Shown: positions 1 through 45,936, counted from the stretch's first letter. The stretch: DNA of 45,936 nucleotides from Desulfonatronospira sp. (GCA_003551155.1 PUMA01000044.1:1-45936), one strand, 5' to 3'. Notes: generated by a model from the letters alone, not told the origin. Program-made: numbers and translations.

Positions 1-360
1 GTGCTCCAGTTCTTCGGGCCGGACGTAAATCTCCGCGTTCACGCACTTGTAGTCGTTTTCGCAGTGGTCGTTGTGCAGATGAGTGTGAATAACCGTGTCT
101 ATATCCCCGGGCTTCAGCCCTGCTCTGGCCAGGCCGTCCTCAAAGGAGTAAATGGCTCCGGCCAGGTCCTCTTCCCGGTCCTTGGAGCGGATGGGGCTCA
201 TTTCACCGGTATCTATCAGTATTCTGCGCTCCCCTCCTTCCAGGTACCAGGAATAGATGGGAATAATATACGGCGTGCCGTATCCGTGCTGATAAGTCAT
301 CATGGACTTGTCGAATCTCTTGGTGCCCATAACCAGTGGATAAATCTTGTATACAGCCAT
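1..360 (-). CDS. Metallo-beta-lactamase-fold hydrolase (N-acyl homoserine lactonase-like), C-terminus cut off by window edge
   Basis: Reverse strand from CAT at 358-360 reads MAVYKIYPLVMGTKRFDKSMMTYQHGYGTPYIIPIYSWYLEGGERRILIDTGEMSP...DTVIHTHLHNDHCEND, with the HxHxxDH metal motif. Not in the ORF track because it is open at the edge. Confidence 0.85.
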   Translation of the reverse strand, partial: MAVYKIYPLVMGTKRFDKSMMTYQHGYGTPYIIPIYSWYLEGGERRILIDTGEMSPIRSKDREEDLAGAIYSFEDGLARAGLKPGDIDTVIHTHLHNDHCENDYKCVNAEIYVRPEELEH

Positions 361-668
361 TACTCGCCTCCTTGAACTTATCAGTTGCTACATTAGTTAT
401 GGTCTGATTTCAAAGGTGTCAATACCAGTAAGATATGCATGGGCTTTTCTGCATGTACACAAGAAAAAGGACAGTAAAATCCCTGCAGACAGATTCGAAA
501 GCAGGTGCCGGATCAAAATTCAAGGGCCGGATGCAAGGAATGCAGCAGGAAAGTGTACAGGTTGAGGACATTGTTGCGCAAAGACATTGAGGGATTTCAT
601 TCGATTTGTTGACATGCTGCACAAAGAATTTATGAACAAAAAAGCTGGATTGTTTACAGGAGGTACAG

Positions 669-986
669 GTGAAGTTTCCCATGCGCATATTTGGAGAGGT
701 TACAGGGTTTGTTCCTGCTAAACTGAATGAGCTGCAGCAAAAAGACCTTTTTCCCTTTGAACTCAGGAACGGAAGCCTGCAGGTGGATTACGAAGGGCCT
801 TTTGTAGATCTAGAGCCTTTACTGGACGAGATAGTTGCGGCCCTGGACAATCATGGCAAGGGGCATGTGGACTGCCTGGATCATGAGGAATGGGAAGTGC
901 GCAGGTACCAGCTTGGTCCTGGATCCTGGAAATGTACCCGGATCAATCCTGACCATGCCCTGGAAGGATATCATCATCTGCAGTAG
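669..986 (+). CDS. Hypothetical protein, 105 aa
   Basis: ORF with GTG start at 669 preceded by ggaggt (659-664). Coherent acidic protein composition; no family recognised. Confidence 0.55.
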   Translation: MKFPMRIFGEVTGFVPAKLNELQQKDLFPFELRNGSLQVDYEGPFVDLEPLLDEIVAALDNHGKGHVDCLDHEEWEVRRYQLGPGSWKCTRINPDHALEGYHHLQ

Positions 987-1032
987 AAAACCTGGGACCC
1001 GGAGGAGGGAAATGCGAAATAGGCAGTGTGGT

Positions 1033-1060
1033 TGATTCCCCACAGCACACGTCGAGGTAC
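1033..1060 (-). repeat. Dispersed intergenic repeat, partial copy E near the glnA 3' end
   Basis: gattccccacagcacacgtcgaggtacc; reverse complement contains TCGACGTGTGCTGTGG, the core of copies A/C/D. Confidence 0.5.
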
Positions 1061-1093
1061 CTGAGGTTTTTAACCAGATATCATCCCTGAAGA

Positions 1094-2398
1094 TCAGTAG
1101 GGCAGGTATTTTTCAAATTCCATGGGGGTGACGCTGGTGCGGTGTTCTTCCCACTCGGCTGTTTTGAGGCTCATGAGGTTTTGGTATTGCTGCTCTTCCA
1201 GGAGATCTCGCAGAAACAGACTGTTCTCTGCTTCCACCAGAGCCTCGAACATGGTTTTGGGCAGGAACCTGCTGTCCCAGACTTTTTTCTGGACAGACTG
1301 GAAATAGGCCTTTCCCCTGTCCGGACTGTTGCACTCCAATCCTTCCTTTATGCCTTGCAGGCCCATTTTAATAAAGGCGGCCATCTGCAGATAGATATTT
1401 CCTGCCGGATCAGGGTTTCTAAGCTCCAATCTGGTAGACTGTGGATTTGTGGCATAAGGGATACGGACCATGGATGTCCTGTTGCGCGGTCCCCACCCCA
1501 CCACCACAGGGGCTTCCCTTTCTATAACATAAGCCTTGTAAGAGTTGAAGGTGGAGGCCATGATGATGGAGGTCTGTCGGGCGTATTTGAGCACTCCGGC
1601 GATGAACTTTCTGGCCATGGAACTCAGGTCATGTTCAGCGCCCTGTTCATAGAAGATGTTTTGTCCTTGTTTATTCTGCATGGACAGGTGAATATGCAGG
1701 GCATTGCGATTCTGGTTGTTGAAGGGCTTGGGCATGAAGCTGGCATGCAGTCCCTGTTCCGAGGCGATCATGTGGGTCACGTAGTTGAAAAGCAGGGTCC
1801 TGTCCGCTGCATTCAGGGGATCTGAGCATTCAAAGTTGATCTCGTGCTGAGAGGGGCTTACCTCGTGGTGGGCTTTTTCAAAAGGGATGCCGCAGCTGCT
1901 CAGGACGTCAATGATCCGGTTGCGCACATATTCTCCCTGGTCCCTGGGATCGGCGTCGCAGTATCCGGCCTTGTCCGTGTTAAGTTCCTTGGTGTATTCA
2001 TCACGGTTGAAAAGAAAGAATTCGTATTCAGGGCTGGCCAGGAACCTCAGGCCCATTTCCTCTGCCTCCCAGACGACCTTTTCCAGTACGTATCTGGGAT
2101 CGGTGCTGGCCCTTTCTCCTTGTTCATTATGAATGGTCCCTACGAAGAGCGAAGTCTTCTTGTCTCTGAAGGGCAGGATCTTCAGGCTTTCCAGGAGCGG
2201 CATGAGCAGCCGGTCACTGTTGTCCACGGTTGCAATTCCGGCCACAGAGCTGCCGTCAAAGCCTATGCCTTCCTTGGAGACCTGCTTGATGTTTTTGGGG
2301 TTGATGGGCAGACGCCTTATGCGTCCGTTGAGGTCGGTGAAGATTATTTCAGTGGAGTCAGTGGGCCGGATTTTTTTCTCAATCTCTTCCAAAGGCAT
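1094..2398 (-). CDS. glnA: Glutamine synthetase type I
   Basis: MPLEEIEKKIRPTDSTEIIFTDLNGR...GIGFDGSSVAG...HHEVSPSQHEINFE...EAPVVVGWGPRNRTSMVRIP. Start set at the internal ATG preceded by AAGGAG rather than the ORF start at 2431. Confidence 0.93.
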   Translation of the reverse strand: MPLEEIEKKIRPTDSTEIIFTDLNGRIRRLPINPKNIKQVSKEGIGFDGSSVAGIATVDNSDRLLMPLLESLKILPFRDKKTSLFVGTIHNEQGERASTDPRYVLEKVVWEAEEMGLRFLASPEYEFFLFNRDEYTKELNTDKAGYCDADPRDQGEYVRNRIIDVLSSCGIPFEKAHHEVSPSQHEINFECSDPLNAADRTLLFNYVTHMIASEQGLHASFMPKPFNNQNRNALHIHLSMQNKQGQNIFYEQGAEHDLSSMARKFIAGVLKYARQTSIIMASTFNSYKAYVIEREAPVVVGWGPRNRTSMVRIPYATNPQSTRLELRNPDPAGNIYLQMAAFIKMGLQGIKEGLECNSPDRGKAYFQSVQKKVWDSRFLPKTMFEALVEAENSLFLRDLLEEQQYQNLMSLKTAEWEEHRTSVTPMEFEKYLPY

Positions 2399-2619
2399 TT
2401 TGCTCTCCTTGCAAAAAATGTTGGTCAGCAAAAAGACCGGTTCCGGTTCTGCTGAAATTCCTGGATAAATGGAACAGCCCAGCTAATATGTATGCTTTCC
2501 AGGGAAAATAAAAGCTGAATCCGGGCTTCACCGGAGATAATAATGGAGATGTGTCAGTAGTCTTCAAAGGGGGGTGGTTTATAATCATTAAGCCATACAT
2601 GGGGGCTGGACGACTTTCA

Positions 2620-2639
2620 GTGCCGGCCAGGGCCGGCAC
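2620..2639. other. Perfect GC-rich inverted repeat just downstream of the kamA-like stop
   Basis: GTGCCGGCC-AG-GGCCGGCAC (9 bp arms). No T-tract follows on either strand. Confidence 0.6.
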
Positions 2640-2645
2640 AAAGGT

Positions 2646-3719
2646 TTATTCCGGAATAACCGGCAAGGAAGTATTCTGGTTGAGATAATTCCGCAGAATA
2701 TACTCCCTGTCCGTCTTTTCCCGGATGTAATAGTCAGGCATCAGGGGCACCTTGCCGATATTGGTGGCAATGACGTACATGGGCTGGCAAAGACCGGTGG
2801 TATGCCCGCGCAGGGCATCCCGGATCAGTTCAGCACCCTTTTCCACAGGTGTGCGGAAATGGTCTATACCCGGCGCTGGTTCACAATAGAACAGATAGTA
2901 TGGTCTGATGCGCACCGCCAGAAGCTTCTGGTGCAGTTCCCTGAAGGATTTTACATCATCATTAATTCCCTTGAGCAGAACCGCCTGGTTGCCCACATTG
3001 ACCCCGCAGCGCAGAAGGTCAAAAACAGCTCTGGCTGTTTCTTCGGTGATTTCCCTGGAGTTGTTGCACTGGGTGTTGATCCAGATGGGGACCCGATGGA
3101 AACTTCCCAGGATTTCCCTCAATTCCTTATTGATTCTCTGGGGCAGGACTATTGGAGTGCGGGTGCCGAAGCGGATCATCTGTACGTGTGGAATTCGCCT
3201 GAGTTCGGTAATGATCCGGTCCAGCTTGTCATCGGAAAGAATGAAGGGGTCCCCTCCAGTGACCAGAACGTCGCGGACCTCGGGATGTTCCCTGATCCAG
3301 CCGAGGCCCTCGTCTACATCGAAACGCAGGCTCAGGCCCTGGTCCACAACCAGTTCCTTGCGAAAACAATGCCTGCAATAATTGGCGCAGACATCAGTAA
3401 CAGTAAAGGCGATGCGGTCCTGGTACTGCCTTGCAATACAGTCGGGCCTCTTTTCGCCCACCGCCCTGTTTTCCTTGTAGATCAGGTAATCCTTGCGTCC
3501 GTACTGGTTCTGATTTTCAAGAAGCGATGGAATTACCTGCCTTCTAATGGGGCATGCCGGGTCATCACGGTCCATGAGCGAAGCGAAATAGGGAGTAGTT
3601 CCCCACCTGGTGTGCATGGAACCTATGGCCAGGTCTTCTTCCGGAGTTATATTGATATATTCCGCCAGTTTTTCCCTGGTGTTGACCATCTGTTGCAGTT
3701 GTTTAATCCACTCTTGCAT
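2646..3719 (-). CDS. KamA-family radical SAM protein (lysine 2,3-aminomutase-like), substrate uncertain
   Basis: Radical SAM motif CANYCRHCFRK; KamA family motifs LVTGGDPF, IRFGTRTPIVLPQRI, HFRTPVEKGAELI, VPLMPDYYI. Confidence 0.9.
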   Translation of the reverse strand: MQEWIKQLQQMVNTREKLAEYINITPEEDLAIGSMHTRWGTTPYFASLMDRDDPACPIRRQVIPSLLENQNQYGRKDYLIYKENRAVGEKRPDCIARQYQDRIAFTVTDVCANYCRHCFRKELVVDQGLSLRFDVDEGLGWIREHPEVRDVLVTGGDPFILSDDKLDRIITELRRIPHVQMIRFGTRTPIVLPQRINKELREILGSFHRVPIWINTQCNNSREITEETARAVFDLLRCGVNVGNQAVLLKGINDDVKSFRELHQKLLAVRIRPYYLFYCEPAPGIDHFRTPVEKGAELIRDALRGHTTGLCQPMYVIATNIGKVPLMPDYYIREKTDREYILRNYLNQNTSLPVIPE

Positions 3720-4116
3720 TTTTAATACCTCACATAAATTTTATTCAAAGAAACATAGGAAACCGGGGTAATAAAAAGTTATCCCGGCTGAGGAGGTTTT
3801 TTTCTTTGTTTGCAATGGGTATTTTTCTGCATTGGTGGACTCGTAACAACCTAGAATAAAATGTGTTATATTTTCAGCTGGCTGCCCGGAGAAATGCTGT
3901 TCAGACGGTTAATATTTTTAGTTCTAAATTAAAACTATCGGGTATAATCGACCAGTTGGGTTATCATTTATTATACCTTAATCATGAAAAGGCAATTAGT
4001 ATGTGCTCCAGCCCTGGTCAAGCAAATTCTCAAATAAGCTTAAAAGATTATTGTTTTTCTGCAGCCGTGCAGTACATATTACAGGGACGCGGTTTGAGAT
4101 TCAAGGCAACAGGGGG

Positions 4117-4449
4117 CTAAACGGCTATGTCCCTGTTTCTGATGAGCTCATCCACTGAATCGATCATTGCCTCGCGCTGTCTGGAATCCGCGTACACGAT
4201 GCAGCGGCATCTGAGTTTTTGCTGGCTGCGCACCAGGAGTTCGAGTTTCAACCAGTCCTGGCCCAGCTCCAGGGCCATGTAATAGGGTCCGCACTCCTGA
4301 GCATGTTCTTTCTGGGTCTCGGCCCACAGGTTCCGGGGCAGAGGCAGCCAGAACAAGCCTTCCAGAGGAGTCTTGTAATGCTCCCTGAGGTGGGAGGTAA
4401 TGGTTTTCATGTCTTTTGCCCTTAGTTCCTGTACCAGGTAGGAGCGCAT
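4117..4449 (-). CDS. Small conserved-looking protein following hemA, 110 aa
   Basis: MRSYLVQELRAKDMKTITSHLREHYKTPLEGLFWLPLPRNLW...; ATG at 4449 lies 1 nt past the hemA stop codon, implying coupling. The longer 154 aa ORF start overlaps hemA. Confidence 0.75.
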   Translation of the reverse strand: MRSYLVQELRAKDMKTITSHLREHYKTPLEGLFWLPLPRNLWAETQKEHAQECGPYYMALELGQDWLKLELLVRSQQKLRCRCIVYADSRQREAMIDSVDELIRNRDIAV

Positions 4450-4450
4450 A

Positions 4451-5770
4451 TTACTTCCTTTTTTTCTCCGTATGGGCGTTTTCCGGAATCTGTTCCTCGT
4501 CAAGATTGAATATCTTGCGGGCCAGGTCAATGAACTTTTCTGCGGAGCCCTCCTCCTGGGCCCTTCTTTTGAGAAAGACAATGGGTTCGTGATACAGCTT
4601 TCCCACTAGGGATACAGCAAGATGTTCCAGTATCTGTATGGTTTTGGGGTCCACTTCCTGAGGCAGGTTACGCAGGGATTTTTTAACCTCTTTGCGGGCT
4701 ATGGCTTCTCCCTTGTTTAACAGATCTACTATGGTGGGGCTGAGGTCCAGCGAACTGAGCCATTTTTCAAATTTGTCCACCTCCTGGTCCACTATTTTTT
4801 CTGCTTTCCGGGCCTCTTCCTTGCGACCGGCCAGGTTTTCCTCAACCACTTCCTGCAGATCGTCAATATCATAAAGGTATACATTATCCAGCTGGTTCAC
4901 ATCCGGATCAATATCCCTGGGAACAGCAATATCAATGAAAAACATTGGCCTGTGCTTGCGTTTTTTAAGCACTTCACTGAGGTCCCTGGCCCTGATAATG
5001 GCTGAGGAGGATCCGGTGGAGCTGATCACGATATCCGCCTGGGGCAGATACTTGAAAAGATCTTCCAGACACAGAGGCTGGCCTTTGAATCTGTGGGCCA
5101 GCTCTCTTGCCCTTTCCAGGGTTCTGTTGGCCACCAGGATTTCTTTAAGTCCATTGTTCAGAAGGTGCAGTGCAGCCAGTTCAGCCATTTCTCCGGCACC
5201 GATGAGCATGGCCCTGTGCAGGCTAAGCTCTCCGAAGATTTTTTTGGCCAGTTCCACAGCAGCATAACTGATGGAAACAGCGCTGGATGAAACAGCTGTC
5301 TCCGTCCGGGTCCTCTTGGCCGAGGAAAACGATTTGTGCAGCATCCGGTTGATGATCACCCCGGTGCTGTGTTCCTCCACTGCCTTGCGGTAGGCGTCCT
5401 TGAGCTGACCAAGGATCTGGGGCTCCCCCAGGACCATGGAATCCAGACTGGCAGCTACTGAAAAGAGATGGCGCACTGCATCTCTGTCAGTAGAAGTGTA
5501 GATGTGGGAAGAGAGCAGGTCCGGATCTGCCTGGCAGAACCCGGCCCAGGTATCCATTACCTTTTCCCGGACCAGATGCTGTTCAGACAGGCCTACGCAG
5601 AGTATTTCCACCCGGTTGCAGGTGGACAGCACCAAGGCTTCCAGGACAGGCCCCTCTTTTTCCACCAGCTTCTGGGAAATCGGATTGAATCCGGTCAGGG
5701 CGAACTTTTCCCGGATCTCCACTTCAGCTGTCTTATGATTGAGGCCGAAAAGGTATATCTTGTGTTCCAT
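4451..5770 (-). CDS. hemA: Glutamyl-tRNA reductase
   Basis: MEHKIYLFGLNHKTAEVEIREKFA...LSTCNRVEILCV...GEPQILGQLKDAYRKA...LIGAGEMAELAALHL. Start at 5770 matches the family N-terminus. Confidence 0.95.
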   Translation of the reverse strand: MEHKIYLFGLNHKTAEVEIREKFALTGFNPISQKLVEKEGPVLEALVLSTCNRVEILCVGLSEQHLVREKVMDTWAGFCQADPDLLSSHIYTSTDRDAVRHLFSVAASLDSMVLGEPQILGQLKDAYRKAVEEHSTGVIINRMLHKSFSSAKRTRTETAVSSSAVSISYAAVELAKKIFGELSLHRAMLIGAGEMAELAALHLLNNGLKEILVANRTLERARELAHRFKGQPLCLEDLFKYLPQADIVISSTGSSSAIIRARDLSEVLKKRKHRPMFFIDIAVPRDIDPDVNQLDNVYLYDIDDLQEVVEENLAGRKEEARKAEKIVDQEVDKFEKWLSSLDLSPTIVDLLNKGEAIARKEVKKSLRNLPQEVDPKTIQILEHLAVSLVGKLYHEPIVFLKRRAQEEGSAEKFIDLARKIFNLDEEQIPENAHTEKKRK

Positions 5771-6596
5771 CAGGGCTAAGGCTGTGATGCGTTTCAGTGA
5801 AAAAGTTGATTCCCACAAAAGAGGCCAGGGATAAAACAAAGATCAAAATGGCCAGTTTGGCTGGTTTTTTGCCTTTCCAGCCCCCGGTGGCCCGTTTATG
5901 AAAAAGCCAGGCAAAAATGAACCAGATGGCCACAGTAAATATCTCCTTGGGATCCCAAGAAAAAATGGTCTTCCAGGTAAAAGCGGCCCAGATGAATCCT
6001 GCCAGGGTTCCTATTGTGAACAGGGGGAAGCCCACAAGTACAGCCCAGTGGTTCACCCGGTCAAAGGTGGACAGTGAAGGCAGATCCCGGGTGACATTGC
6101 CCATTCTTGACTTGGACTTGATTTTCCGGTCCAGGTGCAGGTAGGCCAGTCCCGCCCCGAAGGCCATGGCCAGCAGGGCTATGCTGATAAAGAGCGAGCC
6201 TATGTGCAGCCCGAACCACAAGCCCTGCAAGAGGCCGGGAATGGGCAGGGTGGCCGGTGAGATGGCCAGAGACCAGGTAAAAATCAGCAGGGCCAGGGGT
6301 GCGGCTATAAGGGACAGGAACTTGAGTTTAAGCCGCCACCAGAGCAGAAGAAAAATCAATAAAAAGGTCCAGGCAAGCAGGCTTATGTAAAACTGGCTCT
6401 GGGTCAGGACCTCTCCCAGGCCCAGGGCGTATTTGAGACCCAGATCAGCTGTATGCAGAACAAATCCGGTAAGGGTCAGGCAAACTGAAACATCCTGAAC
6501 CCTTTTCCTGGAATAGATAAGTCCAGCCAGAAAACTGACTGCCCCGGAAAGATACAAAAGGGCAATGATTAAATCCAGTATCCTAAAAGAGATCAT
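5733..6596 (-). CDS. Cytochrome c assembly protein, CcsA/HemX-like membrane protein
   Basis: Multi-TM protein with WDPKEIFTVAIWFIFAWLFHKRATGGWKGKKPAKLAI (CcsA/HemX motif); overlaps hemA start. Confidence 0.88.
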   Translation of the reverse strand: MISFRILDLIIALLYLSGAVSFLAGLIYSRKRVQDVSVCLTLTGFVLHTADLGLKYALGLGEVLTQSQFYISLLAWTFLLIFLLLWWRLKLKFLSLIAAPLALLIFTWSLAISPATLPIPGLLQGLWFGLHIGSLFISIALLAMAFGAGLAYLHLDRKIKSKSRMGNVTRDLPSLSTFDRVNHWAVLVGFPLFTIGTLAGFIWAAFTWKTIFSWDPKEIFTVAIWFIFAWLFHKRATGGWKGKKPAKLAILIFVLSLASFVGINFFTETHHSLSPDGTQDIPFRPQS

Positions 6597-7269
6597 TGAT
6601 TATTTCCCGGATATGGTTGTGGGTCTTGGAGGGCAGAAGGCGCTGCAGCAGATCTTGCAGTCCTTCCCGGTCTCCCTGGTCAATAAGCTGGGCAGCTCGT
6701 GAATCAAGTATGCCCTCAAAGATCTTCTGGTTAGCCTTCTGTGGGAGCCCCAAGGGTAAAACTAATTTTCTAATCTCGGACATAAGCTTGGTCAAGTGGC
6801 TGTATTCAGGGCCATAGGCCTGTATGAGCTCCTTTTTTATTCTGGCGCTGAGCGCTGGACTTGTTCCGCAGGTGGATACCGCAAGAACCAGATCATCCCT
6901 GTTGAGAACTGCCGGCAGAATAAAGTCTCCCTGGTCAGGATTCCGGGCTGCGTTGCACCAGATGTTTTCCTCCCTGCAGGCCATGATTACCTGAAGGTTG
7001 ATGTCAGGGTCGCCTGTACAGGCAAAGACCAGGTGGCAGCCCTGAACATCCTCGGGTCTGAATGGTCTGGCCTTGAAAACCAGGTTGTCCGGCTTAATGT
7101 TACTCTCCAGGGTGGCGCGGGGATCGATGACCACGATTTTACCGGCAGAGCATTTAATTAGGGTGGAGATCTTTCTTTTGCCCACGGGCCCGGCCCCCAC
7201 CACCAGGCAGGTTTTGGACCTCAGATTCAGAAATACAGGAAAATAACGCATGAAACACTTATAAAGCAA
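6583..7269 (-). CDS. Siroheme synthase N-terminal/Met8p-like precorrin-2 dehydrogenase (possible start at 7251)
   Basis: MRYFPVFLNLRSKTCLVVGAGPVGKRKISTLIKCSAGKIVVIDP...VFACTGDPDINLQVIMACREENIWCNAARNPDQGDFILPAVLNRDDLVLAVSTCGTSPALSARIKKEL. Confidence 0.92.
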   Translation of the reverse strand: MLYKCFMRYFPVFLNLRSKTCLVVGAGPVGKRKISTLIKCSAGKIVVIDPRATLESNIKPDNLVFKARPFRPEDVQGCHLVFACTGDPDINLQVIMACREENIWCNAARNPDQGDFILPAVLNRDDLVLAVSTCGTSPALSARIKKELIQAYGPEYSHLTKLMSEIRKLVLPLGLPQKANQKIFEGILDSRAAQLIDQGDREGLQDLLQRLLPSKTHNHIREIINDLF

Positions 7270-7286
7270 GAATAAGGGGATGTAAA

Positions 7287-8354
7287 TCAGGACCGGGTCT
7301 GCGTGGAACTGCCCGGGCCTTGCTTCCAGGGGATGTCAGACTCCGGGTCGCTCACCGGCCAGACATAAAATTCCGTCTTGGACTTGAATCCTACTCCCAC
7401 AGCGCCCTTGTTCAGATAGAGCACGTAGGCCCAGTCCGTTTCAAAAGCACTGGTGGTGGAAGACCAATATCCGTCGGCAAGACCGGTGAAGGGATGCTGT
7501 TCAGGCAGTGCAGGAGAGTGGGCAGATGCGTCCACCAGGGATTCCAGCTCATTGATGCTGGGCAGACGCCAGATCCTGCTGTTGTTGGATGAATATGCCG
7601 TTTCCAGGGCCAGGCTCCAGTTTACAGGGCCTTTATTGAACTTTGCAGGGTTTTGCCATACCAGGCCTGTCAGCAGGTCGTGGACCAAGCAATCATTTTT
7701 TATGAATCTGGGTTGGGGCCAGGCCTGGCCAAATCTGTTTTCTCCGTCCTGTCCGGTGTCTTTACAGGGAATCTGTCGACCAAGGGCGTCAAAACAAGAA
7801 GTCTGCCCGGTAGCAGGGACATGGCTGGAAAAGCCCCTGAGAGGCCAGGCCAGGTATCTCTGGGCCTTGTTGCCGTAGAACATGCGGCCTCCTTCCAGGT
7901 GCACATACCAGGCATTGGCCGGGAAAATTTCAGCAGTGGTCGATGTCCAGTACCATCCCAGAAAAACTTCTTCAAAGGGGTGTCCGGCAGGAAGAGCAGG
8001 TTTTTTATCCGCGTGGGAAACAACCGAGCGCAGTTCCCGCCTGTTGGGCAGCCGCCAGTCGCAGCAGCCGCCGAATTTTTCCCTGTTCAGGCCCTTGACT
8101 GCTTCAAGGGCCTCGCTCCAGGTCAGGGGAAAATCGAAAAAGTTGACCTTTCTGCTCCACACAAGATTGGTCAACCTGTCCTGGACAGAAAATTGGTCCA
8201 ATAGAGCAAATCTCGGCTGCGGCCACTCTTTTCCGGACCTGAAAAACCCGTCCTGGGGGCTTTGCGTGCAGGATATTCTTTTTCCTGCCTGATCAAAACA
8301 CTCTTTGACTCCGGTATGCAGGATATTTCTGGACAAGAAGGCGGACTCCTTCAA
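7287..8354 (-). CDS. DUF1566 (Lcl C-terminal-like) protein with two tandem domains
   Basis: Two repeats, each with CFD..GR.I.C...DG, WPQPRF, LVW, DWRLPN/WRLPS, ELxSxVxxxxxxPALPxxHPF, YWxSTT. Confidence 0.85.
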   Translation of the reverse strand: MKESAFLSRNILHTGVKECFDQAGKRISCTQSPQDGFFRSGKEWPQPRFALLDQFSVQDRLTNLVWSRKVNFFDFPLTWSEALEAVKGLNREKFGGCCDWRLPNRRELRSVVSHADKKPALPAGHPFEEVFLGWYWTSTTAEIFPANAWYVHLEGGRMFYGNKAQRYLAWPLRGFSSHVPATGQTSCFDALGRQIPCKDTGQDGENRFGQAWPQPRFIKNDCLVHDLLTGLVWQNPAKFNKGPVNWSLALETAYSSNNSRIWRLPSINELESLVDASAHSPALPEQHPFTGLADGYWSSTTSAFETDWAYVLYLNKGAVGVGFKSKTEFYVWPVSDPESDIPWKQGPGSSTQTRS

Positions 8355-8820
8355 GGTCTGTTTGCTTTTTCAGCCTGTGCAATATAATTCCGCGTATAGG
8401 CCGCAATCCTGTTTTTTGTAGGGGCCTATTCCAGCAGTTAATACCAGGAAGGCAAAGCAGATACAGTTATGCCGGTTTCAATGGGTCAGGCCCCTGGCTG
8501 GAAATAAGGCCATGAGCAGCATCAGCTTATGGCTGCAAGCCCTGCAATCCGAAATCCTCATACATGACAATGTGTTCAGTTGCAAGGTCATGGTTAATGA
8601 GCAAGGTTGCCTAGACCCTGTTCTTGGTATAAGCTTCAGGCCTCAATGATATACAGGTGTTCTTTATGCTTTATCAGACCTTATTTCCAGGCGCTTTTCC
8701 CTGACGTATCTTATCTTGATGGATCTATCAGCTTTTCTGGGCAGGGATTGTTCGTTATTCTCGGATCGTTTTGAGGTGTATGGCTGAATAGAATTTTCAT
8801 CCAAACTGGGAGAAGGTTCC

Positions 8821-9816
8821 ATGATCCAGGACAACTATGGCCGGGGTGTGAGCTATCTGCGCCTAAGCATCACTGACCGCTGCAACCTGAACTGCTTTTA
8901 CTGCCGTCCGGGCAGGGACGCCAGGTTCATTCCTCATAAAGATGTATTGACCTATGAGGACATGCTCTATCTTTTGCGTGCAGCATCCGGCCTGGATATT
9001 CAGAAGGTCCGGCTCACAGGGGGGGACCCCTTTGCCCGCCGGGATATTTTATATTTTCTGCACCGGCTCAAAAGCGAACTGCCTGAACTGGACATCAGGC
9101 TTACCACCAATGCCACCCTCATAGCCGGCAAGATCAGGGTGCTTAAGGATATCGGCATCAAGGCCCTGAATATTTCTCTGGACAGCCTGGATCGGGACAA
9201 GTACCGGCGCATAACCGGGCAGGACCGGCTGCAGAATGTTCTGGCCAGCATAGACCGCTGCCTGGAAGAGGGTATCCGGGTAAAGATAAATGCAGTGGCC
9301 CTTAAAGGGGTAAATGACGACGAACTTGGGGATTTTCTGAGCATGGCTGTGGAAAAGCCCCTGGACGTGCGCTTTATCGAGTTCATGCCCATTGGCGAGA
9401 AAACTCTCTGGGAAAAAGATTATTACTGGTCTTCATCGGAACTTCTGCAGAAGGCAGGTGGGATCATGGAGCTTTTCCCTGCCGGACACCTAAACCCCAA
9501 TCACGGACCGGCCCGCATGTTCAGGCCCGGCCACGGGCTTGGCCGGATAGGGGTTATTTCCCCCCTGAGCGAGCATTTCTGCGCCACCTGCAACCGTTTG
9601 CGCATCACAGCAGAAGGCCGGCTGCGCACTTGTCTTTTTTCGGACAGGGAATATAACCTCTTGCCCATGATCCGCTCCCCCAGAGTCGGGCCGGACAGAC
9701 TTCGTCTTGTTCTGGAGCGGGCCGGCAGGAGAAAGCCCATGGGCCATGAGCTTCTGTCCGGGGAAAAGCATGAGAAAAGCCTGTGCCGGCGCATCATGTC
9801 TTCCATTGGAGGATAG
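8821..9816 (+). CDS. moaA: GTP 3',8-cyclase (molybdenum cofactor biosynthesis)
   Basis: MIQDNYGRGVSYLRLSITDRCNLNCFYCRP...VRLTGGDPFARRDI...NISLDSLDRDKYRRITG...VRFIEFMPIGE...FCATCNRLRITAEGRLRTCLF. Confidence 0.95.
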   Translation: MIQDNYGRGVSYLRLSITDRCNLNCFYCRPGRDARFIPHKDVLTYEDMLYLLRAASGLDIQKVRLTGGDPFARRDILYFLHRLKSELPELDIRLTTNATLIAGKIRVLKDIGIKALNISLDSLDRDKYRRITGQDRLQNVLASIDRCLEEGIRVKINAVALKGVNDDELGDFLSMAVEKPLDVRFIEFMPIGEKTLWEKDYYWSSSELLQKAGGIMELFPAGHLNPNHGPARMFRPGHGLGRIGVISPLSEHFCATCNRLRITAEGRLRTCLFSDREYNLLPMIRSPRVGPDRLRLVLERAGRRKPMGHELLSGEKHEKSLCRRIMSSIGG

Positions 9817-9885
9817 GACCGCGCGAATCAGTATTAAAATACTTCCAGGTTGCCGGCTGGGACGGATACAGTTCAGGAACGAGAA

Positions 9886-10998
9886 ATGCTTAAAGTTGAG
9901 GTGGATTTACAGCGCATCAAGGACAACTGCCTGAATCTGCAGCAGAAGACGACTGCACGGATAATGGCCGTGGTCAAGGCTGATGCATACGGGCACGGCC
10001 TGGAAGAGACGGCTCTTTGCCTGGCCGCGGCCGGAGTTGAGCACTTCGGGGCAGGCAGTGTGCAGGAAGCCCTCTGTCTGCGAAAAGTCCTGCCCCGGGT
10101 CAGGATATATTCCCTCCTTGGCCCTGTGGAGCCTGAGGACTATAAGTCCCTGAGCCCCTTTAAAATTATTCCCTGTATCCACAGCCAGGAACAGTTCAGG
10201 CAGTTAAGAACGGTGGCCGCAGAGAGCGGGGAGCCTCTGCCTGTGGCCCTGAAGCTGGAAACAGGCATGAACAGGCTGGGCTTCAGGCCCCAGGACCTTC
10301 CCGGCCTTATGGATCTATGGGCCAGGTCTCCGGGACTAGAGCTGGACATGCTGGCCAGTCATCTTTGTATGGCGGACGTTTCCGGAGGTGAAGCCCAGGT
10401 GCGCAGGCAGCTGCAGGTATTTATGGACTGCAGCCGTTTCTTCCGGGAAAGAGGCTGCATCTTTCAAATGTCCCTGGCCAATTCCGCAGCCCTGCTTGCC
10501 TATCCAGAAACCCATCTGGACATTGTGCGCCCGGGCATTTCTCTTTACGGGGATAATCCCTTTGCCGGGACCCATCTGGAAAACAGGGGGAAGTGTCTAG
10601 GTCAGGCCATGCAGGTCAGCGCCCCCGTGCTGGCGGTACATGAGCTGAAAAAGGGGCAGGGGGTCAGCTACGGACTTTGCTTCACCGCGCCCAAAGATAT
10701 GCGCATAGCCGTCATAGGCTGCGGATATGCGGATTATTATTCCCGCAGGCTTTCCAACATAGGGTGGATGTTTTATCAGGGCAGCAGATTGCCTGTTCTG
10801 GGCCGGGTGTGCATGCAGCTCAGCGTTGTGGATGCAACGCACTTATCCGGACTTGTGCCCGGGGAGCAGGTCTGGGTCCTGGGGGGACTGGGTCCGGGCA
10901 TGGTCAGCGCCCGGGAAATGGCCGGGTGGTTGGGCACAATTTCCTATGAGGTATTTTGTCTTCTGGGCCAAAATCCCAGGACCTACCGCAATGGCTAG
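9886..10998 (+). CDS. alr: Alanine racemase
   Basis: MLKVEVDLQRIKDNCLNLQQKTTARIMAVVKADAYGHGLEE...ALKLETGMNRLGF...VRPGISLYGDNPF...GYADYYSRRLSN...LGRVCMQLSVVDAT. Confidence 0.94.
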   Translation: MLKVEVDLQRIKDNCLNLQQKTTARIMAVVKADAYGHGLEETALCLAAAGVEHFGAGSVQEALCLRKVLPRVRIYSLLGPVEPEDYKSLSPFKIIPCIHSQEQFRQLRTVAAESGEPLPVALKLETGMNRLGFRPQDLPGLMDLWARSPGLELDMLASHLCMADVSGGEAQVRRQLQVFMDCSRFFRERGCIFQMSLANSAALLAYPETHLDIVRPGISLYGDNPFAGTHLENRGKCLGQAMQVSAPVLAVHELKKGQGVSYGLCFTAPKDMRIAVIGCGYADYYSRRLSNIGWMFYQGSRLPVLGRVCMQLSVVDATHLSGLVPGEQVWVLGGLGPGMVSAREMAGWLGTISYEVFCLLGQNPRTYRNG

Positions 10999-11007
10999 GA
11001 ACCGGGC

Positions 11008-11868
11008 ATGTGGATAGTACTGGCCTTAATCACCGCGGTGTGCGAAGCGGCCAAGGACGGATTGTGCAAGAAAGGCCTGCAGAGCCTGGATGTCTTCACC
11101 ATCGCCTGGGTCTGGAAGGTGTTCAGTCTGCCCTTTATTCTCCCTTTGATTTTTTTTGCTCCCCTTCCGGATGAACTGCCCAAAGAGTTCTGGACTGCCC
11201 TTCTGGTGGGGGGAGGTTTGAATATCCTGGCCACGGTTCTCTATATCCGGGCCATTAGCACATCGGACCTGTCCATAACCCTGCCTCTTTTGAGCTTTAC
11301 CCCTGCCTTTCTGCTCATTACATCTCCTGTTCTGGTGGGAGATATCCCCACTCCCCTGGGTTACGTGGGAGTCTTATTCATAGTCGGAGGGTCTTATCTG
11401 CTGGGCATCACGGAGCGCTCAAGCATTCTTGGTCCATTAAAGGCCCTGGTCCGTGATCCAGGGGCCAGGCTGATGCTGGCTGTGGCTCTTATCTGGAGCG
11501 TGGCCGCCAACATGGACAAAATAGGTGTAATGGCCACCAATCCTTTTTTCTGGGCCGTATGCATCCAGAGCTTTATTTCAGTGGGCCTGACAGTGGTTCT
11601 TTACAGCATGCGGGCCCGGATCAGGGGAAGAATGCAGAGCAGCATGCCTGTTCTTCTGCTCATAGGTCTGGTCACGGGGATTGGATTCGTCTGCCAGATG
11701 GCGGCCATAAGCATAGGCCTGGTCCCTTACGTCATAGCCATAAAAAGGACCAGCATCGTCCTGGGGGTACTCATCGGCGGGCTGTATTTTCTGGAAAAGG
11801 ATTTAAGGACCAGGGTGTCGGCCACCCTGGTCATGCTGGCGGGAGTCATGCTCATAGCCATGTCCTGA
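11008..11868 (+). CDS. EamA/DMT-family transporter
   Basis: 286 aa, about 10 hydrophobic segments; C-terminal ...YVIAIKRTSIVLGVLIGGLYFLEKDLRTRVSATLVMLAGVMLIA is typical EamA. Confidence 0.85.
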   Translation: MWIVLALITAVCEAAKDGLCKKGLQSLDVFTIAWVWKVFSLPFILPLIFFAPLPDELPKEFWTALLVGGGLNILATVLYIRAISTSDLSITLPLLSFTPAFLLITSPVLVGDIPTPLGYVGVLFIVGGSYLLGITERSSILGPLKALVRDPGARLMLAVALIWSVAANMDKIGVMATNPFFWAVCIQSFISVGLTVVLYSMRARIRGRMQSSMPVLLLIGLVTGIGFVCQMAAISIGLVPYVIAIKRTSIVLGVLIGGLYFLEKDLRTRVSATLVMLAGVMLIAMS

Positions 11869-11873
11869 GTGTA

Positions 11874-14633
11874 CTAGGCCAGTCTCCTGCGGAAAAAGGC
11901 CTTTTCCAGCTCCACCGCCAGAAAGACTATGATCCCGAATACAGCTATCCTAAGCCAGGACTCCAGACAGACGGGTTCGGTATTGAAGATATACTGCATA
12001 AAGGGAAGATAGGTAAATCCAAGCTGGAGTACGGCCAGTACGGCTATGGAAATCAGAACCTCCCTGCTGCCCAGGATTCCTTTCAGGTTCCAGGCCGGTT
12101 CATGGATGAAGCGGCTGTTGAACAGGTAAAAAACCTGGCCCACCACCAGGGTGTTTATGGCCGTGGAGGAGGCCAGTTCCTTTGAGGCTCCGCTGGAGAG
12201 CATGTATTCATAGTGGCCCAGGGTACCAATAACCAGGAGCAGCGACACCGAGGCAACCCGCCATACAAGAAACCCCGAAACCAGGGGTTCTTCCGGCGGT
12301 CTTGGCGGCCTGCTCATGACGTTTCCCTCTGAAGGTTCAAAGGCCAGGGCCAGGGCCAGGGTGACCGCGATGATCATGTTGATCCACAGGATCTGGGGAG
12401 GAGTGATGGGCAGGGAATACTCCCCTGAGGCATCCATAATCCCTATGCCCAGAAGTATTGAGGCAATTACCACCAGGGCCTGGCCCCCATTGGTGGGCAG
12501 GATGAACAAAATGGCCTTTTTCAGGTTGTCGTAGACTGTGCGTCCTTCTTCCACTGCATTGGCAATGGAGGCGAAGTTGTCGTCAGCCAGGACCATGTCC
12601 GAGGCTTCCTTGGCAGCTTCCGTACCTCCCCGGCCCATGGCCACGCCCACGTCGGCCCTCTTAAGGGCAGGGGCGTCATTAACCCCGTCTCCGGTCATGG
12701 CCACGATTTGATTGCTGTCCTGCAGGGCCTGGACCAGCCTTAGCTTGTGCTCCGGGCTGGTACGGGCATAGACGTCAACCAGGGGCGCTTTTTCTTTCAG
12801 TTCTTGATTACTCAGCTTTTCCAGATCCTTTCCCGTAAGATAAGTCTCTCCGTCTCCAATGCCCAATTCATTCGCGATGGAGACCGCTGTCAGTGCATGG
12901 TCCCCGGTGATCATCTTAACGTTGATCCCTGCGGATTGGCAGTCACGCACGGATACGCACCTGCCGATAAGCCTGGCCGTGGCCTTGACCGCCTCCTCCC
13001 GGGGAGGATCTATGATCCCGAAGAGACCGAGGAAAGTAAACCCATCCTGCACATCTTCCTCTGCAAGTCTTTTTTTCCCTTGAGCAACTGTTTTTCGGGC
13101 CACTGCCAGAAGCCTCTGGCCCCTGGAGGCAATGGCTCTTCCCTGCTCATGCCAGAAATCCTGGTCCAGAGGCTGATGGTTTTCCACTGAAGCCTGGGCC
13201 GAGCACCTCTCCAGGATGCTTTCGGGTGCACCTTTTATGATTATGCAGGGAACGCTTTCTGGTGAGCCGTGCAGGGTAGCCATGAATTTCCTGTCTGAAC
13301 TGAAGGGAATGCTGTCCAGCCTGGGATGCGTGTCGTTCTCCCTGGCCTGATCCAGGTCCGCCTTCATGGCTGCTGTAACCAGGGCCCCTTCGGTTGTGGC
13401 CCCCTCCAGGCGATAAATACCGTCTTTTTCATAAACTTGTGCATCATTGCAGAGCAGGGCATTCCGTAACGTCTCCATCAGCACTGAGTGCTCTTCCGGT
13501 TGGATCTCCTTTCCTTCCAGCCTGAAGGAACCGTCAGGGGAGTAGCCTGCTCCTGTAATATTAAAAAAGTGTTCAGCGGTCTTTACGCTTTGCACAGTCA
13601 TTTCATTCTTGGTCAGGGTCCCTGTTTTGTCCGAACAGATAGTGGTTACCGAACCCAGGTTCTCCAGGGCGGGGAGTTTACGGATGATGGCGTTGCGCCT
13701 GGCCATTCTCTGAACGCCTATGGCCAGAGTGATGGTCATTATAGCAGGCAGCCCCGCAGGAATGGCAGATACCGCCAGACCCACCGCAGCCATGAACATT
13801 TCTCCGGGGGCAAACTGTCTGACCAGGATGCCGAATGCAAAAGTGGCCAGAGCCAGCACCAGGATAGCTGCAGTCAGAAAATGGCCGAATCTGGTAATTT
13901 TTTTCAGAAGAGGGGTGGTCAGAGTCTGCACCTGGGACAAGAGTGCACTGATACGTCCAATCTGGGTGTACTCACCAGTGGAGGCCACTATGCCTGAACC
14001 CTGTCCATAGGCCACGAGTGTTCCTGAAAATGCCATGCAGGAGCGATCCCCCAGGCTGGCCTCGGGATCCGTTTCAAAGATGTTTTTGTTAACCGGGATT
14101 GACTCCCCGGTCAGCGCAGCCTCGTCGATTTGCATATCTCTGGCCTGAAAGAGCCTGAGATCTGCCGGAACCTTGTCTCCGGCCTTGAGCAGAACAACGT
14201 CGCCAGGAACCAGCTCATCAGCCGGCACCGTTGTTTTTTGGCCGTTTCGCAGGGTTACCGCCTTAGGGGCAAGCATTCCACGCAGACTGTCCAGGGACTT
14301 TTCCGCTTTGCCTTCCTGTATAAACCCGATAAATGCGTTGACCAGGCAAACTGCAAAAATGACTGCCGAATCCACCCATTGCTGGAGCAGGGCTGTGACT
14401 GCTGACGCCACCAGCAGGACATAGATAAGAATATTGTGAAACTGCTGCAAAAAACGCTGGACCGGGCCTTTCTGTTTGTACTCAGGAAGCTTGTTGGGTC
14501 CAAACCCTGCCAGTCTTTTCCTTGCCTCCTGTTGACTCAGGCCCTTTTCCGAGGTCTGCAGTTTTTGGAAGGCTTCCTCCACAGGCATTGCGTGCCAGGT
14601 GTGATGGATGTTTTTTCTGGAATACGTGTCCAC
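11874..14633 (-). CDS. Cation-transporting P-type ATPase (type II, Ca2+/PMR1-like)
   Basis: CSDKTGTLTKNEMTV, ALTGES, MITGDHALTA, MTGDGVNDAPALKRADVGVAMG, N-terminal cation ATPase domain and C-terminal TM domain; 919 aa. Confidence 0.93.
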   Translation of the reverse strand: MDTYSRKNIHHTWHAMPVEEAFQKLQTSEKGLSQQEARKRLAGFGPNKLPEYKQKGPVQRFLQQFHNILIYVLLVASAVTALLQQWVDSAVIFAVCLVNAFIGFIQEGKAEKSLDSLRGMLAPKAVTLRNGQKTTVPADELVPGDVVLLKAGDKVPADLRLFQARDMQIDEAALTGESIPVNKNIFETDPEASLGDRSCMAFSGTLVAYGQGSGIVASTGEYTQIGRISALLSQVQTLTTPLLKKITRFGHFLTAAILVLALATFAFGILVRQFAPGEMFMAAVGLAVSAIPAGLPAIMTITLAIGVQRMARRNAIIRKLPALENLGSVTTICSDKTGTLTKNEMTVQSVKTAEHFFNITGAGYSPDGSFRLEGKEIQPEEHSVLMETLRNALLCNDAQVYEKDGIYRLEGATTEGALVTAAMKADLDQARENDTHPRLDSIPFSSDRKFMATLHGSPESVPCIIIKGAPESILERCSAQASVENHQPLDQDFWHEQGRAIASRGQRLLAVARKTVAQGKKRLAEEDVQDGFTFLGLFGIIDPPREEAVKATARLIGRCVSVRDCQSAGINVKMITGDHALTAVSIANELGIGDGETYLTGKDLEKLSNQELKEKAPLVDVYARTSPEHKLRLVQALQDSNQIVAMTGDGVNDAPALKRADVGVAMGRGGTEAAKEASDMVLADDNFASIANAVEEGRTVYDNLKKAILFILPTNGGQALVVIASILLGIGIMDASGEYSLPITPPQILWINMIIAVTLALALAFEPSEGNVMSRPPRPPEEPLVSGFLVWRVASVSLLLVIGTLGHYEYMLSSGASKELASSTAINTLVVGQVFYLFNSRFIHEPAWNLKGILGSREVLISIAVLAVLQLGFTYLPFMQYIFNTEPVCLESWLRIAVFGIIVFLAVELEKAFFRRRLA

Positions 14634-15099
14634 CTTGAATTCTCCGGATTGAGTTTTTGTCGAACTTTGCTGGCCAGAACAAAAGGAGACGACAGAGATT
14701 TAACTTTTGTCCTGTTGCTGAAATTGTCAAGAGAAGGCCGGAAAATAAAAGCAACTCAAATTAATATAAGCTGATTCATGCAGGAATTATGATTTCTGAA
14801 CATGATCTGAATCCAAAAACAAAAATTGAGAAAAAAAGAGTTTTTTAGAGAAAAATGAAAGTTTACCTGTGAAAAAAAAGATGCACAAGCTGATGACCTG
14901 CTCGTAAATTACGCAGCATCCTGGATTTAGCTCAGGGCTCAGCTTGTTAAAATCACCAGCCGATTAGTGTGCTCTTATCAAAAAAAAATAAAGCAAATTA
15001 GAATGTTATAATGCAGAGTGACATTGGTCTGTCTGGGTTGCAAAAGACCTGATTTTTCCCCTTGCCTGCCTGAGAGTTATTGGACTAAATCATGGCCCT

Positions 15100-16449
15100 A
15101 TGAAAGACGCATGGGAAAGAATCCAGATAATTCTTGAAAAATCCTTGAAACCTGGGATTTTCCAGCTTTGGATCAAACCGTTGCAGGGCTGTTTTGATCC
15201 CCAGAGGCAGATACTCAAGCTTGTGGCCCCCAACGAGTTTGTGGCTTCCTGGGTGCGCGAGCGTCTTCAGTCTTTTATAATCCAGGCAGGTCAGGATGTC
15301 CTGGGCCTCACCACCGCGCTGGAGATAGATGTTCTCAAGGAAGGCGAAACAGGCGGACCCATGGGCTGTAATGCCCGGAGCAGGCCCAAGGAGAGCCTGA
15401 TTCATCTTCCAGTGCAAAGCAATATTCATATAGTTTCCAGGTTCAGGTATAATTTCAGCGAATTTGTGGTAGGTCCCTGCAATGAACTGGCCTTTGTGGC
15501 CTCAAAAAACTTCTGCAAAAAAAGCGTTGCCACGGATCAGCTCTTTTTGTGTTCATCCACCGGTCTGGGCAAGACTCATCTGGTCCAGGCCATGGGCAAC
15601 ACTCTGGCGGATGCGGCCAACAGGAAAGAGCTGCGTCTGGCCTACCTGACAGCTGAAGAGTTTACCAGCCATCTGATTCAGGCTTTCAAGGCCAAGCAGG
15701 TGGACCGGTTCAAGGCCAGGTTCAGGGATCAGATTGATGTGCTTCTTCTGGAGGATATCCATTTTTTCCAGGGTAAAGAAAAAATGCAGGGCGAATTTCT
15801 GTCCACCATCAATTCACTGCAGTGCCAGGGCAAAAAAGTGGTGTTGAGCAGCTCTTTTCTGCCCAAGGAACTGAATGACCTGGATTCCAACCTGATCTCC
15901 AGGCTTTGTCAGGGGTTCATGGCCGTGATTGACAAACCTGACTTTAAAACCAGACAGGAAATTTTACGTCAAAAGGCCAGGTCTTTACAGGTAAGCATTC
16001 CTGAGGAGGTGGCCCACATGCTGGCTGAACGGATTCAGACCGATGTGCGTCAGCTTGAGAGTTGCCTAAGCAACCTGGTGTTCAAGGCCAGGACGCTCAA
16101 ACAAAGGATTACCCTGGAAATGGCCATGGAAGTGCTTAAAAATTATGATCTGCAGGAGCAGAATCTGGATCTGGAGCAGATTATCAGTTCGGTCTGTCGG
16201 GTTTTTGATCTCCCCCGGGAAAAAATTTGTTCCAAAAGCAGGAAAAAACAGCATGTTCTGGCCAGGAACCTGGCTTTTTATCTGGCAAGGAAGTATACTG
16301 ATCATTCTCTTAAACAAATCGGCTATCGCTTTAACCGCAAGCACACCACTGTGCTCAAGGGCATTGCCAATGTGGAGCGGGAAATCTCCAGCAACACCCC
16401 TCTGGGCAGACAGATCAAGGAAACCGCGAGCCGGGTGATGCCCGCCTGA
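15100..16449 (+). CDS. dnaA: Chromosomal replication initiator DnaA-family protein (divergent)
   Basis: Domain I WERIQIILEKSLKPGIFQLWIKPLQ; Walker A STGLGKTHLVQAMGN; Walker B VLLLEDIHFFQGKEKMQGEF; LDSNLISRL; C-terminal HTH DHSLKQIGYRFNRKHTTVLKGI. Confidence 0.9.
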   Translation: MKDAWERIQIILEKSLKPGIFQLWIKPLQGCFDPQRQILKLVAPNEFVASWVRERLQSFIIQAGQDVLGLTTALEIDVLKEGETGGPMGCNARSRPKESLIHLPVQSNIHIVSRFRYNFSEFVVGPCNELAFVASKNFCKKSVATDQLFLCSSTGLGKTHLVQAMGNTLADAANRKELRLAYLTAEEFTSHLIQAFKAKQVDRFKARFRDQIDVLLLEDIHFFQGKEKMQGEFLSTINSLQCQGKKVVLSSSFLPKELNDLDSNLISRLCQGFMAVIDKPDFKTRQEILRQKARSLQVSIPEEVAHMLAERIQTDVRQLESCLSNLVFKARTLKQRITLEMAMEVLKNYDLQEQNLDLEQIISSVCRVFDLPREKICSKSRKKQHVLARNLAFYLARKYTDHSLKQIGYRFNRKHTTVLKGIANVEREISSNTPLGRQIKETASRVMPA

Positions 16450-16450
16450 A

Positions 16451-17188
16451 CTACAGGTTTACAAGCTCCATATCTCCCATGACCATAATGTCCTGGCCCA
16501 TCTGGATCAGAAATCCGTTAATTCCCAGTTCCAGGTAATTCCGGGCCTTTTTTTTCAGGGTGGACAGACTTTTTCTGTCGGCCACAAGATTGCCCATGCA
16601 AGTGGCGGCAGCGTCAGCCATGGCTCCTGTCCTGCCTTTGGCCACCACCAGGTCGCCCCGCCCAAGACTCAGGGAATGGCCGATGGTAGCGGATGAAGAG
16701 CAAACTGCACACGGAAATTCCCGGGCATTGATCAGCAGGCCCAGGGTCATTTTTTCCGTGGGATGAGGCAGAAGTCCGATGGTCCTGGTCCGGCTTGAAT
16801 GCAGATAAATATCTCCGCCGTTTTCAACGATGATCTCCTGGGAAGCCGGCTGGAAGTGATCAGCTATGTCCTGGGCTATGGCCCCGGCCACTGCAGCCAT
16901 GGGTCCTACCTGGAATACCTCTGCTGCTCGGGCCATGTCGACCACAACAGGCGGAGCCTGTCTGTACACCCGGACAGGCTGCAGGGACGAGGCGAATTCC
17001 GGATGTACGGAAATATAACTTATGAGCTGCTGGCGTACCCTGTACAGCCGGTCCAGGATCTGGGATCTCAGGTCAGTAGAGCTTATGATGAACAGATCGC
17101 TTTGTTCCAGTACAACCTGATAGGCAGTCTCTTCTTTCCCAGGGGAACAGAGTGTTCGGTATCCCCTGTATGTGTCTGTGTAGACCAT
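16451..17188 (-). CDS. UPF0280/ApbE-like family protein
   Basis: YRGYRTLCSPGKEETAYQVVLEQSDLFIISSTDL...GPMAAVAGAIAQDIADHF...ENGGDIYLHSSRTRTIGLLPHPT...VCSSSATIGHSLSLGRGDLVVAKGRTGAMADAAATCMGN. Confidence 0.85.
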   Translation of the reverse strand: MVYTDTYRGYRTLCSPGKEETAYQVVLEQSDLFIISSTDLRSQILDRLYRVRQQLISYISVHPEFASSLQPVRVYRQAPPVVVDMARAAEVFQVGPMAAVAGAIAQDIADHFQPASQEIIVENGGDIYLHSSRTRTIGLLPHPTEKMTLGLLINAREFPCAVCSSSATIGHSLSLGRGDLVVAKGRTGAMADAAATCMGNLVADRKSLSTLKKKARNYLELGINGFLIQMGQDIMVMGDMELVNL

Positions 17189-17343
17189 GAATATTTTCCT
17201 GAAAAATTAACATTGCCGTTTTACAAGCCCTGTCTGGATATTAATCCCTTACATGCTTGCACACAGGGATACTGCTGTATATATTTTTTCCAGCAGATGG
17301 AAATTCAGCGTACTTTAAAGGCTTGAAAGTCCAGGTGTGAAAG

Positions 17344-18216
17344 GTGCATCTGAAAAGTGTTACATATCAGAACCAACTTATGCAGGTATCAGCCATAATC
17401 GCCACCTATAACCGGGCTGGCCATATCAGCAAAGCGGCTGCCTCGGTTCTTGGTCAAAGCTTAAAGGATCTGGAACTCATTGTGATCGATGACGGATCCA
17501 CAGACAGCACCCGGGATGTACTCCAGAATTTCAAAGATAAGCGATTAAAATTTTTTTATCAAGAAAACAAGGGGGTGGCAGCAGCCCGCAACTTAGGCCT
17601 GAAAATGGCCCGTGGAAGATATGTGGCTCTTTTGGATTCCGATGACTACTGGCTGGAGGATAACCTCATGCTCCAGGTGCGTTTCATGCGGGACACCGGC
17701 TTTATGGTGTCGCAGACCCTCGAGGCCTGGGTGCGCGGTCATGAAACAGTCAGCCAGGGAGTGAAACATCAAAAATATGCAGGCTGGATATTTGAAAAAA
17801 GCCTGGACATGTGCTTGATCAGTCCATCCTGTGTAATGCTGGATCAGGACCTGGTCCGTCAGGGTTACCTGTTTAACGAAGATCTGCCTGCCTGCGAGGA
17901 CTACGATTTATGGGTGCGCTTGACTCTGCGGTATCCGGTTGGTCTATTGCCCAGGGTTCTGACCGTAAAACAGGGAGGTAGAGGAGATCAGCTCTCCAGA
18001 AAAATAATAGGCATGGATCTCTGGCGCATATATGCCTTGTCGGGACTGTTGCAAAGAAAGGGGGTGCCCCGGGACAAACAGGCTAAAGTAATGGATGCAC
18101 TGGAGCAGAAAGCAAAAGTGTATACAGCCGGCTGTCTTAAAAGGGGCATAGAGGTGGAGGCTCTGCGAATAAAAAATCTGGTGGCAAGTCACAAACAAAA
18201 AAAAGCGGACCCCTGA
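17344..18216 (+). CDS. Glycosyltransferase family 2 (alternative start 17380)
   Basis: MQVSAIIATYNRAGHISKAAASVLGQSLKDLELIVIDDGSTDSTRDVL...GVAAARNLGLKMARGRYVALLDSDDYW. Confidence 0.9.
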   Translation: MHLKSVTYQNQLMQVSAIIATYNRAGHISKAAASVLGQSLKDLELIVIDDGSTDSTRDVLQNFKDKRLKFFYQENKGVAAARNLGLKMARGRYVALLDSDDYWLEDNLMLQVRFMRDTGFMVSQTLEAWVRGHETVSQGVKHQKYAGWIFEKSLDMCLISPSCVMLDQDLVRQGYLFNEDLPACEDYDLWVRLTLRYPVGLLPRVLTVKQGGRGDQLSRKIIGMDLWRIYALSGLLQRKGVPRDKQAKVMDALEQKAKVYTAGCLKRGIEVEALRIKNLVASHKQKKADP

Positions 18217-18227
18217 AGGTCCGCTTT
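18202..18227 (-). terminator. Intrinsic terminator of dsrC, overlapping the 3' end of the glycosyltransferase gene
   Basis: AAAGCGGACC-CCTGAA-GGTCCGCTTT perfect 10 bp stem; on the minus strand it is followed by TTTTTGTTTGT. The glycosyltransferase TGA (18214-18216) is inside the loop. Confidence 0.85.
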
Positions 18228-18251
18228 ATCATCAGCAACGGACCCAGATCA

Positions 18252-18569
18252 TTAGACGCAACCGGTGGGTTTGGGAAGGCCGGCCATCTTACATGCTCCC
18301 TTGCCGGGTCCGGAGGGGAACAGTTCATAGATGTGTTTGAGCTTGAATCCGGTTACCTTGGACAGAATTCTCACCATGGGTGCGATCCCGTTCTTTTTGT
18401 AGTAGTCCTGCAGAAATTCGATGACCTTGTGGTGCTCATCAGTGAGCTCCTTGATGCCTTCGCTCTCCTTTACATATTCTACCCACTCCGGGCTCCAGTC
18501 CTCAAATTTTTGCAGGAAACAGTCTTCGTCTACTTCAAATTGTTTTCCCTTGAACTCGACAAATGCCAT
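18252..18569 (-). CDS. dsrC: DsrC/TusE/DsvC-family sulfur-carrier protein
   Basis: MAFVEFKGKQFEVDEDCFLQKFEDWSPEWVEYVKESEGI...YYKKNGIAPMVRILSKVTGFKLKHIYELFPSGPGKGACKMAGLPKPTGCV, with both C-terminal cysteines of true DsrC; AGGAGG-type RBS. Confidence 0.96.
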   Translation of the reverse strand: MAFVEFKGKQFEVDEDCFLQKFEDWSPEWVEYVKESEGIKELTDEHHKVIEFLQDYYKKNGIAPMVRILSKVTGFKLKHIYELFPSGPGKGACKMAGLPKPTGCV

Positions 18570-18690
18570 CTTTCATACCTCCTTGGTTGATTTTCAGGTT
18601 AGGATGCACTGACCGTGACAGCGCTGAACCCTTCCTTTCTGGTGTATCCCAGGCCTTTTTGGGCCAGAAATTTCTGGTTGCATAAAAATT

Positions 18691-18720
18691 ATCATAAGAT
18701 TGGATATACTTTTTTGTCAA
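18691..18720 (-). promoter_or_regulatory. Putative sigma70 promoter of dsrC
   Basis: Minus strand TTGACA (18720-18715), 18 nt spacer, TATGAT (18696-18691). Confidence 0.6.
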
Positions 18721-18751
18721 TGCCTTTTATCAGGAAAAATCATGAAAGCTC

Positions 18752-20479
18752 TTAAAAAGTTAGTTCTTCCAGATGCTTGCGTGCGGAAGTTAGGCCGGGC
18801 TCTATTTCCAGAGCCGTGGTCAGCATTTCAGCGGCTGCCTGTTTGAGTCCCATCTCCCGGTAGCACAGGCCAAGATTAACCATATCCATGACTGATCCAC
18901 TGTCCAGATGCAGCGCTTTTTGAAAGTCATGCATTGCAGGCTCATAATCTTTTTGTTTGTAATAAGCAACCCCGCGCAGATTAAAATATTCCTTGACCAG
19001 AGGATCAAGGTCTATGGCCCTGTTTAAATACTCTATGGATTCAGGCCACTTTTCCTGTCTGGACAGCGCGTAGGCAGCATAAAAGGCACACAGGGCCCTG
19101 GATTCTTTATCGGTCTGCACCGTTTCTGCTCTGGAAAAAAGCTGGGCAGCTTTTTCAGGGTCTTCCCTGCGCAGCAGGTTCATGCCCTGGTAAAAAGGCA
19201 GAAAAGAAGCGCCTGGATAAATATCCGCGAGTTTTTTCAGCCTGTCCAGGGAAGTAAACGGATTCTCCTCCTCTGCAAGAACGCGGCCCACCAGCATGCC
19301 TATGCTGGCCTGCCGCGTTCTTTCCCGGAACAGAAAGCCCGGAACGAAATTGTAATTGCAGGGAATCTCCAGATCAGGCTGCATAGTGGAGAGGGAATAT
19401 AAATTATAGCCCATGTGCGCAAGATCGCGGCCAAGTGATGTTAATTCAAAGCCCATATCCGGATGGGAAAGATCAGGAAGGCGGTCAATGGGCGAGCAGG
19501 GTCCAGTAGTCAGCCAGTTTATTTGCTCCAGGGAATAAAATTTGGGCAGGCCTGAGGCCTCATAGTTACTGCCGGTGTGAAAGTCTCCAGCCAGCTGAGC
19601 TACTTCTGTCAGTGCACGGATAGCTGCCTTGGACGGTGAAGTTGCAGTGCCCGCCGAGAACACTATTTCGCTGAGGGCCGGAAAGGTCTGAGGGTCGTAG
19701 GCCAGAGCACCTACTGTGGGTACGGGAAAGCCACAGGTGAAATCCTTGAGCCAGACCCGGATACCCTGTCGGGCAAACCTGGCCAAGAGTTCCTTCAGGG
19801 TGGAATCGTCCGCTGATTCCGGATCAATGGTTGGTGTGACCGGGCGTTTTATGTCCACAAGTGCGCAGACATGTCTTTCCACCAGTTCACATGCCCCCTG
19901 GAGAATGGACTCCTCAAAAGTGTTTCCTGCGCTGCTCCCGTTAAACTCATTGAGTTTTTTGAACCAGTCCAGGGGGACGTATTCCTCCTGCTCTGCATAA
20001 ATATTTGTTGTCGGAGTGAACATCCAGGAGACGAGGTCCAGGACTTCATCAGCCTGCTCTTCAGAGATGTTCTCCTGTACGGACTTGATAATCTCGGCGG
20101 GGGGAATGAGCTTTTTATCCCATCTGGCCCGTGCCTTTTTCCAGGTCAGCCGGACAAAGTTTTCCTGGTTATTCAGGAAACTGAAATAGGAATACCTTTC
20201 AGCCAGCTCCATCAGGGCTGAGCTTCGGGCCTGGGCCGGTGAAGCGCCCTTGCCCATCTGCTGCCGCTTGGGCACGCCCATTGTCCTTGCTTTTACGCCA
20301 TAATAGCTGAGGTATACCGGGATGCCCAGCCGCCCGGTATCTATGCGTTTCAGGTCCTTTAAAATGGCCTGGCCATGTCTTTGGAAGGTCCTGGTAACCT
20401 TTGCTGCTGTTTCTTCCGGGGTCAGCGCCTTGTCCGCATCAGCAGTATATTTTTTGGGGCTTTTTTTTATTCTGATCAT
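18752..20479 (-). CDS. YcaO-domain protein with C-terminal TPR repeats
   Basis: YcaO motifs GKGASPAQARSSALMELAERYSYF, ILQGACELVERHVCALVD, AAIRALTEVAQLAGDF; then TPR-like KWPESIEYLNRAIDLDPLVKEYFNLRGVAYYKQKDYEPAMHDFQKALHLD. 575 aa. Confidence 0.88.
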   Translation of the reverse strand: MIRIKKSPKKYTADADKALTPEETAAKVTRTFQRHGQAILKDLKRIDTGRLGIPVYLSYYGVKARTMGVPKRQQMGKGASPAQARSSALMELAERYSYFSFLNNQENFVRLTWKKARARWDKKLIPPAEIIKSVQENISEEQADEVLDLVSWMFTPTTNIYAEQEEYVPLDWFKKLNEFNGSSAGNTFEESILQGACELVERHVCALVDIKRPVTPTIDPESADDSTLKELLARFARQGIRVWLKDFTCGFPVPTVGALAYDPQTFPALSEIVFSAGTATSPSKAAIRALTEVAQLAGDFHTGSNYEASGLPKFYSLEQINWLTTGPCSPIDRLPDLSHPDMGFELTSLGRDLAHMGYNLYSLSTMQPDLEIPCNYNFVPGFLFRERTRQASIGMLVGRVLAEEENPFTSLDRLKKLADIYPGASFLPFYQGMNLLRREDPEKAAQLFSRAETVQTDKESRALCAFYAAYALSRQEKWPESIEYLNRAIDLDPLVKEYFNLRGVAYYKQKDYEPAMHDFQKALHLDSGSVMDMVNLGLCYREMGLKQAAAEMLTTALEIEPGLTSARKHLEELTF

Positions 20480-21204
20480 GTTCTGGATTTCAGTCTGTAT
20501 ATGGTTACCTGCTCGTTTTCACCCTCTGCAGCTTGAACTGCTCGTTCCTTCCAGCTCACATTCTTGTATGTTATGGAAAACTCTTTCTGGGCCTTTTGAA
20601 AAAAGGCAGAGGGTTTGCGTCGCAGGCTTGCTGACAGCAGGATCTCTGCCTCTGAACCTGAAGCAAGATGATTTTTCAAGAAAGCCACCAGAGCCGGATA
20701 GTAGCTGTCCAGGTAAAGGATTTCAGCACCGATGATGTACGTAAAAGCTCCGGATAATTCGTCCCGGGTGAAGTCCACAGCCTGTACCCGGGCCCGGTCC
20801 TGTAAATTGTTCTTCAGGATATTAATGTTGGAGAAAAGCAATGCATCTTCATGGTTGTCTGTAATGGTCACCTGATAGCCTCTGGCTGCAGCGCAGAGGC
20901 CGCAAAGCCCAAGACCTGCGCCGAGTTCCAGGACGTTCTTATGCTTATTTGCGGGTGGCAGGGAAAGAAGGTGGTAGCTGAGCAGAATCGAAGCCGGCCA
21001 GATCTTGGCCCAGAAAGGCAGGTCAATGCGCTCTTTGCTGGTTTCAGCCAGATAATCAATATATTCATCCAGATTGGCAATCTGCAGCAATTCCAGGGAG
21101 ATGTCTCCGATCCTGACCGTTTCAAAACCGACTTGAAACCTTTCCCTGGCCCTGTTCAGGAGCAGATCCAGATCGTTGGCTTGCAAAAATCGGCTGTTCT
21201 GCAC
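20476..21204 (-). CDS. Class I SAM-dependent methyltransferase (METTL/protein lysine methyltransferase-like)
   Basis: LPFWAKIWPASILLSYHLL...VLELGAGLGLCGLCAAARGYQVTITDNHEDALLFSNINI; overlaps the YcaO start by 4 nt (ATGA). Confidence 0.85.
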   Translation of the reverse strand: MQNSRFLQANDLDLLLNRARERFQVGFETVRIGDISLELLQIANLDEYIDYLAETSKERIDLPFWAKIWPASILLSYHLLSLPPANKHKNVLELGAGLGLCGLCAAARGYQVTITDNHEDALLFSNINILKNNLQDRARVQAVDFTRDELSGAFTYIIGAEILYLDSYYPALVAFLKNHLASGSEAEILLSASLRRKPSAFFQKAQKEFSITYKNVSWKERAVQAAEGENEQVTIYRLKSRT

Positions 21205-21386
21205 TTTTTCCTCCAGATACCGGATATGTGATTACTGCCAGCAGGGACTATTTCATACTGCAGCAGTCTGAAAAATGGACCATTTTTACAGCAATGTTCA
21301 GGTAGAACATTTTTCTGAATTCGATAGAATGTAACAGGTACGAAACGTGCGGCTTAGTATAGAGAACAGCGGCAGAATTCAAATTT

Positions 21387-21470
21387 GGCTCTTCGACGTA
21401 TGCTGTGGAATTGTTATGGCACTATACTATATCTTTCCAGCTCCGGGGTTTTGCCAAAACCCCCCGGAGC
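21387..21470 (+). repeat. Dispersed intergenic repeat, copy A (ends in a hairpin, 21440-21470)
   Basis: GGCTCTTCGACGTATGCTGTGGAATTGTTATGGCACTATACTATATCTTTCCAGCTCCGGGGTTTTG, closely matching 35530-35600 and the reverse complement of 43498-43565. Confidence 0.75.
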
Positions 21471-21509
21471 AGGCATTCTGGATAAGGCTCTTAATTTTTT
21501 ACTGTATAT

Positions 21510-21536
21510 AAAATCCACACGTTGCGTCGAGGAGCC
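21510..21536 (-). repeat. Dispersed intergenic repeat, partial copy B, inverted relative to copy A
   Basis: AAATCCACACGTTGCGTCGAGGAGCC; reverse complement GGCTCCTCGACG......TGTGGATTT matches the outer end of copy A. Confidence 0.5.
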
Positions 21537-21569
21537 TCAAATTTTTTGAGGTCATGGCTTATAAGGTAT

Positions 21570-21644
21570 TGGAGGCGGCATCCGGATTTGAACCGGAGAA
21601 TGGCGGTTTTGCAGACCGCTGCCTTACCACTTGGCTATGCCGCC
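21570..21644 (-). tRNA. tRNA-Cys (GCA)
   Basis: GGCGGCATAGCCAAGTGGTAAGGCAGCGGTCTGCAAAACCGCCATTCTCCGGTTCAAATCCGGATGCCGCCTCCA; cloverleaf with encoded CCA, anticodon GCA. Confidence 0.96.
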
Positions 21645-21651
21645 CGAACCA

Positions 21652-21728
<77 letters not shown>

Positions 21729-21768
21729 TTGACAAGAGTTTAAAAGCTAATCAACAGACTTTGACCTG

Positions 21769-22554
21769 TCAAGTGCAATTTCTGGTGAGCAGGTTTTTGT
21801 TATTCATTTTTGCCGGGTGGTTATCTTCATGGATCAGGAAGTGTTCAATGCCGTCCAGATGGCGAAAGCAGGTATTTTCACGGATGCCCGCCAAGACCTT
21901 TTCCTTGTCTTTGACCACGGCCCCGGCCAGATAATTAAGACCCATTCTGAACAATGAAAAGGCCAGGGGAGTGCTCGGACCCATGAGGATTTTGATGCAC
22001 CCGGGGGGACACAGGTTCAGGATGAAGGCCAGGGAGCTGTTAAGCAGGGTGGTGGCGGTAATGGCCACCACCTGAGTCCGGGGCAGAACACTGGGGAGCA
22101 TGCTTTCGGGTAAATCAAATTCCCTGGGCCTTTTCTCCATGACCCAGAAGTTTTTGAACTCATGTTTTATTTTGTGTACAAAAGGAAAATGGCCGATGAT
22201 GGCAACGTTCTTATCCTTGCCCAGCTCCACTATGAGGTCCTGGGCTTTTCTTTCAGGGCCAGACGCCCTTGTGTTCAGGCGGGAGTTTATACCTGCCAGT
22301 GCCCAGGAAGACTCCAGGGTTCCCTGCTTCATAAGCCCGGACGCCAGGGTGTGAATAAAGGCAGGCAGTTCCGTGTTTTTTTCCAGACTGTCAATCCTGT
22401 CGTCTGCAGGGAGAATGGAACAGAGACCGGCTGAACTTGTGGTCTCTACCCCCACCAGAGATGATCCCCGAACATGGTTAATCACCTGTTGGTTATCCAG
22501 TTCCATGGCCTCCTGTACAACGGCCCTGAGTATATCCTGCTGGGCAAGAGGCAT
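21769..22554 (-). CDS. DUF364-type (putative heavy-metal chelation/Rossmann-like) protein
   Basis: VGVETTSSAGLCSI...SSWALAGINSRLNT...VAIIGHFPFVHKIKHEFKNFWVMEKRPREFDLPES...VVAITATTLLNSSLAFILNLCPPGCIKILMGPSTPL. Confidence 0.75.
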   Translation of the reverse strand: MPLAQQDILRAVVQEAMELDNQQVINHVRGSSLVGVETTSSAGLCSILPADDRIDSLEKNTELPAFIHTLASGLMKQGTLESSWALAGINSRLNTRASGPERKAQDLIVELGKDKNVAIIGHFPFVHKIKHEFKNFWVMEKRPREFDLPESMLPSVLPRTQVVAITATTLLNSSLAFILNLCPPGCIKILMGPSTPLAFSLFRMGLNYLAGAVVKDKEKVLAGIRENTCFRHLDGIEHFLIHEDNHPAKMNNKNLLTRNCT

Positions 22555-22616
22555 GCATCTGCCCCCTTAGCTTGTTGCTGAAATTTTTTGCATGGAAAAT
22601 AATCCATACAAGATAC

Positions 22617-22705
22617 GACTGCGAAAAGTCATTTGTGTCACGCGAACCACGCCAAGGGCGTGGCAGGAAGATTGACAGGGATCAGAAGTCAGTAAAAACA
22701 AAAGG
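22617..22705 (+). repeat. Intergenic repeat element, degenerate copy upstream of dksA
   Basis: GACTGCGAAAAGTCATTTGTGTCAC...hairpin CCACGCC-AAG-GGCGTGG (22647-22663)...GTCAGTAAAAACAAA; shares both blocks with 25446-25520. Confidence 0.5.
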
Positions 22706-22879
22706 TTAACTTGCTCATATATTGCACAATCTGTTTCTATTTGAGTTTTTGCCGTGGTACTGTATAAATATTAAACAATTTTCCAGAACAGGACAATAAA
22801 AACAACAGGCATATCTTTACATTGCCTGCGCCTTGGTATATTAGGTCTTTCTTAAATTTTTCAACAGGAGGCCTAACTG

Positions 22880-23242
22880 ATGAACCAGGCTGACATTGAA
22901 GCATTCCGGGAAATACTCAAGAAGATGCGTCAGGAAATCTTGGAACAGGGCGAAGATACCCTGGAGGACATGACAGAAGAACGGGAAATCTATGCAGACC
23001 CTGCAGACAGAGCCTCGGCTGAATCCGACCGTGCCTTTACTTTGCGCTTGAGAGACAGGGACCGCAAGCTGATCCGCAAGATAGACGAGGCCCTGGATCG
23101 GATAGAAGAGGGATCCTACGGGATCTGCGAGGATTGCGGCGAGGACATATCCCGGGCAAGGCTCAAGGCCAGACCTGTAACTACCCTGCGCATCAAGTGC
23201 AAGAGCAGGCAGGAACAGAAAGAAGCCCTGCACGGGGATTGA
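22880..23242 (+). CDS. dksA: DksA/TraR-family transcription factor (third zinc-finger Cys replaced by Arg)
   Basis: DMTEEREIYADPADRASAESDRAFTLRLRDRDRKLIRKIDEALDRIEEGSYGICEDCGEDISRARLKARPVTTLRIKCKSRQEQ. Confidence 0.92.
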   Translation: MNQADIEAFREILKKMRQEILEQGEDTLEDMTEEREIYADPADRASAESDRAFTLRLRDRDRKLIRKIDEALDRIEEGSYGICEDCGEDISRARLKARPVTTLRIKCKSRQEQKEALHGD

Positions 23243-23264
23243 ATGCCTTGCATGTCAGAAACAG

Positions 23265-23286
23265 GACCCACTCACCCTTGTGGGTC
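23265..23286 (+). terminator. Possible dksA terminator hairpin
   Basis: GACCCAC-TCACCCTT-GTGGGTC, followed by a mixed A/T-rich stretch rather than a clean T-tract. Confidence 0.4.
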
Positions 23287-23412
23287 ATGAAAAAGTGTTT
23301 TTGTGCCGGGACCCGGGATAGAAGCGGGTTTATTCCGTGTCCGGAGCATAACCCTGTCTCTAGCCTGGATGTGAGGTTTGGCCAGTAAATATAATAATCA
23401 GCTACAGTGATC

Positions 23413-24915
23413 ATGGAGGCCAATTTTTTCCGTTTTGCTGCGGCAGAGCTTTTCCAGAAAGTCCGCGGCCAACGTATTCAAAAGGTATACATGCCGGGTC
23501 CCGGACTATTCACCCTGGACCTTGGCAGGTCCGGGAACATGATCCTGGGCTGTTCCCGCAGACAAGGCTTTTTTTACCTCTGCCCTGACAGGCCGGTCAA
23601 TCCTTCCACTCCTGCAGCTCAGGCCATGTGGCTGCGAAAGCACCTGAAGAACAGGTTGATTCTGAATTTTAAAAATCTCTGGATGTACAGGCGCATGGCC
23701 TTTGAACTGTCCGGCACCGGCACCGGCCCTGGCTGGCTGATTCTGGATCTGGTCCGGGGACCAGAGCTGGTGAGCGAGCTTGACCAGATGTGGGATGAGC
23801 AGGTCGTCTGGCCGGATCTGTTGTCTGTGCTGGGCGATGAAAATGTCTGGAAGCGCTTTCCCCAGTTGTCACCGCCTTTGAGGCGTGAGCTGGCTCAACG
23901 AAGTCCTGATCAGGCCCAAAAGCTCCTTGAGGATCTGAGCCGGGGACAGCCTGAAGGCTTTTTCCTGTGCCGGGACCATGAGAACAAACCGTTCCTCAGC
24001 TGTTTTATCCCGTCACAAGGCTCTTTCTGCCGGAATCACGGTTCAGCCCTGGAAGCATCTCAATTTCTGGGCAGGGAAAAGACTGAAGATTTTTTGTCTG
24101 CTCCCGGACAGGGTAAACAGAATAAACTGGGAAAACAGCACCGGAAAAAGCTGGAAAAAAGAGTGCAGCAGCTTGATGAGGACCGGCAGCGCCTTAAACA
24201 GATGGCGGCTCTGGGGGAAAAGGGAAAGTTGATACAGGCCAGCCTGTACCAGTTGAATCCCGGACTTAAGACCGATGAAATAAAGATTTTTGGACCTGCA
24301 GGAGAAGAAGAGGTGCTCAAGCTGGACAAAAAATTTTCCATCCAGGAAAATATGAACATGTTTTTTCGCCTGGCAGCCAAGGGCAAGCGCGGCCTGGAGG
24401 TTGTTGCTCAGCGGGAGAAAGCCCTGCTCACAGAAAAGCCGGTGAACGCAACAGTTCAGGGCCCCAAAAGCAGGCAGTCAGGCTCTTCAAAGGGCCGGGA
24501 ACAGCCTTTCAGCCATCAGGCTCTGTCCGGAAAGGCCCATGTTTTCCGCTCCAGTGACGGGCTGACAATTTTAAGGGCCAAAAACAGCCGGGTAGCAAAA
24601 GACCTGCTGCGTCAACACGCATCACCTTTTGATCTTTGGCTGCATGTTCAGGACGGACCTGGAGCCCACACCATTCTCAGACTGGCAAGCAAAGACTCGC
24701 CGGTACCTGAAAGGTCCCTGCAGGAGGCGGCAGTCCTGGCCGCTCTGGCCAGTTATCAGAAACATGAGCTCAAGGGCCGGGTCATGTGCGCAATGATCAG
24801 GGATGTCCGAGCGGTAAAAGGGGCTGCTCCGGGCCGGGTGGTAGTGGACAGGATCCAGCAGAGTCTCGTGGTGACTCTGGAGCCTGAACTGGAAGCCAGA
24901 CTCAAGATAAACTGA
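23413..24915 (+). CDS. NFACT-family protein (RqcH/Rqc2-like)
   Basis: NFACT-N: MEANFFRFAAAELFQKVRGQRIQKVYMPGPGLFTLDL...; coiled-coil KKLEKRVQQLDEDRQRLKQMA; NFACT-R: SSDGLTILRAKNSRVAKDLLRQHASPFDLWLHVQDGPGAHTILR. Confidence 0.85.
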   Translation: MEANFFRFAAAELFQKVRGQRIQKVYMPGPGLFTLDLGRSGNMILGCSRRQGFFYLCPDRPVNPSTPAAQAMWLRKHLKNRLILNFKNLWMYRRMAFELSGTGTGPGWLILDLVRGPELVSELDQMWDEQVVWPDLLSVLGDENVWKRFPQLSPPLRRELAQRSPDQAQKLLEDLSRGQPEGFFLCRDHENKPFLSCFIPSQGSFCRNHGSALEASQFLGREKTEDFLSAPGQGKQNKLGKQHRKKLEKRVQQLDEDRQRLKQMAALGEKGKLIQASLYQLNPGLKTDEIKIFGPAGEEEVLKLDKKFSIQENMNMFFRLAAKGKRGLEVVAQREKALLTEKPVNATVQGPKSRQSGSSKGREQPFSHQALSGKAHVFRSSDGLTILRAKNSRVAKDLLRQHASPFDLWLHVQDGPGAHTILRLASKDSPVPERSLQEAAVLAALASYQKHELKGRVMCAMIRDVRAVKGAAPGRVVVDRIQQSLVVTLEPELEARLKIN

Positions 24916-25008
24916 TCCGTGTTTCGGCCATTATTCCCCGGCACCTGGTCCAGGGCCGGCCGGGAAAGGCACGCCTGTCACACGGAAGATGTGAAAAGGG
25001 ACATTGCT

Positions 25009-25449
25009 ATGGACAGAGATCTGGACCGGATTGCTGCTGATCTGCAGGCCAGGATAGACGAGCAGGTACTTGAAGATTTCGGGGCCCAGGTATATGCCCG
25101 CTGGAAAAACCCTCCATGTATGGGCAGAATGAAGGATTATCATGCCATGGCCGCAAAGTCTGGATCCTGCGGCAACCGGGTGGAGATTTATCTGCGGCTT
25201 GAAAAAAACCGCATTGCCGGAGCATCTTTTTTCAGTGAGGGTTGCGGATCAAGCGCGGTTTGTGCTTCAATGCTCTGCGGACTGGCCAAGGGGCTGGATC
25301 CCGGCCAGGCCCTGGGCCTGACGGCCCAGCACGTAATGCAGGCCCTGCCTGAGCTTTCTCCGGGCAAGAAGCGCTATGCTGAACTGGCTGTCCAGACGCT
25401 TCACCAGGCTGTACAGGCTTTGGAGGAGAAAAAGGCTGATAAGATGTGA
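25009..25449 (+). CDS. NifU/IscU-like Fe-S scaffold domain protein
   Basis: NPPCMGRMKDYHAMAAKSGSCGNRVEIYLRLEKNRIAGASFFSEGCGSSAVCASMLCGLAKG; start set at the internal ATG matching the domain start. Confidence 0.8.
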   Translation: MDRDLDRIAADLQARIDEQVLEDFGAQVYARWKNPPCMGRMKDYHAMAAKSGSCGNRVEIYLRLEKNRIAGASFFSEGCGSSAVCASMLCGLAKGLDPGQALGLTAQHVMQALPELSPGKKRYAELAVQTLHQAVQALEEKKADKM

Positions 25450-25475
25450 CTGCAAAAAGTCATTTTTGCAGTCAC
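25446..25475 (+). terminator. Long perfect hairpin overlapping the stop codon of the NifU-like gene; terminator-like and part of a repeat element
   Basis: GTGACTGCAAAAA-GTCA-TTTTTGCAGTCAC: 13 bp perfect stem, 4 nt loop. Confidence 0.6.
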
Positions 25476-25503
25476 AGACGTCAGAGGTCAGACGTCAGAG
25501 GTC
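25476..25503. repeat. Two tandem copies of AGACGTCAGAGGTC (14 bp)
   Basis: Direct reading: agacgtcagaggtc agacgtcagaggtc ag. Confidence 0.9.
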
Positions 25504-25685
25504 AGTAAAAACAAAGAGTTATGTAGATTATTGATTTTTGAATTATTCATTTCTCGACTTTTTGCAGGCGCATCTGATAACGACGCAGGAAAAAGCCCGG
25601 AAAGAGAGTAAGATCTCAGAAACCGGAAACGCCGAGCAATGCCATGCCCTGAACCGGACCGGGTCAGTGGCCTGCACTTTTCTGC

Positions 25686-26936
25686 TTAGGCGGTCTTGAC
25701 TTCCTGCTGGTAAAAGAGCAGGGGTTCAACGCCCTTCTCCACCACTTCCTTATTAATGAGGCATTCCTGCACTCCCTGAAGTGATGGGAGCTTGTACATC
25801 ACGTCCAGCATGATGGATTCCATCACGTTTCTAAGCCCCCTGGCCCCGGTCTTTCTTTCCAGGGCCCTGGCCGCGACGGCCCGCAGTGCATCCTGGGTGA
25901 AACGCAGCTTGATATGGTCCAGTTCAAACATTTTCTGATACTGTTTCACCAGGGCGTTTTTGGGTTCGGTCAGGATGCGCACCAGATCATCCTCAGTAAG
26001 TTCCTGCAGCGAGGATACCACAGGCATGCGGCCTACAAATTCAGGAATCAGCCCAAACTTGATCAGGTCTGCAGGATGGGCCATGCTTATCAGTTCGTTG
26101 GGAGCAGCTCCCTTCTTGTCTCCAATCTCGGCTCCAAAACCCATGCTGCCCTTCTGGATCCTTTCGCGTACTATTTTGTCCAGGCCAATGAATGCCCCGC
26201 CAACAATGAAGAGGATATTGGTGGTATTCAGGCGGATGAATTCCTGCTGGGGATGCTTGCGTCCCCCTTTGGGAGGGATATTGGCTTCAGTACCTTCGAT
26301 GATTTTGAGCAGGGCCTGTTGAACTCCCTCTCCGGAAACATCTCTGGTAATTGAGGGGCTGTCTGATTTTCTGGCAATCTTGTCTATTTCATCCACATAG
26401 ATAATGCCCTTGGAAGCAGCTTCCAGGTTATAGTCAGCATTCTGCATCAGCTGGACCAGAATATTTTCCACATCTTCCCCCACATAACCGGCTTCGGTCA
26501 GTGTGGTGGCATCGGCAATGGCAAAAGGAACCCTGAGAATGCGTGCCAGGGTCTGGGCCAGCAGAGTTTTTCCGGAACCGGTGGGACCCATGAGCAGGAT
26601 GTTGCTCTTGTCCAGTTCCACCTCGTCCTTTTGCTTCCTGGAATAGCGAACTCTTTTATAGTGGTTGTAAACAGCCACTGCCAGGATTTTCTTGGTCTGA
26701 TCCTGGCCAACCACGTATTCATCAAGGGCCTTTTTCAGATCAGAAGGAGGAAGAAGAACATCGGCTTCCATTCCCTCTTCAGCATGGTCCTGGGCAATGA
26801 TCTCGTCGCACAGGGAAACACACTCGTTGCAGATATATACATCGGGACCGGCTATCAACCTGTCCACCTCGTCCTGAGTCTTGCCGCAAAAAGAGCAGCC
26901 CAGATCAGAAACAAAAGGTTTCTTTTTATCAGCCAT
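25686..26936 (-). CDS. clpX: ATP-dependent Clp protease ATP-binding subunit ClpX
   Basis: [30 protein letters not shown] zinc finger; [15 protein letters not shown]; full ClpX sequence, 416 aa. Confidence 0.98.
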
Positions 26937-26974
26937 TGCCCACCTCTACTTTTTTTATTTTTCCAAATCTTAAT

Positions 26975-27583
26975 TTATTTTCTGGTTTTGTCAATTTCAG
27001 ACCTCGAAGTCAGTACTGTATCAATGATACCGTATTCCCTGGCTTCCCCCGCATCCATGTAATAGTCCCTTTCAGTGTCATGTTCGATCTTGGCCAGATC
27101 CACTGCCGTATGCTGGGCCAGGATTTCATTGAGCTTGGCCTTGAGACGGATGATTTCCCTGGCCTGGATGTCTATGTCCGTGGCCTGTCCATGAAATCCG
27201 CCCATGGGCTGGTGAATCAGGATCCTGCTGTGGGGCAGGGCATAACGCATTCCCTTGTTGCCGGCAGCCAAAAGCAGGGCGGCCATGCTGGCCGCCTGCC
27301 CCAGACAAAGGGTGGCCACTGGAGCGGAAATGTACTGCATGGTATCGTAGATGGCCAGACCGGCTGTGACCGAACCCCCGGGAGAATTGATATAAAAGTT
27401 GATTTCCCTTTCCTGGCTTTCTGATTCCAGAAAAAGAAGCTGGGCGCACAGAAGATTGGCCACATGATCGTCAATAGGGGTGCCCAGCAGGATTATCCGG
27501 TCCTTGAGGAGCCTGGAGTAGATGTCGTAGGCTCTTTCACCCCTGCCGGTAGTCTCCACGACTATGGGCACATTGTAGCTCAT
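26975..27583 (-). CDS. clpP: ATP-dependent Clp protease proteolytic subunit
   Basis: [34 protein letters not shown]...[21 protein letters not shown]...[11 protein letters not shown]...ILIHQPMGG. Confidence 0.98.
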
Positions 27584-27624
27584 GTCTGTCTCCTTGATGA
27601 AAATACAGGCCTGTAATCACAGGC

Positions 27625-28950
27625 TTAAGAGTTGTTTTCCCGGGCATGTCCGCCCGGACTCTCAGGGGGCACCATTTTGACCTCGGAGTTTTCGTAGATA
27701 AGTTCCATGGCCTTGTCCGCCAGTAAAGTATCCTTGAGAGCGAACATCAGGTTGTTGTCATGATAGAATTTTTTGAGCTCCTCAGCATTCTGGCCGCTGG
27801 ACTGGGCCTGCTGCTGAATGTATGCGTTTATCTCCTGCTCGGAAACGGTTAAGTCTTCGGCATTGGCCACAGCCAGAAGAAAAATCTGGGATTTAATCAT
27901 ATCTTCGGCTTCGGGTCTGAACTGTTCTTCAAGCTCTTCCCTGGTTCTGCCCAGCGAATCAGGATCTCTTCCCTTTTTTTCCATCTGGCTTCTGAACTCG
28001 GCAATCTTCTGCTCAATACGTCCGCTGACCAGGGATGGCGGAAGTTCGAACTCCACCTTGGCCTTGAGTTCATCCAGGGCTTTTTTCTGTGCCGCACTTT
28101 TATGAAGCTGCTTTCTGCTGCTCACATAGGATTCCCTGATGACCTCCTTGAGCTTGTCCACGGAATCGAACCCGCCTGCTTTCTGGGCCAGTTCATCGTC
28201 CACCTCGGGCAGTTTTTTTTCCTTGATGTTGTGCAGGGTGACCTGCATGAGCACATCTTTTCCAGCCAGATCCTTGTTTAAAAAATCATCGGGCATGGTG
28301 ATGTTGCGCGAAGCTGTACTGCCCGGGGTAAGCTCCTTGACCAGTTCTTCAAACTCAGGCAAAGCTCCTCCCTCGCCCAGGGTCATCTGGAAGTTCTCGG
28401 CCTTGATCCCCTGAATGGGCTTGCCCTCATCAAAGGCCTGAAAGTCTATGACCACCACTTCCTTGTCTCTGGGAGAACGCTGTTCATCAACCACCAACAG
28501 TTCAGCCATGTTTTGCCGCAGGCGCTCTATGACCAGATCGATTTCCGCAGGATTGACCTCAACCTCCTCTTCTTCAATGGTTATGCCCTTATATTCCGGC
28601 AATTCGAATTCAGGGGCCACTTCAAAGCTGAAAGAATATTTAAATTCCTGGTCCCGGGCCAGAAGACCGGCGTCCACATCGATGCTGGACAGGGGGGAGA
28701 CTTTCATTTCGCCCAGGATCTGGTTGATATGCAGATTGATGAGGTCTGTGGTGGCTTCATTATAGATCTGTTTTTTGAACCTGCCCTCCACTACCGAGGA
28801 TGGTACCTTGCCTTTGCGAAAGCCCTTGATGTCCACATCCTTGCGGTAGAGGGCAGTAGTGGCAGCCAGGGCCGCATGCACTTCCTCGGCCGGCACCTGA
28901 ATATTGACCTTTTTTTGAACCGGGGAAACATCTTCCACACTGTATTTCAT
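27625..28950 (-). CDS. tig: Trigger factor
   Basis: MKYSVEDVSPVQKKVNIQVPAEEVHAALAATTALYRKDVDIKGFRKGKVPSSVVEGRF...; upstream of clpP-clpX. Confidence 0.96.
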   Translation of the reverse strand: MKYSVEDVSPVQKKVNIQVPAEEVHAALAATTALYRKDVDIKGFRKGKVPSSVVEGRFKKQIYNEATTDLINLHINQILGEMKVSPLSSIDVDAGLLARDQEFKYSFSFEVAPEFELPEYKGITIEEEEVEVNPAEIDLVIERLRQNMAELLVVDEQRSPRDKEVVVIDFQAFDEGKPIQGIKAENFQMTLGEGGALPEFEELVKELTPGSTASRNITMPDDFLNKDLAGKDVLMQVTLHNIKEKKLPEVDDELAQKAGGFDSVDKLKEVIRESYVSSRKQLHKSAAQKKALDELKAKVEFELPPSLVSGRIEQKIAEFRSQMEKKGRDPDSLGRTREELEEQFRPEAEDMIKSQIFLLAVANAEDLTVSEQEINAYIQQQAQSSGQNAEELKKFYHDNNLMFALKDTLLADKAMELIYENSEVKMVPPESPGGHARENNS

Positions 28951-29003
28951 AAACCGTTGACCTCCTTGGGTGTGTTTTGTTTTATCAGTGTATGCCGCTT
29001 CAA

Positions 29004-29087
29004 TGGTGCGAGAGGGGGGAGTCGAACCCCCACGGACAAACCGCTGGATCCTAAGTCCAGTGCGTCTACCATTTCCGCCACTCTCGC
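29004..29087 (-). tRNA. tRNA-Leu (UAG)
   Basis: GCGAGAGTGGCGGAAATGGTAGACGCACTGGACTTAGGATCCAGCGGTTTGTCCGTGGGGGTTCGACTCCCCCCTCTCGCACCA; long variable arm, anticodon TAG. Confidence 0.96.
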
Positions 29088-29184
29088 CGGGGCCATAACA
29101 TGTTTGTACTTAAAATTTTAACCAATAACTCAATAAGGATTGCCAGTCAATGCAAATAACCAGGCGGAATCATGGACAAACGCA

Positions 29185-30294
29185 TCAGAGTTCAAAGCTA
29201 AGCTTTAAAAGGTGGTTGTCCAGACCTCCCAGATCTTTTGGTGTGCAGCCCAGGATTTTTTCCCACACATAAGATGACTCCATGCACAAATATATCTGTC
29301 TGTCCAGGCCGAATTTCCTTAGCTGATCAGTGATGAACCCGAACTGTTCAAGGCGCAGGGGCAGCAGCAGTCTTTTTTTCCCGTCCAGTCCGGTTATGAA
29401 TTCGTTGAATATATAGCTGGCTCCGGGATGCTTCCGGAAGATGATTTTTTCCAGCTGAGGCATGAACCTGAAGGAACCCAGGCTGAGATAGGCGATCTCT
29501 TCAGGTGCAAGATAATCAGATATGACCTCAACTGTTTTTGCATAGCCCTGTTTCCATCCGGGATAATGGATAATGGGATCAAAGTGCAGGCAGACTCTGA
29601 ATCCCTGGTCTGCACATGCACGTGCAGCCCGCAACCTGTTTTCCAGGGAGGCAGTACCCTGTTCCTGGGTTCTTATGATTTCCGGGCTGTTGACTGACCA
29701 CGCCGGAAGGACCCTGCGGGGGTCTGACACCCTGTCCATCCAGGTAAGATCAACGATCTTGGACTTGAGCTCCAGGCAGACACCCGGGTATTCACTTAAA
29801 AAAGCCACCAGGTCCCGGGAGTAGCCGGTAATGGATTCCAGGGCCAGGGAGTCAGTGAACTCTCCTGTTCCGGCCCGGATCAGCCTGCTGCCTGGACTGA
29901 ACTGCTGCTCAAGCTCACGGAAAAGATCGTCCTGATTGGCCCAGACCTTGAGCACACTGTCCTGAAAATAGGCTTTCAGGATACAGTAGCTGCAGTTCAG
30001 GGGGCAGTTCTCCCCCATGTGAATAATGCGGTACCCGCAGCATTGGTAATGCTTTGTCCCGGGACAGAAACGCATAAAGCGGCCCTTGTAGTGCTTGAGG
30101 TAAAGTACATATGATCCCCCCGGGTCAATATCCCGGACTTGCTGCTCCGGATCGCTGTACAAGGACCAGGGAACATTGGCCAGACGGGAGAGTATCCGTC
30201 TGGCCACTTTCTGGTTCAGCACGGAAGGATCAATCAGGATATGTCCCGGCTGTTTCAGGTGACCGGGCAGCATGAAAGTTTGCTGGCTAGTCAT
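29185..30294 (-). CDS. Spore photoproduct lyase (SPL)-family radical SAM protein
   Basis: GENCPLNCSYCILKAYFQ radical SAM motif; KHYKGRFMRFCPGT, FTDSLALESITGYSRDLV, ELKSKIVDLTW, LHFDPIIHYPGW are typical of SPL-like proteins. Confidence 0.85.
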   Translation of the reverse strand: MTSQQTFMLPGHLKQPGHILIDPSVLNQKVARRILSRLANVPWSLYSDPEQQVRDIDPGGSYVLYLKHYKGRFMRFCPGTKHYQCCGYRIIHMGENCPLNCSYCILKAYFQDSVLKVWANQDDLFRELEQQFSPGSRLIRAGTGEFTDSLALESITGYSRDLVAFLSEYPGVCLELKSKIVDLTWMDRVSDPRRVLPAWSVNSPEIIRTQEQGTASLENRLRAARACADQGFRVCLHFDPIIHYPGWKQGYAKTVEVISDYLAPEEIAYLSLGSFRFMPQLEKIIFRKHPGASYIFNEFITGLDGKKRLLLPLRLEQFGFITDQLRKFGLDRQIYLCMESSYVWEKILGCTPKDLGGLDNHLLKLSFEL

Positions 30295-31282
30295 AAGGGT
30301 ATACGGGCCAGGTGGACATGATCCCGGAACCGGCTATCTTTTGCAGTTGCCCGGCTGCCTCCCCAAGCTCCCTGCTGTTTCGCACCCGAACCCGAAATTC
30401 AAGGGCCGGACTCTCAAAGTTATCCGGATGTGTGCATTGCCAGTCAGTAGATGCTGTAAGCCGGTCCAGCTGCTTCTTTGTCTTTTCCCTGAGCCTGGAA
30501 TATTCAGGATATGCAGCCCGGTTCAGGCTGTTGAGCAAGGCCTGCATCTTGTCCTTGGGGGTAAGGTCCCTGTGGAGCACTCTTTCCAGATGAAGCTCAG
30601 CTGCCACGTCCCTGAGGGATTTTCTGTCCCTGGCAGCGATATGGTTGAGCATGCCCAGAAAGCCGCGGGCTCTGTTCAGGGACCAGCCAAGCCCGGACAG
30701 AAAAGGGAAAACCACATCCAGGTCTTTGGAATCCATGGAGCTTAACATCCCGGCACAGGGAAGCAGCTGGGGGTTTTCTCTCAGCAGGCCATCCCAGGTC
30801 GAGGGAAGATTAAGCCAGGCTGAAAAAAGATGCTCATCTCTGGATCCTGAGGGAATGCCGAGGAGCTGATGTATCCGGGAAAGATCTTTTTTCATGGACT
30901 CAAAATAGCGCAGGGCCAGGATTTTCTTCAGGGGGTCAAGGCTTTGGCCCAGGTTGGACAAAAGATACACCATGCCCCTTCCCCAGGCCCCGGGATTGCT
31001 GATATGCAGGGCCTGGATGTTCAGGCCCAGACTTTTGAGTCCCTGATGTCTTTTGTATCCGGCCACCAGGACCAGCCGGGATCCTTTGCTGCATACGATA
31101 ACCGGTTCAATCTGCCCCCAGGTTTCAAGGGAAGAGAGCAGCGGCTCCCCGCAGGTATCAGCCCAGAAAAGACAGGGATCCTTTTCAATGCTGACCCCGC
31201 ATGGCAGGGTCAGTAATTCATGTATGATCATCAGCCCGGACCTGGTACGTCTTAATTTGCAGCTTGACAAGTTTGAATTCAT
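30287..31282 (-). CDS. ParB N-terminal-like (ParB/sulfiredoxin-type) protein
   Basis: SLETWGQIEPVIVCSKGSRLVLVAGYKRHQGLKSLGLNIQALHI resembles the ParB-N fold (GQ.xP.VV...Y.LvaG.rR). Overlaps the SPL-like gene by 8 nt. Confidence 0.75.
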   Translation of the reverse strand: MNSNLSSCKLRRTRSGLMIIHELLTLPCGVSIEKDPCLFWADTCGEPLLSSLETWGQIEPVIVCSKGSRLVLVAGYKRHQGLKSLGLNIQALHISNPGAWGRGMVYLLSNLGQSLDPLKKILALRYFESMKKDLSRIHQLLGIPSGSRDEHLFSAWLNLPSTWDGLLRENPQLLPCAGMLSSMDSKDLDVVFPFLSGLGWSLNRARGFLGMLNHIAARDRKSLRDVAAELHLERVLHRDLTPKDKMQALLNSLNRAAYPEYSRLREKTKKQLDRLTASTDWQCTHPDNFESPALEFRVRVRNSRELGEAAGQLQKIAGSGIMSTWPVYPYD

Positions 31283-31475
31283 CTTTCAATAGGACAGGAT
31301 CTTTATTACGCAACATCAATTATAAGGATATTTAACTTCCTGACCGGGATATGTCCAGGAAGAGAAAGGCCAAATAAGCCGGACCGCGTAAGCATTAGAA
31401 CAGGCGGTGCTGAACACATGTGAAAAGAGGTTCAGAAGCGGCATAGACAATATCAGAACAAAGGGGGCAAGACCT

Positions 31476-33539
31476 ATGCTGGACAAATTGGCGAAACAGA
31501 GAACCTATGCCCTGGTGGGACACGGAGGAACAGGAAAAACCTCCACTGCGGAAATGATTCTCTACCAAAGCAGGGCCATACAGCGCCTGGGCAAGATAGA
31601 CGAAGGCACCACCTGCCTGGATTTTGAGCCTGAAGAGATCAAAAGGCGCGGCAGCATTCAGCCGGCATTCGCCATGTATACCTGGGAAAAAAACCGCCAC
31701 TTTCTGGTGGACACTCCCGGAGACAACAATTTTATCGGGGATATAGGCTATCTGCTCACTGCTGTAGACGGAGTGCTTTTTGTAGTGGACGCAGTAGACG
31801 GAGCCAAGCCCCTGACCAAGAAACTGTGGTCCGAAGTCCGGAATGCAAAGCTTCCGGCCCTGATCATGGTGAACAAAATGGACCGGGAGCGGGCTGACTT
31901 TAACATGGCTTACACCAGTCTGGTGAATACCCTGGGGATCAAGCCCGTGCCTCTGTACCTGCCCATTGGAGCTGAAGCCGGATTCAGAGGTCTGGTGGAT
32001 GTGCTGGAGGAAAAGGCCTGTTTTTTTGCTGAAGAGGGCGGACTTGTTGACGGTGATGTCCCTGATGACATGCAGGACTTGCTGGCTGAAATGCGCGAGA
32101 CCTCCATTGAAAATATAGCTGAGAGTGATGAACAGCTCATGGAGATATATCTGGAGGAGGGCAGTCTAAAGGTTGAGGACGTTTATCAGGGGCTGCGCAA
32201 GGGAATACTTGCCGGGGACCTGGTTCCTGTATGCGCTGGATCCGCTCTGGAAAACAAGGGCGGGGCAAAGCTCCTGGAAGCGGTTCAGAGACTTCTGCCC
32301 TCTCCCCTGGAACATCAGGACTGGGTCGGCGAGAACCAGGAGGTAAGAAAGTCCCATCCCGATGAACCGGCAGCAGCCTTGGTGTTCAAGACCATAACTG
32401 ATCCATTTACAGGACAGCTGAGTGTAATGCGGGTCTTATCCGGGACCATGACTTCGGATATGCTTCTGGCCAACCCCTTGAAGGATGAAAAGGAAAAGCT
32501 GGGCCAGCTTTTGGTTTTTGAGGGCAAAAAACAGATTCCATTCAAGGAGGAGGCCGGGCCCGGCTTTATTGTGGCTGCAGCCAAGCTCAAAAACACTTCC
32601 ACCGGCGATACCCTGTGCAGTGAAAAATCCCTCTTTGTTCTTGAGAAGCCGGCTCTTCCACCGTGTATTCTGTCCTATGCCCTGGGTGCCCAGGAAAAGG
32701 GCGAAGAGGATAAAGTATTTGCCGCAGTGCAGAAGCTTCTGGACGAGGATGTCAATCTGCAGCTTTCACGCAACGAGGAAACCAAGGACATGCTTTTGTC
32801 AGGAATGGGCCAGCTGCATATTGAAATGGCCGTGGAAAAGGTCAAGAGAAGGTATAAGGCTGCCGTGGTCCTGAAAACTCCTAAAATCCCCTACAGGGAA
32901 ACCATCAAGGGTAAAGCCGAGGTCCAGGGCCGCTACAAAAAACAGACCGGGGGACGCGGTCAGTTCGGTGACTGCTGGATAAGGCTGGAACCCAAAGCCA
33001 GTGGTCAGGGTTATGAGTTTGTGGACGCGATAGTGGGCGGCGTGATACCCAGGCAGTACATACCGGCCGTGGACAAGGGCATTCAGGAGGCCGCAGTCAG
33101 GGGAGTACTGGCTGGATATCCCATGGTGGATTTCAAGGTCACCCTGTATGACGGATCCTACCACAGCGTGGATTCTTCGGAAATGGCCTTCAAGATCGCC
33201 GGCTCCATGGCCTTTAAAAAGGCGGCTGAAAAGTGTCAGCCTGTAATTCTGGAGCCCATCATGCTGGTCACGGTTTTTGTGCCGGACGAATACATGGGAG
33301 ATGTAATAGGTGATCTTTCCAGTAAAAGAGGCCGGGTTTTGGGTTCTGATTCCGACAAGGGCATAACCTCGGTCAGGTGCCACGTGCCCATGGCTGAAAT
33401 GCTGCAGTATGCCCAGGATCTGCGCTCCATGACCGGGGGTCAGGGGACCTTTACCATGGAGTTTGACCATTACGAGGAATGCCCCGGTCCCATTGCGGAA
33501 AAAGTCATTACTGAAAGCAATGCCCAGAAGGAATCCTGA
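31476..33539 (+). CDS. Elongation factor G-like GTPase (EF-G paralogue)
   Basis: LVGHGGTGKTSTAEMIL, VDTPGDNNFIGDI, MVNKMDRERADF, and EF-G domains III-V (IPYRETIKGKAEVQGRYKKQTGGRGQFGDC). Start at the internal ATG. Confidence 0.93.
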   Translation: MLDKLAKQRTYALVGHGGTGKTSTAEMILYQSRAIQRLGKIDEGTTCLDFEPEEIKRRGSIQPAFAMYTWEKNRHFLVDTPGDNNFIGDIGYLLTAVDGVLFVVDAVDGAKPLTKKLWSEVRNAKLPALIMVNKMDRERADFNMAYTSLVNTLGIKPVPLYLPIGAEAGFRGLVDVLEEKACFFAEEGGLVDGDVPDDMQDLLAEMRETSIENIAESDEQLMEIYLEEGSLKVEDVYQGLRKGILAGDLVPVCAGSALENKGGAKLLEAVQRLLPSPLEHQDWVGENQEVRKSHPDEPAAALVFKTITDPFTGQLSVMRVLSGTMTSDMLLANPLKDEKEKLGQLLVFEGKKQIPFKEEAGPGFIVAAAKLKNTSTGDTLCSEKSLFVLEKPALPPCILSYALGAQEKGEEDKVFAAVQKLLDEDVNLQLSRNEETKDMLLSGMGQLHIEMAVEKVKRRYKAAVVLKTPKIPYRETIKGKAEVQGRYKKQTGGRGQFGDCWIRLEPKASGQGYEFVDAIVGGVIPRQYIPAVDKGIQEAAVRGVLAGYPMVDFKVTLYDGSYHSVDSSEMAFKIAGSMAFKKAAEKCQPVILEPIMLVTVFVPDEYMGDVIGDLSSKRGRVLGSDSDKGITSVRCHVPMAEMLQYAQDLRSMTGGQGTFTMEFDHYEECPGPIAEKVITESNAQKES

Positions 33540-33577
33540 AGCTGACCCGCCTTATAAACAGCCTGCTTTCATCCCCC

Positions 33578-33655
33578 GGGTCCCCTCCAAATCCCGGCTG
33601 AATACTTTTCAGAGCTGAGAGTTGATTCAGCCTGATAAGGAGCTGGGACCCTTTT
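33578..33655 (+). terminator. Long nested stem structure with T-tract downstream of the EF-G-like gene
   Basis: Outer arms GGGTCCC (33578-33584)/GGGACCC (33645-33651) and inner arms GGCTGAA (33596-33602)/TTCAGCC (33626-33632), followed by TTTT. Confidence 0.55.
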
Positions 33656-33787
33656 GATCTGGTGATCTTGTCTTTTATGTATAAATCCACTAAGATAAAA
33701 AATTATGCTGATAATAATTTCTGCCTTGGGGCTGGACGCCCATCCCGGGCCATGAAAGAGATAAACAAGGATTTTTTGGAGTGATCA

Positions 33788-35446
33788 ATGACTGCTGACG
33801 CCGATTATCTTACCCTGACTCCACTGGGTGGACTTGGTGAAATCGGACAGAACTGCATGGTCCTGGAAACCAGGGACACTATGGTTCTTATTGACTGCGG
33901 ACTGAGGTTCCCGGATGATTTTCTGCTGGGTGTGGACGTGGTGATTCCTCGCTTTGATTATGTGCTGAAAAACAAGGACAAGCTCAAGGCCATTATTCTC
34001 ACCCATGGACACGAGGATCATATCGGGGCCCTGCCCTGGCTTCTGCCCTATGTAAGCGTTCCCCTTTACGGTTCAAAGTTTACTTTGAAGCTGGTGGAAA
34101 ACAAGCTGTCGGAGTTTAATCTTCTGGACTACACACCCCTGGAGGTTGTAAGCCAAAAAGAACCATTACAGGTCGGGGACCTGACCTTTAATTTCTTTTT
34201 GGTCTGTCATTCCATAATCCAGGGGTTTGGACTGGGGATCGAGACCCCGGTGGGAAAAATAGTGCATACCGGGGATTTCAAGCTGGATCCGGAACCCCTG
34301 GATGGCCATTATACTGATCTGGAGGCGTTTGCCCGGTTTTCCAGGGACGGAGTACGGCTTCTCATGTCCGATTCCACCAACGTGGAGCGCGAAGGCCACG
34401 CTTTGACTGAAAAGGAGATCAAAAACTCCCTGGGCAGTATTATGGCAGAGGCCAAAGGCAGGATACCGGTCACCCTGTTTTCCAGTCATATCCAGAGAAT
34501 GCAGGAGGTTTTTGATCTGGCCAGTCAGTTTGGCCGCAAAGTGGCTGTAAGCGGCAAAAGCCTGGATTCCAACATTGAAATGGCCAGGGAACAGGGCTTT
34601 TTGCGGGTCAGCCCCAAGACTTATTGTTCTCTGGAGGAGATCGACAGTTTTGATGATTCCCGGATAGTGCTCCTTTTGACCGGTTCCCAGGGGGAACCTT
34701 TGTCAGCACTGACCCGCCTGGCCCTGGGGGAGCACAGACAGCTCAAGATCAAGTCCAAAGACACCGTGCTCATGTCCTCCAGGATCATTCCCGGCAATAC
34801 CAAGGCCATCACCAGGGTGATCAACAACCTGTACCGCCTGGGAGCAGATGTCTATTATGAAAAGGTCAGGGCCATCCATGCCTCGGGCCACGCCCATAAA
34901 GAAGAGCTGAAAATCATGCTCAAGACTGTGACCCCCAGGTTTTTCATCCCTCTGCACGGAGAATACCGGCATCTGTTCAAGCACGCAGAACTGGCAAGGG
35001 AGTGCGGTGTGGCACCCGAAAGGAGTATTATCCTGGAAGACGGCCACCCCATAACTTTTTTCAAGGACTCGGTCCGTCTAGAGGAAAAGATCCCATCGGA
35101 TTCCATTCTGGTGGACGGCAAGGGCGTAGGAGACGTGGGCCGCACAGTGCTCAAGGAAAGGCACATCCTGGGAGAAGAAGGCCTGGTCATCGTGGTCATG
35201 GTTATCAGCGAAAAAACAGGTGAGCTGGTCATGGGACCCAGGATCCTTTCCCGCGGGTTTATCTTTGAACAGCAGTATGAACACATCCTGGAGGACGCCA
35301 AATGTCTGCTTCTCGATATTTTTGAGAATGTGCCCCCGGGAGACAGCAAAAAGCTTGAAGAAAAGATCCGGTCCACCCTGCGCAAGTTTTTCCGCAAGAT
35401 TCTGGGCCGGGATCCCATTGTGATCCCTCTGGCCATCAAGGTATAG
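33788..35446 (+). CDS. rnj: Ribonuclease J
   Basis: LTPLGGLGEIGQNCMVLE...LIDCGLRFPD...ILTHGHEDHIGALPWLL...HTGDFKLDPEP...SDSTNVEREGHA...IHASGHAHKEELKIML. Confidence 0.95.
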   Translation: MTADADYLTLTPLGGLGEIGQNCMVLETRDTMVLIDCGLRFPDDFLLGVDVVIPRFDYVLKNKDKLKAIILTHGHEDHIGALPWLLPYVSVPLYGSKFTLKLVENKLSEFNLLDYTPLEVVSQKEPLQVGDLTFNFFLVCHSIIQGFGLGIETPVGKIVHTGDFKLDPEPLDGHYTDLEAFARFSRDGVRLLMSDSTNVEREGHALTEKEIKNSLGSIMAEAKGRIPVTLFSSHIQRMQEVFDLASQFGRKVAVSGKSLDSNIEMAREQGFLRVSPKTYCSLEEIDSFDDSRIVLLLTGSQGEPLSALTRLALGEHRQLKIKSKDTVLMSSRIIPGNTKAITRVINNLYRLGADVYYEKVRAIHASGHAHKEELKIMLKTVTPRFFIPLHGEYRHLFKHAELARECGVAPERSIILEDGHPITFFKDSVRLEEKIPSDSILVDGKGVGDVGRTVLKERHILGEEGLVIVVMVISEKTGELVMGPRILSRGFIFEQQYEHILEDAKCLLLDIFENVPPGDSKKLEEKIRSTLRKFFRKILGRDPIVIPLAIKV

Positions 35447-35529
35447 GCAAGCAAGCTCTGCCGTTGAAGTACGCCAGTCCAGTGGATTTCAAGCCGGAAT
35501 CAGGTTCAAAGTTCTTTTTGGCAGTTTTG

Positions 35530-35600
35530 GGCTCTTCGACTTTTGCTGTGGATTTACTATTATGGCATTATCTTAGGTCGTTCCAGATCCGGGGTTTTGT
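35530..35600 (+). repeat. Dispersed intergenic repeat, copy C
   Basis: GGCTCTTCGACTTTTGCTGTGGATTTACTATTATGGCATTATCTTAGGTCGTTCCAGATCCGGGGTTTTG; matches copy A. Confidence 0.75.
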
Positions 35601-35634
35601 ATATTCTGCATGTAATCAATTTCTGCTTCCCGGG

Positions 35635-36462
35635 TCAGTCTGAAAGCTGTGCAGAGAAAAATTCCCCAAGCCCATGAAGATACTTGTCCCGGCTGAGCTG
35701 GAAGCCGCTGTTGTGATCACCCTGTATCTCCAGGAAGTACTTGGGTTCAGGAGCCTGTTCATATAGATTCCTGCCGTGTCTGAATGGGATGATCTCGTCC
35801 TCCGGGCTGTGGATGATCATTACCGGCGAGGTGAAACTCTGCAGTTTTTCCATGGTGTTGTAGCTGTACTTAGCCAGCAGCTTCACCGGCAGGAAGAAGA
35901 ATATATCCTTACCTATATCAGGTATGCTGGTGAATGTGGATTCCAGGACGATTCCTGCAGGGCTCTTTTCAGCAGCCAGGTCCGCAGCTACGGCACCTCC
36001 CAGGGAACGGCCCATGATGAAAATGCGCTCCTGGTTGATGCCCCTGTCTTTGGTAAGATAGTCCCAGGCAGCGCGAACATCTTTGTATGTCCCCTGTTCA
36101 TGGGGAGAGCCCTGGCTTTTACCGAAGCCTCGATAATCAAAAATCAATGTGGACATGTTCAGGGAATGCAAATATTCTAAAGTTTGCAGGCGATGGGAAA
36201 TATTTCCGGCATTGCCGTGGCAGAAAAGAACCACTCCCTTTTCCTCTTCCTCGGGCCCTGGGACAAACCAGCCGTGGATAATGATGTTGTCAGCAGTGGT
36301 CAGATATACATCCTTAAAGTCCAGGCCCGCGTCTCCAGGGTCAGTGTACAGTTGATGATAGGGAACGTATATGAGGCGGTTCTGGAAAAGATATACATAG
36401 CCTGCAAACAATCCGTAGATTATTGCTGTCAGTCCCAGGAGGGTTCCGATAAATTTGAGCAT
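35635..36462 (-). CDS. Alpha/beta hydrolase (Bem46/YqkD-like)
   Basis: N-terminal TM; NIIIHGWFVPG...VLFCHGNAGNISHRL...FDYRGFGKSQGSP...IFIMGRSLGGAVAADLA...IIHSPEDEIIPF. Confidence 0.9.
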   Translation of the reverse strand: MLKFIGTLLGLTAIIYGLFAGYVYLFQNRLIYVPYHQLYTDPGDAGLDFKDVYLTTADNIIIHGWFVPGPEEEEKGVVLFCHGNAGNISHRLQTLEYLHSLNMSTLIFDYRGFGKSQGSPHEQGTYKDVRAAWDYLTKDRGINQERIFIMGRSLGGAVAADLAAEKSPAGIVLESTFTSIPDIGKDIFFFLPVKLLAKYSYNTMEKLQSFTSPVMIIHSPEDEIIPFRHGRNLYEQAPEPKYFLEIQGDHNSGFQLSRDKYLHGLGEFFSAQLSD

Positions 36463-36514
36463 GGCGATCCTCGTTTACATTGCATTCAAGCAGGCCTGAG
36501 TCAGTTCAGAAGAC

Positions 36515-37474
36515 CTAAAACCATTTGCCTAACAGGCGCTTCACAGAGCCTGTACGGAGCGCATGCAGATCTGCCGGCAGAACAGCAAAGGAACGGTCAA
36601 AGCCGGTGACTGGTTGTTCCTTAATATCTTCAGCCAGGCGGATCAAGCGTCTTATCCGGTCTTCAGTCCTGGGGTGAGTGCGCAGGAGAGTGGGCAGTCC
36701 GGATTTTTTACCGGTCCACAAAATTCTGTCCAGCCAAGTCCCAGAGGAATATTCCAGCTTGGCCAGGGCCTGGGCCAGGCCTAGAGGATCTCCCGTGAGC
36801 ACCGCTGCGTCCATGTCAGCGTCAAACTCCCTGGTCCTGGAAAGAGCCAGCTGCATGACAGCACTTACAGTGGGGGCGAATATGAGCACGGCAATAATCC
36901 ACCAGGATATGTGGTATTCGTCCATAAGAAGCAGGGGCAGATTCAAAAGCAGAAGCAGCTGTCCGGTCAGGGCCAGCATACTGGTCACCCGGCCTGCAGC
37001 GTCTGCCAGGTTCATGATCCAGATGTCATTGTTGCGGATATGACTTATTTCATGGGCCAGTACCCCGACAATCTCGCGAAAATTAAGGGAGCGCAGCATC
37101 CCGTCGGTCATGGCAATGACCGCCTTTTCTTTCCGGCCCATGGAAAAGGCGTTTACGGTCCTGCCGGGGATGTAAAAAAGGGCAGGCCGGCTGGAAAGCC
37201 CTGCTTTCCGGGAAAGTTCGCTGATAACCTGGTGGATTCTGGGGGCCTGAGATCTGTGCAGAAAGCGGGCGTTCTGCATCCTGAGTACTGCTGTTGGAGA
37301 AATCCTGGATGTGATAATTACCACCACCAGGCCGATGAACAGGGACCAGAAAATGCCTGGTTTTCCCGCCATGAGCCACCCAAGCAGACACAGGATCAGG
37401 CCCATGCCGGTGAGAATCAGGACTGAATGAAAAAAATTCAGCCACTTGTGGCTCTTATAACTTTGCGGGGTCAT
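36515..37474 (-). CDS. htpX: Zinc metalloprotease HtpX
   Basis: FSMGRKEKAVIAMTDGMLRSLNFREIVGVLAHEISHIRNNDIWIMNLAD; HExxH and M48 arrangement. Confidence 0.92.
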   Translation of the reverse strand: MTPQSYKSHKWLNFFHSVLILTGMGLILCLLGWLMAGKPGIFWSLFIGLVVVIITSRISPTAVLRMQNARFLHRSQAPRIHQVISELSRKAGLSSRPALFYIPGRTVNAFSMGRKEKAVIAMTDGMLRSLNFREIVGVLAHEISHIRNNDIWIMNLADAAGRVTSMLALTGQLLLLLNLPLLLMDEYHISWWIIAVLIFAPTVSAVMQLALSRTREFDADMDAAVLTGDPLGLAQALAKLEYSSGTWLDRILWTGKKSGLPTLLRTHPRTEDRIRRLIRLAEDIKEQPVTGFDRSFAVLPADLHALRTGSVKRLLGKWF

Positions 37475-37560
37475 ATAAATTTAAGCTGCGCAAAACTTCT
37501 GAAAAAGAACTGCGCTGTATTTTTGGTTCAAAGGTTCAATCATAACCACAGAGACTGATT

Positions 37561-39798
37561 ATGAAACTTATGAAAATGCCGGTCGACCTTCCTGACCCGG
37601 TCCTAAGTCCCAATGCCGAAACAGTGCTCACCAGGAGATATCTGCGCAAAGATGAAGAAGGCAAACCCCTGGAGGACTACAAGGCCATGTTCTGGCGGGT
37701 TGCCGCCAGCGTAGCCGGTGAAGAAAAAAAGTACGAGAAATCCACATATAAACCTCAGGACCTGGGGCGCATTTTTTACCAGATGCTCGTGGAGCGCAAG
37801 TTCCTGCCCAACTCTCCCACGCTGATGAACGCCGGGACCAGTCTTGGACAGCTGGCCGCCTGTTTTGTTCTGCCTGTGGGCGACTCCATGGACGAAATAT
37901 TCGACAGCATCAAGCACGCTGCACTCATCCATAAATCCGGAGGAGGAACCGGATTTTCCTTTTCCAGGCTCAGGCCCAAGGACAGCCGCGTAGGTTCCAC
38001 AGGAGGCATTGCCTCAGGCCCTTTATCCTTTTTAAAGATCTTTAATACCGCCACTGAACAGGTCAAGCAGGGGGGCACCAGGCGCGGAGCCAATATGGGC
38101 ATCCTGAGAGTGGACCATCCGGATATCATTGAATTTATCCGGGCCAAGGAGCGCGATGGTGAGCTTAACAATTTCAACCTGTCCGTGGCTTTGACAGAGG
38201 ATTTTATGCAGGCTGTGGAGCTGGATGGGGAGTATTCTCTTGTAGCCCCCCATACAGGCGGGGAAAAAGGGCGGCTCAAGGCCAGGGATGTCTTTTCTCT
38301 CCTGGTGCACAAGGCCTGGGAATCCGGGGATCCAGGGATTATTTTTCTGGACCGGATCAACAAGGACAATCCCACTCCGCAGCTGGGCGAGATGGAGAGT
38401 ACCAACCCCTGCGGGGAACAGCCGCTTCTGCCCTATGAAGCCTGCAATCTGGGCTCCATCAACCTGGACAGGTTCTATTCCCCCGCATCCGGGGACAGAA
38501 TCCACTGGGATGATCTCAGGGAAACCGTGCACCTGAGCGTGCGCTTTCTGGACAATGTAATTGATCTGTCCAGGTACCCCCTGGACAGAATAACCGAGAT
38601 GGTTCACAAAACCAGAAAGATCGGCCTGGGGGTTATGGGCTTTGCTGATCTGCTGTTTCAGCTTGAAGTGGCTTATGACAGCCGTCAGGCACTGCAGGTC
38701 GCAGAAAAGGTCATGGAGTTCATCCAGAGGGAATCCAAGTCTGCATCCAGAACCCTGGCCCAGGAAAGAGGAGAGTTCCCCGCTTATGAGGGATCCGTAT
38801 ACGCCCGGCATAATCTCGGACCCTATCGCAATGCAACAACTACCACCATTGCCCCTACAGGCACCCTGTCCATAATAGCTGGATGCTCTTCCGGAATAGA
38901 GCCCATCTTTGCCTTGAGCTTTATCCGCCAGGTACTGGAAGGTGAGCGCCTGGTGGAGACCAATCCCCACCTTGAGGAGGCCCTGAAAAGATCCCGGAGT
39001 TACAGCCAAAAGCTCATGGAGGATATCGCCCTCAAGGGAAGCATTAAAAAAATGGATCACCTTGAAGAGCACTTGCGGGAAATTTTTGTCACTTCCATGG
39101 ACGTGTCCCCGGAATACCATCTGAAAATGCAGGCAACATTTCAGAAATACACGGATAATGCCGTGTCCAAGACGGTTAACCTGCCTCATGAAGCCACGCC
39201 CGAGGATGTATGGAAAATTTACTGGATGGCCTATGAAATGGGCTGCAAGGGTGTGACGGTTTACCGGGACGGCTGCAGGGCTGCTCAGGTCCTTTCCACG
39301 GGTGAGGGGGAGCAGGCCAGGCAGGAAAGAGATCCGGACAAGGCCAGCGTAAAGGAAAGACCTGAGGTGGTTTACGGTTTTACCCAGAAGGTCAGGACTG
39401 GCCTGGGAGAACTTTACCTCACAGTAAACGAGGTGGACGGCAAACCTTTTGAAGTCTTTGCCACCATCGGCCGTTCAGGGAGATCCATTACTGCCAAGGC
39501 CGAGGCGATCGGCCGTCTGGTCTCCCTGGCTCTGCGCTCTGGCATAGACGTCAGGGACGTGGTCAAGCAGCTCAAGGGGATCGGCGGAGAGCATCCTGTG
39601 TTTCAGAAAAAGGGGCTGCTCCTGTCCATACCCGATGCTGTGGGATGGGTACTGGAGAACAGGTATCTGCAGGGGCAGAAGCCGGATAATGTCTATACAG
39701 GACTGAACAAACCCTTTTGCCCGGAATGCAGAGCTGAGCTCATTTTTCAGGAGGGCTGCCTTGTCTGTCAGGCCTGCGGCTATACCAAGTGCGGGTGA
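37561..39798 (+). CDS. nrdJ: Adenosylcobalamin-dependent ribonucleoside-diphosphate reductase (class II)
   Basis: LPNSPTLMNAGTSLGQLAACFVLPVGDSM...GGGTGFSFSRLRP...NPCGEQPLLPYEACNLGSINL...APTGTLSIIAGCSSGIEP...C-terminal CPEC...CQACGYTKCG. Confidence 0.95.
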   Translation: MKLMKMPVDLPDPVLSPNAETVLTRRYLRKDEEGKPLEDYKAMFWRVAASVAGEEKKYEKSTYKPQDLGRIFYQMLVERKFLPNSPTLMNAGTSLGQLAACFVLPVGDSMDEIFDSIKHAALIHKSGGGTGFSFSRLRPKDSRVGSTGGIASGPLSFLKIFNTATEQVKQGGTRRGANMGILRVDHPDIIEFIRAKERDGELNNFNLSVALTEDFMQAVELDGEYSLVAPHTGGEKGRLKARDVFSLLVHKAWESGDPGIIFLDRINKDNPTPQLGEMESTNPCGEQPLLPYEACNLGSINLDRFYSPASGDRIHWDDLRETVHLSVRFLDNVIDLSRYPLDRITEMVHKTRKIGLGVMGFADLLFQLEVAYDSRQALQVAEKVMEFIQRESKSASRTLAQERGEFPAYEGSVYARHNLGPYRNATTTTIAPTGTLSIIAGCSSGIEPIFALSFIRQVLEGERLVETNPHLEEALKRSRSYSQKLMEDIALKGSIKKMDHLEEHLREIFVTSMDVSPEYHLKMQATFQKYTDNAVSKTVNLPHEATPEDVWKIYWMAYEMGCKGVTVYRDGCRAAQVLSTGEGEQARQERDPDKASVKERPEVVYGFTQKVRTGLGELYLTVNEVDGKPFEVFATIGRSGRSITAKAEAIGRLVSLALRSGIDVRDVVKQLKGIGGEHPVFQKKGLLLSIPDAVGWVLENRYLQGQKPDNVYTGLNKPFCPECRAELIFQEGCLVCQACGYTKCG

Positions 39799-39804
39799 TG
39801 GTTC

Positions 39805-40488
39805 ATGATTCAGGTCAAGCATCTTTCCCACTCCTTCGGCCGTTATTGGGCCCTGAAAAATATCAGCTTTTCCCTGGATAAAGGGGATTTTCTTTTTCTT
39901 ACAGGTCCTTCAGGTGCGGGCAAGACCACCCTCATGCGGGTTCTCCACGGCAGCCTGGCTGTACAGAGAGGCGTGGCCAGCATAGCCGGATTCGATCTCA
40001 AGAATTTGCCTGAAAAGCGTCTATACCTTTTAAGAAGAGAGGTGGCCATAGTTTTTCAGGATTTCAAGATATTGCCGGACCAGAGTGTATGGGACAACGT
40101 GGCTCTGCCTCTGCAGGTCCGGGGGATGGTTTCCTCACAGGTGCACAAGAGGGTCAGGGCTGTGCTCAGAAGCCTGCGTCTGGACAGCAAGTCCAGGTAT
40201 TTGTGCCGGGAGATCTCCGGAGGAGAGCAGCAGAGGGTGGCGGTGGCCCGGGCAGTGGTCATCAATCCCAAGGTTCTGCTTGCTGATGAGCCCACCGGCA
40301 ATCTGGACAGAAAGCTCTCCCTGCAGCTTATGGAAGTGTTCAGGCAATTTCACGTGCACGGAACCACAGTAGTTCTGGCTACTCATAATGAAGAACTGAT
40401 CAGGTCTTTGCCCGGGGCCAAGATCCTTTGCCTGAAGGACGGGTCAGCAGTGGAATGCAGCTGGGGCCCGGAGGGTGAGGGGGCATGA
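39805..40488 (+). CDS. ftsE: Cell division ATP-binding protein FtsE
   Basis: MIQVKHLSHSFGRYWALKNISFSLDKGDFLFLTGPSGAGKTTLMRVLHG...EISGGEQQRVAVARAVVINPKVLLADEPTGNLD. Confidence 0.94.
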   Translation: MIQVKHLSHSFGRYWALKNISFSLDKGDFLFLTGPSGAGKTTLMRVLHGSLAVQRGVASIAGFDLKNLPEKRLYLLRREVAIVFQDFKILPDQSVWDNVALPLQVRGMVSSQVHKRVRAVLRSLRLDSKSRYLCREISGGEQQRVAVARAVVINPKVLLADEPTGNLDRKLSLQLMEVFRQFHVHGTTVVLATHNEELIRSLPGAKILCLKDGSAVECSWGPEGEGA

Positions 40489-41363
40489 GGATACTAGCCA
40501 GGTTGTTGTATCTGGGGGTGATCAATCTGGGCCGGAACAGGTGGGCCCAGTTTTTCACCCTGAGCACGGTTGCCTTTACCGCATTCATGGCAGGTATTTT
40601 TCTGCTGCTTCTGTACAATGTCCAGCAGGCGGCCAGAAGTACCCAGGAGGATATCCAGTTTCAGGTCTACTGGGATCCTGCGTACCCCATGGAAGAAATC
40701 AGGGAGCAGTGGAAGGAGATCTCCTCCTGGGACATTGGCTCCATGGAAACATTCACTCCGGAGGAAGCCCTGGAAGATCTGGCCGGCTCCATTGCAGGGG
40801 ATCTTGACGCAGATTCCCTGGCCGGGGACAATCCCCTGCCGGCTACCGCGCTTATTGAATTTTCCCTGCAGGGACAGGATACCCAGGACCGGGCCCTGCT
40901 GATGAGGTCCAGGCTCATGGAGCTTCCAGGGGTGCAGAGGGTAAGCTATAATCCCTTGCAGGTGGATCTCGCCAGGACCTGGGTCAGGGTGAGTTCAGGG
41001 ATCTTCTGGCCTCTGATCGGTCTTATGCTGGTAATTACAGGCCTGGTGGTGGCCAATACCCTGAAGCTCAACCAGATGCAGCGCAGGGAGGAGGTGGAGA
41101 TCCTGGCCCTGGTTGGGGCCAGCAGCAGTTATATCCAGTTCCCTCTTCTGGTGAGCGGAGCCCTGCAGGGACTTGTGGGCGGAGTTTTGTCCCTTGGCCT
41201 GCTCAGGCTTTTGCATCTGGCTTTGGAAGATGTACTTTACTTTCCTCCCCTGTGGCTGAAAATAGAATTTCTGCCCCTGTCCTATATTCTGGCCATTCCG
41301 GGCGTTCTGACACTGGTGGGTCTTTTGAGCAGTTTCCTGGCGGTGAATAACCGTTTGCGGTGA
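40485..41363 (+). CDS. ftsX: Cell division protein FtsX
   Basis: Four-TM permease, overlaps ftsE by 4 nt; EDIQFQVYWDPAYPMEEI...LKLNQMQRREEVEILALVGASSSYIQFPLLVSGALQGLVGG. Confidence 0.92.
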   Translation: MRILARLLYLGVINLGRNRWAQFFTLSTVAFTAFMAGIFLLLLYNVQQAARSTQEDIQFQVYWDPAYPMEEIREQWKEISSWDIGSMETFTPEEALEDLAGSIAGDLDADSLAGDNPLPATALIEFSLQGQDTQDRALLMRSRLMELPGVQRVSYNPLQVDLARTWVRVSSGIFWPLIGLMLVITGLVVANTLKLNQMQRREEVEILALVGASSSYIQFPLLVSGALQGLVGGVLSLGLLRLLHLALEDVLYFPPLWLKIEFLPLSYILAIPGVLTLVGLLSSFLAVNNRLR

Positions 41364-41426
41364 GCAGGGCTTTGGAATAATGCTGATTTTGCAGCTGCCA
41401 GGGGCAGGGAAAACCGTCTCCAGCGG

Positions 41427-42134
41427 ATGGAGTCCCAGGAGATGGTTCAGCAAAAACACGGTTTGGAGCAAGCACGGGACATGGACAGCACTCATGAGAC
41501 CCTGGATCTGAAACTGGCGGGACACAGCCTGACCCTTAAAAGGGCAGGGGACCTGGAAAGCCTGTGGTCCCAAATGGACGATGAAAGCGGTGCTCCGGAC
41601 CAGGACCGCATTCCCTACTGGAGCGAAGTATGGCCTGCGAGCGTTCTCCTGGCTGAGCACCTTGCCGGGCATGGACATCTGCTTCGGGACAGGCTGTGCC
41701 TGGAAGCAGGCTGCGGGCTGGGTGCCACTTCCATGCTGGCAGCCAGGCTGGGTGCCAGGGTTGTAGCCCTGGATATTGAGTGGCTTGCTTTGTGTTTTGC
41801 CGGTCAAAGCGCTTCCCTGAACAGGGTCCGGGGGATACAGTGGGTGAACATGGACTGGAGATGCTCAGGACTGAAAAAGAACGTGTTCGATTTCATCTGG
41901 GCCGGGGATGTCCTGTACGAAACCGGGTTTGCAGACCCTTTTTCCGGGTTCTTGCGGGAATGTCTGTCTCCGCAGGGGAAAGTGTGGATCGCGGATCAGA
42001 CCAGAAATATCTCGGAACAAGCCTGGTCCGTGCTTCTGGGCCGGGGGTTTAAAGCCATGGAAATTACGGGCCGCACCGTACACTGGTCAGGTCAGAAGGC
42101 TGAGGTCAGGCTGATGGAGCTGACTCTTCCCTGA
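41427..42134 (+). CDS. Class I SAM-dependent methyltransferase (same broad family as 20476-21204)
   Basis: IPYWSEVWPASVLLAEHLAGH...LCLEAGCGLGATSMLAARLGARVVALDIE. Confidence 0.85.
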   Translation: MESQEMVQQKHGLEQARDMDSTHETLDLKLAGHSLTLKRAGDLESLWSQMDDESGAPDQDRIPYWSEVWPASVLLAEHLAGHGHLLRDRLCLEAGCGLGATSMLAARLGARVVALDIEWLALCFAGQSASLNRVRGIQWVNMDWRCSGLKKNVFDFIWAGDVLYETGFADPFSGFLRECLSPQGKVWIADQTRNISEQAWSVLLGRGFKAMEITGRTVHWSGQKAEVRLMELTLP

Positions 42135-42182
42135 TGCTCTTGAGCGCAGGGAGATTGCCGACAATGAGACTTGGAGGTATAA

Positions 42183-42602
42183 ATGGGCAAAACCATACGT
42201 TTCGGAGTATCCCTGGACCTGGACCTTTTGTCCAGATTTGACAGCCTTTGCTCCCAGAAAAGCTATCAGACAAGATCCGAAGCCATCCGCGATCTCATTC
42301 GCAACGCCCTGGTCCAGCAGCAATGGGAGGATGAGGAACTAGAAACGGTGGGAGTGCTTTCTCTGGTGTATGATCACCACCATAGCGATTTGTCCGGCAA
42401 GCTGACCCAGATCCAGCATGAGGCCCTGGATTTGATCATCACCTCCCTGCATGTGCACCTTGATCATCACAACTGCCTGGAAGTCCTGGTCCTGCGGGGA
42501 CCAGGGAAAGACATCCGGCATACGGCTCAGAAGCTGACATCCACCAGAGGTGTGAAGCACGGCAGCCTGAACCTGACCACTACCGGAGAGGAACTGGTCT
42601 GA
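42183..42602 (+). CDS. nikR: Nickel-responsive transcriptional regulator NikR
   Basis: [38 protein letters not shown] ribbon-helix-helix; [17 protein letters not shown]...[19 protein letters not shown] metal-site motifs. Confidence 0.95.
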
Positions 42603-43393
42603 TGCAGGATGTTCAGAACGGGAGTCCTGAATTTCCCCTGCCCATTGACCGGGTAGGAGTAAAAAACCTGAAAGTTCCGCTTCTGGTTCAGGACCGTATT
42701 CACGGCCGGCAGCATACTGTGGCTGATGTGAATTTGTGCGTGGACCTGCCTGGAAAGTTCAAGGGCACGCACATGAGCCGTTTCCTGGAGGCCCTGAGCT
42801 GCTGGTCCGAGGTCCTGACCTATGAAAGCTTCAGAGACCTTCTCTCCGATGTCAGTTCGCGGCTGGAAGCCCAGAAAGCTCACATGCGTTTCGATTTTCC
42901 CTATTTTTACGCCCTCAGGACACCGGTAAGCGGACACGAATTCCACATGGACTACAAGTCCTTTCTAGCCGGCGAATTTGCTCTGGGCCGGATAAAAATG
43001 ACCCTCGGGGTTGAGGTGCCGGTGATGACAGTTTGTCCCTGCTCCCTGGCCATCAGCAGGCATGGTGCCCACAGCCAGAGGGCCTACGTCAAGATCAGAT
43101 GCGGCTACAAAGGCCTGCTCTGGCTGGAGGAACTCATTGACATGGCCATGTTTTCCGGATCATCTCCGGTATATCCTCTGCTGAAAAGGGAGGATGAGAA
43201 GTACGTTACTGACCAGGCCTTTTCCAGACCCTCCTTTGTAGAGGATGTGGTCAGATACGCTGCTTTTCGTCTGAATCAGCATCCGCGCATCCTGTGGTAT
43301 GAAGTGGAAGTGGAGAGCTTTGAATCCATCCATAACCACAGCGCCTACGCCATGATTTCCGGTGGAGAAATGCCCCTGGACTCCCGGGTTTGA
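42602..43393 (+). CDS. folE2: GTP cyclohydrolase FolE2/MptA type
   Basis: [18 protein letters not shown]...[19 protein letters not shown]...[30 protein letters not shown]. Confidence 0.94.
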
Positions 43394-43497
43394 TTTTATC
43401 CCCTGATGCGTGTATTAAATAAGCAGTCTTATGGAAATAATAAGGTTCCTGGACCCGAAATGTGGATTTTACATACAGTCAAAATAAAGAGCTTTAT

Positions 43498-43565
43498 CCG
43501 GAATGCCGGAGCTGGAAAAACGTAATGCAGCGCCATAATAATTCCACAGCAAACGTCCAAGAGCC
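43498..43565 (-). repeat. Dispersed intergenic repeat, copy D, directly upstream of recA
   Basis: Reverse complement GGCTCTTGGACGTTTGCTGTGGAATTATTATGGCGCTGCATTACGTTTTTCCAGCTCCGGCATTCC matches copies A and C. Confidence 0.75.
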
Positions 43566-43585
43566 AAAAATAATCAGGAGTTGAT

Positions 43586-44650
43586 ATGGCCAGAAAGACA
43601 CAATCAGCCGAGGAACTGCGCAAAGAAGCGCTCCAGACAGCTATTACCACCATTGAGCGCAAATATGGACAGGGATCGGTCATGCGCCTTTCCGATGAGG
43701 CCCATCAGGCAATCCCCTCCATTCCCACCGGATCCATAGGTCTTGATCTGGCCCTGGGAATAGGGGGGATTCCCAGAGGAAGGGTTTCAGAAATCTTCGG
43801 CCCTGAATCTTCGGGCAAGACCACCCTGGCGCTGCATGTTATTGCCGAGGCCCAGAAAAGAGGCGGAGCAGCAGCTTTTATTGATGCCGAGCACGCCCTG
43901 GATGTCAATTACGCCAGGCGTCTGGGGGTCAAGACTGAAGAACTTCTGGTGTCCCAGCCCGACTACGGGGAGCAGGCCCTGGAAATCGCGGATCTGCTGG
44001 TCCGGTCCGGAGGCCTGGACGTGATCGTGATTGACTCGGTGGCTGCCCTGATACCCCAGGCTGAACTGGAAGGAAGCATGGGCGAAAGCCAGGTAGGAGG
44101 CCAGGCCAGGCTCATGTCTCACGCCATGCGCAAACTCACCGGGACCATTCACCGTTCCAAAACATCACTTATCTTTATCAATCAGATCCGGATGAAGATC
44201 GGGACCATGGGCTACGGCAATCCCGAGACCCCCAGCGGGGGCAACGCCCTTAAGTTTTACGCCTCTGTCCGCCTGGATATCCGCAAGATCCAGTCCCTTA
44301 AGGATAAAGATGAAATTGTGGGCAACCGGGTCAGGGTCAAGACAGTAAAAAACAAGGTGGCTCCTCCTTTCAGGGAGACCGTGTTTGATATCCTTTACGG
44401 CCAGGGCATCTCCAGAGTGGGAGAGCTTCTGGATATGGGCGTGGAGCACGGAGTTCTGGACAAGAGCGGAGCATGGTTCGCCTTTGGTTCGGAGCGCCTG
44501 GGCCAGGGCCGGGAAAATGTCAGGGCCTTTCTGCAGGAAAAGGATGAGCTGCGTCAGAATATCGAGAATCAGCTTCTGTCCCATCTGGGAGTTGTTCAGC
44601 CAAAGCAGGAAGAAGATGAGGGAGAGGACCGGATCCGGGACAGGAGTTAA
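43586..44650 (+). CDS. recA: Recombinase RecA
   Basis: [16 protein letters not shown]...[26 protein letters not shown]...[18 protein letters not shown] (read [12 protein letters not shown]); full length 354 aa. Confidence 0.98.
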
Positions 44651-44653
44651 ACG

Positions 44654-45936
44654 GTGCTAAGCGCAGCAGAAATTCGGGAAAGGTTTCTGGATTTTTTTCA
44701 GAAAAACGGACATACAGTGGTCCCCAGCTCCCCCCTTGTGCCCAGGGATGACCCCACTCTCTTGTTTACCAATGCGGGCATGGTCCAGTTCAAGAAGGTC
44801 TTTCTGGGTCAGGAAAAACTTGACTTTACCCGGGCAGTTACCGCCCAGAAGTGTCTGCGGGTGGGGGGCAAGCACAATGACCTGGAAAATGTGGGACGCA
44901 CCAGGAGACACCACACCTTTTTTGAAATGCTGGGTAATTTCTCCTTTGGTGATTATTTCAAGGACACGGCCATTGATCTGGCCTGGAGGTTTCTCACCCG
45001 TGAGCTTGCCCTGGACCGGTCAAAACTTTACATAACCATTTATGAGGAAGATGAGGAAGCCAGCAGGTTGTGGCAGAAAATCGCAGGTGTGCCTGCAAAG
45101 CGTATTTATCGTCTGGGAGAGAAGGATAATTTCTGGTCCATGGGCGATACCGGCCCCTGCGGACCATGTTCGGAAATACTCTATGACCAGGGACCGGACA
45201 TGGCCTGCGGACCTGACTGCGCCATCGGGGTCTGCGAATGCGACCGGTACATGGAGATCTGGAACCTGGTCTTCATGCAGTATGACCGGGACCAGGAGGG
45301 CAACCTCAACTCTCTGCCCCGGCCCAGCATCGATACGGGCATGGGCCTGGAAAGGATCAGCGCGGTATGTCAGGGGGTATTTTCCAACTATGACACCGAC
45401 CTTTTGAAACGGGTCATTAACGATACCGCCGGCAGGGCAGGGCTCGAATACGGCCGCAATGAGGAGAATGACGTGGCCCTCAGGGTCATTGCCGACCACG
45501 CACGGTCCATGGCCTTCATGATCGCCGATGGAATTCTGCCCTCCAACGAGGGCCGCGGCTATATCCTGCGCAGGCTCATCCGCCGGGCCTTTCGTTTCGG
45601 CAGGCACCTGGGTCTTCAAGAGCCTTTTCTGCATCAGACCGTGCAGGTGGTGGTCCGGGATATGGGTCAGCCCTATCCAGAGCTGGAAAAGAGCCGGGAA
45701 TTCATGTCCAGGGTGATCCTGCAGGAAGAAGAAAAATTTTCCGAGACCCTGGAAAAGGGCCTTGCCCTTTTGGAAGAGGAACTGGAAAAGCTTTCCTCCA
45801 TGCAGCTGGATACGGTTCCCGGGGAGACAGCCTTCAAGCTTTACGATACCTATGGATTCCCATTGGACATAGTCAACGACATCGCTGAAAAGCAGGGTTT
45901 CCTGGTGGATGAGCCGGGTTTTCAGGAATGCATGCA
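44654..45936 (+). CDS. alaS: Alanyl-tRNA synthetase, 3' end beyond window
   Basis: GTG start: [53 protein letters not shown]...[18 protein letters not shown]...; open at window edge, so absent from the ORF track. Confidence 0.95.

Follow-up and report, generated by a model that had tools for sequence, protein, structure and literature searches.

Gene content of the locus

Three genes follow one another on the minus strand of the window (the whole 45,936-nucleotide stretch of Desulfonatronospira DNA analyzed here), encoding a METTL21-like methyltransferase, a YcaO domain protein with a C-terminal TPR region (YcaO-TPR), and DsrC (Table 1). The methyltransferase ORF starts with GTG and its end shares ATGA with the YcaO start; 182 bp separate the YcaO stop codon from dsrC. 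The three genes and their overlap, located from the sequence alone in the original prediction, were borne out by coordinates and Pfam matches, as were the separate promoter and terminator that it had assigned to dsrC. The protein it had called a bona fide DsrC matched PF04358 (E 1e-37), scored 123 bits against the 53.5-bit cut-off of TIGR03342, retained both redox cysteines (Cys93 and Cys104), and also matched the DsrC chains 2v4j and 2xsj. DsrC belongs to the TusE sulfur-relay family. The source genome encodes a single YcaO, and its dsrAB genes are located on another contig. As predicted, no RiPP-precursor-like ORF was evident between the genes, and a conserved RiPP precursor was rejected, none being recognized among the largest clusters of ycaO neighbors.

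The methyltransferase belongs to the Methyltransf_16 family (PF10294, E 3e-20; 73 bits against a cut-off of 21), with METTL21A as its best PDB match by profile (1e-18). The 13 folds in the PDB closest to its AF2 model (pLDDT 84.9) were all protein-lysine methyltransferases or their relatives.

Other genes near the locus, or near dsrAB, recur in related genomes. A DUF364 gene (putative heavy-metal chelation; 21769-22554, minus strand) lies 5' of the methyltransferase and is kept in part of the class, and a 449-aa DnaA-like protein (15100-16449, plus strand) has a position a few kb from dsrC that is kept in several relatives. Upstream of dsrA in the source genome (L160, 7248-7880) is a gene for a 210-aa TPR protein, found near dsrAB in many genomes of the phylum.

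Table 1. Features of the methyltransferase-ycaO-dsrC locus, in window coordinates
Feature	Coordinates	Strand	Basis
METTL21-like protein-lysine methyltransferase, candidate DsrC/Apr lysine methyltransferase	20476..21204	-	PF10294
YcaO-TPR protein, candidate DsrC backbone thioamidase	18752..20479	-	PF02624, E 1e-59
YcaO catalytic domain, aa 75-382	19334..20257	-	
TPR superhelix at the C terminus (about aa 406-574), presumed to bind a partner or substrate	18758..19264	-	TPR matches and model
dsrC promoter-like site TTGACA-18-TATGAT, near-consensus	18691..18720	-	11/12 consensus bases
dsrC, DsvC type	18252..18569	-	PF04358, TIGR03342
Codon of DsrC Lys48; corresponds to the Lys found with +42 Da in the D. 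vulgaris peptide ..DHQK*IIDF..	18426..18428	-	PMC3125180
Codon of DsrC Ser70; position is Cys in lineages without YcaO-TPR	18360..18362	-	
Codon of DsrC Lys78; corresponds to the Lys found trimethylated in the D. vulgaris peptide LK*EVYELFPSGPGK	18336..18338	-	PMC3125180
Codon of DsrC Gly89, proposed YcaO target	18303..18305	-	Covariation with YcaO
Codon of the redox cysteine DsrC Cys93, four positions C-terminal to Gly89	18291..18293	-	
Codon of DsrC Cys104, redox cysteine	18258..18260	-	
Intrinsic terminator after dsrC, strong	18202..18227	-	11-pair stem and T run

Occurrence of YcaO-TPR with Dsr

A full-length YcaO-TPR orthologue was encoded in 174 of 199 genomes of the source genome's class. 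Among 143 further genomes of the phylum, 46 encoded the full-length protein and 45 of these also carried dsrA, compared with 24 genomes carrying dsrA only and 73 carrying neither (Fisher p 2e-18). Hence, YcaO-TPR implies Dsr but Dsr does not imply YcaO-TPR. The lone exception was a MAG of 62% completeness, with a congener that carries both genes; we left out of the count one truncated YcaO hit, from a dsrA-negative MAG of 76% completeness. By family, 22 outside the class had both, none had YcaO only, 11 had dsrA only, and 30 had neither. DsrD, or a reductive-type Dsr, was rejected as the true correlate, many genomes lacking YcaO-TPR having DsrD. In four class members (G011, G123, G142, and G159; L360-L365), ycaO and a dsrC encoding Gly89 were kept with no dsrA above the cut-off. 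In a wider genome scan, the best 80 of 370 matches were, by their titles and as far as named, all from the source phylum.

In most families of the class dsrC directly follows ycaO, including 24 of the 29 best-matching relatives, and in some genera it lies elsewhere. ycaO was near dsrC in 43 of 155 loci, spanning many families and two gene orders: dsrC precedes ycaO in one family outside the class (f21) and follows it in the other adjacent cases. Such adjacency is absent from many genomes that encode YcaO-TPR. Overall, this YcaO clade is strongly linked to DsrC. A 164-aa protein whose only match is DUF2934 was also found encoded directly 5' of ycaO, on the same strand, at L283 and nine other loci.

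The methyltransferase has a narrower distribution. A close homologue was present in 149 class genomes, all 149 of which encode YcaO-TPR, and in 0 of the 25 class genomes without YcaO-TPR (p 3e-18, kinship ignored); none was found in ycaO neighborhoods outside the class. The gene is an addition to YcaO-TPR that is specific to the class. The test set in the original prediction, conservation of the pair near dsrC across dsr-positive genomes, came out clearly positive for YcaO, both by co-occurrence with dsrA and by adjacency in many families.

Covariation in DsrC

In genomes with YcaO-TPR the DsrC arm reads ..FPSGPGKGACKMAG.. (GPGKGAC), and in most dsrA-positive genomes without it ..FPSGPAKGACK(V/L/I)... 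Outside the class, we scored residue 89 in 260 genomes by matching a DNA pattern, four YcaO-TPR genomes giving no arm. With the enzyme present, the residue was Gly in 79 genomes and Ala in none; with the enzyme absent, it was Ala in 34 and Gly in 8 (p 9e-23, kinship ignored). Within the class, about 21 dsrA-positive genomes lacked YcaO-TPR, and all DsrC arms read there carried Gly89. The archaeal DsrC proteins of P. aerophilum and A. fulgidus have Ala at this position, so Gly89 is probably the derived state.

Across 37 genomes, DsrC columns 89 (Gly versus Ala) and 70 (Ser/Thr/Ala versus Cys) misplaced a single genome (G231) with respect to YcaO-TPR, whereas the best of 781 DsrA and DsrB columns misplaced at least five of the same genomes. 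DsrAB was therefore rejected as the covarying target, no column of DsrA or DsrB sorting with YcaO-TPR. Residue 70 is Cys in nearly all proteins with Ala89 from genomes lacking the enzyme and changes in step with residue 89, family f44 included.

On a DsrAB tree of 40 genomes, YcaO-TPR changed five times and residue 89 four times; all four switches were concordant, and one YcaO loss left Gly89 in place. On a DsrC tree, built with the arm and residue 70 left out, Gly89 switched only twice, once deep in the tree and once within family f44, in which two genomes without the enzyme (G236 and G331) have Cys70/Ala89 and two with it (G271 and G303) have Gly89. Tree-aware sign tests do not reach 0.05, because independent switches are few (two on the DsrC tree, four on the DsrAB tree). 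The one-sided pattern in these sequences, in which the enzyme does not occur with Ala89 and Gly89 outlasts enzyme loss, is as expected for an enzyme and its substrate. That the enzyme occurs only with Gly89 DsrC suggests that DsrC carries an overlooked chemical modification.

The original prediction had left DsrC, DsrAB, and the ribosome as candidate targets, with DsrC as a further candidate for sulfur donor. DsrC is now singled out by columns 70 and 89 and by the four genomes that keep it and ycaO with no dsrA above the cut-off; DsrAB falls away. YcaO-TPR could still act elsewhere, for instance on ApsAB or, via RimO, on ribosomal S12, or make a small product, its association with DsrC then reflecting lifestyle or phylogeny. 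The E. coli YcaO supports RimO, the enzyme acting on S12. The small number of independent switches (two to four) also fits such a reading, as does the molybdate phenotype of a strain deleted for DVU2210, evidently the D. vulgaris Hildenborough orthologue, which has no evident link to DsrC (PMC7774982). We nevertheless judge it unlikely, given that ycaO and dsrC are adjacent in two gene orders, that DsrC, rather than DsrA or DsrB, holds the covarying signal, that the four genomes just mentioned retain ycaO with Gly89 dsrC, and that YcaO-TPR scored only 35 bits against the 700-bit cut-off of the model for the E. coli-type YcaO for S12 (NF040716). From linkage, co-occurrence, and covariation together, DsrC is the likely substrate of YcaO-TPR, modified at or near Gly89.

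Predicted chemistry and related systems

The YcaO domain scored 203 bits against the PF02624 gathering score of 25.7, placing the protein in the YcaO superfamily. Its ATP-site motifs, SxxxExxER and NxxxExxxQxxxExxER, were invariant in our alignments, supplying the ATP/Mg residues S87/E91/E94/R95 and N186/E190/Q194/E198/E201/R202. The closest fold to its AF2 model (pLDDT 89.7) was the M. jannaschii YcaO (6pe3), which also led the profile search (148 bits), followed by TruD, LynD, and MusD, with the M. kandleri and E. coli YcaO proteins well below. TIGR03266, the model for McrA-glycine thioamidation, was the best NCBIfam match, at 114 bits below its cut-off of 365. By these comparisons, YcaO-TPR is a clade of its own in the YcaO superfamily that probably works like the McrA enzyme. 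A second, shorter YcaO (~485 aa) was seen at L354 (G315; 2560-4643) and L118 (G296; 13186-15221); in one family its neighbor is a divergent DsrC paralogue (arm FPTTSERAICKIAGLPKPTGCI), in the other an ordinary dsrC.

Clustering of neighbors at 125 ycaO loci recovered dsrC, LarE, NIL-ferredoxin, and MnmA clusters. Outside the class, LarE (315 bits, cut-off 150) adjoins ycaO in 11 loci, a NIL-ferredoxin in 17, and MnmA (350 bits, cut-off 284) in 13. LarE is a sulfur transferase, LarE and MnmA are both sulfur-inserting enzymes, and NIL-ferredoxins are tied to sulfide use; such sulfur-handling neighbors favor sulfur insertion by YcaO-TPR.

Published proteomics offers a further clue. To our knowledge, no thioamide has been reported in published native DsrC structures, and our literature search found no paper linking YcaO or a thioamide with DsrC. 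In D. vulgaris, DsrC, ApsA, and ApsB carry methyl-lysines, and the DsrC peptide LK*EVYELFPSGPGK was recovered with trimethylation plus oxidation in three pull-downs, with modest scores (1.5-1.7); the protein search of that study ran at a precursor tolerance of 100 ppm (PMC3125180). This peptide contains no Met, Trp, or Cys, ends at Lys90, and has Gly87 and Gly89 as its only glycines. On it, exchange of O for S (+15.977) lies 11 ppm from oxidation (+15.995), the computed neutral masses of trimethyl LKEVYELFPSGPGK being 1604.881 when otherwise unmodified, 1620.859 as a thioamide, and 1620.876 when oxidized. Ordinary hydroxylation could account for the +16 Da, with Pro and Tyr as possible oxidation sites; we treat the shift as a lead.

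DVU2210 itself is known only from its molybdate phenotype: the deletion strain grows normally on sulfate and respires sulfite, in a sat mutant the gene adds to the sensitivity to molybdate, and DsrC goes unmentioned in that work (PMC7774982). Any modification made by this YcaO is thus not essential, and the molybdate phenotype is unexplained by thioamidation of DsrC. Both dsrC and DVU2210 were repeatedly mutated in the same syntrophic evolution experiment (PMC8319347).

DsrC might instead serve as the sulfur donor, its persulfide feeding YcaO-TPR so that another target is thioamidated, with Gly89 and Ser70 as docking adaptations. E. coli MnmA receives sulfur from TusE, in whose sulfur-relay family DsrC is placed; MnmA, LarE, and NIL-ferredoxin lie beside ycaO, and a binding surface would account for the residue covariation just as well. 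Sulfate reducers hold free sulfide, however, and so have little need of a carrier, the +16 Da sits on a peptide of DsrC itself, and glycine is the residue that a related YcaO modifies in McrA; a donor role appears quite unlikely. Far less probable still is that YcaO-TPR modifies DsrC to a product other than a thioamide, such as an azoline or macroamidine near Gly89-Cys93. Although the TruD and LynD cyclodehydratases nearly equal the M. jannaschii YcaO by profile, the model for azoline-forming SagD/TOMM cyclodehydratases (TIGR03604) gave 84 bits against a cut-off of 219, an azoline at Cys93 would cost DsrC a redox cysteine, and the published shift is +16, not -18. A thioamide is our best guess for the product, with indirect support from that peptide and from the Gly89 covariation.

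We propose that YcaO-TPR thioamidates DsrC at or near Gly89 and that the methyltransferase may methylate its lysines, a proposal as a whole that we hold to be evenly poised between right and wrong. YcaO-TPR would be a dedicated DsrC maturase, its TPR domain holding DsrC and its YcaO domain using ATP to activate a backbone amide at Gly89 or adjacent to it, with redox Cys93 lying four residues further along. The amide oxygen would then be replaced by sulfur to give thioglycine, like the action of archaeal YcaO on methyl-CoM reductase. Within the class, the METTL21-like enzyme may in addition methylate lysines of DsrC, and perhaps of ApsA or ApsB. Its role is the weakest part of the proposal. The published methyl-lysines would fit this neighbor as a candidate enzyme, and our literature search found no enzyme assigned to the DsrC/Aps lysine methylation reported in 2011, for which the METTL21-like protein becomes a candidate. 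DsrC Lys48 and Lys78 are kept whether or not the methyltransferase is present and hence uninformative on its target, so covariation was dropped as a guide to it. More tentatively, thioglycine at Gly89, beside the trisulfide cysteine, may be present in many sulfate reducers, made by a new TPR-YcaO clade and replacing an older Cys70/Ala89 type of DsrC, so that side-chain sulfur was perhaps swapped for backbone sulfur.

Much of the carbon turned over in anoxic sediments passes through sulfate reducers, and DsrC couples their reduction of sulfite to the conservation of energy. Thioamides in the backbone of proteins are very rare, methanogen McrA being the well-known case. If the proposal is true, YcaO-modified proteins serve in both methanogenesis and sulfate reduction, two great terminal processes of anaerobic life, and studies with recombinant DsrC from E. 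coli have dealt with an unmodified form. To a specialist, a concealed change in the backbone of a protein under study for decades would come as a surprise. DVU2210, known for molybdate sensitivity alone, gains a concrete candidate substrate.

One of the closest known systems is DVU2210, with the same domain order and the ATP-site peptide SAGNTEEESILQGSCELVER compared with SAGNTFEESILQGACELVER in the source YcaO-TPR. The METTL21-type protein-lysine methyltransferases (PF10294) share fold, family, and a D/ExxY-type motif with the class enzyme, which differs in being bacterial and in an operon with ycaO. E. coli YcaO (NF040716; PDB 4q84-4q86), found by Foldseek over the whole YcaO-TPR chain, likewise has a YcaO domain followed by a C-terminal region of similar length, but identity is 17% and both profile and fold match less well than those of the M. 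jannaschii YcaO. The methanogen McrA YcaO (methan_mark_1, TIGR03266; MJ1094, 6pe3/6peu) is the best match by NCBIfam model, profile, and fold, and its target is a glycine on a large folded protein of central metabolism, as proposed here for YcaO-TPR. It makes thioglycine in McrA, with a shift of 16 Da per thioglycine, and sulfur genes border its loci as well (PMC5589413). YcaO-TPR, beside whose gene no TfuA was seen, differs from the McrA enzyme in being bacterial, in its C-terminal TPR domain, and in its proposed target, DsrC.
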